NCBI GenBank assembly: GCA_000306725.1 | Contig: CP003083.1 | Span: 2,108,001 to 2,172,000, forward strand | Source of the DNA: Methanolobus psychrophilus R15 | Lineage (GTDB): Archaea > Halobacteriota > Methanosarcinia > Methanosarcinales > Methanosarcinaceae | Direction of reading: 5' to 3' | Length of the DNA stretch: 64,000 nucleotides | Shown: piece by piece, positions 1-64,000 of the stretch | How positions within the stretch are numbered: the first letter of the stretch is position 1 | Layout: every line of letters begins with the position of its first letter | Made by a program: the position numbers and the translations under genes | Notes under the pieces: generated by a model | The model's input: the letters and a program-made list of their open reading frames with translations, nothing else | Database searches by the model: none | Told to the model about the DNA's origin: nothing

Positions 1-138
1 ACGTTCAATATGGGCATGGGTTTTGTCATCATCCTCCCGCCGGAGCAGGCAGAGAAAGCAGCTTCCATGACCGGCGGTAAAATAGTGGGCAGGATAGTGG
101 AAAGTGGTATAAAGGTTTCCGGCCTAGTTATTGTATAG
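1..138 (+). CDS. purM: Phosphoribosylformylglycinamidine cyclo-ligase, C-terminal end (partial)
   Basis: The window opens inside a reading frame that ends at TAG 136-138. The 45 visible residues begin TFNMGMGFVIILPPEQ, which matches the C-terminal FNMGxGM(V/F) signature of AIR synthetase. This enzyme closes the imidazole ring of 5-aminoimidazole ribonucleotide with ATP in purine synthesis. The N-terminal and ATP-binding parts lie outside the window. The next ORF starts four bases after the stop, so the two are probably co-transcribed. The call rests on this short C-terminal signature only. Confidence 0.75.
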   Translation, partial: TFNMGMGFVIILPPEQAEKAASMTGGKIVGRIVESGIKVSGLVIV

Positions 139-141
139 TCA

Positions 142-435
142 ATGAGGAAGACCATGGCCTGTATCGACGATATCCCCTACGAGATAATGCTTAAAGGCAC
201 TACACCTGCGGAAAGCGAAGCCTTCATCCGGGCGAGATGCGATGAGGTTTACCATGTTGAGGGAGGATACACCATCCGTGGTGTCATGCTCAAAGGCGCT
301 TCTCTTCCAATAGGCGTTAAAGGGGAAGAGATTCTTTTTGTGTACATAAAACCCTGCTTCGGACTCTTTGTCCTCAGGCTTCCTGGTGCTGCTGATGAGA
401 TCGCAAAGCTGCATTCCAAATTCAAAAAGAAGTAA
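142..435 (+). CDS. Conserved small hypothetical protein downstream of purM
   Basis: A 97-residue soluble protein begins at ATG 142, three bases after the purM stop, so translation is probably coupled. It contains two cysteines near the start and middle (MACIDD, RARCDE) and ends in a basic tail, SKFKKK. I do not recognise a named family. The alternating beta and alpha pattern and lack of membrane segments suggest a small cytoplasmic alpha/beta protein. The antisense ORFs over this gene were judged shadows because this frame continues the operon with a proper start. Confidence 0.6.
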   Translation: MRKTMACIDDIPYEIMLKGTTPAESEAFIRARCDEVYHVEGGYTIRGVMLKGASLPIGVKGEEILFVYIKPCFGLFVLRLPGAADEIAKLHSKFKKK

Positions 436-456
436 CCCTGCAGTTGCATGCCGCTC

Positions 457-1020
457 TCAGAGCCTTGCGCTTTTTGATCTTTCTACCATCCATCTTAGGA
501 AATTCCCTGAAGGAAATTCGTGAATGGTTGTTGCAATGACCATGCCTTCTCCTATTTTTTTGGATACCATCAAAGCATTCCTGTCTTTGTCCGTGAGAAG
601 TACTTCTCCCTGTACATCCGTGAAATAACCATCAAACTCCACCTGACCCAACTCATCGACTATACATTGGATGTTGTGCTCATCGGTTTTAACTACATCT
701 GCAGACATCTGTTTTTGTATATATTTGAGTTCCATAGGAAGCCAGTTAAATTCATATCCGTCTACCATTGGCCCGAAGATCAGCAAGGTCCCTCCTTTCT
801 CCACAAATTTTGCAATCTGTTTTTTATTGCGCACAAGACCGTTCAGGATCTTTGTATAATTCTGATTTGCAAAGCCCGTAGGTACGACCAGGCATCTGCA
901 TGGCGGCAGGAAAGGAGTGCCAATGCTTTCTGCGCTTATTCTCTGGCACTTTATGCCATGTTCAGCGAAAAGCTTCTCAAAAAGAAGAGGATTGTCCCAG
1001 AGCAGCATCACATCTGTCAT
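457..1020 (-). CDS. Hypothetical protein with a glutamine-amidotransferase-like fold
   Basis: This 187-residue protein converges on the purM operon. Its sequence alternates strands and helices with the motifs RCLVVPTGFANQ, FVEKGGTLLIFGPM and GEGMVIATTIHEFPSGNFLRWM. This resembles the class I glutamine amidotransferase-like fold used by ThuA/DUF4159-type proteins, which often read 'GGxLvifGp' and 'GkGrvvat..Hp'. There is no obvious catalytic GxCxG nucleophile, so amidotransferase activity is not supported. A short hairpin, GCTC-TGA-GAGC, has the stop codon in its loop, but no strong T-tract follows it. Confidence 0.6.
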   Translation of the reverse strand: MTDVMLLWDNPLLFEKLFAEHGIKCQRISAESIGTPFLPPCRCLVVPTGFANQNYTKILNGLVRNKKQIAKFVEKGGTLLIFGPMVDGYEFNWLPMELKYIQKQMSADVVKTDEHNIQCIVDELGQVEFDGYFTDVQGEVLLTDKDRNALMVSKKIGEGMVIATTIHEFPSGNFLRWMVERSKSARL

Positions 1021-1101
1021 GTGGTGACAATATAATCTGCTGATTTAATTCTTTTTCCAGTGCTGTGGCTAAAGGCTGCAGGGGACGAAAAAGAAAAAGG
1101 G

Positions 1102-1122
1102 AGCTGGTGGTTTAAACCAGCT
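1102..1122 (-). terminator. Hairpin terminator embedding the mtrH stop codon
   Basis: Seven-base arms AGCTGGT (1102-1108) and ACCAGCT (1116-1122) flank a seven-base loop. The mtrH stop TAA (1112-1114) lies in that loop. On the minus strand the hairpin is followed at once by CCCTTTTTCTTTTTCG, a U-rich tract. It closes the mtr operon. Confidence 0.65.
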
Positions 1123-2068
1123 TGAAGATGGGGTGGTTGGGGTCCTTTATCTCGATGCCAAGTTCCTTTGCGGTCTCAGCCATCATGATATCGACCATTG
1201 CTGTTGCAGGGAACACCTTGTCAGTGTTCTCTATAGGTCCGAAGAGCTGGAAGTTTGAACCGAGCACCTGTGGCACAAGGTTTGTTCCAATGTCTGCGGG
1301 CATATAGATTGCCTGCTTCTCTTCCTTTGTCTCGAACTTCTTCTTGTAGTTCTTCATCCAGTCCCATGCGGATGCCATGTTGTGGTATCCCCCGCCAACA
1401 GGCAGACCGAAGTGGCCCTTGATGGCTATGACTGACCTCATGGATGCTCCTGCACCGGCTCCAAGGGGAGTTGCTGCAACGTCCACAAGGGGCTTTGTGA
1501 TGCCACATTCCCTTGCGATCTCAAGCATACCCTTGCTCTGTCCGGTGCCGCCTGTCTCGAGGATCTCCAGTTTTCCTTTTACGCTGGGGTCGGTTGCATT
1601 GAATGCGAGGACGATGGAACAGTTGATGTCACTGTTCTTGATAGCTTCTATTTCGTCTGCATGGACACTGGCGTTGATGGAGTTGTAGATGGCCCTCTTG
1701 GCAACGCCGATCTCAGTCACATACTCTGCTGCAGCTGCGCGTACTTCTCCAGCTGAGGAGTCAATCAGGAATGGTGTTTTGTCATCAAGCTCAACAAACC
1801 AGTCGATGTATTTCTTGATGGCTTCAGGTGTCTCGCCCACTATCTGGTTGACATAAGGGTTACCTGTGACGCTTCCCATCTCGACGATACCGCTCCATAG
1901 CTTTTCTGCTGCGGCCTTGTCGAAAATACCCTTATCCTCGTCAGTCACGATCTTATGCCTGTTATAGAACATCGTCCCTACAAGCACTGTCGGATATTCG
2001 CCGGGCTGTCCACCGAACTTGACGCCTCCGACTTCGAATACTTCTTGCTTCTTGTCAAATCTGAACAT
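1112..2068 (-). CDS. mtrH: Tetrahydrosarcinapterin S-methyltransferase subunit H
   Basis: MtrH is the peripheral subunit that transfers the methyl group from N5-methyl-tetrahydrosarcinapterin to the cobamide held by MtrA. The 318-residue protein matches the family's usual length and begins MFRFDKKQEVFEVGG after a GAGGT ribosome binding site. It has the TIM-barrel character of pterin-binding methyltransferases, with conserved blocks such as PFLIDSSAGEVRAAA, YNSINASVHADEI and TPLGAGAGASMRSV. It has no membrane segment. It is the last gene of the operon and ends in a hairpin terminator. Confidence 0.97.
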   Translation of the reverse strand: MFRFDKKQEVFEVGGVKFGGQPGEYPTVLVGTMFYNRHKIVTDEDKGIFDKAAAEKLWSGIVEMGSVTGNPYVNQIVGETPEAIKKYIDWFVELDDKTPFLIDSSAGEVRAAAAEYVTEIGVAKRAIYNSINASVHADEIEAIKNSDINCSIVLAFNATDPSVKGKLEILETGGTGQSKGMLEIARECGITKPLVDVAATPLGAGAGASMRSVIAIKGHFGLPVGGGYHNMASAWDWMKNYKKKFETKEEKQAIYMPADIGTNLVPQVLGSNFQLFGPIENTDKVFPATAMVDIMMAETAKELGIEIKDPNHPIFKLV

Positions 2069-2087
2069 ATGAATAACCTCTTATCAT

Positions 2088-2336
2088 TTAGATGCTGATT
2101 CCTAGACTTGCCAGGTATGGTGCTATGAACAGAACGTACAACAGGAATATGATTATCCCGGTCACTGCTCCGTACAATATGCCTATGTCTCTACCTACTT
2201 TCTTACCAATGCGCTGTGAGATCTCACTGTTTACGAACTCGACCTTTTCATCTATCTTATTGAGTCTTTCGAGCACAGTACTGAAATCTGCAGGATCAAC
2301 TACCACGCTTGGTATTTTGTCACTTGCATTGCTCAT
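2088..2336 (-). CDS. mtrG: Tetrahydrosarcinapterin S-methyltransferase subunit G
   Basis: MtrG is a small single-span subunit of the Mtr membrane complex. The 82-residue protein has a soluble N-terminal helix (TVLERLNKIDEKVEFVNSE) and one hydrophobic segment near residues 55-75. It starts at ATG 2336, one base after the mtrF stop, with a GGTGAT ribosome binding site inside mtrF. The gene order F-G-H is the standard end of this operon. Confidence 0.95.
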   Translation of the reverse strand: MSNASDKIPSVVVDPADFSTVLERLNKIDEKVEFVNSEISQRIGKKVGRDIGILYGAVTGIIIFLLYVLFIAPYLASLGISI

Positions 2337-2337
2337 C

Positions 2338-2565
2338 TCAGATCACCTGCCAGATAAACATCGGAAGTATGATGGCCATGAACAATACAAAGACAAAACC
2401 GGCGATAAATCCGGAAATACCTGTTGCGGACACTCCTGAATCCAGCTTCTGGTTCCTTGCTATGAGCTGAGCTCTGTAGCGAATATCCTCTATAACTGCT
2501 TCAATGGATCCCATCTGCGGGCTGATGACCGTCGGAACTCCTTTTCCATATTCTTCTTCTGCCAT
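2338..2565 (-). CDS. mtrF: Tetrahydrosarcinapterin S-methyltransferase subunit F
   Basis: MtrF is a small stalk-and-anchor subunit of the Na+-translocating complex. The 75-residue protein has a cytoplasmic N-terminal part containing [27 protein letters not shown], a stretch that also recurs in related form in MtrA, followed by a C-terminal membrane helix (residues about 48-70). It begins at ATG 2565, five bases after the mtrA stop. Confidence 0.95.
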
Positions 2566-2570
2566 GTCAA

Positions 2571-3296
2571 TTACCTCCCGAACAATAACATTCCAAGCAG
2601 TGTCAGAGTGATGGCAAGACCTATCATTATTCCTTCAACCTTGCCTGCATGCACACCGGAGTGGAACTTGTTCAGGTTACCGATGTACATCATTTCCCTG
2701 TTGATGTCCAATATCCTGTTCCTGATGGTTGCCATCTCGGCAGCCATTGGTTTAAGTCCGCCTGCCTCTGCGCCTTCCTCTTCACTGCCTCCGCCAACTT
2801 CAACGACCATGGGATCTGCATCAAAGGCTCCAGGGTCCTTTGCCGCATATTCCTTGATCTTGGCAACTATGGCATTCATATCTTCAGTACCGATGAAATC
2901 TATACATTCCACCTGTTCCTGGAACCTCTTAATGATTGCCTCGGTAAGGTTCTCAATGTATGGGATCGCACCAGTTGCGCCGACAATCCTGTTGTCCTTC
3001 ACTCCGCCGCGATGCAGGGCTAGCATTGCCTGTCCGGTGATGTGTCCCTTTACTTCGGCTCCAGTAACTATCAGGTACCTTATGTTCGGGTTTGAGATAA
3101 TGTGTGCAACGACCTTCTCAATACCCAGGTTCTCTGTCTTACAGGGACCTGTAATGGCGGCACCGGCCTCCAGCTGGGCTCCGGATGCAAGGTGGGAGCC
3201 ACAGGTAATCACAGCTACACAGTTCTTGATGTTGCCTACATCATACTCTCCTTTGAGTATTGGCCAGTCAGGAGCTGCTTCTCTTTTTGTAACCAT
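2571..3296 (-). CDS. mtrA: Tetrahydrosarcinapterin S-methyltransferase subunit A (corrinoid subunit)
   Basis: MtrA carries the cobamide cofactor that receives the methyl group and passes it to coenzyme M. I chose ATG 3296 ([18 protein letters not shown]), because it follows GGAGG at good spacing and matches known MtrA N-termini; a longer start at 3317 would overlap mtrB. The 241-residue protein has the cobalt-ligating histidine in [12 protein letters not shown] (His85 here, His84 in the family numbering), an acidic linker ([10 protein letters not shown]) near residue 174 and a single C-terminal membrane helix. Confidence 0.97.
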
Positions 3297-3297
3297 T

Positions 3298-3612
3298 TTA
3301 TATGCCTCCGAGTGCACTCATCACAAGCAGCAGCAGTCCGGCGACTCCCAGGCCAACTACGATTCCGTAGAAGGCATTGCCATAGAAACCTGCCTGCATG
3401 GAAGTGTTCTCACGTCCTGCAAATGAGCTGAGCAATGGCTTGTTGGGCGAAAGGGAGTTTACAAGATCGTCTGCTATCTTATCCAGTTCATCAAGCTGTA
3501 CCATGACGGGATCCATGGAATATGATATGATGTCCTCTCTCTCTGCAGCGAGCAAAGAGGTGAGGGGATCCAATACAAGATGTGCCTCTGGGGCTACATG
3601 AATCATGCTCAT
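3298..3612 (-). CDS. mtrB: Tetrahydrosarcinapterin S-methyltransferase subunit B
   Basis: MtrB is a small subunit with a hydrophilic N-terminal domain and one C-terminal transmembrane helix (residues about 84-102). The 104-residue protein begins [16 protein letters not shown] after AAGGAGG, and its ATG overlaps the mtrC TGA (ATGA). Length and position between mtrC and mtrA match the family. Confidence 0.95.
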
Positions 3613-4454
3613 TCCAGTTCCTCCTTAGAAGGGAGAAGCCCTGCACCTGTTACCATATATGCATCTCTCTTTACAAGCTTGTAGAACCCGCTAAAGGAAA
3701 CGTACCATATAGCGACTCCTATAAGGATTGTAAGGGACCCGGACGCAAACGGGGTAATAGTAGCGACTATTCCTGCAATTATCATTGCAATAGCACCTTT
3801 CTCAAAAGCACATGCAAGTGTACGGTCCTGTTTCTCATCAGGTCCGAGGTTTGCATTGTAGGGGTGCAGAATTGCAAGACCGCCTGCAATGAAGATAACT
3901 GCTATGTATCCAGTTGTCATGACTCCGCTTGCGACTCCCTGGGCGACGACCACGCCGTTGACTACCTCGTCAAAGAACATGAATGTCCCGATCATAGAAG
4001 TGCTGAGGCCGACAATGGTTATGGCACCCGCTGCTGCAATTTCGGTCATGGACTGCACCATGATGGGAATGCCCATGTTGAGTACCTTGTTTGCTAGAAT
4101 ACCTACTACTAGTCCTATCAGGGAAGCAAAGACCAGTGCGACCACAGGTCCGGCTATTCCGCCAACAGCAAGTCCGAATGTTGATGCAATTATACCAATA
4201 CCAAGAGCGAGCATGCCTATTGAAGGTACTCCGGTACCCAGGCCGTAATTTGCGACTCGCCTGACTGCTGCAGCGCCCCATACAATACCGCATATTGCAC
4301 CAAGGGCACCTAAGAATGACATGTAGGGTCCTACCATGTCAACAAGGAAATACGCTCCATATATTCCTAAAAGGCCTCCTACTATTCCGAAGGCGATTAT
4401 GTTATTCTGGGGAATTGCCGCATGGGCTCCTCCGCCTCCTCCGCCTGCTGACAT
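3609..4454 (-). CDS. mtrC: Tetrahydrosarcinapterin S-methyltransferase subunit C
   Basis: MtrC is one of three multi-span subunits thought to form the sodium path of the complex. The start at ATG 4454 ([16 protein letters not shown]) is preceded by GGAGGT seven bases upstream and sits just after the mtrD stop; the longer start at 4469 would overlap mtrD. The 281-residue protein has about seven to eight hydrophobic segments rich in glycine and alanine. The overlap with mtrB (ATGA) indicates coupled translation. Confidence 0.95.
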
Positions 4455-4455
4455 T

Positions 4456-5175
4456 TTACATACCTCCAATTGCTACTACACCCATGATGGCAGCTAAGAA
4501 TGTTGCAACAAAGGATGCAAGCACAGCTTTTGGGAATCTCTTGAACTTGGGGTCATGGAAACCTTCGATGGTTCCTCCTATGTTATATGAGGGTATGACC
4601 GCATTAACGAAGAAAAGGCCAATTGCGAAAATGCTTGCAATTCCTATGAAGTCTGCCTCAGGAAGCCCGTTCTCAATGCTGAGCAGGGAATAATATATCA
4701 GGGATCCTCCCAATCCTCCAAGTGCAGCACCGATTATGCCACTTATGAAGGATGCTGTCGGTATTGCGTGACCCTCTGTACCCTGGGATACATAAAGGTC
4801 CTGTCTGTCCTTGGTTATCGGGTCATACTTGACCTTTGCAGATGCTGCCGGGCAACCTACACCATAAACATACATCCATTGTCCGACAAGCATTGTAACA
4901 GATATCATTATCATGGCGCCGACAGTTCCTGATGCAAGTATAAGTCCCATGCTGTCAGTGACATTCATCATGAAGCCTGCTGTTACAAGACCTGTAAGGC
5001 CTGCTCCAGCAGCAAGTTGAACTGTACCTGTGCCTACTCCTGTTGCCTGTGCCATAGCTGCCGGGGCTCCACCTACAGGTATTAAGTGGACACCCAATGA
5101 AATAAGTACACCACCGAGGGTAATTAAAAGTATATTAATAATATCTTCTGCTATAATTCCTACAATATCTATCAA
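4456..5175 (-). CDS. mtrD: Tetrahydrosarcinapterin S-methyltransferase subunit D
   Basis: MtrD is a polytopic membrane subunit, 239 residues long, with about six hydrophobic segments and the conserved block [21 protein letters not shown]. Its start is a TTG codon at 5175 that overlaps the mtrE stop (TTGA). It is placed there because the first residues, MIDIVG, align with known MtrD starts, and GGTGGCAGC precedes it. Together with MtrC and MtrE it builds the sodium-translocating core. Confidence 0.94.
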
Positions 5176-6083
5176 GCTGCCACCTCTGCTTCCTCATCTT
5201 TCTTATAAGGCCCAAATGCATTACGAGCAGCCACTTCGATCTTCCTGTTCCATATAGCCAGCAACAGTACAATGACAACACCTGCTATGATGGATTCCCA
5301 TCCAAGGGTTTCATTGATCGAAGGATCGAATACTACAGTTATCCATCCGCTGAGGAACACGACCATACCGAAGGCTATTCCTGTGGCAGGTCCTCCGAAC
5401 TTGGCACAGAACCATGAGTTATCGATACCGTTCCTGATACCGGATTCTGCTTTCCTCACAATGTTTCCAGAGTTGGCGGCGTTCAGTCCTGATCCGAACT
5501 CCACATTCTGGAATTCACGCTCTGCACCATAGTGGACGTCACCTGTGGAAGATCCTATCGCACCGACAGTGATTCCCCAAATGAATGCCAGCAGTGGCAG
5601 TGAGAACGGGTGTCCCATAACGGTTGTCATAAGATACGATATAACAAGTATACAGAACGTAGTAATGAATGCATATCCCATAATTACAGGGGTGTGTGAT
5701 TGTACGATGTCAAGATAAAGTGGCTGTTTGAAACGTTTTTGGCTTGCTATTCTACCAAAATAACCTGTGACTGAATAAGTACCATGTACAGCTGCTCCGA
5801 CAATGGCTCCTACGGCCAGTGCCAGGATAACAGATGCGCCGGTGCTCATCAGAACAGCAGCAACAGTTCCGCCGATAGCACACATAAGTGCATTCGATGG
5901 TGGTTCGCCAGAAATAGCTTTGTTATAGATCCTGTGTGGATACATCATCTGGGGCGCTAATTGCACTTGGGAGTTCGGGTTACTCTGGGACCCTACATCA
6001 GATTCAAGGTCCTCCGAGGCACCAGCAATAGTTGCTGCGGCTCCGATCAGTGCCATTACGCCCATACTTGTGAGCGGTTCCAT
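5172..6083 (-). CDS. mtrE: Tetrahydrosarcinapterin S-methyltransferase subunit E
   Basis: MtrE is the first gene of the operon and a multi-span membrane subunit of 303 residues. It has a signature region [20 protein letters not shown] near residue 40 and ends in a charged tail ([10 protein letters not shown]). It starts at ATG 6083, seven bases after a perfect AAGGAGGA ribosome binding site at 6091-6098. In the complex it takes part in coupling methyl transfer to CoM with export of Na+. Confidence 0.96.
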
Positions 6084-6338
6084 TCACATTTCCTCCTTTT
6101 TATTTTATCATTCTTAAGGGTAAATAACACCAGAGATACAACACTATCTGTTCTATCTCCTATCATAATTGATATGGCGTAAACTAACGTCAGGTGGTTT
6201 GCATTATATTAAATACTTATTAAACCTTTCGAATGAAATCTTATGAAAAACCCTTGTAACCTATTAAAATAGCATATTAATGGGGATACAAAAAATATAA
6301 TTTTCCATCTATATAATATTTTGACTACTTAACTCGTA
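6084..6338 (-). promoter_or_regulatory. Leader and promoter region of the mtr operon
   Basis: This 255-base gap has no ORF. It holds the AAGGAGG site for mtrE at 6091-6098 and is AT-rich further upstream. On the minus strand TTTAATATAATG (about 6202-6214) is a candidate TATA box, which would give a leader of roughly 100 bases. A second AT-rich stretch lies near 6290-6320. The position of the transcription start is inferred, not shown. Confidence 0.45.
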
Positions 6339-6725
6339 TCATTCCCGCCGGTCAAAGTTAAGTATATATATATCCGGTCTTGGCATTTTACCGCTGCTAC
6401 GGGCAAAATCCATGTAACATCTGCTGCATAGCAGGCGGGAGTTGAGGGAAGCTATTTCTGCGGTGCCGGGCACAAGTCTTGCAAAAAGGAATGATGGCTC
6501 TATTTCCAGATCTAAAGATGCGGCTTTAAGGTATTCTCTGATGTGCTCTTCAAATATCTCAAGGTCGTCAGCCTGGAGTCCCCTTGTATTGATCGTAATA
6601 CCGCAGCATCCGCAGGGAAGTGCAAAGATATCCTCCTCGATGAGGAAAACAGGCTTGGCAAGAATGTTCCTTAATTTATTCTCAAGCTGCCCACGGTTTT
6701 TTGATAGTCTGTCTGTTATTTTCAT
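6339..6725 (-). CDS. Small cysteine-containing protein coupled to the U32 peptidase-like gene
   Basis: The start at 6725 (MKITDRLSKN) is chosen because its ATG overlaps the stop of the upstream gene as ATGA; a longer frame to 6770 would run back into that gene. The 128-residue protein has the cysteine motifs LPCGCCGITI (about residue 38) and LLCSRCYMDFARSSGK (about residue 98), which could bind a metal or an iron-sulfur cluster. I do not recognise the family. Tight coupling suggests it works with the U32-like protein. Confidence 0.7.
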   Translation of the reverse strand: MKITDRLSKNRGQLENKLRNILAKPVFLIEEDIFALPCGCCGITINTRGLQADDLEIFEEHIREYLKAASLDLEIEPSFLFARLVPGTAEIASLNSRLLCSRCYMDFARSSGKMPRPDIYILNFDRRE

Positions 6726-7753
6726 ATACTTCTCTCCGCATTCAGGGGCTGAAGCAGCTGTTGCGCACACCCGGAAGAGTATACCTGTACAACCCTCTCA
6801 GTGAGCCTTTTGCAATATCCGCACCTGATGCATACCTTATCGCAGCGCTTCCATTGGGAAATAGCGCCTTCCAGTTCCTTGTTAGGTATGTAGAACAGGT
6901 CCCTTATATCCTTAGGGCAGTCAAGCAGGTCCATCAGATTGCCATCGTAGTGCCTTCCTGCATATGCTCTGACGTTGTTCAGTATCCAGTTGGGGAAATG
7001 TGTCCTTCCGCCGATCTTGAACGTATCCGTTATATGTTCGTACTCCTTGAGATCCTCAGGCCTTATCCAGGGTGATTTAATGAGCTGCTGAGGGTCGTTG
7101 ATCCTGAGTGAGAGGCACTTGTAATAATAGTAATCGTCAAGGACGTTCAGTTTCGGGCCAGGACCGTTGGCATGTGAGAAGAAGTTGAAGTGTGCGTACC
7201 TGAAAGGGCACTGGTATAGACATCCTTCATTCACCAGAAGCTTCAGTCCGCAGGAGACTGATTCTTTGATGGCTTCAAGCTTTTGGAAGTCCCTGTTGAC
7301 CGCAGGATCTATAACAATAGTGTCTGCGCCCAGTTCCTCGTAGAACACTGCTTTCTGCGGCGAGTCCACGAAGGAAAGCACTGATACTACTACTTCCATG
7401 TCATATTCTCTTGAGAGCATCTCTACAAAATAAGGCTCTGCAACTGTAATGGAATCAATGCCTGATTTATTGAGCTGGTCGAAGTACCAGTTGATCTTAT
7501 TGAAACCCTGAGGAGTCAGGTGCTGTCCGCCCATGCATGAACTGTTGAGGACCACTTCCATCTTGACGCCCTTTTCGTGCGCATACTCGGTCTGCTCCCG
7601 TATCTCCTCAAGTCCTGGCGCGCTTAGGTTTGTCCTCCCGGTTCCAACATAGTCGGGGGCTCCGGCCATATACACAGCATAGATATCTTCCGGACAAGCT
7701 AAAAGGTCCTGAAGTCCTTCCATATGCCCTGCGTGCGGTACGTAAAGTTTCAT
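6722..7753 (-). CDS. U32 family peptidase-like protein
   Basis: The 343-residue protein has the TIM-barrel-like pattern of the U32 family. It contains the family-type block LLVNEGCLYQCPFRYAHFN around residue 192 and a later cysteine cluster, CDKVCIRCGYCKRL, near residue 310. In better-known members (for example UbiU/UbiV) such cysteines bind an iron-sulfur cluster and the proteins act in hydroxylation or modification rather than proteolysis. The substrate here is unknown. It starts at ATG 7753 and diverges from the TIM-barrel isomerase gene. Confidence 0.75.
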   Translation of the reverse strand: MKLYVPHAGHMEGLQDLLACPEDIYAVYMAGAPDYVGTGRTNLSAPGLEEIREQTEYAHEKGVKMEVVLNSSCMGGQHLTPQGFNKINWYFDQLNKSGIDSITVAEPYFVEMLSREYDMEVVVSVLSFVDSPQKAVFYEELGADTIVIDPAVNRDFQKLEAIKESVSCGLKLLVNEGCLYQCPFRYAHFNFFSHANGPGPKLNVLDDYYYYKCLSLRINDPQQLIKSPWIRPEDLKEYEHITDTFKIGGRTHFPNWILNNVRAYAGRHYDGNLMDLLDCPKDIRDLFYIPNKELEGAISQWKRCDKVCIRCGYCKRLTERVVQVYSSGCAQQLLQPLNAERSI

Positions 7754-7838
7754 TGCTTGCTGGTAAGCCTGAGTTAAGATAAGTATTTTGGTATGAGAAG
7801 GCCAAAACTATATCATGTTTCAGCTGTCTTTTTATGGT

Positions 7839-8651
7839 ATGATACTTGGCGCCTCATCCTTCGCAGGCAGTTTTTCACAGATAGCATCAGAAGTGGAATC
7901 CATAGAACTCTACATTCCCAAGATGGGACTTTACAGCAATGCGATACTCCGGAATGATCTTCTTGACAAGATAATCGATGAGCTGTCGACAATTGATCTG
8001 TACACTTCCCTGCATGCACCTTATTTTGCCGCCTCGCCTACTTATCCGCAGGATGTTCTGGTGGACACCGGGGACATGGATGATGTTGCTTTCCGGCTTA
8101 TCCGGGAATCCATAGAGATTGCAGGCAGGCTTGGTTCGCGTGCTGTGGTGCTGCATCCGGGAAGAGTAAATGGCAATCGTGAGAAATCTTTCTCTTCAAT
8201 GGTCGGCAATCTCCGCTCACTCGCCCAAACAGCAGAAGAGCATGGAGTAATGCTGGGTCTTGAGAACAAAGAAGGTACGTATCAGGGCAATTTATGCACT
8301 GGCTGTGCAGAGCTGATAAGAGCGATCGAGGAAGTCAATTCTGATAATCTGTGTATAACTTTCGATATAGGACACGCCAATCTTACGTGCGGGGGCAATA
8401 TGGTGAAGCTGCGCGAGTTCGCAGGTGCCATAGCTCCGTATGTAGTGCATGTACACGTACATGATAACAGGGGCATATGGCTGGAGCATTACGATGGTGA
8501 CGAGCACCTGGCACCGGGAAAAGGGATAATAGACTATAGTGTCCTCAACGAACTGACAGGCTACAGAGGCATCTACAACATGGAAGTGTTTTCCATGGAA
8601 GATGTGGTGAAAGGCAGGGAAACAATCCTTAGTGCTATCCGCATACCTTAG
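7839..8651 (+). CDS. Sugar phosphate isomerase/epimerase-like TIM-barrel protein
   Basis: The protein (270 residues from ATG 7839) belongs to the xylose isomerase-like/endonuclease IV-like TIM-barrel superfamily. Motifs seen are SLHAPYFA, RAVVLHPGRV, GLENKEG, ITFDIGHANL, VVHVHVHDNRG and DEHLAPGKGIIDY, which supply the usual His, Glu and Asp metal ligands. A start at 7815 is also open, but a TATA-like CTATATCAT at about 7808-7816 would place transcription near 7836, favouring 7839. Its substrate is not known. The TAG stop overlaps the UspA stop on the other strand. Confidence 0.8.
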   Translation: MILGASSFAGSFSQIASEVESIELYIPKMGLYSNAILRNDLLDKIIDELSTIDLYTSLHAPYFAASPTYPQDVLVDTGDMDDVAFRLIRESIEIAGRLGSRAVVLHPGRVNGNREKSFSSMVGNLRSLAQTAEEHGVMLGLENKEGTYQGNLCTGCAELIRAIEEVNSDNLCITFDIGHANLTCGGNMVKLREFAGAIAPYVVHVHVHDNRGIWLEHYDGDEHLAPGKGIIDYSVLNELTGYRGIYNMEVFSMEDVVKGRETILSAIRIP

Positions 8652-9070
8652 GTATCTGCTGCTCCATTGTAGTTGGGAGGCACCACAAGCACCAGCACAT
8701 CGGATAACTGCAATACTTTTTCAGTTACAGTGCCTACAAATTTCTTGATGCCGCTCTTCCCCTGCGTACCCATCACTATCCTGTCCACGTTGCGCTCTTT
8801 TGCCACCTCTACTATTTTTTCAGGGGCACTGCCATCCATTATGATCGTTTCGATGAGTTCTTCCTGGCATCCCATGTTCATGAGTGTGTCCTTGATGGCC
8901 TGAAGTGCATTTTCAGCACCTTCATTGCGCCATGTTTTCCTGGAAATGCCCTTGTCAGGCACTACATGGAGGACTATTAACTGGTAGTCGTGTTTAATTG
9001 CGATCTTAGCTGCAACCTTTGCAGCGTTCTCCGCATATGCCGAACCATCTGTTGGTATCAAGATTTTCAT
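8648..9070 (-). CDS. Universal stress protein UspA family
   Basis: The 140-residue protein begins MKILIPTDGSAYAENA and ends with the nucleotide-binding signature GTQGKSGIKKFVGTVTEKVL, followed by a hydrophobic strand. This is the G-2x-G-9x-G(S/T) pattern of ATP-binding UspA proteins. A longer frame reaches 9154, but ATG 9070 starts at the family's usual first residue and lies about 26 bases from a TATA-like TATTTAATATTTG, so it may be leaderless. The stop codon overlaps the stop of the convergent isomerase gene at 8648-8651. Confidence 0.92.
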   Translation of the reverse strand: MKILIPTDGSAYAENAAKVAAKIAIKHDYQLIVLHVVPDKGISRKTWRNEGAENALQAIKDTLMNMGCQEELIETIIMDGSAPEKIVEVAKERNVDRIVMGTQGKSGIKKFVGTVTEKVLQLSDVLVLVVPPNYNGAADT

Positions 9071-9166
9071 TATTTGGGGATATGTCACGCAAATATTAAA
9101 TATTTGGGTTTGTAATGTATGTATTATACTGGCTGCAATACAGTTTATGATCAAGGAAGTGCAAAG

Positions 9167-9631
9167 GTGAACAAATACCAGAAATTCAAGAAAATGGATA
9201 CCAAGAGTTATTCAGATGTGACCCGCTTCCTCAAGAAGACCACGCATCTCACAGCAAGGGAATGGGTGACTGCCCGCCTATGTGCGGATTTCAAGAACCT
9301 TTCCAACCAGTCAGAAATGACCTGGATAGGAGAAAAGCTTCCTGAGCTTGTTCCCTTCATGGAAGAAACATATACCCGGCAGGAAGTCTCCAATGCGCGT
9401 GCAACTTTCAAAAAGAAAGTCCAGCGAAGTGGAACTACATTCTTCTATGCATATTATGCAGGCCTGATCACCCAGGAAGAGATGCTTGGAATAATTCACC
9501 AGATCGTTACAGACATTAAAAAGCTCATGGTCACAGAAGGCAGTGAAGTCCCTGAGGAACATGCAACTGAGGTCCAGCTATTGATCGCTGAGGTGCTTCG
9601 CAGGATAAACGAGTCTCTGGACGAGGATTAA
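9167..9631 (+). CDS. Conserved archaeal protein of unknown function (DUF5806-like)
   Basis: A GTG start at 9167 follows AAGGAAG and gives a 154-residue soluble, mostly helical protein; the frame also opens upstream at 9119 but without a clear site. It contains TARLCADFKNLSNQSEMTW and the aromatic-rich block TTFFYAYYAGLITQEEML. The overall look resembles the archaeal DUF5806 proteins found in methanogens and haloarchaea, but I hold that assignment loosely. No catalytic motif is evident. It diverges from uspA. Confidence 0.6.
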   Translation: MNKYQKFKKMDTKSYSDVTRFLKKTTHLTAREWVTARLCADFKNLSNQSEMTWIGEKLPELVPFMEETYTRQEVSNARATFKKKVQRSGTTFFYAYYAGLITQEEMLGIIHQIVTDIKKLMVTEGSEVPEEHATEVQLLIAEVLRRINESLDED

Positions 9632-9655
9632 AAGGAAGGCATGGGTTTGTCGCAT

Positions 9656-9910
9656 TTATCGCAGCGATCTGCTATATCTTTCGATCATCCTCATCTCTAT
9701 CTGCCTCAGATACCTGGCCTGCACTACTGATACATACAGGGTTCTGTCGCCGAGTTTCACAACTATGTCTGACTCCTTTGGAATGCTGAACTCTACAGGA
9801 TATATGGCAGGTCCCCCACAGGTCGTGCACAGCCTGAAGTCCTTGCCAGACTTTTTTATGAAATCTTCCACTTCTTTCTCTATCCTGATCAGTGCCGGAT
9901 TATCTGTCAT
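9656..9910 (-). CDS. Small archaeal protein with one CxxC motif
   Basis: The 84-residue protein has a helical N-terminal part (IRIEKEVEDFIKK), a single CTTC pair at about residues 28-31 and a beta-rich middle, ending in a basic helix (RMIERYSRSLR). It may bind zinc as a dimer, or the pair may be redox active. I do not recognise a named family. It converges on the preceding gene. Confidence 0.55.
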   Translation of the reverse strand: MTDNPALIRIEKEVEDFIKKSGKDFRLCTTCGGPAIYPVEFSIPKESDIVVKLGDRTLYVSVVQARYLRQIEMRMIERYSRSLR

Positions 9911-10015
9911 GGGACTAAAGCCATCTTTTCACTACTTAAGTTTTATTCTCCTTCCGGCAGCAGTCCTTCCCGGGCAAATTTAAATTTAATGAGTTCCAAT
10001 GTATGCTCCATGTTA

Positions 10016-10312
10016 ATGAAGGATAAGGGAAAACTCGTTATCTGGCCTTCATATATCGACAAGACCAGATCAAGAAGTAATGGCCGTATTATCTCTCGGA
10101 AGTCCTCTGTGAGCGAACCCACTCTCCAGGAAATAGGCCTTGCAGCCCAAAAGCTGGGAATGGCCCCGGAAATTGAAGCTGATAAAGCTTATCCGAAGTC
10201 CTGGTGGGAGTCTAAAGGCAGGGTGCTGATAGATAACACTGCACCAAAGACAGCGCTAGCCAGAAAGATAGCTTCCACAATCAAAGACATGCGCTCCGGC
10301 CAGACAAAATAA
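10016..10312 (+). CDS. srp19: Signal recognition particle 19 kDa subunit
   Basis: SRP19 binds 7S RNA and helps SRP54 assemble on the signal recognition particle. From ATG 10016 the 98-residue protein reads KLVIWPSYIDKTRSRSNGR and later DKAYPKSWWESKGRVLID, both clear SRP19 signatures. The frame also opens at 9989, but an AAATTTAAATTTAA element at 9976-9989 looks like the TATA box, which puts the transcription start close to 10016. It converges on secG, another protein-export gene. Confidence 0.93.
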   Translation: MKDKGKLVIWPSYIDKTRSRSNGRIISRKSSVSEPTLQEIGLAAQKLGMAPEIEADKAYPKSWWESKGRVLIDNTAPKTALARKIASTIKDMRSGQTK

Positions 10313-10414
10313 TCCTGTTGATACTTACAGCAAGCAACCCCAAGGCAGGGAAAGCGATCAAAAAATTAGTAAATAGTAATCTCTGGATCAAAATTATAAA
10401 TCAAAAAAGTCCTG

Positions 10415-10435
10415 TTCCCTGGAACTCTCAGGGAA
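10415..10435 (-). terminator. Hairpin terminator embedding the secG stop codon
   Basis: On the minus strand, seven-base arms TTCCCTG and CAGGGAA flank a seven-base loop. The secG stop TGA (10428-10430) spans the end of the first arm and the loop. CAGGACTTTTTTG follows. Confidence 0.6.
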
Positions 10436-10607
10436 GAGGCCATATTCCAAAGCTGGCGTCCAGTATCATTATTACCAGGCCGATTACCACGCCTGAGACA
10501 ACTACTGTCTTTGGATTGATATGTATTGCTTTCTTGTCAGCCTCGTAATAGCGCATGAGGCCGGCCGATGACATCAGCCCGCTGCCGCTGGATTTCTTCT
10601 TTGTCAT
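10428..10607 (-). CDS. secG: Preprotein translocase subunit Sec61 beta (archaeal SecG)
   Basis: This 59-residue gene was read directly from the minus strand. It begins MTKKKSSGSGLMSSAGLMRYYE and continues with NPKTVVVSGVVIGLVIMILD, the typical archaeal Sec61 beta layout: a Ser/Gly-rich cytosolic start, the 'GLMSSAGLxRYY' motif and one membrane helix. GGAG lies before ATG 10607. The protein is the small stabilising subunit of the SecYE channel. Its stop lies inside a terminator hairpin. Confidence 0.92.
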   Translation of the reverse strand: MTKKKSSGSGLMSSAGLMRYYEADKKAIHINPKTVVVSGVVIGLVIMILDASFGIWPLP

Positions 10608-10699
10608 TATTATCTCCGTGAGCCTTTATTCAGTGATATATGATTAGTTGTTATATTAGTTATTTGCTGTCATTGATGGACTTAATCATTTAAAAGATT

Positions 10700-10716
10700 G
10701 TGCCTCAGGGAAGCAC
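10700..10716 (-). terminator. Hairpin embedding the mtnA stop codon
   Basis: On the minus strand GTGCTTC and GAGGCAC (one G-U pair) enclose a three-base loop. The stop TGA (10705-10707) spans the loop and stem. AATCTTTTAAATG follows, a modest T-tract. Confidence 0.45.
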
Positions 10717-11724
10717 CTCGTCCAGCAGGAAAGGCGGGTGGAACACACCATTCTCAGTGATTATACCGCTGATGTTCTCCATGGGGGTCGCGTCAAAAGC
10801 CGGGTTGTACACCTTTACATCTGCCGGCGCAATCTGGGCACCCCTGCAGAACCTGAGCTCGTTTTCATCCCTCAGCTCTATGGTCACAGTCTCTTCCCAG
10901 CCCTCAAAATCAAAGGTTGAGACCGGTGCCGCGACATAGAACGGTATTTCATGTTCCTTTGCCAGTACCGACAGGGTGTAGGTTCCGATCTTATTGAACA
11001 CTGCATCCCCTGTTATCCTGTCCGCTCCAACAATAATCTTGTCTACCATGCCCTTTCTCATCACATGTCCGGCCATAGAGTCGGCAATAAGTGTCACCGG
11101 GATATTGTCCTGCATTAATTCCCATGTGGTGATCCTGCTGCCCTGGTTAAGGGGACGGGTCTCGCAGGCTATCACATTGGTCTTCTTCCCTGCCTCCACT
11201 GCAGAGCGCACCACACCAAGAGCAGTACCCCAGTCCACACAGGCCATTCTTCCGGCATTGCAATATGTCATAACAGTATCGCCATCCTTGAGCAGTTTTG
11301 CCCCATGCTTGCCTATCATCTTATTAGTAGCCACATCTTCATCTGCGATGTTCTTTGCTTCGGAAAGGGCAATGTCCCTGATGCCTTCCACATCGTAGGC
11401 ATCTGATGTTGCATCGATGACCCTGTCAACTCCCCATGCCAGGTTCACTGCGGTAGGACGTGTGGCCTTGATGGTCTTTGCAGCTATATGCATGTCCCTT
11501 ATCAACGCATCCATCGTGCCGGCACTGCTCAGCGTGGCTGCAAGCGCTACTCCGAAACCACCAGCTGCACCAAGGGCCGGCGCTCCCCTTACCCGAAGGG
11601 TCCTGATGGCCTCGCAGAGAGAGCTGAGCGTCTTGCACTCAATGACCTTATATTCCACAGGAAGAAGGGTCTGGTCGATCATTACAATAGAATTTGATTC
11701 GTCATTCCAGTCTATGGTTCTCAT
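10705..11724 (-). CDS. mtnA: S-methyl-5-thioribose-1-phosphate isomerase family
   Basis: The protein belongs to the eIF2B-alpha-like aldose-ketose isomerase family. From ATG 11724 (MRTIDWNDESNSIVMIDQ) it has 339 residues, the family's usual length. Visible motifs are IRTLRVRGAPALG, MTYCNAGRMACVDWGTALG, IACETRPLNQGSRITTWEL and IVGADRITGDAVFNKIGTY, including the catalytic Cys and Asp. The known role is conversion of methylthioribose-1-phosphate to the ribulose form in methionine salvage. Close relatives act on ribose-1,5-bisphosphate in archaeal nucleotide recycling, so the substrate is not settled. Confidence 0.88.
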   Translation of the reverse strand: MRTIDWNDESNSIVMIDQTLLPVEYKVIECKTLSSLCEAIRTLRVRGAPALGAAGGFGVALAATLSSAGTMDALIRDMHIAAKTIKATRPTAVNLAWGVDRVIDATSDAYDVEGIRDIALSEAKNIADEDVATNKMIGKHGAKLLKDGDTVMTYCNAGRMACVDWGTALGVVRSAVEAGKKTNVIACETRPLNQGSRITTWELMQDNIPVTLIADSMAGHVMRKGMVDKIIVGADRITGDAVFNKIGTYTLSVLAKEHEIPFYVAAPVSTFDFEGWEETVTIELRDENELRFCRGAQIAPADVKVYNPAFDATPMENISGIITENGVFHPPFLLDEVLP

Positions 11725-11953
11725 GATATCTATCTGAATAAAGGGCATACCTGGAATAAAAATGTGAAGGTCAGCTCACGCATTTGAAACCAATTATACT
11801 TAATAATGTGTCGAAAAGCCTAAAATCAGAGGATACAAACACCTTATGGGAATTTGGGTTTGGCTTTTAGGTTGCGTTTACGGGGAAACAGAGATACCCT
11901 TGTGTTTCAGCTCTTGCTCTTGTGCAGACCGTGTTAGGCGGGGGATTAGGTAT

Positions 11954-13540
11954 ATGAAGAAATGGTTAGTGTTGATTACCCTTTCAATGGCGATGTTCAT
12001 CATAGTCATTGACACGACGATAATGAATGTGTCGATATCAGCTTTGATAATAGATCTGGATACCAGTGTGCGAGGTATCCAGAGTGCTATCTCGATCTAT
12101 GCTCTGGTCATGGCATCTTTTATACTCATAGGTGGTAAGCTTGGGGACATTCTGGGCAAGAAAAGAACTTTTTTGATTGGCTCAGTTCTTTTTGGTATAG
12201 GCACTTTCACGGCTTCCATAAGCCCCAATCTGGGTGTTTTAGTCATTGGCTGGTCTGTTGTCGAGGGCCTGGGTTCGGCGCTGATGCTGCCTAATATCCA
12301 GACACTGCTGAGGGATGAGTATGAGGGTAAAGACCTGGCTTTTGCTTATGGCATAGTCAGCGCCATTGGTGCAGTAGCAGCGGCCGTAGGACCTATCGTA
12401 GGTGGTTTTCTGACTACCTTTTATACATGGCGTTTGGCTTTCCTCGGGGAAGTGTTGATAGTGATCGCAGTGCTGGCGCTCAGTCGCAGCATCAAAGCCG
12501 ATGTGCCCCTCCCAAGGAAGCCGAGGTTCGATTTCGTAGGAGCATCTCTATCAGTTCTAGGCCTGTTCTCCATTGTCATGGGCATTTTGCTGGGACATAC
12601 CTATGGATTCTGGTTGTCCAAGCAGCCGCTGGTAATCGGATCATGGGAAATAGCTCCCTTCGGTCTCTCCGTGACCCCTATCCTGATAGGACTGGGTGTA
12701 CTATTCATAATGTTGCTGTTCAGATGGGAAAAGCGGCAGGAGGAGACAGGTAGTGATGGCCTTTTCAAACCATCGCTCTTCAGCACCCCGGGACTCACTC
12801 CGGGATTTATTGTCCGGAATCTTCATATGGCCATTATGGCAGCCTTCCTTTTTACTTTCCCGTTGCTGCTGCAGCTGACATTTGAATTCTCTGCCCTGGA
12901 AACCGGTTTTGCTCTTCTTCCCTTTTCGATAGTTTTATTGGTATCTGCCTTAATCGGGGCCAAGTTGACAGGTCGGTTCATAGCAAAGCGCATCATCCAG
13001 GCAGGGTTCCTGCTGGTGATCTTTGGCCTTGGAATAGTTGCCTGGACCGTCAAGCCCGATGTACAGCCGTCTGATATGGGTCTGGCCGTAGTATTTGGCG
13101 CAGGCCTGGGATTGATAGCTTCCCAGATATTGAACCTTATTTTCTCTTTGGTGGATAAGAAGGATGCCCCTGAGACCGCAGGTCTGAACGGCACCTTCGA
13201 GCAGCTTGGCAACTCCATAGGTGTAGCCCTGGTGGGTACCATCATGCTGAGTACACTACTGATCGGCTTACAGATGAGCATTGAGGAAAGCACCGAAATT
13301 CCGCAGGAATATAAGCCTGAATTGCTTGCGGCTGTGGAAAGTAGTGTGCAACTGGTTTCGGACACCCAGCTCAAATCCACATTGGAAACATCCGGTGCTG
13401 ATGCAGAAATGCAGGCGGAGATTCTGGACATTTACGCTTTGAGTAGGATCCAGGCCTTTAAGGTAGGACTTGCCTTCCTGATCTTCTTGGCCTTAGTTGG
13501 ATTGGTATCCACGGTCGGGTTATCGGACAGGAGGCTTTGA
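11954..13540 (+). CDS. MFS drug/efflux transporter, DHA2 (14-span, EmrB/QacA) type
   Basis: From ATG 11954 (MKKWLVLITLSMAMF) the protein has 528 residues and about 14 hydrophobic segments. Signatures include VIDTTIMNVSISAL in the first helix and GGKLGDILGKKRTFLIGSVLF after helix 2 (MFS motif A), with GPIVGGFL in motif C. This family exports drugs and other compounds by proton antiport. The open frame extends back to 11846 with a non-membrane stretch, but GGGGGAT precedes the chosen ATG. It is the first gene of a membrane/stress-type cluster. Confidence 0.88.
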   Translation: MKKWLVLITLSMAMFIIVIDTTIMNVSISALIIDLDTSVRGIQSAISIYALVMASFILIGGKLGDILGKKRTFLIGSVLFGIGTFTASISPNLGVLVIGWSVVEGLGSALMLPNIQTLLRDEYEGKDLAFAYGIVSAIGAVAAAVGPIVGGFLTTFYTWRLAFLGEVLIVIAVLALSRSIKADVPLPRKPRFDFVGASLSVLGLFSIVMGILLGHTYGFWLSKQPLVIGSWEIAPFGLSVTPILIGLGVLFIMLLFRWEKRQEETGSDGLFKPSLFSTPGLTPGFIVRNLHMAIMAAFLFTFPLLLQLTFEFSALETGFALLPFSIVLLVSALIGAKLTGRFIAKRIIQAGFLLVIFGLGIVAWTVKPDVQPSDMGLAVVFGAGLGLIASQILNLIFSLVDKKDAPETAGLNGTFEQLGNSIGVALVGTIMLSTLLIGLQMSIEESTEIPQEYKPELLAAVESSVQLVSDTQLKSTLETSGADAEMQAEILDIYALSRIQAFKVGLAFLIFLALVGLVSTVGLSDRRL

Positions 13541-13576
13541 GAAATAAATATGATGATGCCAGTAAGATAGGCATTC

Positions 13577-14617
13577 TCATTTGTTTTTGCTCTCTCCCAT
13601 AAGCTCAGCTATCCAGTGTGTGTCTTCAAAACTTTCCAAGACGGTTCGCACCACCATTGTAAGAGGGGTGCTGAGGAGTGCTCCTGCGGGCCCCAATACG
13701 AAACCCCAGTATATAAGGGACAGGAATACGACAGATGGCGTTAATTCCAGTCCCTTCCCTGCGAGTGAGGGGAACAGGAGGTTATCAGTAAGACCGTTTA
13801 CGATTAGCATGGCCACTACAATAGCCAGGGCACCCAAGGGGCTGTACTGCAGCAGCGCAAGGATTGCCGGAGGGATAACGGCTAGTGCCAGGCCGATAAA
13901 TGGGATATAGCCTAGCAGGAATGCCAAAAAACCCCAAAGGAAGGCAAATTCAATATCCGCGATGAGCAGAATGATAGTAGTTCCAATGCCCATCACAAGA
14001 TTGGTTTTTGTACGTATCACCACATAGTCCATTATCTGGCCGCCTAAATCCTTGATGTTTAATGCAAGTGTAAAACGCTCTTCGACTTCTCTTTGGACCT
14101 TCTTCGAAATTCCTATGGCATCTAACAACAGGAACGCAGTTGTGATTATGATGAGGCCGACTGTTGTTGCAGCACTCACAGTTCCTGAAAATATCGATGC
14201 CAAAGAAGCCAGCAGGAAAACTCCCACGTCGCGAGCGATAGACCCCAGTGATATATCAAGATTCTCTATGTATGGAATGTATCCCATAAGGCTGTCAACT
14301 CTCTCTGTCAGATTGCTCTGGTAAGCAGGGGTCAGTTCATTGAACTGCAGTATAGCACTGACTGTAAGAATGCTGACAACCACAACGATCACCAGGAACA
14401 GCAGGATGACAAGGGCGACACTGATCACAGGATGTACTCCTCTTTTCTGGAGCTTGTATATCAAAGGAGCAAATATGAGTGTTGCAAAGAGCGAGAACAG
14501 GATGGGTATTAATATTGGTGCGATCTCCCGCATTCCAATTGTCAGAAGTACCACGGCAACTATAACAAATAGAAGCTTTGTGGGCGCGGAAAATGTGTCA
14601 GTTTGTAAATTCTTCAT
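13577..14617 (-). CDS. AI-2E family transporter (PerM/UPF0118)
   Basis: The 346-residue protein has about eight hydrophobic segments arranged as in the AI-2E/PerM family: two at the start, a soluble middle (about residues 90-150) and a C-terminal group including GFLAFLLGYIPFIGLALAVIP and LSLIYWGFVLGPAGALLSTPL. Members have been linked to autoinducer-2 export and Na+/H+ antiport; the substrate here is unknown. ATG 14617 follows GAGGTACTG, so it is preferred over 14641. It converges on the MFS gene. Confidence 0.85.
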   Translation of the reverse strand: MKNLQTDTFSAPTKLLFVIVAVVLLTIGMREIAPILIPILFSLFATLIFAPLIYKLQKRGVHPVISVALVILLFLVIVVVVSILTVSAILQFNELTPAYQSNLTERVDSLMGYIPYIENLDISLGSIARDVGVFLLASLASIFSGTVSAATTVGLIIITTAFLLLDAIGISKKVQREVEERFTLALNIKDLGGQIMDYVVIRTKTNLVMGIGTTIILLIADIEFAFLWGFLAFLLGYIPFIGLALAVIPPAILALLQYSPLGALAIVVAMLIVNGLTDNLLFPSLAGKGLELTPSVVFLSLIYWGFVLGPAGALLSTPLTMVVRTVLESFEDTHWIAELMGESKNK

Positions 14618-14720
14618 ACACAGTACCTCTTGGATATTCATTAATATCTATTATCTATATACTTTTATTATATAAGTCTCGATCTACATGTTTTGCATCC
14701 ACTTTGCAAAAACCCGCACA

Positions 14721-15236
14721 TCATCTGTAAGCCATGTAGATTGCCACAACTCCCTCCAGAATAAGCAAACCAGCTGTGATCCATAACAAAAATTGAGCGC
14801 CCATTATTACATTCGTTGCCAAGGTTACCCCTATTATTATACTGATGATTCCGAAAGCTCCGATGCCCCAGCCCTCACCTCCAAAAGCAGCGATCAGGGA
14901 TGTGATGCCTATGACTATACCCATGATCCCAAGAATGAACACAAGGGTTGCAGGCAGGATAATAGCGCTCTGCAAAGGGTGCTGCAAGACTAGGATACCT
15001 GCAAGTACACCAATAACACCACTAAGGAGTTTCCATATCCATTGAGACCTGTTTTGGAAAATGCCAAGTATAAGGAATAGTCCCTGTATAAGCCACCAGA
15101 GACCAATAAGCAATGTGATCACGGTCAGGGTGGCTCCTGTCCATGTCAGCAACATTACTCCAAATATGAGGGAGGTTATACCTCCCAATAGCAGCGCTTG
15201 ATTGTTAATATTATATTTATCGATTGTAGTTTCCAT
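14721..15236 (-). CDS. HdeD-like DUF308 membrane protein, copy 1
   Basis: The 171-residue protein has six hydrophobic segments in three similar pairs, typical of HdeD/DUF308. Characteristic blocks are GVMLLTWTGATLTVITLLIGLWWLIQG and GIMGIVIGITSLIAA. HdeD of Escherichia coli aids acid resistance at high cell density, but the archaeal role is unknown. A paralogue lies next to it at 15507-16034 in the same orientation. Confidence 0.85.
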   Translation of the reverse strand: METTIDKYNINNQALLLGGITSLIFGVMLLTWTGATLTVITLLIGLWWLIQGLFLILGIFQNRSQWIWKLLSGVIGVLAGILVLQHPLQSAIILPATLVFILGIMGIVIGITSLIAAFGGEGWGIGAFGIISIIIGVTLATNVIMGAQFLLWITAGLLILEGVVAIYMAYR

Positions 15237-15506
15237 TCCACTCCCCCTTGAAAATTCGATTTACCCCTTTCTGATAATCCATATATGTGTTCTTCTTATT
15301 CTTTTTCAAGAAAGTCGAGATATTCGGTCACTTATCTTCGATAGCAGATCCTGTTTTCATCCGTCTTCTTATCTGCTTCTATATCTCTTTTAAAAGAAAT
15401 ATAAATTATTTGAAACGATGAGCAGAAGTAGAGTTCCGTTTGTGTCTTCCTGCATCTACCCATTCCTATAATGTGCTTCTATGGGTGTTAGTTTTTGTAG
15501 ACCGGT

Positions 15507-16034
15507 TTACTTATACGCCCAGTATATAGTGCTGATTCCCGATATGATCATCAGGAAAGCTGTTCCAAATATAAGTACCACTCCACCTATAAGGACATTA
15601 AATATTAACAGCAGTCCGATTATGATGCTTACAATCCCCAATATTCCGGTCCCCCATCCATCTCCCGCTAGGGCAGCAATCACAGCTAGAATGCCCATGC
15701 TCATGCCCAGTATCCCTAAAACTAGTGTCAGGGTGATTGTACCAATCACAGGGATCAGAAGTGGATGTTGAATAACAAGAATACCTGCAAATATGCCAAT
15801 AAGGCCTCCAATCAATTTCCAGATCCACTTGGACCGGTCAATGAAAATTGAGAATATCATGAATATTCCCTGGACCAGCCACCAGAGACCGACCAGCAGC
15901 ATGATCGCAGACAGAGTCGCTCCAGGCCATGTAAGTAACAAAATACCAAATATAATGGAGGCAATCCCTCCCAGCACGGCTGCCTGGTGATTGATAGCAT
16001 TTTCATTTATTCTTTCGTCTATTGTCTTAGACAT
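15507..16034 (-). CDS. HdeD-like DUF308 membrane protein, copy 2
   Basis: This 175-residue protein is a clear paralogue of the one at 14721-15236. It shares the same segments (GILLLTWPGATLSAIMLLVGLWWLVQG, SKWIWKLIGGLIGIFAGILVIQHPL) and six-span layout. The 270-base gap between the two has AT-rich promoter-like sequence, so they may be transcribed separately. The gene pair probably arose by tandem duplication. Confidence 0.85.
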   Translation of the reverse strand: MSKTIDERINENAINHQAAVLGGIASIIFGILLLTWPGATLSAIMLLVGLWWLVQGIFMIFSIFIDRSKWIWKLIGGLIGIFAGILVIQHPLLIPVIGTITLTLVLGILGMSMGILAVIAALAGDGWGTGILGIVSIIIGLLLIFNVLIGGVVLIFGTAFLMIISGISTIYWAYK

Positions 16035-16099
16035 TTCTTTCCCCCTTAGTTATAATTGATTCAGCTTTCACGTTGATTCTGCATCATAAGGCACCTTAA

Positions 16100-16450
16100 A
16101 ACTCCCATAATTGTCTGACCCGGGCCAGTTCATAATCTTCTACACATTCAGGAGGTGCTTTAGGGTCTTTCCCTTTGTTCCCTGCCCTATTCCTTTCACT
16201 TTGTAAGTATAATGTAGTTCTCTCAGATCATCTACATTTGTGCCAATAAAAGGGCAGGCTCCTCTCTTGCCATACCACAGTTATCTGCAGGTGTGGTGGC
16301 CCTCGGCAAACTGTCGGATATAGGTCTACAGCACTTCATCCGGCATATTGAAATCGCTGGCTGAATTGAGTTACTCTTTACTCCTAAAGAAACAGCATTT
16401 GTATGCCAGATTACACCCTGTTTGTTGACAAGCACATGGATGCCGGATGC
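16100..16450 (-). pseudogene. Possible decayed coding remnant (part PAS-like)
   Basis: The 525-base gap 16035-16559 has no intact gene. On the minus strand the frame ending at 16232 reads HVLVNKQGVIWHTNAVSLGV, which resembles a PAS-domain start. Other frames downstream also look protein-like but are cut by stops, for example PPECVEDYELARVRQLWEF ending near 16100. This suggests a frameshifted, eroded gene. The match is by eye and weak, and the two pieces may not belong together. Confidence 0.25.
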
Positions 16451-16559
16451 AATAGTTTAATGTTATTTTATTTCTAGCCTCTCTCTGCTTTGATAAAAAA
16501 CAAATCAATCAGAAGCAACCATGTGCAATGTCGTTAATTATGGTATTGATAAGTCCTTC

Positions 16560-17054
16560 TTAGTCTTCCGCAAAGGCCTCACGTAGTTTCTCTTCTTGTT
16601 CCTTGGAAAGATTGGAAGCGATCAGTTCAAACTTGAAATCTTTCATAGCCTCGACAACTTTGTCCATCACGGCATTGCTGCTCATCAGGAAGAGGGCAGA
16701 GGTTCCTTCGGTCACTTTGCTCCTGACCGATTTGATGAAATCATTGCTGATGCCCACCTCTGCCATAGAGCCTGCCATAGCGCCCATCGCTGCCCCGAAA
16801 GCCATGCCCAGGAACGGGACCAGGAATATCAGGCCAAAGAGCATGCCCCAGAAAGCACCGCTTAAAGCGCCCGCACCTGTCATATTGGCCAGTTGTTTTG
16901 TTTTTGGCTTCTTTTTACCTTCCGGCCATGTAACGATAGCTGCATCATGCAACGTGATTAGTTGTCTCTTGTTCAGGTCTTCAATTACCTCAAGAGCCTT
17001 TTCTGCGCCATCTGCGCTTTCAAACTTCAGAACTGTTAAAGTTGTCATTGTCAT
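16560..17054 (-). CDS. DUF1269 family membrane protein
   Basis: The 164-residue protein from ATG 17054 (MTMTTLTVLKFESADGAEKALE) follows GAGGG. It has a ferredoxin-like N-terminal half, a glycine/alanine-rich hydrophobic hairpin at about residues 70-100 (GALSGAFWGMLFGLIFLVPFLG) and a C-terminal alpha/beta part with LFLMSSNAVMDKVVEAM. This layout is typical of DUF1269. The function is unknown; members are often found with stress genes, as here. Confidence 0.85.
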   Translation of the reverse strand: MTMTTLTVLKFESADGAEKALEVIEDLNKRQLITLHDAAIVTWPEGKKKPKTKQLANMTGAGALSGAFWGMLFGLIFLVPFLGMAFGAAMGAMAGSMAEVGISNDFIKSVRSKVTEGTSALFLMSSNAVMDKVVEAMKDFKFELIASNLSKEQEEKLREAFAED

Positions 17055-17098
17055 ATTCGATTCTCCCTCTTCTTTATCCAATTCCCTTGTATCTTCTT

Positions 17099-17674
17099 TT
17101 ACCTTCCTTCATGTGCCATGCTGTCAATAACTACGGTAATGGCCAGGACCAGTAAGGCATCCTCATTGTCGCTCACGTCTACTCCATAAGTGTCGCGGAC
17201 GCGGAACCATGCTTTGGAGATGGATCCTATCACCTGGTCTCCTCTGAGTATCTTGTACTCATGGTTCAGAATATTGCCTTTCGCAGTCAGGTCTTCGCCG
17301 TCGGAAACCGAGATCTTCCAGCGGTCACGTAGTGGCGTTATCAGAGCGTTGTGTACTTTAGCTACTGCATGGCCGTCCTTCTCGATATCCATGGTATCGC
17401 GTACATGCGCTACTTTCTCCTGTATCTTGTAGATATCATTCCCCTGCAAATCCTGAAAATTCAGTGTTTTTCGCAAACGAAGTACCTTATTCTCAACTTG
17501 GAAAACCTTATCTCCCTGTTCATTTTCTATAAAGAAACGGTCCCCAATTGTAAAAAAGCGCTGATGCATTCTGAATCGTGTACCTACACGATCATTTGCT
17601 CCGGGAGCGGCAGAAGTATCCCTGTCTGAAAATACCCCCTCGCTTCCGGTTGTTTCCTTCATTCTTCTCAACAT
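17099..17674 (-). CDS. LURP-one-related (Tubby-like C-terminal fold) protein
   Basis: The 191-residue protein has the LURP-one/YxjI pattern: RFRMHQRFFTIGDRFFIENEQGDKVFQVENKVL, then repeated strands such as DLQGNDIYKIQEK and RDTYGVDVSDNEDALLVLAITVVID. The family forms a twelve-strand barrel around a hydrophobic helix, related to Tubby and phospholipid scramblases. Its role in archaea is unknown. The first 35 residues are low complexity, so the true start could be later (MHQRFF). It follows DUF1269 on the same strand. Confidence 0.8.
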   Translation of the reverse strand: MLRRMKETTGSEGVFSDRDTSAAPGANDRVGTRFRMHQRFFTIGDRFFIENEQGDKVFQVENKVLRLRKTLNFQDLQGNDIYKIQEKVAHVRDTMDIEKDGHAVAKVHNALITPLRDRWKISVSDGEDLTAKGNILNHEYKILRGDQVIGSISKAWFRVRDTYGVDVSDNEDALLVLAITVVIDSMAHEGR

Positions 17675-17924
17675 AAAAATGTCCCTCTGGCTGCATCAAG
17701 AAAAGGCACCCAACCCCTATAGACATCAGTCTTCTAAATGCAAAATCCTGGTTCTTATCAGTAGTTTACTGTACTTCGATATTTTTCATGAAAGAATTAA
17801 TAGCCTTATGAAACTATCAGATGAAGCAAAGTTATCAATACTTTAATTCAAACCTTACTTTTTGAGGGGATTGATGCGAGAGATTTCCTATGTTTATATA
17901 TCTTAACATTGAATATTATCTTCT

Positions 17925-19751
17925 ATGCAAAAACCCATGCTCATCCATGATCCTGTGCACAAGACAATCCTTCTGGACGAGTTTGAGCAGATGCTTGTTA
18001 ACACTAAGCATGTCCAGCGGCTCAGGAACATCCAGCAGTTGGGGCTTGTGGATACTGTATATCCCGGTGCTAACCATACTCGTTTTGAACACAGCATCGG
18101 GACAATGCACATGGCATCTGTTATCGGTCATTCCCTTAACCTGGAGCCGGATGATATTCGCAAAGTCAGGGTGGCGGGGCTTTTACACGATGTAGGACAC
18201 TCCGCTTTCTCTCATGTGGTGGAGGGTGTACTGAAAAGGAATCCTCTGCTCCAGCCAAATATTAATGGCAATCGACTTATCAAACATGAGGCTTTTACGC
18301 GGGATATTATTTCCTATAGCCTTCCGGAAGATAATTTCATTGCGCGGTATGTGGAGAAAAATTTCGGTACCGATCCTTACGAGTTCTTCGGAGAGATAGC
18401 AAAGATCGCCACAGGTGACACTTCCCTGAAGAAGCCATACCTTGCGCAGATAATCGCAGACGATGTGGATGCAGACCGCATCGATTTCCTGCTCCGGGAT
18501 TCTTATCATACAGGTGTTTCCTTCGGGATGATAGACATGGACCAGATAGTGCGTAGCCTGGTCATAAGGAACGGGAGCATTGTCTTGGGCAGCCCGGACG
18601 GTTCTGGCTATGGCGAGGATATGGCTCTCACGGCAGCTGAGTCCCTGCTCATATCCAGGGCCCATCACTACACTGCTATTATTCACAACCCTAAGACGCA
18701 GGCATCCCGAGTCATGCTGTTGTATGCGCTTGAGGACGCCCTTGGGAGCTATGCGAAAAAAGCAGGCATGGAAAAGGCAAAGGAAGAGGTTGTGCTCTTT
18801 TTCAAGACCTATAATGATAGCGACCTTCTTGATTTCATCAGGTCGCATGCATCACAAAGGTCCTTACAATTGCTTGCAGATATTCGCGATGGCAATATTT
18901 ATGCTCCGGTTGCAAGGCTCAGCCAGAAAACCATTCCGCCTTCCACTCGGATGGCTCTGGCCACTATTGCGCGTCATGGAGTGGCTACAAAAAAACTGGA
19001 AAGCCTGCTGGCAAAGGAACTTGGGGACGTGCTAGTGGACCTGAGCGTTGCCTCAGGAGTTCCCAAGAGCATGCGCATTTCCATAGGCGAAGAGGACGCC
19101 TTCTTCTACGATGAGTCCGCACTTGCCAATGGTCTCGTGCGTGCAATATCAAGACAGCTGTCACTCACAGCTTTTGCGCATCCCTCTGTTGTTATGGATA
19201 TGGATGACGGATCAGTTTCCTTGAACCTCCGGGAAGTTGTTGAGGAACTGTCTCCGAAGCTCCTTCATTTCATACGCACGGAACAGTACCTGCCCATAGA
19301 AGGTGTGCTATTGCTCTTTTACGGAGTGCATAGTCTTTTTGAGAATGAGAAGGACGGCTTTGTATCCATTCCCCGGTTAAGGCATATCACCTGGCTGTAC
19401 CGCACTATCCGGCACCTGCGCGACTCTTCACGGCTTCGGAATCTCTTTGACTACTCCTTCCATGATAGTTACGGCTTCCCTTACAGCGACAGGCTCTTTG
19501 AGAACATACAGGTACTTGTTGCCATGGGCATAGTCGATGAGGATCTCAGGTACTATGAGAAAGGAGGGAGGTTCCGGCAGAGTTATGAATATGTGCTGAC
19601 ATGGGATGGTGTCGAATATGCAAGGATGCTTGCGGATGCTTACCAGCCGGAGTTCGGGGAGATAAGGGATTATCTTGTAATGAACAAGCATTCTATCCCC
19701 CGGGATATTGTTACTATCCCGGCTAACAGATACGCTTCTAAAAAACGCTAG
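17925..19751 (+). CDS. HD-domain phosphohydrolase (SAMHD1/YdhJ-like)
   Basis: The 608-residue protein carries an N-terminal HD domain: HTRFEHSIGTMHMA gives His56, and GLLHDVGHSAFSH gives the His-Asp pair at about 88-89. The order H...HD...D and the DVDADRIDFLLRDSYHTG block match dNTPase/SAMHD1-type enzymes. The long C-terminal half is helical and unrecognised. A TATA-like TTTATATATC near 17893-17902 suggests transcription starts near ATG 17925. It is followed after 13 bases by trmI. The nucleotide substrate is inferred from the family only. Confidence 0.85.
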   Translation: MQKPMLIHDPVHKTILLDEFEQMLVNTKHVQRLRNIQQLGLVDTVYPGANHTRFEHSIGTMHMASVIGHSLNLEPDDIRKVRVAGLLHDVGHSAFSHVVEGVLKRNPLLQPNINGNRLIKHEAFTRDIISYSLPEDNFIARYVEKNFGTDPYEFFGEIAKIATGDTSLKKPYLAQIIADDVDADRIDFLLRDSYHTGVSFGMIDMDQIVRSLVIRNGSIVLGSPDGSGYGEDMALTAAESLLISRAHHYTAIIHNPKTQASRVMLLYALEDALGSYAKKAGMEKAKEEVVLFFKTYNDSDLLDFIRSHASQRSLQLLADIRDGNIYAPVARLSQKTIPPSTRMALATIARHGVATKKLESLLAKELGDVLVDLSVASGVPKSMRISIGEEDAFFYDESALANGLVRAISRQLSLTAFAHPSVVMDMDDGSVSLNLREVVEELSPKLLHFIRTEQYLPIEGVLLLFYGVHSLFENEKDGFVSIPRLRHITWLYRTIRHLRDSSRLRNLFDYSFHDSYGFPYSDRLFENIQVLVAMGIVDEDLRYYEKGGRFRQSYEYVLTWDGVEYARMLADAYQPEFGEIRDYLVMNKHSIPRDIVTIPANRYASKKR

Positions 19752-19764
19752 ACAGGTGTGCAAA

Positions 19765-20517
19765 ATGTTATCAGGCGAATTGGTCATGCTAAAAACCTCC
19801 CATCGTGGAAAGGTCCGGGAGTTCATTGTGAATGTATCTGAAGATGATTTTCATACGGATTTCGGGAAAATCGACCTGTCCGTACTCATTGATAAAGAGC
19901 CTGGAGATGCTGTAATCTCACATATGGGCCAGGAGTTCACTATACAGCGCCCACGTATGCCTGATTTCTTCAACCACGCGAAACGTTCGGGCGCACCGAT
20001 GATGCCAAAGGACATCGGTCCCATAATTGCCTATACCGGTCTCAATAAGCAGGATAATGTACTCGATGCGGGCACAGGCTCAGGTGTGCTTGCTATGTAC
20101 CTGGGTTCGATCGCAAAACGTGTGCTCAGTTATGAGATACGTGAGGATTTCGCGCAGATTGCCAGGCAGAACGTTCTCAGCGCAGGGCTTGATAATGTGG
20201 AGATACGTTGCGGGAACATTATCGAAGAGATAGCTTCCCTCGATGAGAGCTTCGATGTGGTTACCCTGGATACTCAGGATTCAAGATATGTCATCCCTCA
20301 CGTCAGGAAAGTTCTCAACCCAGGGGGTTTCCTGGTTACCTACTCTCCATTCTTCGAGCAGACAAAAGATATCCGTGAGGCAATAGAAGCTGCGCATTTC
20401 TATGATGTAAGGACCATGGAGTTCTCAGAACGTGAGATCTCCTTTTCAGACAGGGGTACACGCCCGGCAACTGCAAGGGTAGGGCATACCGGTTTCATAA
20501 CAATAGCACGAAAGTAA
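19765..20517 (+). CDS. trmI: tRNA (adenine-N1)-methyltransferase, TrmI/Trm61 family
   Basis: The 250-residue protein from ATG 19765 has an N-terminal beta domain and a Rossmann methyltransferase domain. The SAM motif is VLDAGTGSGVLAMYLG, followed by YEIREDFAQIARQN and FDVVTLDTQDSRYVIP, and the end reads ATARVGHTGFITIARK, a TrmI signature. Archaeal TrmI methylates adenines 57 and 58 in the tRNA T-loop. AGGTGTG precedes the start. Its frame also overlaps the upstream gene, but the chosen ATG removes the overlap. Confidence 0.9.
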   Translation: MLSGELVMLKTSHRGKVREFIVNVSEDDFHTDFGKIDLSVLIDKEPGDAVISHMGQEFTIQRPRMPDFFNHAKRSGAPMMPKDIGPIIAYTGLNKQDNVLDAGTGSGVLAMYLGSIAKRVLSYEIREDFAQIARQNVLSAGLDNVEIRCGNIIEEIASLDESFDVVTLDTQDSRYVIPHVRKVLNPGGFLVTYSPFFEQTKDIREAIEAAHFYDVRTMEFSEREISFSDRGTRPATARVGHTGFITIARK

Positions 20518-20526
20518 AGTTAAAAC

Positions 20527-21195
20527 TTACCTGAGGCCTTCATTGGTTATCCTGAAGTCACGTGCCCTGCCTTCGGGAAGTGAGCGATGCTTCCACAATT
20601 TCGCCCGCCTTGTACCTTCTCCTGTCTTTTCCAGCTGGATGATGGTCTTGGATATGTGTTCTATCCCGCTGCCGCCGATAGGTTTCAGGGTGCCTGATGC
20701 CATATCGCTGTAGACCTGGTTGCTTATGACGACTGTAAGCCTGTACTTACGGGCAATTCCGTGCAGGAAGCCTATCTGGTTTGAAAGTTCCCTTCTGGAT
20801 CGTATGCTGGACTCATCCTGGTCAAGCTCGAAGCGATAGAAGGAGGTTGCGGAATCAACTACTATCAGCCCTATCCTGTCTGAAATAAGCTTCTCGATCT
20901 CCTTAACTGCCGAATACTGTTCTTCAAAACTATTTGGTTCGAAGATAATTATTTCCCGGGCTATTTCTTTTGCGTTCTCTCCGGCTATCTGCCTGAACCT
21001 CTGGGGTGAGATGGCTTCAGTATCTATATATATGACCTTCTTGCCATTCTTCACGCATTCCACAGCTAGCTGCATACAGAGGTTGGTCTTGCCACTTCCG
21101 GCTTCTCCAAATACCTGTGTCACGATGCCTGTTTCAAATCCTCCTTCCAGGAGTTCATCGATAGGCTCACAGCCTGATGATATATGCTTGGTTAT
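20527..21195 (-). CDS. radB: DNA repair and recombination protein RadB, apparent ATA start
   Basis: RadB is a RecA/RadA-family paralogue of euryarchaea that assists recombination. The Walker A motif GEAGSGKT is at residues 30-37 and Walker B is LIVVDSAT; it lacks the long RadA N-terminal domain, as expected. A GTG at 21123 would cut off the conserved start SSGCEPIDELLEGGFETG. In frame upstream there is no ATG, GTG or TTG before a TAA at 21199-21201. ATA at 21193-21195 lies six bases after AAGGGGTG and gives a 222-residue protein of normal length. Confidence 0.85.
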   Translation of the reverse strand: MTKHISSGCEPIDELLEGGFETGIVTQVFGEAGSGKTNLCMQLAVECVKNGKKVIYIDTEAISPQRFRQIAGENAKEIAREIIIFEPNSFEEQYSAVKEIEKLISDRIGLIVVDSATSFYRFELDQDESSIRSRRELSNQIGFLHGIARKYRLTVVISNQVYSDMASGTLKPIGGSGIEHISKTIIQLEKTGEGTRRAKLWKHRSLPEGRARDFRITNEGLR

Positions 21196-21574
21196 TGTTT
21201 ACACCCCTTACCTGAGATAATTGCTTATAATGGAGTTCTTAATATACATCTTTTTGGCAAAAACATCTGTATTCAGATCCATTATCAACTCGGATTAACT
21301 ATATTTACCAGTACTGATACATATTGTATAGGATATATTATCTGTTAGGCCATGCTACGATCCTTTTTGTTATCATGGTAAATTTTTCTGTTACCAGATG
21401 GAGTCTGAAAAAGCATTATTAAGCTGGAGGTCATTTTATAATTTACCTCACGGTGAAAAGAACAAGTCAAAATGCAATGCCAACTGAAGCTTATTTTTTC
21501 AGATGGCATTGCAGTTCCTCTCCGGAGTGTACTAATATAATAATAGATTTATATCATCGAAGGGACGCGAGATA
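21196..21574. promoter_or_regulatory. Divergent intergenic region between radB and the nrd operon
   Basis: No gene is seen in these 379 bases. They hold the radB ribosome binding site, AT-rich promoter-like stretches, a small inverted repeat TGGTAA (21376-21381)/TTACCA (21391-21396) and a long hairpin at 21473-21513. ATAATAATAGATTTATATC at about 21537-21555 may include promoter elements for the redoxin gene. Confidence 0.4.
21473..21513 (+). promoter_or_regulatory. Long inverted repeat upstream of the nrd operon
   Basis: Arms TGCAATGCCA (21473-21482) and TGGCATTGCA (21504-21513) pair perfectly. After one A-A mismatch, CTGAA (21484-21488) pairs with TTCAG (21498-21502) around a nine-base loop. 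The element ends 61 bases before the redoxin start. No T-tract follows on the plus strand, so an operator or RNA leader structure is more likely than a terminator. Confidence 0.5.
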
Positions 21575-21826
21575 ATGGCTGACGTAATTATATATACAAC
21601 AAAGACATGCCCCAAATGTGAGCAGCTGAAGAAGGTATTGGAATCGAAAGGTATACCTTTCAAGACTGCAGACATGTCGACTCCTGAAGCACTCACAGAA
21701 CTGAAGTTTAACGGGGTGTTCACCATGACCGCACCGGTCCTCCAAATCAACGATGAATTTTTAACCCATAAAGACCTCTTCAATGGTCCTGATGTTAACC
21801 TGGAAGCGTTGAGCAGCCTGCTCTGA
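21575..21826 (+). CDS. nrdH: Glutaredoxin-like redoxin (NrdH type)
   Basis: The 83-residue protein has the thioredoxin-fold start VIIYTTKTCPKCEQLKKVLE with a CPKC active site (Cys12, Cys15) and the cis-proline motif MTAPVLQI. It is the first gene of a three-gene unit with nrdD and nrdG. In Methanosarcina barkeri a redoxin of this type delivers electrons to the class III reductase, which fits this arrangement. No separate disulfide reductase is encoded nearby. Confidence 0.85.
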   Translation: MADVIIYTTKTCPKCEQLKKVLESKGIPFKTADMSTPEALTELKFNGVFTMTAPVLQINDEFLTHKDLFNGPDVNLEALSSLL

Positions 21827-21849
21827 TGATCATGGTGTGAGGTGGGAAA

Positions 21850-24258
21850 ATGGAAGGATGCACTACTATAAATAAAACCGCTACCGGGGAAACTGAATAT
21901 GAACAAATCGATCAGGCCTGTGATACACAGGTTCAGTCCGGGGAAAAAAGAGAGATGCCGATAAGTATGACACAGACGAGTAAGCCACTTGCGATTCAGA
22001 AAACGCTTGATGGTAACACTATATCCATATTGCCAAAGGTGCGCACCACTGCCGGGCATATGGTCGAGTGGGACCGTAATATCATTATCAATCAATTGTT
22101 GAAGGAAACAAAACTCTCAGAAAGGTTCCACGGAAAACCCGGCATAGAAAAGCAAGAAGCCCATAATATTGCAAAAGAGGTTGAACATCGTATCAGGAGT
22201 CTTGAACTTAAGTTCCTTTCCGGGCCCCTAATAAGGGAAATTGTCAACATAGTGCTTCTTGAGAAAGGCCACATAGAATGGAGGAATATCTGTACAAGAG
22301 TAGGTACTCCCGTATATGACGCGTGCGAGATAGACCTTGGAAGCGGTTTTGAGGCAAAGGACAACGCCAACCTCCAGGAGAACGCCGAGACCTCTCACAA
22401 GAAAAAGGCGGACAAGATATCTAAAGAACAGTACCTGCTCCTGCTTCCTCCAAAGATAGCAGACCTGCATCTGGACGGCGACATCCATATCCATGACCTT
22501 GAGTACCTCGGCACCCGTGCATTCTGCCAGGACTGGGATCTCAGGTATTTCTTCTACTATGGGCTCATGCCCGACGGCTCCGGCGCAAAGGCAAGTGTTG
22601 CAGGCCCCGCCATGAAGGCGGAAGTAGCCATATTGCACGCAGTGAAGGCCCTGGGAAGCGCCCAGACCAACTTTGCGGGCGGACAGGGCTTTTACAATTT
22701 CCTGACCTTCCTTGCTCCTTACCTTGAAGGCAAGAGCTACATCGACATAAAGCAGCTCATGCAGATGTTCGTGTACGAGATGACTCAGATGATGGTTGCC
22801 CGCGGAGGGCAGGTCGTGTTCTCCTCTGTCCAGCTTTCCCCGGGAGTGCCAAAGCTCTGGAAGGATAAGCCTGCAGTCTATAAGGGCAGGGTACACGACG
22901 GGACCAATGGCACCGAGAAGCGTACCTACAGTGAATTCGAACGTGAAGTGCGCCTGTCATTCAAGGCTCTTATGGATGTAATGATAGAAGGTGACAACTG
23001 GGGCAAGCCTTTCAACTTCCCCAAGCCCGAAATATCCATTGAGCCTGATTTCATTGAAGAGGACGACTTCTTCAACAGGGCCCACCCGGAGCTCCCTACT
23101 TACGAAGAGCTCTATGACCTGACCTTCGAACTGGCCGCGAAGTTCGGAACGCCTTACTTTGACAACCAGCTGCCTGAGTACAGGGGCGCAGGCGAGGGCA
23201 TATCATGTTACCAGTGCTGCGCATACCAGTTCTCGGCAAATGCTGATGCTGACGACAGTTTTGATGATAAACTTCTGTTCAAGGACGGAAAGCATTTCTC
23301 GATGGGCTCCTGGCAGGTTGTGTCCCTTAACTGTCCAAGGGCGGCATACAGGGCTAAAGGAAATGATGAAGCGCTGTTTGCAGACCTGAGGAATCTCATG
23401 GACCAGAGCATCAAGCTCTTCAAAACAAAGCGCAGCTGGATGGAGAGTATTATCGAGAACAGCAGGATGCCCTTTGCTACGCAGAGACCAAAGGACCCTG
23501 TTACGGGTGAGAAAGGTGCAATAGCTGTCGACATAGGTGCACTTGTCAACACAATAGGCGTTATCGGGATCAATGAGATGGTGCAGTACCATGTAGGTTC
23601 CCAGATACATGAGTCAAAAGAAGCGTTCAAATTCGCTATACGGGCAATGACCGAGATGGAGATGTACGGCAAAGAGCTCACTCGTAAGCACGGTATGGAA
23701 ATAGCTCTTGCACGCACCCCTGCTGAAACCACATGTCAGAGGTTTGCAGTGTCCGATATGCTGCATGACGAATATAAGGATGCTGTCCTGCAGGTTGTCA
23801 AGGGTGACAAGGAAGGCGCTCTTGCAAATATCAAAAAGACCCATGACCTGCCTGTCTATTACACCAATGGTACTCATGTTCCCCCGGGTGCCCGTATATC
23901 CCTGGTAGACAGGATGAACATAGAGCATGTGTTCTTCCCCATTGTTGACGGCGGTAACATCTGCCATATATGGATGGGCGAGGGAGCACCGGACGCAAAG
24001 GGGCTGAAGGAGTTTGCGATGAACATTGCGAAGAACACCCAGATCGGCTATTTTGCCTTTACTAAGGATATGACTGTTTGCCTCAACGATTTCCACATCA
24101 TGTCCGGCCTGAAGGAATGCTGTGAGAACTGTGGTTCTGGAGATGTCGAGCAGGTTTCAAGGGTAACCGGTTATGTGCAGGCTGTCAACGGCTGGAATTC
24201 TGCCAAGAAGCAGGAACTTGCAGACCGGATGCGCTACAGTTCAAGCGATATGATCTGA
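21850..24258 (+). CDS. nrdD: Anaerobic ribonucleoside-triphosphate reductase (class III)
   Basis: NrdD reduces ribonucleoside triphosphates to deoxynucleotides by a glycyl radical mechanism. The 802-residue protein has an ATP-cone at about residues 60-155 (PKVRTTAGHMVEWDRNIIINQL), the barrel start DGDIHIHDLEYLGTRAFCQDW, and a C-terminal radical site SRVTGYV. Just before it lies a cysteine cluster, CCENCG. GAGGTGGG precedes ATG 21850, so the roughly 60-residue leader before the cone is probably translated. The stop overlaps nrdG (TGATG). The neighbouring redoxin suggests a thiol rather than formate as reductant. Confidence 0.95.
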   Translation: MEGCTTINKTATGETEYEQIDQACDTQVQSGEKREMPISMTQTSKPLAIQKTLDGNTISILPKVRTTAGHMVEWDRNIIINQLLKETKLSERFHGKPGIEKQEAHNIAKEVEHRIRSLELKFLSGPLIREIVNIVLLEKGHIEWRNICTRVGTPVYDACEIDLGSGFEAKDNANLQENAETSHKKKADKISKEQYLLLLPPKIADLHLDGDIHIHDLEYLGTRAFCQDWDLRYFFYYGLMPDGSGAKASVAGPAMKAEVAILHAVKALGSAQTNFAGGQGFYNFLTFLAPYLEGKSYIDIKQLMQMFVYEMTQMMVARGGQVVFSSVQLSPGVPKLWKDKPAVYKGRVHDGTNGTEKRTYSEFEREVRLSFKALMDVMIEGDNWGKPFNFPKPEISIEPDFIEEDDFFNRAHPELPTYEELYDLTFELAAKFGTPYFDNQLPEYRGAGEGISCYQCCAYQFSANADADDSFDDKLLFKDGKHFSMGSWQVVSLNCPRAAYRAKGNDEALFADLRNLMDQSIKLFKTKRSWMESIIENSRMPFATQRPKDPVTGEKGAIAVDIGALVNTIGVIGINEMVQYHVGSQIHESKEAFKFAIRAMTEMEMYGKELTRKHGMEIALARTPAETTCQRFAVSDMLHDEYKDAVLQVVKGDKEGALANIKKTHDLPVYYTNGTHVPPGARISLVDRMNIEHVFFPIVDGGNICHIWMGEGAPDAKGLKEFAMNIAKNTQIGYFAFTKDMTVCLNDFHIMSGLKECCENCGSGDVEQVSRVTGYVQAVNGWNSAKKQELADRMRYSSSDMI

Positions 24259-25052
24259 TGTCGATGAAAGTTAATTACGGTAGTTGTGTTCCCATCTCTA
24301 CTGTGGACTGGCACGGTCATGTGTCAGTCGTCCTTTTTTTAAGAGGATGCCCTTTCAGGTGTCCCTATTGTCAGAACCATGAGATTCTGGATAGTTCTGA
24401 CATGACAGATATCCAGGTACTTGAGAATGCCATTAAGAAATCAAAGCCTTTTGTCAGTAGTGTCATCTTTCTTGGGGGTGAGCCTCTTATGCAGAAGCAG
24501 GCGGTGATACATCTGGCAGGGTTTGCAAAAAAGAACGGTCTGCTTGTGGGAGTACATACCAATGGTTTCTATCCGCTGGCCCTTGATGAACTGATAAAGG
24601 AAAAGCTCCTCGACAAGGCCTTTATAGATATCAAGGCTCCTCTGGACGATATTGAGGCATACGGCAGGGTAATTGGCTGCGACACTTTTCCGCAGGTCCG
24701 GGCAGACCCTGCAGATGCGGTCAGGAGGATCAAGGACTCAGTATTGCTTGCTCTTGAAAGTGGTGTGGAACTGGAGTTAAGGACCACTGTCTTCAGGGGA
24801 TTCATGGGTGATACAGATGATGTCCGGAAAATAGCCGCTTCCATTCTTTCGCTCACAGGTGACAGGAACGTACCTTACGTGCTCCAGCAGGGACTTGCGG
24901 AGAACGCGGCACTTGCAAGCATGCGGGATATCAGGCCATTCAGCAGGGAGGAGATGCTTGGGCTAGCCTCGTCCGCTCATGAGTCTCTGGATAATGTATG
25001 GATTCGGACAAAGGAACGTGGTAACGAGAAAGTTAACTTCGAACCGGTTTGA
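24258..25052 (+). CDS. nrdG: Anaerobic ribonucleotide reductase activating protein, radical SAM
   Basis: NrdG uses a [4Fe-4S] cluster and S-adenosylmethionine to make the glycyl radical on NrdD. The cluster motif CPFRCPYC places cysteines at 31, 35 and 38, and GGEPLMQ is the SAM-binding GGE motif. The 264-residue protein is of the longer archaeal form, close to pyruvate formate-lyase activase-like proteins. The start overlaps the nrdD stop by one base, so the two are translationally coupled. Confidence 0.92.
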   Translation: MSMKVNYGSCVPISTVDWHGHVSVVLFLRGCPFRCPYCQNHEILDSSDMTDIQVLENAIKKSKPFVSSVIFLGGEPLMQKQAVIHLAGFAKKNGLLVGVHTNGFYPLALDELIKEKLLDKAFIDIKAPLDDIEAYGRVIGCDTFPQVRADPADAVRRIKDSVLLALESGVELELRTTVFRGFMGDTDDVRKIAASILSLTGDRNVPYVLQQGLAENAALASMRDIRPFSREEMLGLASSAHESLDNVWIRTKERGNEKVNFEPV

Positions 25053-25056
25053 AGTT
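25035..25056 (+). terminator. Palindrome spanning the nrdG stop codon
   Basis: AACTTCGAACC and GGTTTGAAGTT form a 22-base near-perfect palindrome (one G-T pair) with the nrdG stop TGA at 25050-25052 inside it. TAAACAATTTTC follows, giving a weak T-tract. Confidence 0.35.
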
Positions 25057-25116
25057 TAAACAATTTTCTTATAGGTGTGGTGCAATCATTCAACATACTA
25101 AAAGGAGTATCTTCGA

Positions 25117-25968
25117 ATGAAAAAAACATACCTTCTATGCGCACTAATGCTCTTGATATCTGCTGTTGTTGTCAGTGGATGCATGAGTCTGGATAAAGAT
25201 GCCGGTTCTTTATCTTATACTTCCAACGAAAAAGCTGTATCTATCTATGACTCCGCCACAGAGAATTCCGTAAGGCAAACTTTCTCAGGCGGGGCGGGTA
25301 CAGTTTCCGTGGACCGGAAGACCATCACCACGGTGGATATGTCTCTTGAAGTGGACGAAGCCCCTGCAGCCATCGAACAGATATCTACCTCCGCAAGGAC
25401 TTTCGGTGGTTATGTCTCCGGTTCTTCGGTATATGTTCATACCTATGATTCGGGCACCTGGAAAGATGGTTATATCACTGTAAGGGTGCCTGAAGCAGAG
25501 CACCCCATATTCCTGGAGGAAGTTGAAAAACTCGGGGAAGTCACTTCAAGGAGTGTGAGTGGCCAGGATGTTACTGAGGAATATATTGATGTCACTGCCC
25601 GTCTGGAAAACCTGAAAAGGCAGGAGCAGCGTCTTTATGAGGTTCTCAATATGAGCAGGACAGTTGAGGAAGTACTGAGCGTGGAGAAGGAGATCGAACG
25701 TGTAAGGGGCGAGATCGACAGCCTGACAGGTCGCCTGAACTATCTCAATGACAGGGTCGAGTATTCGACCATCAGCATCCGTCTCACAGAATCCGACCGC
25801 GTGGTTTATTCATGGGGGCTTGGAGATGCACTGTCCGATTCAGTCAGGGGCTTCATATCAATGGTCAATGCGCTGATAATACTGGCAGGTTATATGCTTC
25901 CGATAATCATTCTTCTGGCCTTGTTCGGAGGCCTCTTCGTAGCGCTGAGGAGGATGGCACGCCGGTGA
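25117..25968 (+). CDS. DUF4349 domain lipoprotein
   Basis: The 283-residue protein starts with a lipoprotein signal peptide (LLCALMLLISAVVVSGC, lipobox Cys near residue 22), after AAAGGAGT. The middle carries the DUF4349 pattern: DRKTITTVDMSLEV, YITVRVPEAEHPIFLEEVEKLG and GQDVTEEYIDVTARLENL, then a coiled coil rich in Glu and Arg (about residues 165-215). A C-terminal membrane helix (about 250-275) ends in basic residues. It is probably anchored to the outer face of the cytoplasmic membrane. The function is unknown. Confidence 0.85.
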   Translation: MKKTYLLCALMLLISAVVVSGCMSLDKDAGSLSYTSNEKAVSIYDSATENSVRQTFSGGAGTVSVDRKTITTVDMSLEVDEAPAAIEQISTSARTFGGYVSGSSVYVHTYDSGTWKDGYITVRVPEAEHPIFLEEVEKLGEVTSRSVSGQDVTEEYIDVTARLENLKRQEQRLYEVLNMSRTVEEVLSVEKEIERVRGEIDSLTGRLNYLNDRVEYSTISIRLTESDRVVYSWGLGDALSDSVRGFISMVNALIILAGYMLPIIILLALFGGLFVALRRMARR

Positions 25969-26101
25969 TATATATGCATGGAGTCTGAATGAAGGTATTT
26001 CCCCTTCATTCATATAGTTCTATAAACCGGTCATTTTAAATAAAAAATATTGTTAGTACATAAGTGCATAATGTTATAAGCTGACCTTGCAATGTGAAAG
26101 T

Positions 26102-27091
26102 ATGAGATCCAGACCTGTATCAGAAATTGGGGAGCGCCCTCTCATCGGCATTTTGACTGGTATATTTAACAAAACCAGAGGTTCTCGTCTGATAGTCGGC
26201 CCTGGTCATGACGACTGTGCCGTGCTTGAAATGTCGGAGGACGAATATCTTGTGGTGACAACTGACATGCTCCACAGGAAAACGGATTTCCCTCCGCAGA
26301 TGACCGGGTGGCAAATAGGCTGGATGTCTGCTGCTGTCAATTTAAGTGATATCGCATCTATGGGTGCAAGTCCTATGGGTTTCCTCTCGGCTATCGGTCT
26401 TCCAAGGGATACGGATGTATCTTTCGTTGAAGATATCGCTCACGGAATGGCAGACTGTGCAAAGGCCTGCGGTACTTCTGTGATAGGCGGTGATATCGAT
26501 ACTCATGATGAGTTAACCATCACCGGCACCGCTCTTGGAATAGTCCCGAGGCACGAACTGCTCACCAGGAAGGGTGCCAGGGTAGGGGACAAAGTCTGCG
26601 TTACCGGCTTTGCAGGCTCCGCCGGTGCTGCCCTGCACGCCATTGAGAACAACATCTCTGTACCTGACAGGCTGCTAAAGGCACTTCTTGAGCCATATCC
26701 CCGGGTCACCGAAGCAAGGGAACTCGCATGTTCCGGCCTTGTGACCTCCACGATGGACACAAGCGATGGCTTGGCCCTGTCGCTACATGACCTTGCTGAC
26801 CTCAACCAGGTCGGCTTCCTCATATACGAATCCAAGCTCCCGATACATGATGACATAAGAGCGCATGTGACCACAGATCCCAATGAGCTCACAAACCTCG
26901 CACTCTACACGGGTGGTGACTTTGAATTGCTATTTACAGCCTCTCCTGATATACTGAACCAAGTATTTCCAACATTTAATTTAAGTATAATCGGTGAAGT
27001 AGTTGAACAATCAGCTGGTATGCGCATTGAAAGAAATGACGGGACAAACTCGTCGATAAATCGTAAAGGTTATCTACAATTAGGGAATTAG
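26102..27091 (+). CDS. thiL: Thiamine-monophosphate kinase
   Basis: ThiL phosphorylates thiamine monophosphate to thiamine diphosphate with ATP. The 329-residue protein has the family's metal and nucleotide motifs: GHDDCAVLE, VVTTDMLH, WMSAAVNLSDIASMGASP, GGDIDTHDELTITGTALG and STMDTSDGLALSLHDLA. It ends with GGDFELLFTA. ATG 26102 is preferred over an upstream frame opening at 26087. The following S-layer-like gene has its own ribosome binding site. Confidence 0.93.
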   Translation: MRSRPVSEIGERPLIGILTGIFNKTRGSRLIVGPGHDDCAVLEMSEDEYLVVTTDMLHRKTDFPPQMTGWQIGWMSAAVNLSDIASMGASPMGFLSAIGLPRDTDVSFVEDIAHGMADCAKACGTSVIGGDIDTHDELTITGTALGIVPRHELLTRKGARVGDKVCVTGFAGSAGAALHAIENNISVPDRLLKALLEPYPRVTEARELACSGLVTSTMDTSDGLALSLHDLADLNQVGFLIYESKLPIHDDIRAHVTTDPNELTNLALYTGGDFELLFTASPDILNQVFPTFNLSIIGEVVEQSAGMRIERNDGTNSSINRKGYLQLGN

Positions 27092-27140
27092 ATTTACACA
27101 AGATTAGATTACAATATTAAGGAAAAAAGGATGATCAAAA

Positions 27141-30100
27141 ATGAATAAAAACATTCGATTGCTTTTATTTGGACTAATATTGCTCATGTTCACAGGTGGT
27201 GCAATGGGTGCACCTTCTCTTTCTGGTGAAGGCATTTCTCCGGGAAGCGGTACTGTCGAAACAAACTTTATTTTTGCAGTTACATATACTGATCCTGATA
27301 ATCTCAGTGCAAGTTTTGTTAACGTTACTATAGATGCTATTCCTTACCCAATGACAGAAGTTGATCCCTCAGATGTAAATACCTCTGATGGGAAAGCTTA
27401 CAGATTCGAAAAATCGGGTTTCTCTGTAAATCCAGCTCACAGTTATGCTTTCTCTGCAAGCAATGCAAACGGTGCAGTTGGTCCATATGGGGCAGGCACC
27501 TTTGCAGTCACAAACACTGCACCGGTACTGTCTTCTCCATTGATTACTCCAAGCAGTGGTTCACCTGCAACGGAATTTGTGTTCACGGTGACCTATACGG
27601 ATGCCGATAATCACACCGCAAGTTATGTAAATGCAGTAATTGACGGTATTAACTATCCAATGACAGCTGTCGATCCTGCAGACACAAATACGACTGACGG
27701 AAAAGGTTACACGCTCTCCAATTCTAGTATGGCGGCAGGCTCTCACACATACAGTTTCACCGCATCAGATGGTACAACCACAGCTACTCCTACCTCTGAG
27801 GGCACTTTTTCTGTAAACTCTGATTCCTCTCTGTCAGGGACTATTTCTTCTGCTAGCGGCACTCCTTCCACAACATTTGTCTTCAACGCAATTTTCACGG
27901 ATGCCGATAACGACGCTGCCAGTTCTGTGACAGTCACTATCGATGGCACTGATTATGTTATGAGCGAGGTTGACGCAACTGATGTCACTACAACTGACGG
28001 GAAAGCATATACTTACAGCATGTCCGGTTTCTCTGCTGGCAGCCACTCATACAGTTTTAAGGCAACGGTCGGTTCAGATACCATAGGTCCGGTGGGAGCA
28101 GGTACTTTTGATGTGGATGTTTCAAATCATGCTCCTACCCTTACAGATGCTTCTGTTACCGGGGCTAACAATTTCATCGTTGGTGGGGTCATTTATTTCA
28201 ATGTTACTTACACAGACTCTGACAACCAATTGCCGACATACAGTTATGTCCAGATAGATGGCGTCAACAAGACAATGTCTAAGGTCAATAGTGCAGATAA
28301 TGATGCAACCAATGGTATAGAATATACGTATAATACTACACTTGCACAAGGGAATCATACATATGTCTTTTATATGTCTGATGGAACCAATCCTGTAAGC
28401 ACTGCTTCTGCAACTATCACCATACACCCCAAAACCTACTATACGGGTGACCGTATATGGGATGAGGATGCAGGTCAGTCCACAACTTATACATGGAATG
28501 CAAAGAGTTTCTCCGGCTTCTTCTACGATCTGGAAACCGGTTTCAGCTCTGAGACAATGACGATTACTGATATTTCACGGACCATAGGTGATGGGAAGCT
28601 TGTGTACGAAACAAGGCCCGTTGATAGTAACTTCGAGCATTCTGCATGGGGCAAGTATCAGGTTATCGGCTTCATGGCAGAGAAGTATTTTGCAGGGTAT
28701 AAGTCCTCAATAACTAATATCAATGGTGTCAGCACTGTGAGTTTGATATCTTCCGGACAGCTTTCCAAGGTCCTGATTGACAATGATGACAAGAAATCCG
28801 TATATTCAGGTTCCTCACTCACCCTTGAGGACGGCTACAAGCTCAACATTGTCCAGGTTGACAAGAATGGTGATAAGGTCTTTGTGACTCTCACAAAAGA
28901 TGGTGACGAACTTGACAGTGGAATTATCAGCGGAAGCGGTGATTATGTCTACGAGGCAGACTTGGGAGACAGCGATGATGTTCCCATAATAATTGTCCAC
29001 TTTGACTCCATATTCAGCGGGACTGAGTCAAATGCTGTATTCATTCAGGGTATTTTCCAGATATCAGAGGATTACGTGGAACTGGAAGATGGTGGAAGTT
29101 ACGGCGAAATGGAAATCACAGGATTCAGCGACGATTATATCCAGATGAAGAACGATGGCTCTATCTCTCTCTCAAAAGGAAAGACCATTGATATCATGGG
29201 TAAGATCAAGTTCATAGTAGCTGATTCGAACACCCTGCGTTTTGCACTATTCGTGGACATGTCCTCTCCAGGTACATATGAGCTTCGTGGTACTGTGGCA
29301 GAAGGTGCCGATTTACTCACGTGGACTCCCCTGAACTTCGAAGGTTTCTATTATGACATCGATGAAGGCATCCAGACCGAAAAGCTTGAGCTCAAAGTAA
29401 TCAACGACAGGTCCATACCGAAAAACCAGTTAGTCTATACCAGCACTCCTGCACAGGTATCCTTTGAACACTCTGACTGGGGCAAGTACAATGTCATCGG
29501 TTTCATGGCCGAGAAATACTTCGCAGGCTATCCTTCTGGTGCATTTGGCAGCAGCAGCAGCGTGGATATCATTTCTGACGGCCTGCTCTCCAAGGTTCTT
29601 ATCGATGAGGATGACAAGAAATCCGTGTATTCCGGTTCCGCTCTAATTCTTGAGGAAGGATATACTCTTAACATCGTCCAGGTTGACAAGAACGGCGACA
29701 AGGTAATGGTAACCCTTACCAGGGACGGTAAAGAGGTCGACACTTCAATTATCAGTGGAAGTGGCACTTACATCTATGAGACAGACCTTGGCGATTCAGA
29801 TGATGTGCCGATAATTGCGATCCATTTCGATTCCATATTCAGCGGCACAGAATCAAATGCTGTATTCGTAAAGGGTATCTTCCAGATATCGGAGGACTAT
29901 CTTGAGATTGAAGATGGCGATACATTCGGCAAGATGGAAGTCACAGGTATAGGTGGCAGCATAACAATGTCCAACAAGGATTCCATCTCCCTGTCAAAAG
30001 GTAAGTCCACAGCACTAATGGGTGATATCAGCATCAATGTCGCTGATTCCGGTAGTGTGAGGTACTACCCGTATGTTGAGGTAACCACTGCACCGTCCCA

Positions 30101-31034
30101 GACGCTAAGTGTGAGCCTTGACAAGTCCATTGCAACAAAGGGTGACAAGGTCACAGTCACTGTAACTTCCCGCGGCGCAGCAGTAAGTGATGCCACTGTG
30201 AAGGCTGGCAGCTCCACAATAGGAACAACCAGCGATGAAGGTAAGATCACATACACAGCTTCAACTATCGGGAAGCTTCAGATTACGGCATCAAAAGATA
30301 ACTATGCTTCAGGAAGCAGTGAACTTGAAGTAATATCTCCGGACGATGATTCAAGAAAGATCATTATCGAAGTCTCTCCCGAGGAAGTATATGAAGGATC
30401 TTCAGTGACCTTCTTTGTACTCAAGGCAATAGGAGGAGATGCTGTCGAAGGTGCTACGGTATCTTATGACGGTAAGTCGATTGGCTCTACATCATCCGAT
30501 GGAACGATTACTTACACGGTAGCAGACCCTGGCATGCACAAGCTGACAGCAGTTAAGAGTGGATTCATTGACGCCTCAATGAATCTGGAAGTCAAAGAGA
30601 TCGCAGCGAAGTTTGAGTTCACTAATCTGGTTATAACTCCGCTTGACATCAAGCAGGGTAAGGAGGCAACTTTCAATGTCGATGTCAGGAATACAGGTAC
30701 AGCGGAAGGCAGTTACACTGTTGACCTCAAGGTCAATGATACTGTTGTTGGCACCCAGACAATTACCCTTGCCATAGGCGAATCTCAGACACTTTCTTTC
30801 AAGCATGCGGAAAAAGAACCAGGCACTTATGTTGTGAAGGTCGCTGACCTGACCACGACCTATGAGGTGTTCGAGAAATCGGGAGTCATCTGGTATGTGC
30901 TTGGAGCCATCGCAGTTGTTTTTGTAGGTGGTCTTGGATACCTCTTCACCGCTGGAGGCTGGACTGCAGAAATTGCCCAGGCAAAGGTAGACGAAGCAAT
31001 ACAGACATTGCAGGAGCTTGTCAGCAAGCGCTGA
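27141..31034 (+). CDS. S-layer-type surface protein with duplicated S-layer domains
   Basis: This 1297-residue secreted protein has a signal peptide (cleavage likely after GGAMG, residue about 23). Four repeats of about 100 residues follow (to about residue 430), each with a pattern like VTYTDADN...IDGxxYPM...DGKxYT. Two copies of the Methanosarcina S-layer domain come next (about 440-700 and 720-975), each with FEHSxWGKYxVIGFMAEKYFAGY. Two Ig-like (Big-type) domains, a CARDB-like domain (about 1155-1245) and a C-terminal membrane helix (about 1250-1275) complete it. Many NxS/T sites suggest glycosylation. Confidence 0.88.
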   Translation: MNKNIRLLLFGLILLMFTGGAMGAPSLSGEGISPGSGTVETNFIFAVTYTDPDNLSASFVNVTIDAIPYPMTEVDPSDVNTSDGKAYRFEKSGFSVNPAHSYAFSASNANGAVGPYGAGTFAVTNTAPVLSSPLITPSSGSPATEFVFTVTYTDADNHTASYVNAVIDGINYPMTAVDPADTNTTDGKGYTLSNSSMAAGSHTYSFTASDGTTTATPTSEGTFSVNSDSSLSGTISSASGTPSTTFVFNAIFTDADNDAASSVTVTIDGTDYVMSEVDATDVTTTDGKAYTYSMSGFSAGSHSYSFKATVGSDTIGPVGAGTFDVDVSNHAPTLTDASVTGANNFIVGGVIYFNVTYTDSDNQLPTYSYVQIDGVNKTMSKVNSADNDATNGIEYTYNTTLAQGNHTYVFYMSDGTNPVSTASATITIHPKTYYTGDRIWDEDAGQSTTYTWNAKSFSGFFYDLETGFSSETMTITDISRTIGDGKLVYETRPVDSNFEHSAWGKYQVIGFMAEKYFAGYKSSITNINGVSTVSLISSGQLSKVLIDNDDKKSVYSGSSLTLEDGYKLNIVQVDKNGDKVFVTLTKDGDELDSGIISGSGDYVYEADLGDSDDVPIIIVHFDSIFSGTESNAVFIQGIFQISEDYVELEDGGSYGEMEITGFSDDYIQMKNDGSISLSKGKTIDIMGKIKFIVADSNTLRFALFVDMSSPGTYELRGTVAEGADLLTWTPLNFEGFYYDIDEGIQTEKLELKVINDRSIPKNQLVYTSTPAQVSFEHSDWGKYNVIGFMAEKYFAGYPSGAFGSSSSVDIISDGLLSKVLIDEDDKKSVYSGSALILEEGYTLNIVQVDKNGDKVMVTLTRDGKEVDTSIISGSGTYIYETDLGDSDDVPIIAIHFDSIFSGTESNAVFVKGIFQISEDYLEIEDGDTFGKMEVTGIGGSITMSNKDSISLSKGKSTALMGDISINVADSGSVRYYPYVEVTTAPSQTLSVSLDKSIATKGDKVTVTVTSRGAAVSDATVKAGSSTIGTTSDEGKITYTASTIGKLQITASKDNYASGSSELEVISPDDDSRKIIIEVSPEEVYEGSSVTFFVLKAIGGDAVEGATVSYDGKSIGSTSSDGTITYTVADPGMHKLTAVKSGFIDASMNLEVKEIAAKFEFTNLVITPLDIKQGKEATFNVDVRNTGTAEGSYTVDLKVNDTVVGTQTITLAIGESQTLSFKHAEKEPGTYVVKVADLTTTYEVFEKSGVIWYVLGAIAVVFVGGLGYLFTAGGWTAEIAQAKVDEAIQTLQELVSKR

Positions 31035-31041
31035 TAGCTCC
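31013..31041 (+). terminator. Hairpin terminator spanning the S-layer gene stop codon
   Basis: GGAGCT (31013-31018) pairs with AGCTCC (31036-31041). Inside, TCAGC (31021-31025) pairs with GCTGA (31030-31034) around a four-base loop, with TG opposite T as a small internal loop. The stop TGA is 31032-31034. AATCCTCTTTTTATTTTTATTC follows directly. Confidence 0.65.
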
Positions 31042-31057
31042 AATCCTCTTTTTATTT

Positions 31058-31585
31058 TTATTCTAAATTGATCTTCTTGGCCACAAGCTCTATAGCTTCT
31101 ATAAGACTATCTCTTGGCATTATTGTGGCAACAGGGATCCTTAATATCTTCTCGACAGTCGGACTTACGATAGGTGCACACACAAGAGCTTTGGCACCAT
31201 CCCTTTCAGCCCGTACGGCTGCAATTATGGCTTCTTCCATGGAAGTTGCCGAATATTCCCTGATGGTGCAGAGATTCCCGCATATCTTTCTTTTAGTCTC
31301 ATTTATATTGTCAAGCACAGGTCGCGCGGCTATTACGGCGATGAAATTCCCCTTCTCCGATCCTTCGATCCTTTTTATAGTTTTCACTATCTGGCGAAGG
31401 GTTTTCATATTAGGCTCTCTTTTTCCGGACATTATCTTGTACAGGGTGCTTTGAGGTATATCGGCCTTTTCTGCAAACTCCAGGGCAGTAAGGCCAAGGT
31501 CATCCTTTATGACCTTTGAAAGCACTTCCCTTAACCTTTCGTCTGATTCAAAGACAGCATCAGTTATTTTATCAGCGGCATTCAT
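31058..31585 (-). CDS. HTH transcriptional regulator
   Basis: The 175-residue protein has an XRE-type helix-turn-helix at about residues 30-70 (LTALEFAEKADIPQSTLYKIMSGKREPN, then MKTLRQIVKTIKRI). A C-terminal alpha/beta domain follows with IAVIAARPVLDNI, SMEEAIIAAVRAERDGAKALVCAPIVSP and IPVATIMPRDSL, which looks like a ligand- or nucleotide-binding part. It diverges from the ABC transporter at 31739, so it may regulate that transporter. A GTG at 31594 is an alternative start. Confidence 0.75.
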   Translation of the reverse strand: MNAADKITDAVFESDERLREVLSKVIKDDLGLTALEFAEKADIPQSTLYKIMSGKREPNMKTLRQIVKTIKRIEGSEKGNFIAVIAARPVLDNINETKRKICGNLCTIREYSATSMEEAIIAAVRAERDGAKALVCAPIVSPTVEKILRIPVATIMPRDSLIEAIELVAKKINLE

Positions 31586-31738
31586 TTGTCCCACACTACT
31601 GTTATGATTAAAATTATATCCGGTTAAGGCAATGTGGTGTTATATATTAATACTTTTGGGTCATTTACCTGGACTTAACGGTAATATATATAATCTATAT
31701 TGTCATGCTTTCAAAAAAACGGAACAATAGGTGATAAT

Positions 31739-32749
31739 ATGAGATACAGAACATCTACGAAGTTATATGCCTTTTCGCTTCTGATTATTTTCATTATAGC
31801 AGCCGTACTTATATCCGGTTGTGCCGAAAGAGATACTGAACCCCAGCAGGTGTCCACACTGACATTCGGATACCAGCCCAGCACCCATCAGATAGCTTAT
31901 CTGACTGCGAAAGATCAGGGATGGTGGGATGAGGACCTTTCTCCGCTAGGTGTGCAGACAATCAACGACCGGCTTTTCCCGACAGGAGCACCTGAGATGT
32001 CCGCGATGCTAGCAGGCGAGATAGATGTCGCTTATGTCGGTGCCGCTCCATTCGTAGCTGCTGCCTCCAGTGGTCTTGACGCCAAGATCGTTGCCGCTGC
32101 ACAGATACAGGGATCTGATATTGTGCTTCGCAATGACCTGCCATACGAGGGCCCGGAGAACCTGAGAGGACTCAGGATAGCTACCTTCCCGCCGGGAACC
32201 ATACAGGATACACTCCTGAGGGACTGGCTAAGGGATAATGGCATCAACCCTGATACTGAAGTGGATATCCGGCCAATGGGTCCGGGAGATGCTGTGACTG
32301 CTCTCTCTGCAGGCCAGGTAGACGCAGTGTTCCTGCCACACCCCTCACCTACTGAGATCGAAATGCAGGGTATTGGCAGAACAGTTGTCCAGTCCGGAGA
32401 AATGGAGGAAGATCATGCATGTTGTGTTGTCGTGGTAAGCGGAAGACTCATCAGAGATCATCCCGATGTCGTACAGCAGATAGTTGCAACCCATGTCCGT
32501 GCAACCCAATATGACACCGGGCACGTTGATGAAGCAGCAGTAACTTTTGCTGATGATCAGGGCATGAATGTTAGTGTAGTAGAGAAGTCCCTTGCGGACT
32601 GGGATGGCACATGGGTGGCCGATCCTGGTGTAATCATCAACTCCACAGTTGAGTATGCACAGGTCCAGTACGATCAGGGAACCATCAACACGCAACTCAC
32701 ACAGGACGACCTCTTTGATCTGAGCTTCTATGAAGCTCTTGATCAATAA
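31739..32749 (+). CDS. ABC transporter substrate-binding lipoprotein (SsuA/NrtA/TauA type)
   Basis: From ATG 31739, after AGGTGAT, the 336-residue protein has a lipoprotein signal peptide ending AAVLISGC. The mature part has the NMT1/SsuA fold pattern: LTFGYQPSTHQIAYLTAKDQGWW, AGEIDVAYVGAAPFVAAA, LRGLRIATFPPGTIQDTLLRDWL and LSAGQVDAVFLPHPSP. Such proteins bind sulfonates, nitrate, taurine or similar small anions, and the sequence does not tell which. The permease and ATPase follow, making a complete importer. Confidence 0.88.
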   Translation: MRYRTSTKLYAFSLLIIFIIAAVLISGCAERDTEPQQVSTLTFGYQPSTHQIAYLTAKDQGWWDEDLSPLGVQTINDRLFPTGAPEMSAMLAGEIDVAYVGAAPFVAAASSGLDAKIVAAAQIQGSDIVLRNDLPYEGPENLRGLRIATFPPGTIQDTLLRDWLRDNGINPDTEVDIRPMGPGDAVTALSAGQVDAVFLPHPSPTEIEMQGIGRTVVQSGEMEEDHACCVVVVSGRLIRDHPDVVQQIVATHVRATQYDTGHVDEAAVTFADDQGMNVSVVEKSLADWDGTWVADPGVIINSTVEYAQVQYDQGTINTQLTQDDLFDLSFYEALDQ

Positions 32750-32831
32750 TTTTTATGGTGATGAGTTGAATACTGTTAAAAAACGATAAAGCAACGGTCA
32801 CTGGAATATTTTTCAATTATGCAGAGGAATC

Positions 32832-33659
32832 ATGGTCAGGGGAAGCTTTCAAAGATTAAAGAATAACAGTGTGGAATTATTATCTGTGGTTTCTGCGCTA
32901 ATCATCTGGCAGGTGACGGCTGTCTATATTGTGCAGAACAAGTTTTTCCTTCCCAGTTTCACCGATGTTGCTCAAGCATTCATTATTACCGTTTCAAGGC
33001 AGGGTGTATTCCCTTTCCTCTCTATGAATCTCGAGCTCCCGGTGCTGCTGGTTGACACCCTCTATAGCCTTATGCACTTCTCTATCGGTCTTGTAGCCGC
33101 CCTGGCCATAGGTATCCCGGTGGGTATGCTCATGGGATGGTTCAGATCTGTTGAAAGAGTTTTTGACCCATTGATCGAGATAGTACGTCCCATACCTCCT
33201 CTTGCATGGATACCCTTTGCTATAATCTGGATAGGACTAAACCCATTTGGAGCAGGCTTTGTGATATTTATTGGATCTCTGTTCCCTATAATAATCAACA
33301 CATTCACTGGCTTCAAAAGTGTCCCAAGGATATATGTTGAAGCTGCAAAGGTCCTTGGATGCAACACCGACCGTGAACTTATGAGACGTGTCGCCATACC
33401 CTCCGCTCTCCCTTCAATAGCAGCGGGTGTCAGGATAGCCATGGGTGTAGGCTGGATGTGTCTGGTCGCGGCCGAGATGTTCGGGGTGAGCAGGAACGGC
33501 CTTGGGTTCAAGATATGGCACAACTATTATTTACATCACATGGACTTTGTGCTGGTTTATATGCTAGTCCTGGGATTCCTGGGGCTTTTGATAGACCGGC
33601 TCTTAAGGTCATATCTTGAGGACAAGTTCTTTAAATGGCGGACAGGAGTAGTGATGTAA
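32832..33659 (+). CDS. ABC transporter permease (SsuC/TauC type)
   Basis: The 275-residue membrane protein has six hydrophobic segments and the permease EAA-loop motif EAAKVLGCNTDRELMRRVAIPSALPSIAAGVRIA. RPIPPLAWIPFAIIWIGL is typical of nitrate/sulfonate/taurine permeases. It starts at ATG 32832, after AGAGGAAT. The ATPase gene starts at the base after its stop, so the genes form one operon. Confidence 0.9.
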   Translation: MVRGSFQRLKNNSVELLSVVSALIIWQVTAVYIVQNKFFLPSFTDVAQAFIITVSRQGVFPFLSMNLELPVLLVDTLYSLMHFSIGLVAALAIGIPVGMLMGWFRSVERVFDPLIEIVRPIPPLAWIPFAIIWIGLNPFGAGFVIFIGSLFPIIINTFTGFKSVPRIYVEAAKVLGCNTDRELMRRVAIPSALPSIAAGVRIAMGVGWMCLVAAEMFGVSRNGLGFKIWHNYYLHHMDFVLVYMLVLGFLGLLIDRLLRSYLEDKFFKWRTGVVM

Positions 33660-34424
33660 ATGGGCAGGGTAAACATAAAGGGTGTGTCCCGGAAGTTCGT
33701 AAAAGACGACATAGTACGAACCCTGGCCCTTGATAACGTAAGTCTGGATATTGAAGATAAGGAGTTCGTATGCTTCATAGGCCCTTCCGGGTGCGGGAAG
33801 ACTACCTTGCTCAGGATAGTTTCCGGGCTTGACTATCCCGATGACGGTGAGGTTTTCGTTGACAATGAGCGTATAAAAGGTCCGGGACCTACAAGAGGCA
33901 TGGTATTCCAGGAGTATTCCCTTTTCCCCTGGAAGACCGTTATAGATAATGTGATATTCGGTCCCCAGATGAGGGGAGTGCAAAAGAAGGATGCAATTGA
34001 AGAAGCACAGAAGTACCTGGAGCTGGTTGGCCTTGAACAGTTCAGGGACAGTTATCCCCATGAGCTCTCAGGAGGCATGAAGCAAAGGGTTGCAATAGCC
34101 CGTGCCCTTGCAAATGAACCTGAGGTGCTTCTTATGGATGAGCCCTTCGGTGCCCTTGATGCTCAGACAAGGAACTCATTGCAGCATGAACTACTGGATA
34201 TCTGGCAAAAAAAGAACATCACTATTCTTTTTGTCACGCATAGTGTGGATGAGGCAGTTTTCCTTGCGGACAAGATCGTTATAATGACTGCACGGCCAGG
34301 AAAGATCAAAGAAGTAATAAGAGTAGATATCCCAAGGCTGCGTGACAGGACAAGCATGGAAGTCAATCAATTACGCAACCGTGTGCTGAAGCTACTGGCA
34401 GAAGAGCAGAAAAAAATAAGCTGA
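33660..34424 (+). CDS. ABC transporter ATP-binding protein (SsuB/TauB type)
   Basis: The 254-residue ATPase has Walker A GPSGCGKTTL, the Q-loop VFQEYSLFPW, the signature LSGGMKQRVAIARAL, Walker B VLLMDEPFGALD and the switch histidine in LFVTHSVDEAVFLAD. The sequence is closest in style to the nitrate/sulfonate/bicarbonate group. It ends the three-gene transporter operon and converges on the bactofilin-like gene. Confidence 0.93.
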   Translation: MGRVNIKGVSRKFVKDDIVRTLALDNVSLDIEDKEFVCFIGPSGCGKTTLLRIVSGLDYPDDGEVFVDNERIKGPGPTRGMVFQEYSLFPWKTVIDNVIFGPQMRGVQKKDAIEEAQKYLELVGLEQFRDSYPHELSGGMKQRVAIARALANEPEVLLMDEPFGALDAQTRNSLQHELLDIWQKKNITILFVTHSVDEAVFLADKIVIMTARPGKIKEVIRVDIPRLRDRTSMEVNQLRNRVLKLLAEEQKKIS

Positions 34425-34442
34425 TGTCTCCGGGTTTTAACT

Positions 34443-34871
34443 TCATTCAGAGCGCACTATGATCTTGGTGCCGGATTCAATCTCTTTTATGTGTACTTTC
34501 CCTATCAGTTCAAGTGTCGCATTGGCTCTGGCAAAGCCCAGGGAGCACCCCGGGCGTATCGAGATGGTCCCACCTGAGGTGGCTAATCCATTCACAGTTA
34601 CAGAATCAAAGAATTTCAGATCATTATATGCTTCAACATTTCCATTGATCTCACATCCCGGTCCAATAACAATGTCATCAGCTTTGACATTTCCCCTGAC
34701 TGAAGAGTTTTTCCCAAGCTTCAGAGTCCCCTTTACAACGAGGCCTTTCCAGAAAGAGGATGCTGCTCCTGCAATAAAGTTCCCGTCAATAATGACATCA
34801 TTCTCAAAGTAAGACCTTCTCCTGGCAATATAAGTGTTTGATGCCTTATGATATCTAAGATATGAACTCAT
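34443..34871 (-). CDS. Bactofilin-like polymer-forming protein
   Basis: The 142-residue protein has a repeated beta-helix pattern (NDVIIDGNFIAGAASSFWKGLVVKG, SSVRGNVKADDIVIGPGCEINGNVEAY), matching bactofilins (DUF583). Bacterial members form membrane-associated filaments for cell shape and polarity; some archaea also carry them. ATG 34871 follows AGGTGA at five bases, so it is chosen over GTG 34880. No partner gene such as a peptidoglycan hydrolase is nearby. Confidence 0.75.
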   Translation of the reverse strand: MSSYLRYHKASNTYIARRRSYFENDVIIDGNFIAGAASSFWKGLVVKGTLKLGKNSSVRGNVKADDIVIGPGCEINGNVEAYNDLKFFDSVTVNGLATSGGTISIRPGCSLGFARANATLELIGKVHIKEIESGTKIIVRSE

Positions 34872-35033
34872 CTCATTCACCTGAACTTACTCTATAGTTT
34901 CGTTGATTATAAATTGATTGTATCCTATCATCCATTCATGAGTGCGGGTTAAGTGAGTTGAAGTTGACACCTGTTAATCTCTTAAAAATGGCTATGGCTT
35001 CTTGTTAATGACAAGTATTATATATAATCGCAT

Positions 35034-35049
35034 ATATACAATTGTATAT
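35034..35049. repeat. 16-base palindrome upstream of the histidine kinase gene
   Basis: ATATACAATTGTATAT is a perfect palindrome, about 61 bases before the kinase start and beside other TATA-like stretches. It could be an operator for a dimeric regulator, but AT-rich promoters yield such sequences by chance. Confidence 0.3.
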
Positions 35050-35109
35050 TTCTGGACCTTTATATAATAATTTGGACATCTGGTTAGTTTTAAGGACCGG
35101 GGTGCATGG

Positions 35110-37158
35110 ATGGTCAATAGCAGTAATGAATACCAGTCGGAAGGCAATATTGATACGGATTGCTCCATAGGACACGGTCCTCTTTATGTATTGGAAAGCA
35201 GGTCCCTACCCGGAGGGCTGGAACAGGCCAGAATATTTTTCGATACCCTGAATTCTTTAATCCTTACAACAGATAGTGAACATCGAATACTTTCCATGAA
35301 TCGCATGGCAGAGAATTTGCTGGGTTATAGGGATAATGAGCTTGCAGGTAAGAACTGGATAGATACGCTGGTTCATGAAAGTTCCAGGGAACTGTTAAAA
35401 GATGCCTTTCTTGAAATTATCTCCGGGAACACTGCTATTTCAGAACCCCTGCATTCCCTGATAATTGGAAAAGATGTCCCTGAGATAGTGATATCCTGGA
35501 ATGTTACATTCCTGAAAGATGATGATGGCTCTCCTGCAGGTTTTATACTCGCAGGCAACGACATTTCCAGGCAAAAAGCTATCGAACTGAATTGCATACA
35601 TGAAAATGAAAGGTTGTTGTCCTTCCTTCGTTCTGCCACATACGCAGTGATCTTTTCGGATCACACCGGCAGGATCTCTTTCTGGAATAAGGCTGCAACT
35701 GCTCTTTTTGGGTATGACGAAGCTGAGGTTATGGGTGAGCCTCTCACTGTCATTATGCCAAAGCGCTACAAAAAAGCACATGAGGGATGGGATCAGATAA
35801 TTTCCATCGGTAAATCTCCCGTAATGGGCAGGATCTTTGAAGCTTCAGGCCTCAGGAAGGATGGAAGTGAATTTCCTCTTGAGATTGCCGCCACTACCAC
35901 AAGGATGAATGGCAAGGTCTTCCATGGTGCTTTCCTTAATGATATATCCAAGCGTAAGATGAAAGAACGTCTGACTACCATTTCCAAGAACAAGTACCGC
36001 ATGATCTTCCAGAAGTCACCTTTAGGTATCTTTCATTTTGACGAGAAAGGGGTCATTACTCAATGCAATGAGAAATTCGTAAAGATAGTCGGTGCTGCTC
36101 ATGAAAATGTCATTAGCACAATTATTAATTTCAACATGCTGACATCTTTCAAAGACGAAGCTATGGTGAAATGCATAAAACAAGTGCTTTCAGGAATACC
36201 CGCCAGGTATGAAGATGATTTCATATCGCCTTTTTCAGACAAGGTCGTACCTATAAAGGCGGAATTCAGTCCTGTCATTTCTGAAGAAGGCAAGCTCATG
36301 GGTGGTGTGTGTGTTGTTGAGGATTTCACGGAGCGCAAGACTGCAGAAAAAGCTCTGAGTAAGTACGCTGAAGACCTTGCAAAAGCAAACACCGAGCTAA
36401 AATCCCTTGACCGCATGAAAGATGAGTTCCTTTCCAACCTGCGGCACGAACTTAAGACTCCTCTCATTCCCATACGTGGCTACAGCGAGCTGATGGCTGA
36501 AGGTGCCCTTGGTGAGCTTAACGAGCGTCAGAAAGATGCTATGGAAAAGGTGCTTCTAAGCTCTGAGAGACTAAAGAGGCTTATAGACTCTCTTCTTTAT
36601 GTCAGCATTACGGAAGGTGGCAATGCTGAGTATACATTTGTTCTTCTTCGGGTGGCAGAGATCCTTGAATCTGCAATATGTGACCGTTCACCGGAAATGA
36701 TAAGTAAGGGCCATAAGATTAAGAAGGATCTTCCTCGTGACCTTCCTCTGATAGAAGGTGACCTCGAATGCCTAACTGATGTATTTGTGAATATAATCGA
36801 TAATGCGATCAAGTTCACACCTTCGGGAGGGAATATCCGCATTTCCGCAGCTGTCGAAGATAGCAACATACACATCCAGATATCTGATGACGGGATTGGT
36901 ATCGAAGAGGCAAATATGCCAAAGATATTCACTCGCTTCTACCAGGTGGATGGCTCATCAACACGCAAATATGGAGGCAACGGGCTTGGCCTCTATATAT
37001 GCAAAAAGATAGTTGAAGCCCACAAAGGCAGTATCCGCCTGGAGAGCATCCGGAATAAAGGCACTACAATTCATGTATATCTTCCAGTGACTCCTATTTC
37101 TTCAAGTTCTTCTCTCTCAAGTAACCAAGAGTTATCAAAGACAGGGACGTCGCAGTAA
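35110..37158 (+). CDS. PAS-domain sensor histidine kinase
   Basis: The 682-residue protein has no membrane segment. Three PAS domains occupy about residues 36-155, 165-285 and 295-415; the second contains the typical GRISFWNKAATALFGYDEAEVMGE. The dimerisation/phosphoacceptor domain has His446 in NLRHELKTPL. The ATPase domain has the N box FVNIIDNAIKFTP, DDGIGI and GGNGLGLYICKKIVEAH. No receiver domain or response regulator gene lies nearby, so its partner is unknown. Its last 65 bases overlap the convergent gene at 37094. Confidence 0.92.
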   Translation: MVNSSNEYQSEGNIDTDCSIGHGPLYVLESRSLPGGLEQARIFFDTLNSLILTTDSEHRILSMNRMAENLLGYRDNELAGKNWIDTLVHESSRELLKDAFLEIISGNTAISEPLHSLIIGKDVPEIVISWNVTFLKDDDGSPAGFILAGNDISRQKAIELNCIHENERLLSFLRSATYAVIFSDHTGRISFWNKAATALFGYDEAEVMGEPLTVIMPKRYKKAHEGWDQIISIGKSPVMGRIFEASGLRKDGSEFPLEIAATTTRMNGKVFHGAFLNDISKRKMKERLTTISKNKYRMIFQKSPLGIFHFDEKGVITQCNEKFVKIVGAAHENVISTIINFNMLTSFKDEAMVKCIKQVLSGIPARYEDDFISPFSDKVVPIKAEFSPVISEEGKLMGGVCVVEDFTERKTAEKALSKYAEDLAKANTELKSLDRMKDEFLSNLRHELKTPLIPIRGYSELMAEGALGELNERQKDAMEKVLLSSERLKRLIDSLLYVSITEGGNAEYTFVLLRVAEILESAICDRSPEMISKGHKIKKDLPRDLPLIEGDLECLTDVFVNIIDNAIKFTPSGGNIRISAAVEDSNIHIQISDDGIGIEEANMPKIFTRFYQVDGSSTRKYGGNGLGLYICKKIVEAHKGSIRLESIRNKGTTIHVYLPVTPISSSSSLSSNQELSKTGTSQ

Positions 37159-37813
37159 TGTCTCTTGTGCTTTTCCCCCATGACCCATTTGCATTCATTC
37201 CGGAAATGAGCCACACTTTTGCTTCTTCAAGCTGCCGGGAGTATCCTGCAAGCAGCAAAGCCTGCATGACCAGGTTGCTTGTGGCGATCGGTCCCCATGC
37301 TTCTCCTGGGGTACGCCGGGAAAGCAGCCATCCGACACGCTCCTGAATGAATTCCTTCCAGTCGGGGGTGTCATTGTCTCTAATTCTCCCCTGCAATACC
37401 AGAGCTTGTAGTATAAGGGCTGTTGTTCCGGGATGTTCCCAGGCTGGTCCATAGTTGTCAACTAGCCACGAGCACCCTCTCTCGTTCGCTATTCCCATAT
37501 CTGCAAGGGTGATAAGTGCATAGGCTGTGTCGTACACTTCTTCATTCCATGAGTTGCCTTTCTGCTCCGACAGTATCCATGTGCTCACATCTGGGTAAAC
37601 AATGCCAATAGCTGCAAGAGCTGAAGCTGCCCTGGCAGTATCTCTCAGGGAATGATTCCATGAGCCTCCGGTTTTCAGCCTTATCAGCCTTAGTGCCAGG
37701 TCGCTCTTCATATCCCAGAGGTGGCATGCAAGCATGGCGCGTGAAAGTTCCTTCACCTCATGGATGTTCCTGGAAAGGAGCCAGTTAAAGGAGATCTCAC
37801 TTTTGAAGTACAT
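37094..37813 (-). CDS. Prenyltransferase/squalene-cyclase-like alpha-toroid repeat protein
   Basis: The 239-residue protein consists of about five helical repeats, each with an aromatic start and an alanine-rich helix: GGSWNHSLRDTARAASALAAIG, NSWNEEVYDTAYALITLADMG, PAWEHPGTTALILQAL, EAWGPIATSNLVMQALLLAG and GSWGKSTRDITATSLSLITLG. This resembles the QW-type repeats of squalene-hopene cyclases and protein prenyltransferases. It is far shorter than a cyclase, and no DxDD motif is seen. It may bind a lipid or glycan. The 3' end overlaps the histidine kinase gene by 65 bases. Confidence 0.7.
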   Translation of the reverse strand: MYFKSEISFNWLLSRNIHEVKELSRAMLACHLWDMKSDLALRLIRLKTGGSWNHSLRDTARAASALAAIGIVYPDVSTWILSEQKGNSWNEEVYDTAYALITLADMGIANERGCSWLVDNYGPAWEHPGTTALILQALVLQGRIRDNDTPDWKEFIQERVGWLLSRRTPGEAWGPIATSNLVMQALLLAGYSRQLEEAKVWLISGMNANGSWGKSTRDITATSLSLITLGYLREKNLKK

Positions 37814-37879
37814 AACGGCATAGATGCCAGCCAGTTATTTATTGTTTTGCAGGAAATCGTACGTATAAAACAGGAAATA

Positions 37880-37900
37880 AGGGAGAAATGTGCTCTCCCT
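37880..37900 (-). terminator. Hairpin terminator just after the Mrp gene
   Basis: AGGGAGA and TCTCCCT pair around a seven-base loop, four bases after the stop of the Mrp gene. On the minus strand TATTTCCTGTTTTATACG follows. Confidence 0.55.
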
Positions 37901-37904
37901 AATA

Positions 37905-38738
37905 TTACTGTTTGAAATTTTCCACACTGTCAACAATGCGGTTAAATTCCCTGAACCATTCAAGGTCTGAATCACCTTCAAGATGCACTCTGCCATTATC
38001 TTCCATTGTCGCTATTGCCGGATCAATTGGCAGTTCTCCTAATACCGGTACATTGAAATCTGCTGCGGCTCTTTCAACGCCTCCGGTTCCATAGATATCG
38101 ATTTTCTCATTGCAGTGGGGGCATTTCATACCGCTCATATTCTCGACTATCCCAATGACCGGGACCTTGAGCATACTGGCAAAGGTGAGTGATTTTCTTA
38201 CGCTGAGCAGGGCCACATCCTGGGGGGTTGTCACAACCACTGCCCCGTCAAGTTTCTCAATCAGCTGGGCAATGCTCAGGGGCTCGTCGCCAGTTCCGGG
38301 GGGAAGGTCAATGAAAAGGTAGTCCAGTTTGCCCCATGAGACTTCCTGCAGGAACTGCTTGATGGCTCCCATCTTTGCAGGCCCCCTCCATATTATGGGA
38401 GAGTCCCTGTCTTCCACAAGGAGTGCTATTGACATAACGCTCAGGTTTTCGGTAACCTGTATCGGGACTATGCCATTTTCGTCGACAGAGGGTCTCATGT
38501 CTTCGATTCCAAACATCTTGGGGATGCTGGGTCCGTGAATATCAGCATCAAGAAGGCCTACCTTGTATCCACGGTCTGCAAGACGTGCAGCAAGGTTAGC
38601 GGCAACAGTGCTTTTGCCTACGCCTCCTTTTCCGCTCATGACCATTATCTTCTTTCTGATGGCTCTCATTTGCTTTATAAGCCTGGATTCCTGCGGTTTC
38701 TGTAACAAGTCCTGAGGGCTCTGTATTGTTTGTGTCAT
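37905..38738 (-). CDS. Mrp/NBP35 family iron-sulfur cluster carrier ATPase
   Basis: The protein carries and transfers [4Fe-4S] clusters to apoproteins. From ATG 38738 (MTQTIQSPQD), after GAGGTTACC, it has 277 residues. The deviant Walker A is MSGKGGVGKSTVAANLA, with LLDADIHGPSIP and IDLPPGTGDEP typical of the family, and the CPHC pair is the cluster ligand site of the dimer. The open frame extends upstream to 38858 without family-like sequence. The DUF134 gene lies just upstream on the same strand. Confidence 0.93.
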   Translation of the reverse strand: MTQTIQSPQDLLQKPQESRLIKQMRAIRKKIMVMSGKGGVGKSTVAANLAARLADRGYKVGLLDADIHGPSIPKMFGIEDMRPSVDENGIVPIQVTENLSVMSIALLVEDRDSPIIWRGPAKMGAIKQFLQEVSWGKLDYLFIDLPPGTGDEPLSIAQLIEKLDGAVVVTTPQDVALLSVRKSLTFASMLKVPVIGIVENMSGMKCPHCNEKIDIYGTGGVERAAADFNVPVLGELPIDPAIATMEDNGRVHLEGDSDLEWFREFNRIVDSVENFKQ

Positions 38739-38832
38739 TTGGTAACCTCTTTGATGATTTATATGACTGGTATCGGATACTAAGTATAAATTATTCTGGA
38801 ATGCAATATATGAATCGGAAGCAGTGCTACTC

Positions 38833-39141
38833 TTAGCCGGTGTGTATGTAACTGCCACCTGATATCTCGATCGCCTTTCCGGTTGTCAGTGCCAAAGCTA
38901 CTTTTTTCCTTGCGCTCTGCAGATCTTCCCAGAACGCCCGCCTTGAAATACCCATCCTGAAAGCTGCCTCTTCCTGCAACACTCCTTCCAGGTCGACCAG
39001 CCTTAAAGCTTCCAGTTCTTCAACCGCAAGTGCTACAGTTTCAAGTTCATTCAACGGTACTCCCCTTGGTTTGAAATAAAGCACTTCCGGAGAGCACTCT
39101 ACTCTTCTTGGGGACTTGGGTCTCCCTCTGCATTTCATCAA
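38833..39141 (-). CDS. DUF134 (UPF0251) family putative DNA-binding protein
   Basis: The 102-residue protein starts [30 protein letters not shown], the DUF134 signature, and has a helix-turn-helix: [42 protein letters not shown]. Members are thought to be sigma-like DNA-binding regulators and often sit beside Mrp-type ATPases, as here. It reads into the Mrp gene after a gap of about 95 bases. Confidence 0.9.
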
Positions 39142-39224
39142 GCATATTCATGGATATGCCAATATTTATTACTTGCCGGTTAAGTTCATATATTTCTTCC
39201 CAAATGTGCCTATTTTTGGAAAAA

Positions 39225-40025
39225 TCAGATGAAGTAGGCAAATAAGGTTATTACTCCAAGTGCTATGCAGAATTTGGCAAAATCGAATTTCTGGGCTATC
39301 TTTATGAACAGATCGATTGTCAGAAGTCCGAAAAGGAATGCAAAGAGCATTGCAAACAGTGCGTTCAGGTCAACTGTCAGCATTCCCATGGCAGCTATGC
39401 CTATGTTTGCCGCTAAGACTGCGGGTATGCTCATGAGGAAGCTCAGCTTAATAGCATCTGATGCATTGAAATTTCTTAAAAGTAATGATGAGACTGTAAT
39501 GCCGGACCTGCTGATGCCTGGAAGTGCGGCAAAACCCTGGGCTATTCCGGTTATCAGTGAATCATTGAATGTAGGTACTTCTTTTTTAACCTCTTTCCCA
39601 AGCGCTGTTTTTTGCAGGACACCTGTGAATATCAGTAGTAATCCTATAAATGCGGTTGCTATCTTGGCTGAGAAGTCCGTAAAGCCTGTGGCAAATATCA
39701 CAAGTGGGAGGCCAACAATTCCGGTCAGTAGTGTTGAGGTTACCAGGAAGCTTATAAGTGCATGATCCTCTCCCTTGCGGGATCCAATATTACGGATATA
39801 CTGGGGTATATTTTCAAAAATTCCTTTAAGGTCTTTCCTGAAATAGATGGTTGCTGAGAGGAGGGTGCCTGTATGTAGCCATATGGAGATTGGTAAGGCT
39901 TCAGCAAGCGTCTTGTCAAAGACATTGATCATTACAAGAGTTGTCATACCCTCGCTGCTTATCGGGAGCCATTCGGCTATACCCTGAACCACCCCGATCA
40001 CTATTGCCTCATAGAATGTTAACAT
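39225..40025 (-). CDS. uppP: Undecaprenyl-diphosphatase family (UppP/BacA) membrane protein
   Basis: The 266-residue protein has about eight hydrophobic segments and the family motifs GVVQGIAEWLPISSEG near the start and ALPGISRSGITVSSLL in the second half. Bacterial UppP recycles the C55 lipid carrier; archaeal members probably act on dolichyl or similar polyprenyl diphosphates used in glycosylation. ATG 40025 (MLTFYEAIV) lies about 27 bases from a TATATAT element at 40049-40057, so it may be leaderless; ATG 40034 is an alternative. Confidence 0.88.
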   Translation of the reverse strand: MLTFYEAIVIGVVQGIAEWLPISSEGMTTLVMINVFDKTLAEALPISIWLHTGTLLSATIYFRKDLKGIFENIPQYIRNIGSRKGEDHALISFLVTSTLLTGIVGLPLVIFATGFTDFSAKIATAFIGLLLIFTGVLQKTALGKEVKKEVPTFNDSLITGIAQGFAALPGISRSGITVSSLLLRNFNASDAIKLSFLMSIPAVLAANIGIAAMGMLTVDLNALFAMLFAFLFGLLTIDLFIKIAQKFDFAKFCIALGVITLFAYFI

Positions 40026-40048
40026 TCTGCCCATATCTGATTTTTTTG

Positions 40049-40057
40049 TATATATAT
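40049..40057 (-). promoter_or_regulatory. TATA box of uppP
   Basis: ATATATATA on the minus strand is centred about 27 bases before ATG 40025, the spacing expected for a leaderless archaeal transcript. Confidence 0.45.
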
Positions 40058-40280
40058 TGGGCGGTCTTTGAGATATGATGCACATATGGGTATAATTATA
40101 TGTCCTTATTCCAAAAAGAATATATATTACGCCTTATAAGGGTTCCAGTATACTGGGATATGGTTAGTAATTAACATCGGACGCTAATCATAATAAGTTG
40201 CCAGCAAATGTAATTATAAATAGTTATAGAACTCGCAATCTTTTTATTGTAGGAGGGCAGAATTCTATTTGGGGCTATTT

Positions 40281-40460
40281 ATGTCACAACCATTGAACAG
40301 GAGTTCAGGGACTTTTGCGCATGCCGTACAATCGATTCCTGATTACTCTGAAGTGCTTGTGTTGCTTTTGATATTGGCTTTGATGGCGATGTCTTCTGAT
40401 GATATTGCAGATTTCATTTCACTGGTGCGCGAAGCATTCACTTATCCCGGATTTCCCTGA
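40281..40460 (+). CDS. Small single-span membrane protein
   Basis: A frame of 59 residues starts at ATG 40281 (MSQPLNRSSGTFAHAV) and contains one hydrophobic segment (VLVLLLILALMAMSS) followed by an amphipathic end. GGAGGG lies at 40253-40258, closer to a TTG at 40269, which would add four residues. I do not recognise it. The clear membrane segment and promoter-like upstream sequence support a real gene. It lies before DUF1622 on the same strand. Confidence 0.5.
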   Translation: MSQPLNRSSGTFAHAVQSIPDYSEVLVLLLILALMAMSSDDIADFISLVREAFTYPGFP

Positions 40461-40527
40461 GTAACTTCTTTGTTATGTAGAAATGTCTCTATAAATATGT
40501 ATTAATATAAGAGAACAGTTACTCTTA

Positions 40528-40893
40528 ATGGTACACTTTATGGTAGTTGGGGCAGAATCTTTAATGGAATGGGGGTCTCTGGGACTTGGCCTTTTTGAAC
40601 TGTTCTTTGTTATGGTAGGCTTGGCGATGATCATTTATGGTGGCATTGTCTCTACCATTGAAATTGTTCTCCATGAGGTGCAGAGAACCAACTATACTTA
40701 TGCGCACATCAGGCACCAGTTCACCGATAAGATATTATTCGGCCTGGAGTTCCTGATTGCCGCAGATGTGATCAGGACTGTTCTGGATCCTTCAATCGAG
40801 GAGATTTTGACCCTTGGTGCAATCGTTTTGATAAGGACCATTATGGCTCACTTCCTTAGTAAGGAGATTGAGGAATACTCTTTCGAAGAATAG
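40528..40893 (+). CDS. DUF1622 family membrane protein
   Basis: The 121-residue protein has three hydrophobic segments (about residues 18-40, 70-85 and 90-110). It contains YTYAHIRHQFTDKILFGLEFLIAADVIRTVLDPSIEEILTLGAIVLIRTIMAHFLSKEIEE, the DUF1622 signature. Its function is unknown. A TATA-like ATTAATATAAG lies near 40500. Confidence 0.88.
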   Translation: MVHFMVVGAESLMEWGSLGLGLFELFFVMVGLAMIIYGGIVSTIEIVLHEVQRTNYTYAHIRHQFTDKILFGLEFLIAADVIRTVLDPSIEEILTLGAIVLIRTIMAHFLSKEIEEYSFEE

Positions 40894-40993
40894 TTTTTTT
40901 ATGTTCTTGTGACCTGCCATTCATGTAATGGCTTAACTCCTTCTTTGGAGTATATACAAATTTTGGCCTTCTTTTTGACTCAAAATCCAAAAG

Positions 40994-41002
40994 AATATAT
41001 AT
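40994..41002 (+). promoter_or_regulatory. TATA box of the DtxR-family gene
   Basis: AATATATAT is centred about 26 bases before ATG 41025, which suggests a leaderless transcript. Confidence 0.4.
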
Positions 41003-41024
41003 CCCCAGTTTGTAATCCCCATGC

Positions 41025-41447
41025 ATGCAGGATATCACTGGGCTTGAGCTTTCTCCAAAGAAAGTAGAGTATTTAAAGTTCCTCTTTCAGAAAGGCGGGC
41101 TTGTAAGGACTACAGACATCTCTGCTCAGTTGCAGGTGGATCCTTCCACATCTACCAAGACCATCGTGGATCTTGCTGAGACCGGGCTTGTGGAGCATAT
41201 CCCCTACAGGGGTGTAAGGCTGACCGAAAAGGGCCTGAAATATGCTGAATTCCTTGTCAATCGGCACAATATACTGAGCCTGATGCTCAGTCATTATGGG
41301 CTGTCTGCGGAGGAAGCATGTAAAGAGACTTCGAGGTTCGAATCCCTGGTTTCAAAAGCCGCAGTAGATAAGATCTGCACATCTATGGGTCACCCCATGA
41401 CAAGCGTATGTGGAAAGATACGGCATGTGTCCTGTGGAGTTCCCTGA
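41025..41447 (+). CDS. DtxR/MntR-family metal-dependent regulator
   Basis: The 140-residue protein has a winged helix at about residues 10-65 (YLKFLFQKGGLVRTTDISAQLQVDPSTSTKTIVDLAETGLV) and a metal-binding dimerisation domain (NRHNILSLMLSHYGLSAEEACKETSRFESLVS). These are DtxR-family features with conserved Cys, Glu and His ligands. The gene lies 64 bases before a zinc-type ABC transporter in the same direction, so it probably controls metal uptake. Which metal it senses is not shown. Confidence 0.88.
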   Translation: MQDITGLELSPKKVEYLKFLFQKGGLVRTTDISAQLQVDPSTSTKTIVDLAETGLVEHIPYRGVRLTEKGLKYAEFLVNRHNILSLMLSHYGLSAEEACKETSRFESLVSKAAVDKICTSMGHPMTSVCGKIRHVSCGVP

Positions 41448-41511
41448 TTTATGCTCATATGTTTGGCATGTGGCCAACATATTTGGTAGTATTGCTAAAT
41501 GGAGGTATGAA

Positions 41512-42462
41512 ATGAATAAATTAATTATGTTATTGGCAGTTTTCCTATCTTTAGGACTTGTCATCACGAGTGGTTGCGTTGACAGACAGGAAGCATCTGC
41601 CTCAACGGACAAGCCTGTTGTTGCTGTGAGCATCCTTCCGCAGGCCGAATTCGTAGAAAAGATCGCCGGAGACCAGGTCAGGGTGCTCGTTATGGTTCCC
41701 CAAGGTGCAGACCCTCATACCTATGAGATCACTTCGGGGCAGCTCAGGGACCTGAGTAAGGCTCAGATGTATGTGAAAGTTGGTTCGGGACTGGACTTTG
41801 AGAATGTGTGGATGGACAGGCTGATAGCCCAGAACTCGGGCATGCTGATAGTCGACTCATCAAGTGGTATCAAGCTGCGGACAATGGAGGCTCACTCTCA
41901 TGATGACGAAGATCATGATGAAGAACATGATGCAGAAGATCACGCTGATGAACAAAACCACACGGATGAAGCGGGTTCAAGAGACCCCCATATCTGGACC
42001 TCTCCTCAGGAAGCAAAGATAATGGTTAATAATACCTATGCAGGCCTCGTACAAATCGACCCTGATAACAAAGACCTGTATATGCAGAACCGGGATGCCT
42101 ATCTTGCAGAGCTGGATGCCACAGACGTCATGATCAGGGAAACCCTTGCCGGGAAAGAGGGTAGCAGTTTCATAGTGTATCATCCTTCATGGGGCTATTT
42201 CGCGGACGAGTATGGTCTTGTGGAGGTTTCCGTAGAGATCGAGGGTAAGGAGCCCAGTGCGAAAGATATGCAACACCTGATAGACACGGCGAAAGAAAAG
42301 AATATTACTGTAATATTCGTACAACCTGGTTTCAGTGCCACAAGTGCTAAGGCTATAGCTTCTGAAATAAATGCAGAAGTAGTGGCTGTCGATCCCCTTG
42401 CAAAAGATTATATAGATAATCTTGCAAAGGTATCCGAAGCGTTTGCAAAAGGACTGGCTTAA
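41512..42462 (+). CDS. znuA: Zinc-type ABC transporter substrate-binding lipoprotein
   Basis: From ATG 41512, after GGAGGT, the 316-residue protein has a lipoprotein signal peptide ending LVITSGC and the cluster A-I fold. The metal ligands are in GADPHTYEIT, RDPHIWTSP, YHPSWGYFADEYGL and a late Asp. A His/Asp/Glu-rich loop (about residues 125-155, with HSHDDEDHDEEHD) is typical of zinc rather than manganese binders. ATPase and permease genes follow without gaps. Confidence 0.88.
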   Translation: MNKLIMLLAVFLSLGLVITSGCVDRQEASASTDKPVVAVSILPQAEFVEKIAGDQVRVLVMVPQGADPHTYEITSGQLRDLSKAQMYVKVGSGLDFENVWMDRLIAQNSGMLIVDSSSGIKLRTMEAHSHDDEDHDEEHDAEDHADEQNHTDEAGSRDPHIWTSPQEAKIMVNNTYAGLVQIDPDNKDLYMQNRDAYLAELDATDVMIRETLAGKEGSSFIVYHPSWGYFADEYGLVEVSVEIEGKEPSAKDMQHLIDTAKEKNITVIFVQPGFSATSAKAIASEINAEVVAVDPLAKDYIDNLAKVSEAFAKGLA

Positions 42463-43212
42463 ATGGTTGAAGTGATCGATCTCAAGGATGTATGGGTAAG
42501 TTATGGCAACGTTCCTGTGCTTGAAGCAGTGGATCTTGTAGTTGAGGACAGGGATTTCCTTGCCATAATCGGCCCTAACGGAGGTGGCAAAAGCACCCTC
42601 CTCAAAGTTATCCTGGGATTGATCAAACCTGATCGTGGCTCGGTCAAACTTCTGGGGGACGATCCGAAAAGGACCCGCAAATATGCGGGTTATGTGCCCC
42701 AGTATATCTCTTCTAACCTCGAGTTCCCCATAAGTGTATGGGAAGTTGTTCTCATGGGCTGCCTGGGCCGTAAAGGTCCCTTCAGGGGATATAACGAAGA
42801 GGACAAAAAAGCTGCCTATGAATCCCTTAAAGTAGTCGATATGCTTGATTACAGGGACCGCCAGATCGGTGAACTGTCAGGCGGACAGAAACAGAGGGTC
42901 TTCATCGCCCGGTCGCTTGTTACACATCCCAAATTGCTGATTCTGGACGAACCTTCAACCGGGATAGATTCAAAACGCCAGAAGGAGTTCTATGAGCTTC
43001 TTAACCGGCTTAAATCGGAAATTGCTATTCTTCTTGTCACTCACGACATGAGCGCCCTGTCGGTTTATGTTGACAAGGTCGCCTGTCTGAATCGAAGGCT
43101 GCACTATCACAACTCAAAGGAATTGAGCCCTGCTGATCTTGAGGCGGCATACCAATGCCCGGTAGAGCTGATAGCGCATGGTGTTCCTCACAGGGTCTTG
43201 AAGCTACATTGA
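42463..43212 (+). CDS. znuC: Zinc-type ABC transporter ATP-binding protein
   Basis: The 249-residue ATPase begins at the base after the znuA stop. It has Walker A GPNGGGKSTLL, the signature LSGGQKQRVFIARSL, Walker B LLILDEPSTGID and LVTHDMSAL. VPQYISSNLEFPISVWEVVLMG is typical of the zinc/manganese group. The end reads CPVELIAHGVPHRVLKLH. Confidence 0.92.
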   Translation: MVEVIDLKDVWVSYGNVPVLEAVDLVVEDRDFLAIIGPNGGGKSTLLKVILGLIKPDRGSVKLLGDDPKRTRKYAGYVPQYISSNLEFPISVWEVVLMGCLGRKGPFRGYNEEDKKAAYESLKVVDMLDYRDRQIGELSGGQKQRVFIARSLVTHPKLLILDEPSTGIDSKRQKEFYELLNRLKSEIAILLVTHDMSALSVYVDKVACLNRRLHYHNSKELSPADLEAAYQCPVELIAHGVPHRVLKLH

Positions 43213-43225
43213 GAGGAAACGTTCC

Positions 43226-44044
43226 ATGCTCGAAATACTGCAATATGGTTTTATGAGGAATGCTATTATGGCAGCAGTCCTTGCAAGTATCGCCTGTGGC
43301 ATCATCGGCGTGTATGTTGTTGTCAAAAAAGTTTCCTCTCTGAGTGGTGGTATTTCCCATGCTTCATTTGGAGGGGTTGGCCTGGGGTACTATCTTGGTG
43401 TCAACCCTATGTACGGACTGATACCTTTCAGTCTGCTGGCAGCTATTGCCATGGGGCTCGCAAGTAAAAGGACAAAGGTTGCCGAAGATACTGCAGTCGG
43501 CATACTGTGGTCACTGGGAATGGCTATAGGTATCATTCTCATTTATCTTACTCCCGGATATGCTCCCGACCTTATGACCTATCTTTTTGGTAACATACTT
43601 ACAGTACCGCTCTCGGACATTTACCTGATGTTGGCTCTTGATGCGGTGATTATTCTGGTAGTATATGCCTATTACAAGGAATTCATGTCCCTGTGTTTTG
43701 ACGAGGAATTTGCAACGGTCGCAGGTATCAATGTGGAGCGCCTTTATTTACTATTACTTTGTCTGATAGCGTTGACAATTGTCCTTCTCATAAAGGTTGT
43801 GGGGATAATACTCATTATAGCACTGCTTACTATGCCCGCATCCCTGAGCAGCCATTACACGAAGAACCTGAGAAAGATGATGTACATGTCCATCCTCCTT
43901 GGCGCTTCCTTCAGTATAATGGGGTTGGCACTATCCTATAATTATGATGTACCTTCAGGTGCGACAATTATCCTTGTAATGTCAGCAGCATACCTGCTTC
44001 ATTTCGTGTACAAAGCAGTCAGACCAAAGACTGTAACCAGATGA
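43226..44044 (+). CDS. znuB: Zinc-type ABC transporter permease
   Basis: The 272-residue membrane protein of the ABC-3 family has about eight hydrophobic segments. Family motifs are GGISHASFGGVGLGYYLG and LLTMPASLSSHYTKNLRKMM. GAGAGGAAA precedes ATG 43226. It ends the operon and converges on tfuA. Confidence 0.92.
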   Translation: MLEILQYGFMRNAIMAAVLASIACGIIGVYVVVKKVSSLSGGISHASFGGVGLGYYLGVNPMYGLIPFSLLAAIAMGLASKRTKVAEDTAVGILWSLGMAIGIILIYLTPGYAPDLMTYLFGNILTVPLSDIYLMLALDAVIILVVYAYYKEFMSLCFDEEFATVAGINVERLYLLLLCLIALTIVLLIKVVGIILIIALLTMPASLSSHYTKNLRKMMYMSILLGASFSIMGLALSYNYDVPSGATIILVMSAAYLLHFVYKAVRPKTVTR

Positions 44045-44070
44045 GCCCTGATATCTCATTTGTACTTTAC

Positions 44071-44748
44071 CTATCCAATACTGTTTTCGAGCAGCAGCTC
44101 CTTCATCTTATCAAGGACGAGCACTGCATCCTGCCTCTTTATATCCGCCTCATGCTCTCTGCAGTAGTTGAGAAGCTCTGCAGCCTTTCCTTCCGGTATT
44201 ATTTCCTTCCGGGTGGCTTCTTTTGTTAATCCAAAATAGCTCCGCTCGGTGTAATGTGTCTCCTTGGCAAGTGCTACTAAGGCCGCACAGCTCTCTTCAT
44301 CAATGATCTTCTTATGAGAGGCAGCAAGGAGAGTTTCCCTCATATTTACCATGGGACTTGAAACTGGTTCGAATGTGTCCGGATTGGTTGCCACCGCGAC
44401 CTCGTCATCATCTTCAACTATTCCGTCCCTGTACCATTCATATATCTTACCCACGCCGATCATGCCGTAGACATCGAGTTCAGAGGCACGCAGGGCACCC
44501 ATGCTGCATCCACCCACAACGGTAACTCCAGCATCTATCGCTCTGATTATCTCTTTGTGCGCAACGGCTGCCCTGCTGAAGAACACTCCGTCGATGATGC
44601 CAATCAAGGTATAGCCGGCCATGACCGCGGTTTCCATACTCCCTCTGAAAACGGGGGGCTGGTAATCAACATCTAGTATCTTCCTTGCATCTGCGTGGCT
44701 GATGCTCGTACCTGTGAATACTAATGCTTTGCTCTTTTTCGCATTCAT
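44071..44748 (-). CDS. tfuA: TfuA-like McrA glycine thioamidation protein
   Basis: TfuA works with YcaO to convert a glycine in the alpha subunit of methyl-coenzyme M reductase to thioglycine. The 225-residue protein has the TfuA core: KALVFTGTSISHADARKILDVDY, QPPVFRGSMETAVMAGYTLIGIIDGVFF and VVGGCSMGALRASEL. Its ATG overlaps the ycaO stop (ATGA), so the two are translationally coupled. The family role is known from genetic work in Methanosarcina. Confidence 0.92.
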   Translation of the reverse strand: MNAKKSKALVFTGTSISHADARKILDVDYQPPVFRGSMETAVMAGYTLIGIIDGVFFSRAAVAHKEIIRAIDAGVTVVGGCSMGALRASELDVYGMIGVGKIYEWYRDGIVEDDDEVAVATNPDTFEPVSSPMVNMRETLLAASHKKIIDEESCAALVALAKETHYTERSYFGLTKEATRKEIIPEGKAAELLNYCREHEADIKRQDAVLVLDKMKELLLENSIG

Positions 44749-46022
44749 TTCCTGACCCTGTGCCTCCAGGGGCGCTCTTGAGGAGCCATTTTCTGTTTCT
44801 TTCCGGTTTTTAGTCTGCTCCCCATGCGCTCTCTGTCGAGGGAGTACATCTCAAATGTCGGTGTGATGGCCCTGATGACGCAAACCGGTATGCTCTCTCT
44901 GGAAAGGTCCACGATTACAGCGCTGTTAACGACACGGCCGAGTTGCTCAAGAACTGTTTCGATGTTTTCTGAGGGGCTGTTTGCTGAAAGGTCTTTGATC
45001 TCATTCATCGTAACCTTCTCTCCTTCCTCATACCAGTATCTGTTCATGCGCTTGATCCTGTCGTAACCTATATGCCTTACAAAGCTCTCACGGTCAGTGT
45101 CCTCACGTGCGCCATGTATCTGCACGACCCGTGACTGGGCTGCCTCGGTCAGAGCCCTCTTTATCGCTATCTCGGGCTTCAGGTGGGCTCCCGCTCCCAT
45201 AACAAGCAATGCCGGGTCCATCAGTCTCACATCATCAGTAGCCGCCACGACCGTGGTTATCTCCGTATCATGTGGCAGAAGCCACAGTTTAACATCAACA
45301 TCATTATCGAGGAATCTGCGCAGCAGTTCATAGTTCTCTCCATCCTCTGCTGTCAGGATTATTTCTTTGCCAGGAAACCTGTGAAACTCAGCAGTGCTTA
45401 GGGCATCCCTCTCAATAACCTCAAGCAGCCCGTGAAGTATTGCTTCCTCGGGCATATTGCCGGCAGCAAGTCCATTGGTATTGGACCTGAAAAGCTTCGC
45501 CGCCCGGCCGGGTGCGTTATAGGGATGGAAAACAGCATTTGCAGGAACAGCCATTTCTTCTTTTTTCAGCAGGTCCCATCCGGTGGTCCACTCTATCAGT
45601 TGCTCCGGGGAATACATTTCAGACAGTAGCAGGGATGCAGGATCTACTGCAGGGCCTCTGGAAAGTGCGCCTTCAAAACTATCTATGAAGCAGGGTGCGG
45701 AAATATCTTCATTTACATCCCTATTCAGGCCACTTCTCTCTGCAAGGCATCTCTCATAGCTTTCCATCATTGCCGAAATGCGTGCCTGGTTCTCTGTGCT
45801 CCCTTTGCCGGAATATATGGAGATTGCTCCCTCTGCGGCACTTGGCCTCACCGTTGTGATCACGGGTATGCCTATCCTGTCAAGGTCCGTTATGCCGGCG
45901 ACCCTTGTAACACCTATCCTGTTAAGGCTGCTTTTGGCCCGTTCAAGGGTTGTCTCCTCCCCCAAGACGCGCTGTGTTCCCCTGATGTATATATGTGATT
46001 TGTCTATAGTTATCTCTGGCAT
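44745..46022 (-). CDS. ycaO: YcaO-type McrA glycine thioamidation enzyme
   Basis: YcaO activates the backbone amide with ATP so that sulfide can replace the oxygen. From ATG 46022 (MPEITIDKSHIYIRGTQRVLGEETTLERA) the protein has 425 residues. The ATP/Mg motifs include RISAMMESYERCLAERSG, GNMPEEAILHGLLEVIERDALS and KRALTEAAQSRVVQIHG. It reads straight into tfuA. The source of sulfur is not encoded in the pair; the divergent cysteine desulfurase at 46444 is a candidate. Confidence 0.93.
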   Translation of the reverse strand: MPEITIDKSHIYIRGTQRVLGEETTLERAKSSLNRIGVTRVAGITDLDRIGIPVITTVRPSAAEGAISIYSGKGSTENQARISAMMESYERCLAERSGLNRDVNEDISAPCFIDSFEGALSRGPAVDPASLLLSEMYSPEQLIEWTTGWDLLKKEEMAVPANAVFHPYNAPGRAAKLFRSNTNGLAAGNMPEEAILHGLLEVIERDALSTAEFHRFPGKEIILTAEDGENYELLRRFLDNDVDVKLWLLPHDTEITTVVAATDDVRLMDPALLVMGAGAHLKPEIAIKRALTEAAQSRVVQIHGAREDTDRESFVRHIGYDRIKRMNRYWYEEGEKVTMNEIKDLSANSPSENIETVLEQLGRVVNSAVIVDLSRESIPVCVIRAITPTFEMYSLDRERMGSRLKTGKKQKMAPQERPWRHRVRK

Positions 46023-46190
46023 GTTTAGGCAAAGTCTCTTATATCTATTAAATTCTTGCGACAATTGCTTATCTCTGACTTATCTCCGGCTTATTTAAGG
46101 CCCATTCCGATGATTTTTCCTTTTAACAATAACTATATATAATTGTTACACCAACTGTAATGTTCAATCGGATAGCAACATAAAGTATGT

Positions 46191-46200
46191 AAAATATATA
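46191..46200 (+). promoter_or_regulatory. TATA box of the 51-residue ORF
   Basis: AAAATATATA lies about 47 bases before the strong AGGAGG site at 46237-46242, which leaves room for a short leader of about 25 bases. A second TATA-like stretch at 46219-46227 is too close to the ribosome binding site. Confidence 0.35.
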
Positions 46201-46246
46201 TGAAGTGCTTATCTGGTTAATATATAAATGAGAGACAGGAGGAATT

Positions 46247-46402
46247 ATGAGAGACCTAAGGAAAGATAAGACCAGATCTGACAATGTCGACTGTTTTATA
46301 TCCAATTTCCATTCCGTTATCGCCGGGATTTCATCAGATGAACTCAACGACGAGGATATGGATCTCTGCCGCTTCATGGTAGGCGGACTGCAGGCAAAAT
46401 AA
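46247..46402 (+). CDS. 51-residue protein with strong ribosome binding site, unknown
   Basis: A small frame starts at ATG 46247, four bases after AGGAGG, and reads MRDLRKDKTRSDNVDCF, then ISNFHSVIAGISSDELND and a cysteine-containing end (MDLCRFMVGGLQAK). TATA box, ribosome binding site and terminator hairpin frame it exactly, so it is probably a real monocistronic gene. It is acidic in the middle, basic at the start and has two cysteines. I do not recognise it. It lies between ycaO and the cysteine desulfurase. Confidence 0.65.
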   Translation: MRDLRKDKTRSDNVDCFISNFHSVIAGISSDELNDEDMDLCRFMVGGLQAK

Positions 46403-46409
46403 GCCTGCA
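46389..46409 (+). terminator. Hairpin terminator embedding the 51-residue ORF stop
   Basis: TGCAGGC (46389-46395) and GCCTGCA (46403-46409) flank a seven-base loop, AAAATAA, that holds the stop codon 46400-46402. AAACTATTTTTATTTTCTT follows. Confidence 0.65.
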
Positions 46410-46443
46410 AAACTATTTTTATTTTCTTGACGTAAGGACTCCT

Positions 46444-47625
46444 ATGTACGATGTCCATTCTGTCAGGGAAGACTTTCCGGTGCTTAAAGAAGTTATCTAT
46501 CTGGATAATGCAGCCACCACACAGACCCCGGTACCTGCAGTCCGGGCTATGGAGGAGTATTTTTTCAAGTATGCAGGTAATCACGGCAGGGGAGCTCACA
46601 GGCTTGCCCGTGAGACCACAAACCATTATGAGGATGCCCGGGAAAGCGTCGCAGCTTTTCTGAATGCAGATGTAAAAAAGACCATCTTCACAAGGAATGC
46701 CACAGAAAGCATAAATGTTGTTGCACGGGGTTTTCCCTGGGAGGATGGCGACCATGTTATAGTCACCCTTGTGGAACATCACTCCAACCTTCTTCCCTGG
46801 ATGCGGCTTAAAGATGAGGGAGTGGACCTCACCATTGTAAAACCTGATATCACCGGTATTGTCGATCCCGGGAATATAATCTCGGCGATTACCGGCCGGA
46901 CGCGCTTGATAGCTGTCACCCAGGTGTCCAATGTATTTGGTTCCATACAGGATGTCAGCAGGGTTATCAAATCTGCTCACGGGGGGGATATCCGGGTGCT
47001 GGTGGACGGTTCCCAGTCCGCAGGGCACATGCCCGTAGATCTGGGCTCCATGAATCCTGATTTCTTTGTAACTCCCGGTCACAAGGGCCTTCTGGGGCCG
47101 CAGGGTACCGGTGTGTTGTATATAAAGGAGCCGGATAATATCGAGCCGCTGTTCCTTGGCGGGGGGATGGTCCGTGCGGTGAATGATTCCGGTTATGAGA
47201 TAGAGGCAAGCCCTGCAAAGTTTGAGGCCGGTACCCCCAATATGCCGGGAGTCATTGGCCTTGGGCGGGCAGTGGAATATGCGAAAGATGTAGGGGTTAA
47301 GGATATCGAGAAGCATGAGGTGACGCTTGCCCGGGATGCCGCCCGCAGGCTTGCAGGGATAGATGGGGTGGAAGTTTACGGACCAAAGGAAAGGTCATCT
47401 GTTGTGCCTTTCAATGTCACCGGTATGAATGCGCACGATGTTGCCATGATACTTGACCAGACCCGGAAAATATGCGTGCGTAGCGGTTATCACTGTGCTA
47501 TTCCCGGGATAGGGTTCCTCGGGGTGGATGGTACCGTGAGGGCTTCGTTTGCATTGTACAATACGCAGGAAGAGGTTGACCAGCTTGTTGATACTGTCCT
47601 GAATATTGCTGCATTCGTTGCTTGA
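46444..47625 (+). CDS. SufS-like cysteine desulfurase (class V aminotransferase)
   Basis: The enzyme is expected to remove sulfur from cysteine as a persulfide, using pyridoxal phosphate. The 393-residue protein begins VREDFPVLKEVIYLDNAATTQTP, has the PLP lysine in TPGHKGLLGPQG (Lys214) and the active-site cysteine in VRSGYHCAIPG (Cys351). These are SufS-family features. No sufBCD or iscU genes are adjacent. Many methanogens lack such an enzyme and use sulfide directly, so its place beside ycaO/tfuA is notable. Confidence 0.9.
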   Translation: MYDVHSVREDFPVLKEVIYLDNAATTQTPVPAVRAMEEYFFKYAGNHGRGAHRLARETTNHYEDARESVAAFLNADVKKTIFTRNATESINVVARGFPWEDGDHVIVTLVEHHSNLLPWMRLKDEGVDLTIVKPDITGIVDPGNIISAITGRTRLIAVTQVSNVFGSIQDVSRVIKSAHGGDIRVLVDGSQSAGHMPVDLGSMNPDFFVTPGHKGLLGPQGTGVLYIKEPDNIEPLFLGGGMVRAVNDSGYEIEASPAKFEAGTPNMPGVIGLGRAVEYAKDVGVKDIEKHEVTLARDAARRLAGIDGVEVYGPKERSSVVPFNVTGMNAHDVAMILDQTRKICVRSGYHCAIPGIGFLGVDGTVRASFALYNTQEEVDQLVDTVLNIAAFVA

Positions 47626-47749
47626 AGCAGTGCTGAAAGCGGGCTGCGGTGATGGAAGCAAAAAGTTATTATGGGCAGGCTATATTTATATAATTACAAA
47701 GCTGGATTGCTTGACAACATACCCTTATAGACAAAAGAGAGGCTTAAAA

Positions 47750-48865
47750 GTGACCAAGGACGTGCTTCTGTGGGATGAGACCATATTCCGAAACGGTGAG
47801 GTTCTTGAACTGGATTACCTTCCGGAATACTTCGCACACAGGGAATCCCAGTTGCAGGCCCTCAAGTTCAGCCTGAAGCCGGCCATGCGTGGGATGAGGC
47901 CGGTGAACTGTCTTGTCAAAGGCCCTCCGGGTACCGGAAAGACCACTGCGGTCCAGAAAGTGTTCAATGAGATGAAGGAACATACCGATAATGTGGTCTT
48001 TGCAAAGATAAACTGCCAGATGGATTCCACACGTTTTGCGGTAGTTTCCAGGATATACGAAAAGCTGGTCAATATCAAGCCGCCTACATCCGGTGTCGCT
48101 TTCAGGAAGCTTTTTGAGAAAGTATTGAAACATCTTGTGGATACCAACAAGATACTGGTGGTTGCCCTTGATGACATAAACTACCTTTTCCATGAAGGGC
48201 ATGCAGACGAAGTGATGTATTCACTGCTACGGGCCCATGAACAGTACCCTGGGGCCAGGGTTTCAGTAATCGCTATCATCAGTGATGTGGGTACTTCCTA
48301 CAATTTCGATCCCAGGGTAGGCTCCGTGTTTTTGCCGGAGGAGGTAAATTTCCCCCGATATGGACCTGGCGAGATTGGGGATATTGTCCGCAACAGGGTG
48401 CAGCATGCTTTTTACCCGAACGTAGTACCGGATGAGGTGTGTGAGCGCATCGTGGAATATGTGAGCACTACAGGCGACCTGCGTGTAGGTATCGATCTTC
48501 TCAAGCGTTCAGGGCTGAATGCAGAGCGCAGGGCAAGCCGCACTATCTCCCTCGAGGATGTCGAGAAAGCTTATGATGCATCCCGGCTCACGTACCTCTG
48601 TCGCAGTATTCGCTCCCTTACCGATCATGAGAGGACTTTGCTTGGTCTAATAGCAAAGGGAGGGGACCTGCAGACAGGTGATCTCTATAAATCCTTTCAT
48701 GAAATCACAGGACTTGGATATACGCGCTTTTATGAGATCCTCGAAAAGATGAATTCCTCTCAGTTTCTGGATGCCGACTTCTCAGGCAAGGGCATGCGTG
48801 GAAGGACCAGGATGATCAAAACAAGGCACGAACCACAGGATATACTGAAGTGTCTTGAACACTAA
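47750..48865 (+). CDS. cdc6: Orc1/Cdc6-type replication initiation protein
   Basis: The protein binds origins and helps load the MCM helicase. A GTG start at 47750 (VTKDVLLWDETIFRNGEVLELDYLP) gives 371 residues; the open frame runs back to 47606 but the early part is not family-like. Walker A is KGPPGTGKTTAVQKV, Walker B VVALDDINYLF, and a C-terminal winged helix follows SIRSLTDHERTLLGLIA. GAGAGG precedes the GTG, and TATATTTATATAATT at about 47682-47696 is a likely TATA element. No clear origin recognition repeats were seen beside it. Confidence 0.9.
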   Translation: MTKDVLLWDETIFRNGEVLELDYLPEYFAHRESQLQALKFSLKPAMRGMRPVNCLVKGPPGTGKTTAVQKVFNEMKEHTDNVVFAKINCQMDSTRFAVVSRIYEKLVNIKPPTSGVAFRKLFEKVLKHLVDTNKILVVALDDINYLFHEGHADEVMYSLLRAHEQYPGARVSVIAIISDVGTSYNFDPRVGSVFLPEEVNFPRYGPGEIGDIVRNRVQHAFYPNVVPDEVCERIVEYVSTTGDLRVGIDLLKRSGLNAERRASRTISLEDVEKAYDASRLTYLCRSIRSLTDHERTLLGLIAKGGDLQTGDLYKSFHEITGLGYTRFYEILEKMNSSQFLDADFSGKGMRGRTRMIKTRHEPQDILKCLEH

Positions 48866-48882
48866 TTCATGGGATTTTGTTT

Positions 48883-49608
48883 TTAAGCCATGCTGAGCTC
48901 GAGTTTATGCTTTATTTTCTCCCAGCCCGGCATCAATGAATCAAGCATCCTGTAATAATCAGGACTATGATCATGATACTTTAGATGGCATAGCTCATGG
49001 ATAACAACATAATCAATGCATTGTTTAGGAGCTTTGACAAGTTCCGTGTTTAATGTCATGGTACCTTTTTCAGACAGGCTTCCCCATCTTTTTTGCATGC
49101 GTTTTACAGAAATTGAAGGTTTGCCGAAGTCCAAAAACTTAAACTTTGGCCAGCATCTATCAATACTTTCGGCAAACTGAATATTTGCCTTCTCTGAATA
49201 CCATTTTTTCATGAGTTTTTTTACGAGTTCTGGTTCTGGTTCATCCCGGCAAGTGACCTGAAAAACTCCTCCGGACAACTTGACGCTATTTTTCTGTCCC
49301 CTGGTAACTTTTAAGCGATATTGTTTTCCAAGATACAGATGTGTCTCACCACTAATGTAAAGCCGCTCTGGTGTTTTTGGAGTGAACTGCCGGAAATAAT
49401 CCACCTGTTTTAAGATCCACCGTGCTCTTTTATGCATCTTTTTCTCGATCAGTGAAATTTCAGAACCATTCGGCGCTTTAACAATTACAGTACTGTCCGG
49501 ATGGACTGCGATTTCCAGTGTTTTCCTTTTTGCGTAAATGAGCCGGTATTCAATTGTTTTCTTACCGTAGGTAAATGACCTGTTCTCGCAATTTGTTACC
49601 CCTGTCAT
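48883..49608 (-). CDS. YgjP-type (DUF45) zinc metallopeptidase in the R-M operon
   Basis: The 241-residue protein has the zincin motif VVIHELCHLKYHDHSPDYY, with the two His and the Glu of HExxH and a downstream His. Its core (YRLIYAKRKTLEIAVHPDSTVIVKAPNG, RMQKRWGSLSEKGTMTLN) is that of the YgjP/DUF45 family. Such genes often sit next to type I hsdR. Its ATG overlaps the hsdR stop (ATGA), so it is co-translated with hsdR. Its role in the system is not established. Confidence 0.88.
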   Translation of the reverse strand: MTGVTNCENRSFTYGKKTIEYRLIYAKRKTLEIAVHPDSTVIVKAPNGSEISLIEKKMHKRARWILKQVDYFRQFTPKTPERLYISGETHLYLGKQYRLKVTRGQKNSVKLSGGVFQVTCRDEPEPELVKKLMKKWYSEKANIQFAESIDRCWPKFKFLDFGKPSISVKRMQKRWGSLSEKGTMTLNTELVKAPKQCIDYVVIHELCHLKYHDHSPDYYRMLDSLMPGWEKIKHKLELSMA

Positions 49609-52600
49609 CTGTAGCTCCTGTGTTTTGCAACCAGCAGGACCTTTTCGATAATTCCGTCCATCTGTTTGCTTGACATGTCGATATTTTTCCCATTCTTCAG
49701 TTCATCGTACAAATAGTCGTCAATTTCGTTTTCTGTTTGTTTTTTAGCATCCTCATCATCCCAGAAATTGACTTTGTTGTGTTTTTCAATAATTGCATGA
49801 ATGGCTATCGCAGTATCGGCGATAATATTTTCGAGCTCCTTCCCACCCAGTCCATGGTTTTTAATGAATGGTTTGATCACTCCATAGTAAGCCATCGCAT
49901 CTTCGTTATCATTGAGATGAACCGGTACTTCATCATGCACTTTTCCAACAACCTTGTTCCTGATATCCGTGACTTTGTTCAGATAGTCCAGATCCGAGAG
50001 TCTCTTTGCTCTGAAATCTTCTATGGCCTGCTGGATGAGCTTTGAGAACTTTTCGTAGAATGCCGGGTCTGTGTCCATTTTCTCAATGATCACTCTTTTG
50101 GTGGCATGTGCTATGGTATCGGCTCTGGAAGATGTGGTCTTTTTTGTTTCGTAGATTCCCTGTTCTTCCTTTACCTGATCGAACATTTTATCATCAAAGA
50201 TATTGACGGGCTCGTTGAGCCGGATTGCTTCATCTGCCTGTATGTGTGTGTCCAGAAGTTTCTTGATTTTTGGCTCATAATCTCTGTAATCGATTGCCTC
50301 AGCATATCGCAGTTTAACAGAATTTTTCAGGGACTGGAATTTCCTAAGGTCGGCTTTGTATCTGGATAGTGTCTGTTCGTCAGTTTCTGATAGAAAGCGG
50401 TCTGAAGACAGGGCAATTGCGAGGTTTCTGGAATACTCGGAAAGGCGGGCGTAGAATTCTTCCCTGAGCTGTTCGTCTGCCAGCAGAAGTTCGTATTCTT
50501 CTTCATCATAGGCATGTTTTACTGTTTTGAAGAGGTCCCAGAGGTCAGAGTACCTGCCGGGCAGTTTTTCGACTTCCCTGTTTATCGAACTGAGTGTACC
50601 TGCAAGGTCCGACTCGTCGAAGCCTTCAAATGCACTGTACATGGTCAGTGCTTTGTCCAGTTCTCCGAGTATGCTTGCGTAATCAACAATGAATCCGAAT
50701 TCTTTGCCCTCATGAATACGGTTAACCCTTGCAATAGCCTGAAGCAGGGTGTGCTCCCGTAAAACCCTGCACAGGTACAATACGGTATTTTTCGGAGCGT
50801 CAAATCCTGTCAGGAGTTTGCTTACCACTATCAGTATTTCCGGATCGCTGCCGTGTTTGAACTGGTTGATGAGCTGTTTTGTGTATTCTTCCTCGCTCCT
50901 GTAGCGTCTCATCATTTTTTGCCAGAATTTGACAACCTCGTCGGTTGCTTCGTCATCGGTCTCATCATAGCTTTCACGCATATCCGGCGGGGAAATGACG
51001 ACCTCCGATGAAATCGTGCCAATTTCGTTCAGGTAATTGTGGTATCTCAGGGCGGCAGGCTTGCTGGGGGCGACAAGCTGGGCTTTGAACCCCGTCCCCT
51101 GCCAGTTTGCACGGTAATGCTCGATTATATCGAACGCCCTCATGTAGATGACCTGGTCGGCTTTGTTCAGCATTTCCGCTCTGGCATATTTGCGTTTGAG
51201 GTCAGCTTTCTGCTGGTCGGTGAGTCCCTGGGTATGGCGTTCGAACCACATGTCAACAGCCGCCTGGTTCTGGGTCATTTCCACATGTCTTCCTTCATAA
51301 AGGAGCGGCACCACAGCACCGTCCTCGACGGCCTGTGTTATGGAGTAATGGGGTTCAAGCAGTCCGCCGAATTTGGTGAAGCTGTTCTTTTCCTTTTTCA
51401 TCAGCGGGGTTCCCGTGAATCCCAGATAGCAGGCGTTGGGGAACATCTGCCTCATGCGTGCGGAGAATGATCCGAACTGGGTGCGGTGGCTCTCATCAAC
51501 CAGCACGAAGATGTCGGGCGACACATCCTGGTATTTTCCGGCGGCATAGGCTTTATCGAATTTGTGGATCAGCGTGGTTATGATGCCGGACTCTTTTTCA
51601 GTGATAAGTTCCAGAAGGTTGCGCCCGGAGGTGGCGCGACTGGCTTCAAGACCGCAGGCGGCAAATGTGTTGCCAAGCTGTTTGTCAAGATCGTCCCTGT
51701 CTGTTACCAGCACTATCCGGGGATTCAATATTTCCGGGTCAAGGGCGAGGTTTCTTGCCAGCATGACCATTGTCAGGGATTTGCCGGATCCCTGTGTGTG
51801 CCAGATGATGCCTCCCCTGCGGGATCCGTCCTCGCCGAATTGCTTTATGCGCTTGAGGGTTGATTTTGTTACAAAATACTGCTGATACCTGGCGATCTTT
51901 TTAATACCGGCATCAAATATGGTGAACTTCCATGCCAGCTCCAGTAATCTTTCAGGACGACAGAGTGAATATATCGACCTGTCCTGTTCGGTGACAAGGC
52001 GTTCTTTTTCCAGTATTTCGGGTTCTGCGTTGAGGGTGGTTAATATTCTGGAGATGATATCTTTTTCCAGCGGCTTGCTGACCAGCTCCTGTAGTTTTTC
52101 AAACTCCGGGGTTCCGGCCTGCGTCTGTTTTTCTTTCCAGATGCTCCATAACTTTGCAGCACTTCCGACTGTTGCATACATAGCACTGTTCTTGTTTATG
52201 GCGAGAAGCAGCTGGGTATAAGTGAAGAGTTTTGGAATGTGTTCATCTGTCTGGTTCCTGATGGATTGTGATACGGCCTGCCCGATATCTACCTGCGGGG
52301 CCTTACATTCTATTACGCAGAAAGGAATTCCGTTGACAAATAGCACGATATCCGGGCGCACGGTCTCAGTGCTTCTGGAACGCTGGACACTATACTCAAC
52401 GGTTACATGGAAGCTGTTTCTCTCGGGATTGCGCCAGTCGATGTAGTTCAGGTTAAAGCTCTTGGAGTTGCCTTCGATGGTCTGCTCCATTGCGGTCCCG
52501 AGGGTCAGGAGGTCGTATACCATTTCATTGGTCTTCAGCAGTCCGTCATACCTGATGTTCTTGAGCTTCTCGATGGCAGACTGGATGTTCTCTTCACTGA

Positions 52601-52805
52601 ACAGGTACTCGTTTCCCCTGTACTGGATGCGGTTTATTTTCTTCAGCTGGCTGCGCAGGATGCTCTCAAGGAGTACATTGGACGTGCGGCTCTGTCTTTC
52701 CTTCAGCGCCTCACCCGGACTTAAATATTCATAACCCAGGTTTATGAGAAGCTGTACTGCCGGAATCTGGGAAAGTGCCTTTTCGTTTGTCTCGAATGTG
52801 TCCAT
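49605..52805 (-). CDS. hsdR: Type I restriction enzyme, R (translocase/nuclease) subunit
   Basis: HsdR translocates DNA with ATP and cuts unmodified DNA. The 1066-residue protein has an N-terminal nuclease core (RPDIVLFVNGIPFCVIECKAP, the D...ExK pattern at about residues 153-169), Walker A HTQGSGKSLTMVMLARN, the DEAD-type motif FVLVDESHRTQFG, LGFTGTPLM and VSKLLTGFDAPKN. It starts at ATG 52805 after AAGGAG. It appears intact. Confidence 0.96.
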   Translation of the reverse strand: MDTFETNEKALSQIPAVQLLINLGYEYLSPGEALKERQSRTSNVLLESILRSQLKKINRIQYRGNEYLFSEENIQSAIEKLKNIRYDGLLKTNEMVYDLLTLGTAMEQTIEGNSKSFNLNYIDWRNPERNSFHVTVEYSVQRSRSTETVRPDIVLFVNGIPFCVIECKAPQVDIGQAVSQSIRNQTDEHIPKLFTYTQLLLAINKNSAMYATVGSAAKLWSIWKEKQTQAGTPEFEKLQELVSKPLEKDIISRILTTLNAEPEILEKERLVTEQDRSIYSLCRPERLLELAWKFTIFDAGIKKIARYQQYFVTKSTLKRIKQFGEDGSRRGGIIWHTQGSGKSLTMVMLARNLALDPEILNPRIVLVTDRDDLDKQLGNTFAACGLEASRATSGRNLLELITEKESGIITTLIHKFDKAYAAGKYQDVSPDIFVLVDESHRTQFGSFSARMRQMFPNACYLGFTGTPLMKKEKNSFTKFGGLLEPHYSITQAVEDGAVVPLLYEGRHVEMTQNQAAVDMWFERHTQGLTDQQKADLKRKYARAEMLNKADQVIYMRAFDIIEHYRANWQGTGFKAQLVAPSKPAALRYHNYLNEIGTISSEVVISPPDMRESYDETDDEATDEVVKFWQKMMRRYRSEEEYTKQLINQFKHGSDPEILIVVSKLLTGFDAPKNTVLYLCRVLREHTLLQAIARVNRIHEGKEFGFIVDYASILGELDKALTMYSAFEGFDESDLAGTLSSINREVEKLPGRYSDLWDLFKTVKHAYDEEEYELLLADEQLREEFYARLSEYSRNLAIALSSDRFLSETDEQTLSRYKADLRKFQSLKNSVKLRYAEAIDYRDYEPKIKKLLDTHIQADEAIRLNEPVNIFDDKMFDQVKEEQGIYETKKTTSSRADTIAHATKRVIIEKMDTDPAFYEKFSKLIQQAIEDFRAKRLSDLDYLNKVTDIRNKVVGKVHDEVPVHLNDNEDAMAYYGVIKPFIKNHGLGGKELENIIADTAIAIHAIIEKHNKVNFWDDEDAKKQTENEIDDYLYDELKNGKNIDMSSKQMDGIIEKVLLVAKHRSYR

Positions 52806-52816
52806 GTTTTTTCTCC

Positions 52817-53347
52817 TTATTCTGCGTCGTTATCTCCGAAATATTCTGACCAGAGACGTGATAGCTCGTCACAATATCCCCAGCCGATGCCCTGTGCTTT
52901 TAGCATGACCTCATGCAGGCTTTCCTTCAGAAGTGTAATGTCGTGTCCCTGCTTTTGCGCAGCAATAACCAATTTTGCAGCGTCTTCATACAAATCTTCC
53001 ATTGAAATGTAGTAGTCCTGGTCAATATCTCCCAGTTCATCAGTAATCCTGTGCCCCTGCACCACCGTATACACATAAACGTCCGCCCTGATCATCGAAT
53101 CATCAGTGGCCTTTTCAAGATACCGGATAATACGCCCCGCCTCTTTAAGATCCCAGTCTTTCGTTCCTCGCATATTGTAACTAAGGGCACGGGATATTTT
53201 CTTCTTATGCTTTTCAACTTCAATATCTTCGGCGTCTGCAAGCGCCGACCTGACAAAGAGCTTATTGTCACCAGACAGTTCCATCATGTCCTTCACCAGG
53301 GCAATCAGTTCCGCCTTTTCCAGTGAGTTCAGTCTTCTCCTTGCCAT
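52817..53347 (-). CDS. Unrecognised 176-residue protein between hsdS and hsdR
   Basis: From ATG 53347 (MARRRLNSLEKAELIALVKDMMELSGDN), which lies two bases after the hsdS stop and follows GAGGCG, this is a 176-residue, mostly helical soluble protein. Its start (leucine-rich helix, 'SxxEKxELixLVxDmmelS') resembles DUF6155-like proteins, though I hold that loosely. A longer frame to 53395 would overlap hsdS. Its fixed place inside the R-M operon suggests an accessory or control role. Confidence 0.7.
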   Translation of the reverse strand: MARRRLNSLEKAELIALVKDMMELSGDNKLFVRSALADAEDIEVEKHKKKISRALSYNMRGTKDWDLKEAGRIIRYLEKATDDSMIRADVYVYTVVQGHRITDELGDIDQDYYISMEDLYEDAAKLVIAAQKQGHDITLLKESLHEVMLKAQGIGWGYCDELSRLWSEYFGDNDAE

Positions 53348-53349
53348 GG

Positions 53350-54567
53350 TCACGCCTCTGCATACTGTCTGATTATCTCTTCCTTCACCCGCCACTCGCC
53401 CGTAAGCATCTTCTGCATCAGGCCGCGTTTCTGGATTTTGTATTTTTTGGCAAGTTGTTTGAGCAGGTCGATTTCCTGCTGGGCTGCGGATAGGGTTTCT
53501 GCGATTTGTTTTTGTTCTTCGAGTGGTGGAAGTGTAATTTTGGTTTTGAACAACTCATTTGGATGAAGTCGTTTGGAGCCAGAACCGCTGGCATAATTTT
53601 CAAGTTTCTTATAAAAGTTGGAATAAGAAAAGAGACATAACAACCATGCTCCATCAACATTTTCCGAGATCTCAAAAGCAGGAATATCTTGTGTTGAAGA
53701 ATATCCATTTAGCTCATTGGGTACAATTCCTACGGCACCCTTGAAAATATTCTGCTTGCCGTAAATAAATTGTCCCGCTTTACGTTTAAAATATACAGTT
53801 GAATTTTCAACTTCTGTTCCCCTATGGTCTCTAATTTCCACTCCTTTTAAGTGAAGTTTAACACTTAACCTTTTTTTTGGATTATTTTCATTATCTGGAA
53901 TACGACTTTCTTTTAAAAAAGTTCCAATTTTCACCTTCTTCCATTCATACTTATGTTCATCCATCAGTGATTTCCCAATTGATTCCCTTAACAACCACTT
54001 AAACCGCTTCTCCTTCGCCTGAATCAGCCTTTCAGTCTTCCCGATGGCCTCATCCCATGTGGAGAGCAGATCGGCAATGGCTTTTTGTTCGGGGAGTGGG
54101 GGGAGACGGATTGGAATTTTTCTCACTGTTGGTAGGTTTAGACCGGCCTTTGCCCCTGAGTCATTTAATCTATTAATGGTATTATTGAGTTTTTCAGAAG
54201 AAAGAAGATAAGCGACAAATTTACTGTTTACACTACCTTTAATTCTCACCAAGGCAGTATGCTGGTTTATATAAGCTTCACCAATATCATCGGGTACCCA
54301 GCCAATTTTTCCTAATTCTGCTGTAATAGATATTAGGATATCGCCGGGCTTTAATGAAGTTCTTTTCCCATCTGCAGAATCCGATTTTACATTTACGTAT
54401 TTTAGATCACTTTGATCTAAGAAAATACCGCCCCGTGTTAAGTTAGTCATACGGATAAATTTACTTCCGCTCTCTGAGTAGAATTTAGCCCAATCTCGTG
54501 ATCCGCTTGTTACGAATTCTGAAACATCACCTAAGCAACGATGTTGCCAATCAGATAAGTTACTCAT
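53350..54567 (-). CDS. hsdS: Type I restriction enzyme, S (specificity) subunit, full length
   Basis: HsdS recognises the two halves of the target DNA sequence. The 405-residue protein has two target recognition domains (about residues 5-150 and 205-350), each followed by a conserved coiled-coil spacer: LPPLPEQKAIADLLSTWDEAIGKTERLIQAKEKR and LPPLEEQKQIAETLSAAQQEIDLLKQLAKK. GGAGG precedes ATG 54567. It is the second specificity gene of the operon. Confidence 0.94.
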   Translation of the reverse strand: MSNLSDWQHRCLGDVSEFVTSGSRDWAKFYSESGSKFIRMTNLTRGGIFLDQSDLKYVNVKSDSADGKRTSLKPGDILISITAELGKIGWVPDDIGEAYINQHTALVRIKGSVNSKFVAYLLSSEKLNNTINRLNDSGAKAGLNLPTVRKIPIRLPPLPEQKAIADLLSTWDEAIGKTERLIQAKEKRFKWLLRESIGKSLMDEHKYEWKKVKIGTFLKESRIPDNENNPKKRLSVKLHLKGVEIRDHRGTEVENSTVYFKRKAGQFIYGKQNIFKGAVGIVPNELNGYSSTQDIPAFEISENVDGAWLLCLFSYSNFYKKLENYASGSGSKRLHPNELFKTKITLPPLEEQKQIAETLSAAQQEIDLLKQLAKKYKIQKRGLMQKMLTGEWRVKEEIIRQYAEA

Positions 54568-54832
54568 TCTTCCACCTCCAATTTCCCCAGAAACCTTTGT
54601 CTATCCCTGTTCATTCGTGTTTCCTTCCTTTCAAAAGTTTCTTTCCGGCATTGGTCAGTCGGTATTTCTGCTTATGGCTTTTAGGTTTATCAGGGACAGT
54701 CATCTCAATTACACCAATGACGATTCCAATCTGCTGGTAATTTTCCCTGAAGTGTTTTTCGTCCTTCAGCCAAGAGCGGTCATGATATCTATTCGTGACA
54801 TTTCTCCGGTGATTATCTGAATCATCCTTAAA

Positions 54833-54868
54833 ACTTCGGGGGTGACTTCGGGGGTGACTTCGGGGGTA
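54833..54868 (-). repeat. Three tandem 12-base repeats encoding TPEV
   Basis: The unit ACTTCGGGGGTG (plus strand) occurs three times in a row, the last with TA in place of TG. In the COG2865 frame on the minus strand it encodes repeats of Thr-Pro-Glu-Val. The G5 runs are prone to slippage. Confidence 0.7.
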
Positions 54869-55134
54869 TGCAGTTTCGCTTTTCACTACTGTAGACAGCA
54901 TTGATGCGCCCTGTTCTGTATGTGACCTCAAAACCTGATACTCTTCCGCAGTCGACTGGAATACTATCTTTATTGCTTCCTGAACCAGTCGCAATTTGCT
55001 ACAAGTTCCATTTATATCCATATCGAGGAGTTCCTCGAAATGGTCGGGAAACATTTCATCCATGTTCTGACCATATTGCTGACGCCAGCAAAATGGTTCT
55101 ACCAAATTGTTGTTTTGACATGAACTTTCAATTT

Positions 55135-55161
55135 GAACTATCCGGAATTTCCGGATAGTTC
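55135..55161. repeat. Perfect 27-base palindrome inside an R-M operon gene
   Basis: Arms GAACTATCCGGAA (55135-55147) and TTCCGGATAGTTC (55149-55161) are exact reverse complements around one central base. The element lies in the N-terminal coding part of the frame ending at 54611, with no T-tract after it. Confidence 0.6.
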
Positions 55162-55307
55162 CATTCTCGTTAATTTTGGACAGTATATTGCCTGTGATGG
55201 CATCAAGGTTGTTTTTAGAGATATTATCTACAGAAGCAGTTTTTTCCAAAATGGAAACAACTGAGTCCGCAACAAGTTCTTCTCTCTCACTCTTCATTGA
55301 ACACCGA

Positions 55308-56384
55308 TTACTGGTCATCTCTTTCTCCGTTCAACAGTTTTTGTTCTGCCAGGCGTTCCCGAACCTCAATCAAAGCTGTGTGGAGCTTCCTTTCCAGTAG
55401 TTCTTTAGGTGGCAGTTCAGTCCAGTACTCAGCGACCATAATGTTATCTTTAGGCATGTTCAGGAGTTCGACCTGTTCAGTTCCTGCTTCGGCGCAGAGG
55501 ATCAGTCCGATAGGTGTTTCTTCGCCGGGCTGCCGCTCATATTTATTAAGCCAGTTGAGATAGAGTTCCATCTGACCTTTGAATCCTGCTTTAAAACGGT
55601 CAATTTTCAGTTCAACAGCCACCAGGCGCTTCAGTTTTCGATGAAAGAAGAGAAGGTTAAGATAGAAATCCTCTCTGTCAATGATCATACGCTTTTGGCG
55701 TTCCACAAAGGCAAAGCCGTTACCCAACTCCAAAATGAAAGATTCCAGTTCTTTGATAAGAGCGTTTTCAAGTTCATTTTCCAGATAACCATCCTTCAAT
55801 CCAAGAAAATCCAGGAAGTATGGATCTTTAAAATTGCCGCTCAGATGGTGGGATTCATTAATGGCCAGCTTGGTGTCGGCGATTTCTGAGCGTTCAAATG
55901 CCTTGCGTTCAATTTGTTTCCGTAACTCTCGCTTACTCCACGAAGACTCACAGGCTGCCCGAGCATAGAACAGTCTGGCTGACTCGCTTTTCAGGGGGAT
56001 GATCGCCAGAAAATGCGACCAACTCAATTGTCGTGCCAGTGGAACGACAATCTCAAAATCATGGAATAATTCGGCAAACTGCATCATGCGCCGTAGGTTT
56101 CGCGCTTCGAAGCTTTTGCCGTAGTACTTAACCAATTCTGCAGCGATCGAAACGACAATCTGCTTTCCATATTCTGCCCTTTCCCCTTGCAGCACTTCTT
56201 CATTGATACGTTTTCCAACTTGCCAGTAGGTCAGTGCAATTGCACTGTTAACCGCAGCAGCAGCCTGGTTCTTGCCCCGTTCGATCAGAGCCTGTAAATC
56301 GGTGAAAAGTTTGTCGGATATGGCGGTTTCCGGATTATAAACGCTGAATTCCGGGTTCTTACTTCTGTTTAATTCATCAGTCAT
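55308..56384 (-). CDS. YhcG-type (DUF1016) PD-(D/E)xK nuclease-domain protein
   Basis: The 358-residue protein has the DUF1016 N-terminal domain (QAAAAVNSAIALTYWQVGKRI, YGKSFEARNLRRMMQFAE, LARQLSWSHFLAIIPLK) and a C-terminal nuclease-like domain (YLNLLFFHRKLKRLVAVELKIDRFKAGFKGQMELYLNWL), with the Asp...ExK pattern. YhcG proteins are often carried in type I R-M and other defence loci. GGGGGAT precedes ATG 56384, three bases after the hsdM stop. It overlaps the next frame by 11 bases. Confidence 0.88.
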   Translation of the reverse strand: MTDELNRSKNPEFSVYNPETAISDKLFTDLQALIERGKNQAAAAVNSAIALTYWQVGKRINEEVLQGERAEYGKQIVVSIAAELVKYYGKSFEARNLRRMMQFAELFHDFEIVVPLARQLSWSHFLAIIPLKSESARLFYARAACESSWSKRELRKQIERKAFERSEIADTKLAINESHHLSGNFKDPYFLDFLGLKDGYLENELENALIKELESFILELGNGFAFVERQKRMIIDREDFYLNLLFFHRKLKRLVAVELKIDRFKAGFKGQMELYLNWLNKYERQPGEETPIGLILCAEAGTEQVELLNMPKDNIMVAEYWTELPPKELLERKLHTALIEVRERLAEQKLLNGERDDQ

Positions 56385-56387
56385 AAC

Positions 56388-57968
56388 TTATCCCCCGGAA
56401 TTCCTGTTGATTTGCTGTAGCTTCTCAGCCATCTTCACCCTAACCTCTGCCAGCTCCTTTTCCAGTTCATCTATTTCCTGCTGGACGGCATCGATATCGA
56501 TCTCCTCTTCCTCTTCGAACGTGTCCACATACCGGGGAATATTCAGGTTGAAATCATTCTCCTTTATCTCTCCAAAGTCAGCCACATGGGCATATTTTTC
56601 CACATCCTCTCTGGAGTTATATACTGCCATAATCTTTTCCAGTTGCTCGTCAGAAAGCGTGTTCTGGTTCTTCCCGGACCTGAATTCCCGGCTGGCATCG
56701 ATGAAGAGGACATCCTTGCAGTCTTCTCTGGCTCCTCCATTTTCCCGTGAGCGGTCAAAGACCAGGATAGCCACAGGAATATTGGTGGTTGGGAACAGGT
56801 TTCCAGGCAGGCCGATAACTGCGTCAAGCAGATTCTCCTCGATCATCTTCCTGCGGATCTGGCCTTCCTGAGCTCCCCTGAAAAGAACTCCGTGGGGCAC
56901 AACCACGGCCACACGTCCCTCCTTTTCCAGTGCGATCTCAACCATGTGGCTGATGAATGCCCAGTCTCCCTTGCTTTTCGGAGGAACGCCACGCCAGAAA
57001 CGGTTATATCGGTCGCTTTCCGCATTCTCAGCACCCCATTTGTCCAGGGAGAACGGAGGATTGGCAACAACGCAATTGAACTTCATCAGACGGTCGTTCT
57101 CCACCAGAAGCGGGCTGTTCAGCGTATCGCACCACTCAATGCGGGCACTGTCAAAACTGTGCAAGAACATGTTCATCCGGCACAGTGCCCAAGTACTGCC
57201 GTTCGATTCCTGCCCGAAAAGCGCAAAATCCCGGCTGCCTATCTGTCTGGCAGCCTGGACCAGAAGGCCACCTGAACCGCACGCGGGGTCACATATGCGG
57301 TCCCCCGGTTTTGGCATGGCAAGCCTGGCGACCAGTTCCGTAACCTTTGGCGGGGTAAAGAACTCCCCTGCCTTCTTACCGGAATCCGAAGCAAAGCGCT
57401 CTATCAGGTATATGTATGTGTTCCCGATCACGTCCTCCGAAACAAGGCTTGGCTTCATATTCAGCTGTGGCTTGTGGAAGTCTTCCAGAAGCTGCTTCAA
57501 GCGCCTGTTCCTGTCCTTTGTTTTTCCCAGATTTGCCTCGCTGTTAAAGTCAATGTTACGGAAAACCCCTTCAAGTTTGCTCTTGTTTGACTCTTCAATA
57601 TGGTCGAGCACAATATTGACCAACTCGCCAATGTTTGCGGCAGCCCTGCGGTCATAGAGGCTGTAATAGGTGGCAGGAAACTCATCCAGCAAAGTTCCTT
57701 CGCCTGTCTTCTCATCGGTTTCTATCAACCTTACAACCGGAAGGACAAACCGCTCACGTTCCAGCTTGCGTCGTATACGTTCATCATCGTCTCCATATTG
57801 CTCCCGGTATGATTCGTAATGGTCCTGCCACACATCGGATATGTATTTCAGGAACAGCATAACAAGAATGTAATCCTTGTACTGTGCAGGGTCAACCACT
57901 CCCCTGAACGTGTCGCACGCCGCCCAGGCTGCATTGTTGATATCTTTCTGGTCAACTTGTTTCATCAT
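56388..57968 (-). CDS. hsdM: Type I restriction enzyme, M (methyltransferase) subunit
   Basis: HsdM methylates adenine N6 in the target sequence. From ATG 57968, six bases after GAGG, the protein has 526 residues. The SAM motif is CDPACGSGGLLVQAARQIG (about residues 227-245) and the catalytic motif is VVANPPFSLDKWG (NPPF at about 303). The N-terminal helical domain reads YILVMLFLKYISDVW. It overlaps the upstream half-HsdS gene by 17 bases. Confidence 0.95.
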   Translation of the reverse strand: MMKQVDQKDINNAAWAACDTFRGVVDPAQYKDYILVMLFLKYISDVWQDHYESYREQYGDDDERIRRKLERERFVLPVVRLIETDEKTGEGTLLDEFPATYYSLYDRRAAANIGELVNIVLDHIEESNKSKLEGVFRNIDFNSEANLGKTKDRNRRLKQLLEDFHKPQLNMKPSLVSEDVIGNTYIYLIERFASDSGKKAGEFFTPPKVTELVARLAMPKPGDRICDPACGSGGLLVQAARQIGSRDFALFGQESNGSTWALCRMNMFLHSFDSARIEWCDTLNSPLLVENDRLMKFNCVVANPPFSLDKWGAENAESDRYNRFWRGVPPKSKGDWAFISHMVEIALEKEGRVAVVVPHGVLFRGAQEGQIRRKMIEENLLDAVIGLPGNLFPTTNIPVAILVFDRSRENGGAREDCKDVLFIDASREFRSGKNQNTLSDEQLEKIMAVYNSREDVEKYAHVADFGEIKENDFNLNIPRYVDTFEEEEEIDIDAVQQEIDELEKELAEVRVKMAEKLQQINRNSGG

Positions 57969-58551
57969 TTTTATCCTCTTTTGCAAGCTGCATTAACAGT
58001 GTTGAAATGTATTTCCTTCTTTTTTCAGCCAGTGCGCTCAGTATCATCTGCTCCCTGGTGGATAATGCCACCAGCTCAACGATATTTTTCTGCATTTTCA
58101 AAGAAGGCAGGTGAACAGGCATCTGTTCCAGTTGTGTGCTCCTGATCATGTTAACCGATGTTCCTGCCTGCATGGAAGTCAGATAGCGCTGTGCATCCTC
58201 CTGGCTGATGTACCAGTTCAGGTACTCCGGCAGAACATTTTCGTTATTTTTGATTCTGATCATCAGAAGAGGTGCGGCAATAACGGCTTTTCCAGGATTA
58301 TCACGGATGACCGCAGAAGTATTTACCTGTCCCCTTGACCTGAAAACCAGGTCCCCTTTCCGGGCAAAATGCTGCTCTTTCAGTGGATACATGTCGATTT
58401 TCATCAATCCGCTGCAATCTACACTGTTATCATCAAGCAGGTCTTTCATCTGGATGACTGCAATATTTCCGTTTTCAGATGCTTCAAGCCGGGACCTGAA
58501 CGAATACCCCGTTTGCACTGTTGCTATATCTCTAATTATTGCCGTGCTCAC
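57952..58551 (-). CDS. Half-length type I specificity subunit (single recognition domain)
   Basis: The 199-residue protein has one target recognition domain (DIATVQTGYSFRSRLEAS, ISQEDAQRYLTSMQAGTSVNMIRSTQLEQMPVHLPSLKMQKNIVELVALS) and one conserved helical spacer. That is half of a normal HsdS; such half subunits can act as dimers with symmetrical targets. The start is GTG 58551, about 27 bases from a TTAATATAC element, so it may be leaderless. It is the first gene of the R-M operon and its end overlaps hsdM. Confidence 0.85.
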   Translation of the reverse strand: MSTAIIRDIATVQTGYSFRSRLEASENGNIAVIQMKDLLDDNSVDCSGLMKIDMYPLKEQHFARKGDLVFRSRGQVNTSAVIRDNPGKAVIAAPLLMIRIKNNENVLPEYLNWYISQEDAQRYLTSMQAGTSVNMIRSTQLEQMPVHLPSLKMQKNIVELVALSTREQMILSALAEKRRKYISTLLMQLAKEDKNDETS

Positions 58552-59040
58552 ATATTACAGTAATGCCATTTCTGTATATTAATCTGTTGTTGAGTAATTT
58601 CTAAAATTGCAGCTATACAATTGCCTCGATTTCCGTTTCATTCACTCTGCATCAAGGCTGCCTAAGGATTATGGCTCTGTATACACTATTAAAATCAATA
58701 ACTATAATCCTATTTGGCAAAAATAATCACCATCTTGTATCATATTTAAGAGTTTTATGTGTACCCTTAATTATTTGACTTTAAGGGGTTTCATTTAGAA
58801 ATTTGGGCATGTGGGTTACCTATTAGATTCACTAGCATTAGGTTGAAAAAGGCAAATATGTTCAGTATGCTGCAGTATTTATTATATTCGTTTAATTTCA
58901 TTTAGTCCAAATATATAGGATTTCTACAGGGTCTGATTATAAGTCATTTAAATGGTGATGAGACAAAATCATCATTTAACCTAAATGTAACTAAAAAAAC
59001 GATAATGATGCAAACAGATTTAGTATAAAAAGAAGATGCA
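58552..59040. other. Intergenic region between the R-M operon and thermosome
   Basis: These 490 bases are AT-rich and hold no frame with convincing protein features on either strand. The left edge carries the R-M promoter (TTAATATAC on the minus strand at about 58574-58583). The right edge carries the thermosome terminator. I saw no tRNA, repeat array or mobile element between them. Confidence 0.5.
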
Positions 59041-59059
59041 GCGCAGAACTATTCTGCGC
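59041..59059 (-). terminator. Hairpin terminator after the thermosome gene
   Basis: GCGCAGAA and TTCTGCGC form an eight-base stem with a three-base loop, 26 bases beyond the thermosome stop. On the minus strand TGCATCTTCTTTTTATAC follows. Confidence 0.65.
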
Positions 59060-59085
59060 CCTGTATATTTTCAGTTTCCTGATAC

Positions 59086-60735
59086 TTACATGTCTTCCAT
59101 GCCGGGCATTCCGCCTGGTGGCATGTTTGGTACCATGTCAGCACCGGATGGTCCGCCAGGTCCCTGTCTGGATGCGATGATATCATCGATCCTCAGGATC
59201 ATGACTGCGGATTCTGCAGCAGCGTTGATAGCCTGGGTCTTTACCCTGAGTGGCTCAACTACTCCGGCTTCCCACATGTCGATGACTTTACCTTCATATA
59301 CATTGAGTCCGGCTGTCTTCTGGCCCTTTTCATGGTGTGAGCGCAGTTCCATGAGCATGTCTATGGGGTCAAGACCTGCGTTCTCAGCAAGGGTCCTCGG
59401 GATGATCTCAAGGGCTTCTGCGAAGGCCTTTACAGCAAGCTGTTCCCTTCCGCTGAGGGTTGATGCGTATTCCTGGAGCCTGAGTGAAACCTCGACTTCC
59501 GGTGAACCGCCGCCAGCTACGAGCTGCTCGTCCTCTATGGCTACACCGACTACTCTCAAAGCGTCGTGAAGCGCCCTCTCGATGTTGTCGATAACATGCT
59601 CTGTGCCGCCGCGCAGAAGAATGGATACTGCTTTTGGATTCTTGCAGCCTGTGACAAAGGTCATCTCATCGCCGCCAATCTTCTTTTCCTCGACGAGTGC
59701 AGCGTAACCGAGGTCCGCCTGGGTGATCTCATCAAGGTTTGTGACAAGTTTGCCTCCGGTTGCCTTTGAGAGTTTCTCCATATCGCTCTTCTTGACACGC
59801 CTTACTGCAAATATGCCTGCCTTTGCAAGGTAGTGCTGTGCCATGTCGTCGATACCCTTCTGGCAGAAAGCTACAGTTGCACCGCTCTTGACTACTTTCT
59901 CGACGATGTCCTTGATCATCTTCTCTTCCTGGTCAAGGAATGACTGGAGCTGCTCTGGTGATGTGATGGATATCTCAGCATCAACCTCTGTGTCCTTGAG
60001 CTCAATAGCCGTGTTGATGAGTGCTATTTTTGCATCTGCGACCTTCTTTGGCATGTTGGTGTGGACACGTTCCTTATCGATGATCATTCCTTCAATAAGC
60101 TTTGATTCTTCGATGCGGGCGCCTACCTTCTTCTCGACCTTGATGTTGTCCATGTCGACCTTGTTGTCTTCGTCAACAATGCTTAGTATGGCTGAAACAG
60201 CAATTTCCGAAAGTACGTCTTTGTTCGCCTCTGCTCCCTTACCTGTCATAGCAGTGCCGGAAATGTTCAATAGTACACTTCTGTCGTTCTTTGTGACTGC
60301 CTTTGCCAGTGTCTTTATGATCTCGGCGGCCTTCTCGGAAGCGAGCCTGTATCCGGATGCAATAATGGTGGGGTGGATGTCCTGGTCGATAAGTTCTTCC
60401 GCCTTCTTGAGGAGTTCCCCTGCAATGACTGCTGCGGTAGTGGTTCCGTCTCCGACCTCATTATCCTGGGTCTTTGCAACCTCTACGATCATCTTTGCTG
60501 CGGGGTGCTCGATGTCCATCTCTTTGAGAATGGTTGCACCATCGTTTGTGATGACAACATCTCCAAGGCTGTCGACAAGCATTTTGTCCATTCCTTTTGG
60601 ACCAAGTGTTGTCCTAACAGCTTCAGCGACTGCTTTTGCAGCCATGATGTTATTGCTCTGTGCTTCTCTGCCTCTAGTTCTCTGGCTTCCTTCTCTTAAT
60701 ATGAAAATCGGCTGTCCAGCCATCTGTCCTGCCAT
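59086..60735 (-). CDS. thsA: Thermosome subunit (group II chaperonin)
   Basis: The chaperonin folds proteins in an ATP-driven double ring. The 549-residue protein has [17 protein letters not shown]-type motifs ([20 protein letters not shown]), the ATP site [23 protein letters not shown], and the C-terminal [15 protein letters not shown] and [12 protein letters not shown]. It ends in a Gly/Met-rich tail, [18 protein letters not shown] precedes ATG 60735, and a TATA box lies at 60809-60818. Other subunit genes are not in the window, so the letter A is provisional. Confidence 0.95.
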
Positions 60736-60808
60736 TTATTTCTATCCTCCTGTTATTGGAAATTATGGAATAATTCTAAATTCCTGACGTTTTCTAATGA
60801 ATGTTGTT

Positions 60809-60818
60809 CTATATAATC
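60809..60818 (-). promoter_or_regulatory. TATA box of the thermosome gene
   Basis: GATTATATAG on the minus strand fits the archaeal TATA consensus. It would place the transcription start near 60787, about 50 bases before the ATG, leaving room for the AGGAGGA site. Confidence 0.5.
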
Positions 60819-60928
60819 GTATCGGTGTAAGTCAATCACGCTTTAAAAAGAAGCCTGGCTTAAAGCGAATAGTGGAACAACTCAGAAAAACACAGGAATA
60901 TGCAAAAATGCAAAAAAAGGAAAAAAAG

Positions 60929-60945
60929 AGTGAGCCCAACTCACT
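60929..60945 (-). terminator. Hairpin terminator embedding the stop of the 57-residue gene
   Basis: AGTGAG (60929-60934) and CTCACT (60940-60945) flank a five-base loop. The stop TGA is 60941-60943, within the stem. On the minus strand CTTTTTTTCCTTTTTTTGC follows, the strongest T-tract in the window. Confidence 0.7.
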
Positions 60946-61114
60946 TTACAAGTGCTTTTGGAGATCTCTGCATGAATCTCCTTTTGGTGCCGTTTGAGGA
61001 ATACCTCTGTGCCGGACCCGGATGAGCCTTGATCCCTTTGGATTTCTGTACTTTTATTGTTCTACCCTTACGGCCTTTTACCTTGACCCATTCAATACTG
61101 CCAGTTTTACCCAT
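60941..61114 (-). CDS. Small basic methanogen protein (DUF5350-like)
   Basis: This 57-residue gene was read directly from the minus strand: [18 protein letters not shown], then [20 protein letters not shown] and a basic end, [15 protein letters not shown]. It is very rich in Lys and Arg and looks like a nucleic-acid-binding or ribosome-associated protein. It resembles the DUF5350 family of methanogens, from memory. AGAGGT precedes ATG 61114. The plus-strand ORF over its 3' part is a shadow of the repeat-rich terminator. Confidence 0.75.
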
Positions 61115-61311
61115 TTATAAGACCTCTGTGAAATTTGGATGTAATATCAACAAGATAAGCAATGATGCCCGACAATCCAGCTATAATCATAAGGCTGGTT
61201 AACATCGTTCTAAGTTTACCCTTAGATGTGATGCTTGTTATTAAACCTTACGGGAAATATAGAGGCTGACTGAGACCAAAATTGCTTTTAATCCGTACCA
61301 TCTATGCAGAT

Positions 61312-62040
61312 ATGTATACTGAGGAGTTGATCGCCTTAAGCAAAGCAATAGACATCCAGATGGAATCGGCCGCAGAGGAGATAAAGGCACTGCAAGCCTA
61401 TCCAGATGAAGAACTTATATCTATTATCAAAGAGGTCGGCTTCAAATGTGATCTCTGTGCGCGCTGCTGCACGCAGGAGTTCAATGACCATGTGTTCCTG
61501 CTGGATGAAGACCTGAAGACCATAAGGGGGACAGACCCGGATGCAATCGAGCCCGCGCCATATTATGAGTTATGTGACCAGCATGGGAACTTCTATGTAT
61601 CGGGCTATGCGCTGAAAACACAAAAAGACGGTTCCTGTATATTCCTTCGCGATAAACGCTGCACCATCTATGACAGGCGCCCGTTCATTTGCAGGCTGTA
61701 CCCTTATATGCTTCACCTGGAGGCTGATGAAAAAGGCAATATCGGCTGGAGGCAGATCAGCGGGCTGGACCTCCACGGCTGCTATCATGACGATATAAGC
61801 GACGAGGAATGTAAAACGATATCAAGGGAAATAAAAAATTACGAACATGCCTTCCTGGAACAGAAGCTATCCTTTTTAGAAAAAGCACGGCAACATTTTG
61901 AAAAGAACAAACTGAAACATGTCCAGGGCGTGTATGACCGGGAGATGAGGAAATTCAATAAAGGTGGCCAGATAAAGGTATTTATCTTTTACAATGGTGC
62001 TTTTGAAGAGAGCAGCGTCGGAAGTAACATCTCATTATAA
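61312..62040 (+). CDS. YkgJ-family cysteine cluster protein
   Basis: The 242-residue protein from ATG 61312 (MYTEELIALSKAIDIQ) has the cysteine cluster FKCDLCARCCTQEF near residue 45, then CIFLRDKRCTIYDRRPFICRLYPYML, which together form the CxxCxxxC-type zinc/iron-chelating domain. The C-terminal part is helical and charged. Members are poorly characterised; some are linked to iron-sulfur or metal handling. A TTG at 61282 would add ten residues. It converges on the radical SAM gene. Confidence 0.85.
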   Translation: MYTEELIALSKAIDIQMESAAEEIKALQAYPDEELISIIKEVGFKCDLCARCCTQEFNDHVFLLDEDLKTIRGTDPDAIEPAPYYELCDQHGNFYVSGYALKTQKDGSCIFLRDKRCTIYDRRPFICRLYPYMLHLEADEKGNIGWRQISGLDLHGCYHDDISDEECKTISREIKNYEHAFLEQKLSFLEKARQHFEKNKLKHVQGVYDREMRKFNKGGQIKVFIFYNGAFEESSVGSNISL

Positions 62041-62077
62041 ATCCTGTATTCCGTGGAGAAGCCAGCCTGTCTTTTCC

Positions 62078-63184
62078 TCATCCCCACGACCCTGTGGCCT
62101 TCCCTTCCATTGCCAGTTTCCCAAGCACACGCTTGAAACGGTCATTAACAGAAGAAGGTACAGCATTTTCGTAGGGCGTCCCTGGCAGGGGGGTAAGGTA
62201 ATGCGCATGTACAGTGCCGCCTTTCCTGCATATCCATTCTATCATTTCCAGGCTCTTGTTCTGGTCGTCTTCTGTCTCATCCGGGAAACCTACGATAAAG
62301 TCTACTACAGGAGTGATGCCATTATCAAAACATAGTTCGATTCCCAGGTACGTATCTTCTACAGTGTGACCTCTCAGGATATCTCTCAAAACGTCTTCAC
62401 TGCCGGACTGAGCACCCAGGTTCAGTCGTGTATTGTCACAATATTTAGTGATAAGCCCGATAGACTCCTCGGTAATGAACTCCGGCCTGACCTCTGAGGG
62501 GAACGTACCAAAGTAGATATTCTTTCCTTCGATACTGCGCAGCTTTGAGAGTAATTTCTCCACCCGGTCAAACCGCGGATGGACTCCGTCACTTCCATAT
62601 GCAAGCGCGTTGGATGATGTGAATCGCATATCCTTGAAGTATTTTGCCCACTTTGCGATCGAATCGATACTTCTGTGCCTGAGTTTGCCTCCGAATATAC
62701 GAGGGGTCTGGCAGTATTTGCATCTGAAAGGGCATCCTCTGCTTATCTCCATGGGGGCCATGGCGATACCGGGATCAAAACAGGGGTATTTATCCAGGTC
62801 AACAGGCTCCCTGCATGCTGTGAAAACAGCATTCCCTCTGTTATCCCTGTATGCGATGCCTTTCACCTCACATGTATCTTCCCCGGAGGTGATCGCTTTT
62901 ATGAGTTCGGGAAGGGTCTCTTCTCCTTCTCCTAAGACCACGTAGTCAAAATAGCTGAGAGTCTCCTCAGGTGATCCTGACGGGTGAGGGCCCCCGGCTA
63001 TGAATATCGAATCAGTGCCTGCACCTGTGATTTCCTCAAAAACAGAATCTTTCTGCCTGGTTGCAAAGCTGTAGACCATTATCCCGTCTCTGGGACCTTT
63101 CGATTTCTGCGCCCCTGGGAGAAGAGGCGCCAGTGCAGCGAAACTATAGGAGTTCTTATTGTCCCAGCGAAGATTGATGTCCAT
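62078..63184 (-). CDS. Radical SAM protein with B12-binding-like N-terminal domain
   Basis: From ATG 63184 (MDINLRWDNKNSYSFAAL) the protein has 368 residues. The N-terminal third has the Rossmann-like pattern of B12-binding radical SAM enzymes (SIFIAGGPHPSGSPEETL, YVVLGEGEETLPELI). The radical SAM cluster motif is SRGCPFRCKYCQTPRIFGG. The rest has LNLGAQSGSEDVLRDILRGH and VVDFIVGFPDETEDD. It resembles the archaeal TIGR04013/MJ1487-type group. The reaction is unknown. It starts four bases after the aconitase X small subunit stop, so it belongs to that operon. Confidence 0.85.
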   Translation of the reverse strand: MDINLRWDNKNSYSFAALAPLLPGAQKSKGPRDGIMVYSFATRQKDSVFEEITGAGTDSIFIAGGPHPSGSPEETLSYFDYVVLGEGEETLPELIKAITSGEDTCEVKGIAYRDNRGNAVFTACREPVDLDKYPCFDPGIAMAPMEISRGCPFRCKYCQTPRIFGGKLRHRSIDSIAKWAKYFKDMRFTSSNALAYGSDGVHPRFDRVEKLLSKLRSIEGKNIYFGTFPSEVRPEFITEESIGLITKYCDNTRLNLGAQSGSEDVLRDILRGHTVEDTYLGIELCFDNGITPVVDFIVGFPDETEDDQNKSLEMIEWICRKGGTVHAHYLTPLPGTPYENAVPSSVNDRFKRVLGKLAMEGKATGSWG

Positions 63185-63188
63185 GTGT

Positions 63189-63602
63189 TTACAATTCTGA
63201 TCCTTCAGGAATTTCCACCGACCCGGAAGTGCCGTCAACCCTGACAGTATCTCCGTTCTTCAGAACCTCGAAAGGATCCCGTTCCATCCTGTCAACAAGA
63301 GGTATACAGGATATTATTGCCCCTACCGCAACGATGGGTTCTGACTCTACATTTATCATAGCAGCGGGCGCAACATTGTTCTTTATGAGCTGGTAAAGTA
63401 CGTATGACCCTACCGTCGATCCTTTCCCCTGGGGAAACACAAGTACTCTATCCTTGATGCACTGCCCGAAAAGTTCGTGCTTTGGCTCGACTATAATCCC
63501 GGTCTTAGGGTCAACATTGCCAAGGAATGATATCGCTTCGTGTGTAAGCAGCACCTGCCCCTCTGCAACTCCCCTGGAAATCTTCCTGCATTTAATTATC
63601 AT
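63189..63602 (-). CDS. Aconitase X swivel domain / phosphomevalonate dehydratase small subunit
   Basis: The 137-residue protein has the DUF126 swivel-domain pattern: [50 protein letters not shown] and [22 protein letters not shown]. With the large subunit it forms the iron-sulfur dehydratase that makes trans-anhydromevalonate 5-phosphate in the archaeal mevalonate pathway. Its start overlaps the end of the large-subunit gene by 11 bases. Confidence 0.9.
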
Positions 63603-64000
63603 TCACAGCCTCCCGGATGCACTCCTCAATACTTCCGTACCTTGAGGCAACACCGCACATGCTGGGGACGTATGCAAGGGCCTTCCCGGAGTTGACCATC
63701 ATGCAACGGTAATTGTTGGTAGCAGGGGAAACTACCATGCAGGTATCACACACTACTTTTGCCCCACTTTTCTCGATATCTTTCACAAGGTCGGGATATC
63801 TTTCCGCGACCTCTCTTGAGGTGCATACCCACATCTCTTTGCTGACCTGCTTACCGGCAAGCAACCCTGCAATGCTCTCCAGTTCAGCGGGTGAGCAGTG
63901 CGGACATCCCAGGGTGATTATGTCAGTATCCCGCGAGCTTCCTCCGCATTTTCCGGTTTCGTAAACTTCCAATATCTGCTCTTTCTCAATCGTGAGATTC
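63592..64000 (-). CDS. Aconitase X catalytic domain / phosphomevalonate dehydratase large subunit (partial)
   Basis: The frame enters from the right edge of the window and ends at 63592; about 135 C-terminal residues are visible. It contains [30 protein letters not shown] and [14 protein letters not shown], the C-terminal cysteine motifs that hold the iron-sulfur cluster in aconitase X. The N-terminal part is outside the window. It is the upstream partner of the swivel-domain gene. Confidence 0.9.

Follow-up and report, generated by a model that had tools for sequence, protein, structure and literature searches.

Which codon begins radB in Methanolobus psychrophilus R15? The gene lies on the minus strand of the 64,000-nucleotide stretch of genome analyzed here (hereafter, the window). 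Read from an ATA codon at 21193-21195, it spans 20527-21195 and encodes 222 amino acids followed by a terminal TAA (20527-20529). The product is a RadA/Rad51 paralogue: it scores 252.7 bits on the RadB model TIGR02237, which exceeds the cut-off of 172.4 and places it in that family, and it matches the solved RadB structure PDB 2cvf with E=2.9e-37. On a second RadB model, NF006861, its score of 224 lies below the cut-off of 278. The source genome is a single 3.07-Mb contig with a completeness of 99.97. Among named relatives, the closest hit (97%) is a Methanolobus MAG.

The radB frame of the window has no canonical codon at its 5′ end

An in-frame stop, TAA (21199-21201), stands two codons 5′ of the ATA, and the codons after it read ACA (21196-21198), ATA, ACC, and AAG. 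The Shine-Dalgarno sequence AAGGGGTG occupies 21202-21209, with six bases (TAAACA) between it and the ATA. From this stop to a GTG at 21121-21123 (Val25), the first canonical codon of the frame, there is no ATG, GTG, or TTG. The preliminary description of the locus had given these coordinates and the same lack of canonical codons, and both are confirmed on the minus strand. Since the TAA lies two codons 5′ of the ATA, a longer N-terminus is ruled out in the window.

Initiation at the internal GTG would yield a protein of 198 amino acids, which uses the first canonical codon in the frame and still scores above the TIGR02237 cut-off. However, the loss of 24 residues lowers that score from 252.7 to 230.0 bits, and the residues 5′ of the GTG align with 2cvf, the alignment covering residues 5-221 of the window's RadB and pairing residue 5 with residue 2 of 2cvf. 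It thus holds true, as originally described, that the RadB N-terminus is encoded 5′ of this GTG. In addition, the corresponding column in 60 relatives contains GTG in just 26, another valine codon in 33 (GTA 14, GTT 11, GTC 8), and ATC in 1, with 20 codon changes on the tree described below; with GTG in only 26 of 60 sequences, the codon is not kept as a start. We therefore give an internal start almost no chance of being correct. The predicted folding of the mRNA around the radB start showed nothing unusual (z -0.66).

A non-canonical codon occupies the putative radB start throughout the family

We searched 111 genomes of the Methanosarcinaceae and found RadB in 108 of them at E<=1e-50; the three genomes without a match were left out, and the start region was read in all 108 that remained. 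The codon corresponding to the ATA of the window is ATA in 102 genomes and ATC in six, and ATG, GTG, and TTG are absent. Two genomes, G086 and G090, had GAA and ACA as the aligned codon and were counted as ATA after a one-codon upstream shift; both read ATA ATA here, and either of the two may be the start. The six ATC genomes constitute one genus (g10, matched to Methanimicrococcus), and the genus code matched to Methanosarcina (g7) has ATA in 30/30 genomes. A second collection, which contains many of the same genomes, gave 57 ATA and 5 ATC in 62 family loci. Its ATA genera are Methanolobus, Methanococcoides, Methanosarcina, Methanohalophilus, Methanomethylovorans, Methanohalobium, and Methanofrustulum, together with unnamed Methanosarcinaceae (two labelled HMMV), and its five ATC loci are four from Methanimicrococcus and one from a Methanosarcinales MAG that groups with them in the RadB tree. 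ATA or ATC was found in isolates and MAGs alike.

The preliminary description had left room for a sequencing error or a G-to-A substitution and had proposed comparing this codon among relatives. ATA is indeed a single transition away from ATG, but the presence of ATA or the equivalent ATC in 107 other genomes refutes an error or a private mutation, the probability of which is now negligible. The 108-genome codon count and the 60-sequence tree, taken together, led us to reject sequencing error, private mutation, and the internal GTG. As such, the conserved AUA or AUC is, on the sequence comparison, a sign of neither a broken radB gene nor a sequencing error, and the apparent non-canonical start is a family-wide trait rather than the peculiarity of one sequence.

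The upstream context agrees with this reading. Between the ATA or ATC codon and the in-frame stop that precedes it, 57 of the 108 genomes have no ATG, GTG, or TTG, and in 27 a stop is close by, immediately 5′ of the start in 1 genome and one codon away in 26. The suggestion that radB initiates at the ATA behind AAGGGGTG is supported by the family-wide comparison (108/108 ATA or ATC), and we consider AUA very probably to be the radB start codon.

On the RadB tree, the putative start changes less often than isoleucine codons

The RadB tree was computed on 100 rows with the first 12 residues omitted, and a branch with an SH-aLRT value of 97 places the Methanosarcinaceae on one side. Seven of the 66 named loci were omitted from it: three were partial, L088 and L091 were present a second time as later regions, and L092 and L096 were dropped. 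For six of the 100 rows the start was coded as unknown, and the start states of the 40 rows from outside the family were entered by hand, among them L274 and L276, members of the families coded f2 and f4, which stand in the tree as ATG.

The start column of the 60 family sequences (55 ATA and 5 ATC) shows a single codon change on this tree, compared with 9-19 changes among ATA, ATC, and ATT at each of 11 other radB columns that are at least 90% isoleucine. This difference indicates that the start codon behaves unlike an ordinary isoleucine codon. If the ATA were an inner isoleucine codon of a longer protein, begun at the GTG within GAGGTG or farther upstream, it should vary among ATA, ATC, and ATT as the other isoleucine columns do.

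The same counts bear on whether the codon is maintained by selection. AUA might be the true start and yet a frozen accident, in which an ancestor lost its AUG, a strong Shine-Dalgarno sequence compensated, and there was no selection for weakness. Such a history would fit an AUN codon common to all 108 family genomes, the loss of AUG would be tolerable behind a strong Shine-Dalgarno sequence, and the ATG of two Methanoperedenaceae (see below) implies that AUG is not lethal everywhere. Without selection, however, ATA-to-ATG changes should recur, and none is seen in 108 genomes, versus 9-19 changes at the other isoleucine columns. Since this change is a single transition and is nevertheless absent in 108/108, AUG appears to be selected against; the two Methanoperedenaceae in which ATG is tolerated count against that reading. 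On balance, we hold a frozen accident to be unlikely, though far from negligible, and we think it rather probable that an AUA start and selection for weak initiation apply jointly.

A further reading is that GAGGTGTaaaagATA is kept as a protein- or RNA-binding site and that the codon is conserved along with it. The upstream GAGGTG is kept in 95/108 genomes, as such a site would require, but the spacer between GAGGTG and ATA is constant in neither sequence nor length, and whole genera have ATC or ATT in place of ATA. The occurrence of AUC and AUU beside AUA suggests that the trait being kept is “AU and not G” rather than one DNA word. We regard a binding site as very improbable and a weak AUA start as the better account of the conservation.

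The putative start lies behind a strong Shine-Dalgarno sequence and a predicted promoter

In 106/108 family genomes, a Shine-Dalgarno match of four or more exact bases is present whose end, in register, is 5-7 nt away from the codon on its 5′ side. The core GAGGTG is exact in 95 of the 108, and the window has the variant GGGGTG. The 16S 3′ end used for pairing has its match in the source genome, where the 16S-like 3′ end GGATCACCTCCT occurs at three places.

Pairing was computed between the 16 upstream bases and the 16S 3′ end. The median was -9.7 kcal/mol in the family (n=108) and -8.8 for non-AUG Methanoperedenaceae (f5; n=16). It was weaker for orthologues with AUG: -2.9 in f6, a family of the same class and another order (range -12.3 to -0.3, n=13), -3.5 in f3 (n=2), and -5.8 for f5 AUG (n=2). 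Mann-Whitney tests, which ignore descent, gave p=6e-6 for the family versus f6 and p=0.0014 for f5 non-AUG versus f6. The stronger pairing with non-AUG starts is to be read with the caveat that Shine-Dalgarno use differs between lineages generally. In radB, then, a conserved non-canonical codon is found with a strong ribosome-binding site at the right distance, two of the features of the infC and sigR kind.

In the window, a TATA box, TATATT, is predicted for the radB promoter at 21241-21246 on the minus strand, with a BRE-like stretch, CCAAAAAGATG, predicted 5′ of it at 21247-21257 and similar in several genera. A six-base TATA-like match was found 40-60 nt 5′ of the start in 92/108 genomes and at 50-54 nt in 81, counts that concern an AT-rich motif and were taken without a chance control. 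The BRE/TATA-like block (e.g., CCAAAAGATGTATAT) recurs in several genera. Given this position and the prediction that M. psychrophilus BRE/TATA elements lie ~19-22 nt from transcript starts, as described in PMC5378194, the radB leader would be ~25 nt long.

The upstream codons bear on the case of the longer protein. In 76/108 family genomes, the 30 nt upstream contain no canonical codon in frame, which argues against it. In 27/108, the sole canonical codon within 30 nt is the Shine-Dalgarno GTG, in frame at -9. Five further genomes have an ATG at -18 (G035 and G069, and G090 with the GTG as well) or a GTG farther up (G093, and G063 with the GTG as well). In these 32 of 108 genomes (27 plus 5), the sequence would permit a canonical upstream start, and 12 of 21 Methanoperedenaceae likewise have the GTG in frame. 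However, the longer protein is impossible in the window, where the GTG is followed by TAA, and it is refuted there. In Methanosarcina, the upstream ATG or TTG at -45 abuts the predicted TATA box and so would fall outside the mRNA, and GAGGTG is itself the ribosome-binding site. A longer protein in which ATA is an ordinary isoleucine codon is thus extremely improbable, and we retain AUA as the start.

Within the Shine-Dalgarno sequence of the window, the GTG and the TAA that directly follows it (21199-21204) form a start-stop pair ahead of the ATA. A stop follows the Shine-Dalgarno GTG in 34/108 family genomes, including 21 of 26 in the window's genus, so this pair is not a general feature.

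Outgroups differ in the radB start codon, and control genes mostly use ATG

Within f6, which we take to be probably the Methanotrichaceae, radB starts with ATG in all 13 sequences read (13 of 33 f6 genomes). Seven of these ATG codons fall exactly in the column of the window's ATA, and six lie one or two codons upstream. The ATG in the same column of f6 orthologues and of two Methanoperedenaceae supports the earlier proposal that the ATA sits at the expected first residue.

In the order outside the family, 46 of 54 genomes were read (f5 21/29, f3 10/10, f2 13/13, f4 2/2); seven f5 genomes were left out (G151, G152, G157, G161, G162, G163, and G165), and G167 had no match. Codons were not tallied for f2 and f4 because their N-termini differ. 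The family f5 was matched to the Methanoperedenaceae. Its 21 genomes comprise ATA in 16, ATT in 2 (G046 and G168), ATG in 2 (G054 and G042), and one unclear case (G154), in which the Shine-Dalgarno GGAGTG has become GGAATG and contains an in-frame ATG. The radB start thus flips among ATA, ATG, and ATT within the Methanoperedenaceae, at loci L188 (G054), L189 (G042), L193 (G046), L195 (G168), and L222 (G154). Among the ten f3 genomes, seven have ATG and three, all in genus g13, have ATC (L204, L205, and L206). In these three loci, in-frame GTGs occur just upstream of the ATC, and the start is ambiguous.

Control genes were read from 95 loci, in which some genomes appear twice. Of the 79 loci usable for the divergent glutaredoxin-like neighbor (grx), 78 have an ATG start and 1 has TTG; the other 16 loci had no usable grx row. 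The nrdD control has ATG in 37/41, and the remaining four show non-start codons, which were taken as misaligned ends. A methyltransferase control was uninformative, its assumed start being wrong (the codon was inconsistent among six rows), and a fourth control gene returned none.

Pattern counts show no general class of AUA starts in the genome

In the source genome, the pattern GGAGGTGN{4,7}ATA (GGAGGTG-N4-7-ATA) matched 16 sites versus 30 for the reversed control, and the same Shine-Dalgarno pattern with ATG matched 38 versus 17. There is accordingly no excess of AUA behind a strong Shine-Dalgarno sequence by this strict pattern, which leaves weaker sites uncovered and excludes radB itself. 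At the 16 ATA sites, a canonical start lies upstream in every frame of at least 85 codons. On these counts, we rejected the idea that AUA-started genes form a general class.

A rough scan covered 464 kb (the window and 20 stretches of 20 kb), or ~15% of the genome, with 344 gene calls. It returned 18 Shine-Dalgarno candidates and 85 frames, radB included, in which the first canonical codon comes late. Inspection by eye, with candidates judged without relatives, found no second clear AUA case in this ~15% of the genome. Since the exact Shine-Dalgarno criterion missed radB, the scan is weak and insensitive. These results are compatible with the view that radB is a special gene rather than a sign of general AUA initiation.

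Weak initiation may keep RadB scarce

We propose that radB is translated from AUA in the Methanosarcinaceae and from AUC in Methanimicrococcus. By comparison among genomes, the codon, the Shine-Dalgarno sequence 5-7 nt upstream, and the BRE/TATA-like block are conserved, and the leader is estimated at ~25 nt. Positioned in the P site by the Shine-Dalgarno helix, the AUA would pair through its first two bases with the initiator Met-tRNA (CAU) and be mismatched at the third; initiation would then be possible but weak, and the protein would begin with Met. The conservation of the codon suggests that AUG is selected against and that weak or factor-sensitive initiation is a useful trait. Its most plausible use would be to limit the amount of RadB, a recombination mediator, with respect to that of RadA.

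The protein is the same as other archaeal RadB (TIGR02237; structures 2cvf/2cvh; H. volcanii RadB, PMC5480776), a RadA paralogue; the f6 orthologues differ in the start codon, ATG in the 13 read. For H. volcanii, RadB has been put forward as a recombination mediator that would promote the polymerisation of RadA on DNA (PMC5480776), so that the amount of RadB relative to RadA may matter. A role of the AUA start in keeping RadB low is plausible, and in the open-access literature consulted we found no report of harm from excess RadB. The non-canonical start may be an old, selected means of keeping RadB scarce.

Whether the start is also under active control is a more tentative matter. According to PMC8211752, aIF1 promotes discrimination against non-canonical starts. 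That a factor of initiation fidelity, aIF1 for example, controls the radB start is possible, although we would not expect it. It is similarly speculative that the AUN start makes RadB synthesis sensitive to such a factor (aIF1, or the condition of the machinery for initiation) and thereby ties homologous recombination to the state of translation.

To our knowledge, archaea lack IF3, and we know of no role of RadB in translation. Both points concern the bacterial genes that radB most resembles. As described in PMC5472188, sigR begins with GTC in 32 of 34 Streptomyces and with GTT in the other 2, and the codon follows the ribosome-binding site AGGAGGTG; canonical start codons lead to excess protein, and IF3 represses the GTC start. 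Like radB, sigR has a conserved non-canonical start across a group of organisms and a strong conserved ribosome-binding site. Unlike radB, it is bacterial, uses GUC, encodes a sigma factor, and has IF3 control established by experiment, whereas radB is archaeal, uses AUA or AUC, encodes a recombination mediator, and is known here from sequence. By analogy, sigR is the nearest experimental parallel to the radB start. The infC start is ATT in E. coli and ATC in Streptomyces (PMC5472188). As in radB, this is an AUN start, mismatched at the third position alone and giving weak initiation, but the infC product is an initiation factor that represses its own start.

Characterised starts outside ATG, GTG, and TTG are very few according to the same source (PMC5472188), and the characterised non-canonical ones that we met in the literature are bacterial or chloroplast. 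Among archaea, we met a single ATA start, which arose from ATG in the nadA gene of a Halobacterium strain that had been engineered (PMC11834397). The main text of an M. mazei Ribo-seq study (PMC11456600) contains no word beginning with AUA or ATA. A search limited to open-access literature showed no archaeal precedent and no report of an AUA-started radB, which is weak evidence of novelty.

If the Methanosarcinales do control RadB synthesis in this speculative way, through the choice of start codon, radB would rank as the archaeal equivalent of infC and sigR, family-wide and with AUA/AUU/AUG variation in the Methanoperedenaceae. A family-wide archaeal AUA start at which AUG is avoided would be a natural case in which to ask whether start-codon strength sets protein dosage. 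Genetic tools exist for Methanosarcina, and that genus shows the ATA trait in all 30 genomes matched to it. The start variants of the Methanoperedenaceae offer a natural series on whether the ATG forms yield more RadB. Gene finders limited to ATG, GTG, and TTG would misplace the RadB N-terminus.

Observations at individual loci

The methyltransferase-like frame adjoining radB (19708-20517) was given a TTG start by mechanical call, and six aligned rows from relatives have TTG in 2, TAG in 2, and TTC in 2. Since the TTG is not kept in these relatives, the true start of the frame probably lies elsewhere. At L073, recorded as Methanococcoides sp. EBM-47, RadB groups with Methanomethylovorans in the tree and has the same start region, so the record name looks wrong. 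Finally, the Methanofrustulum RadB at L093 1501-2469 (= G034 C48) contains, after residue 51, a low-complexity insert of ~100 residues that keeps the frame.
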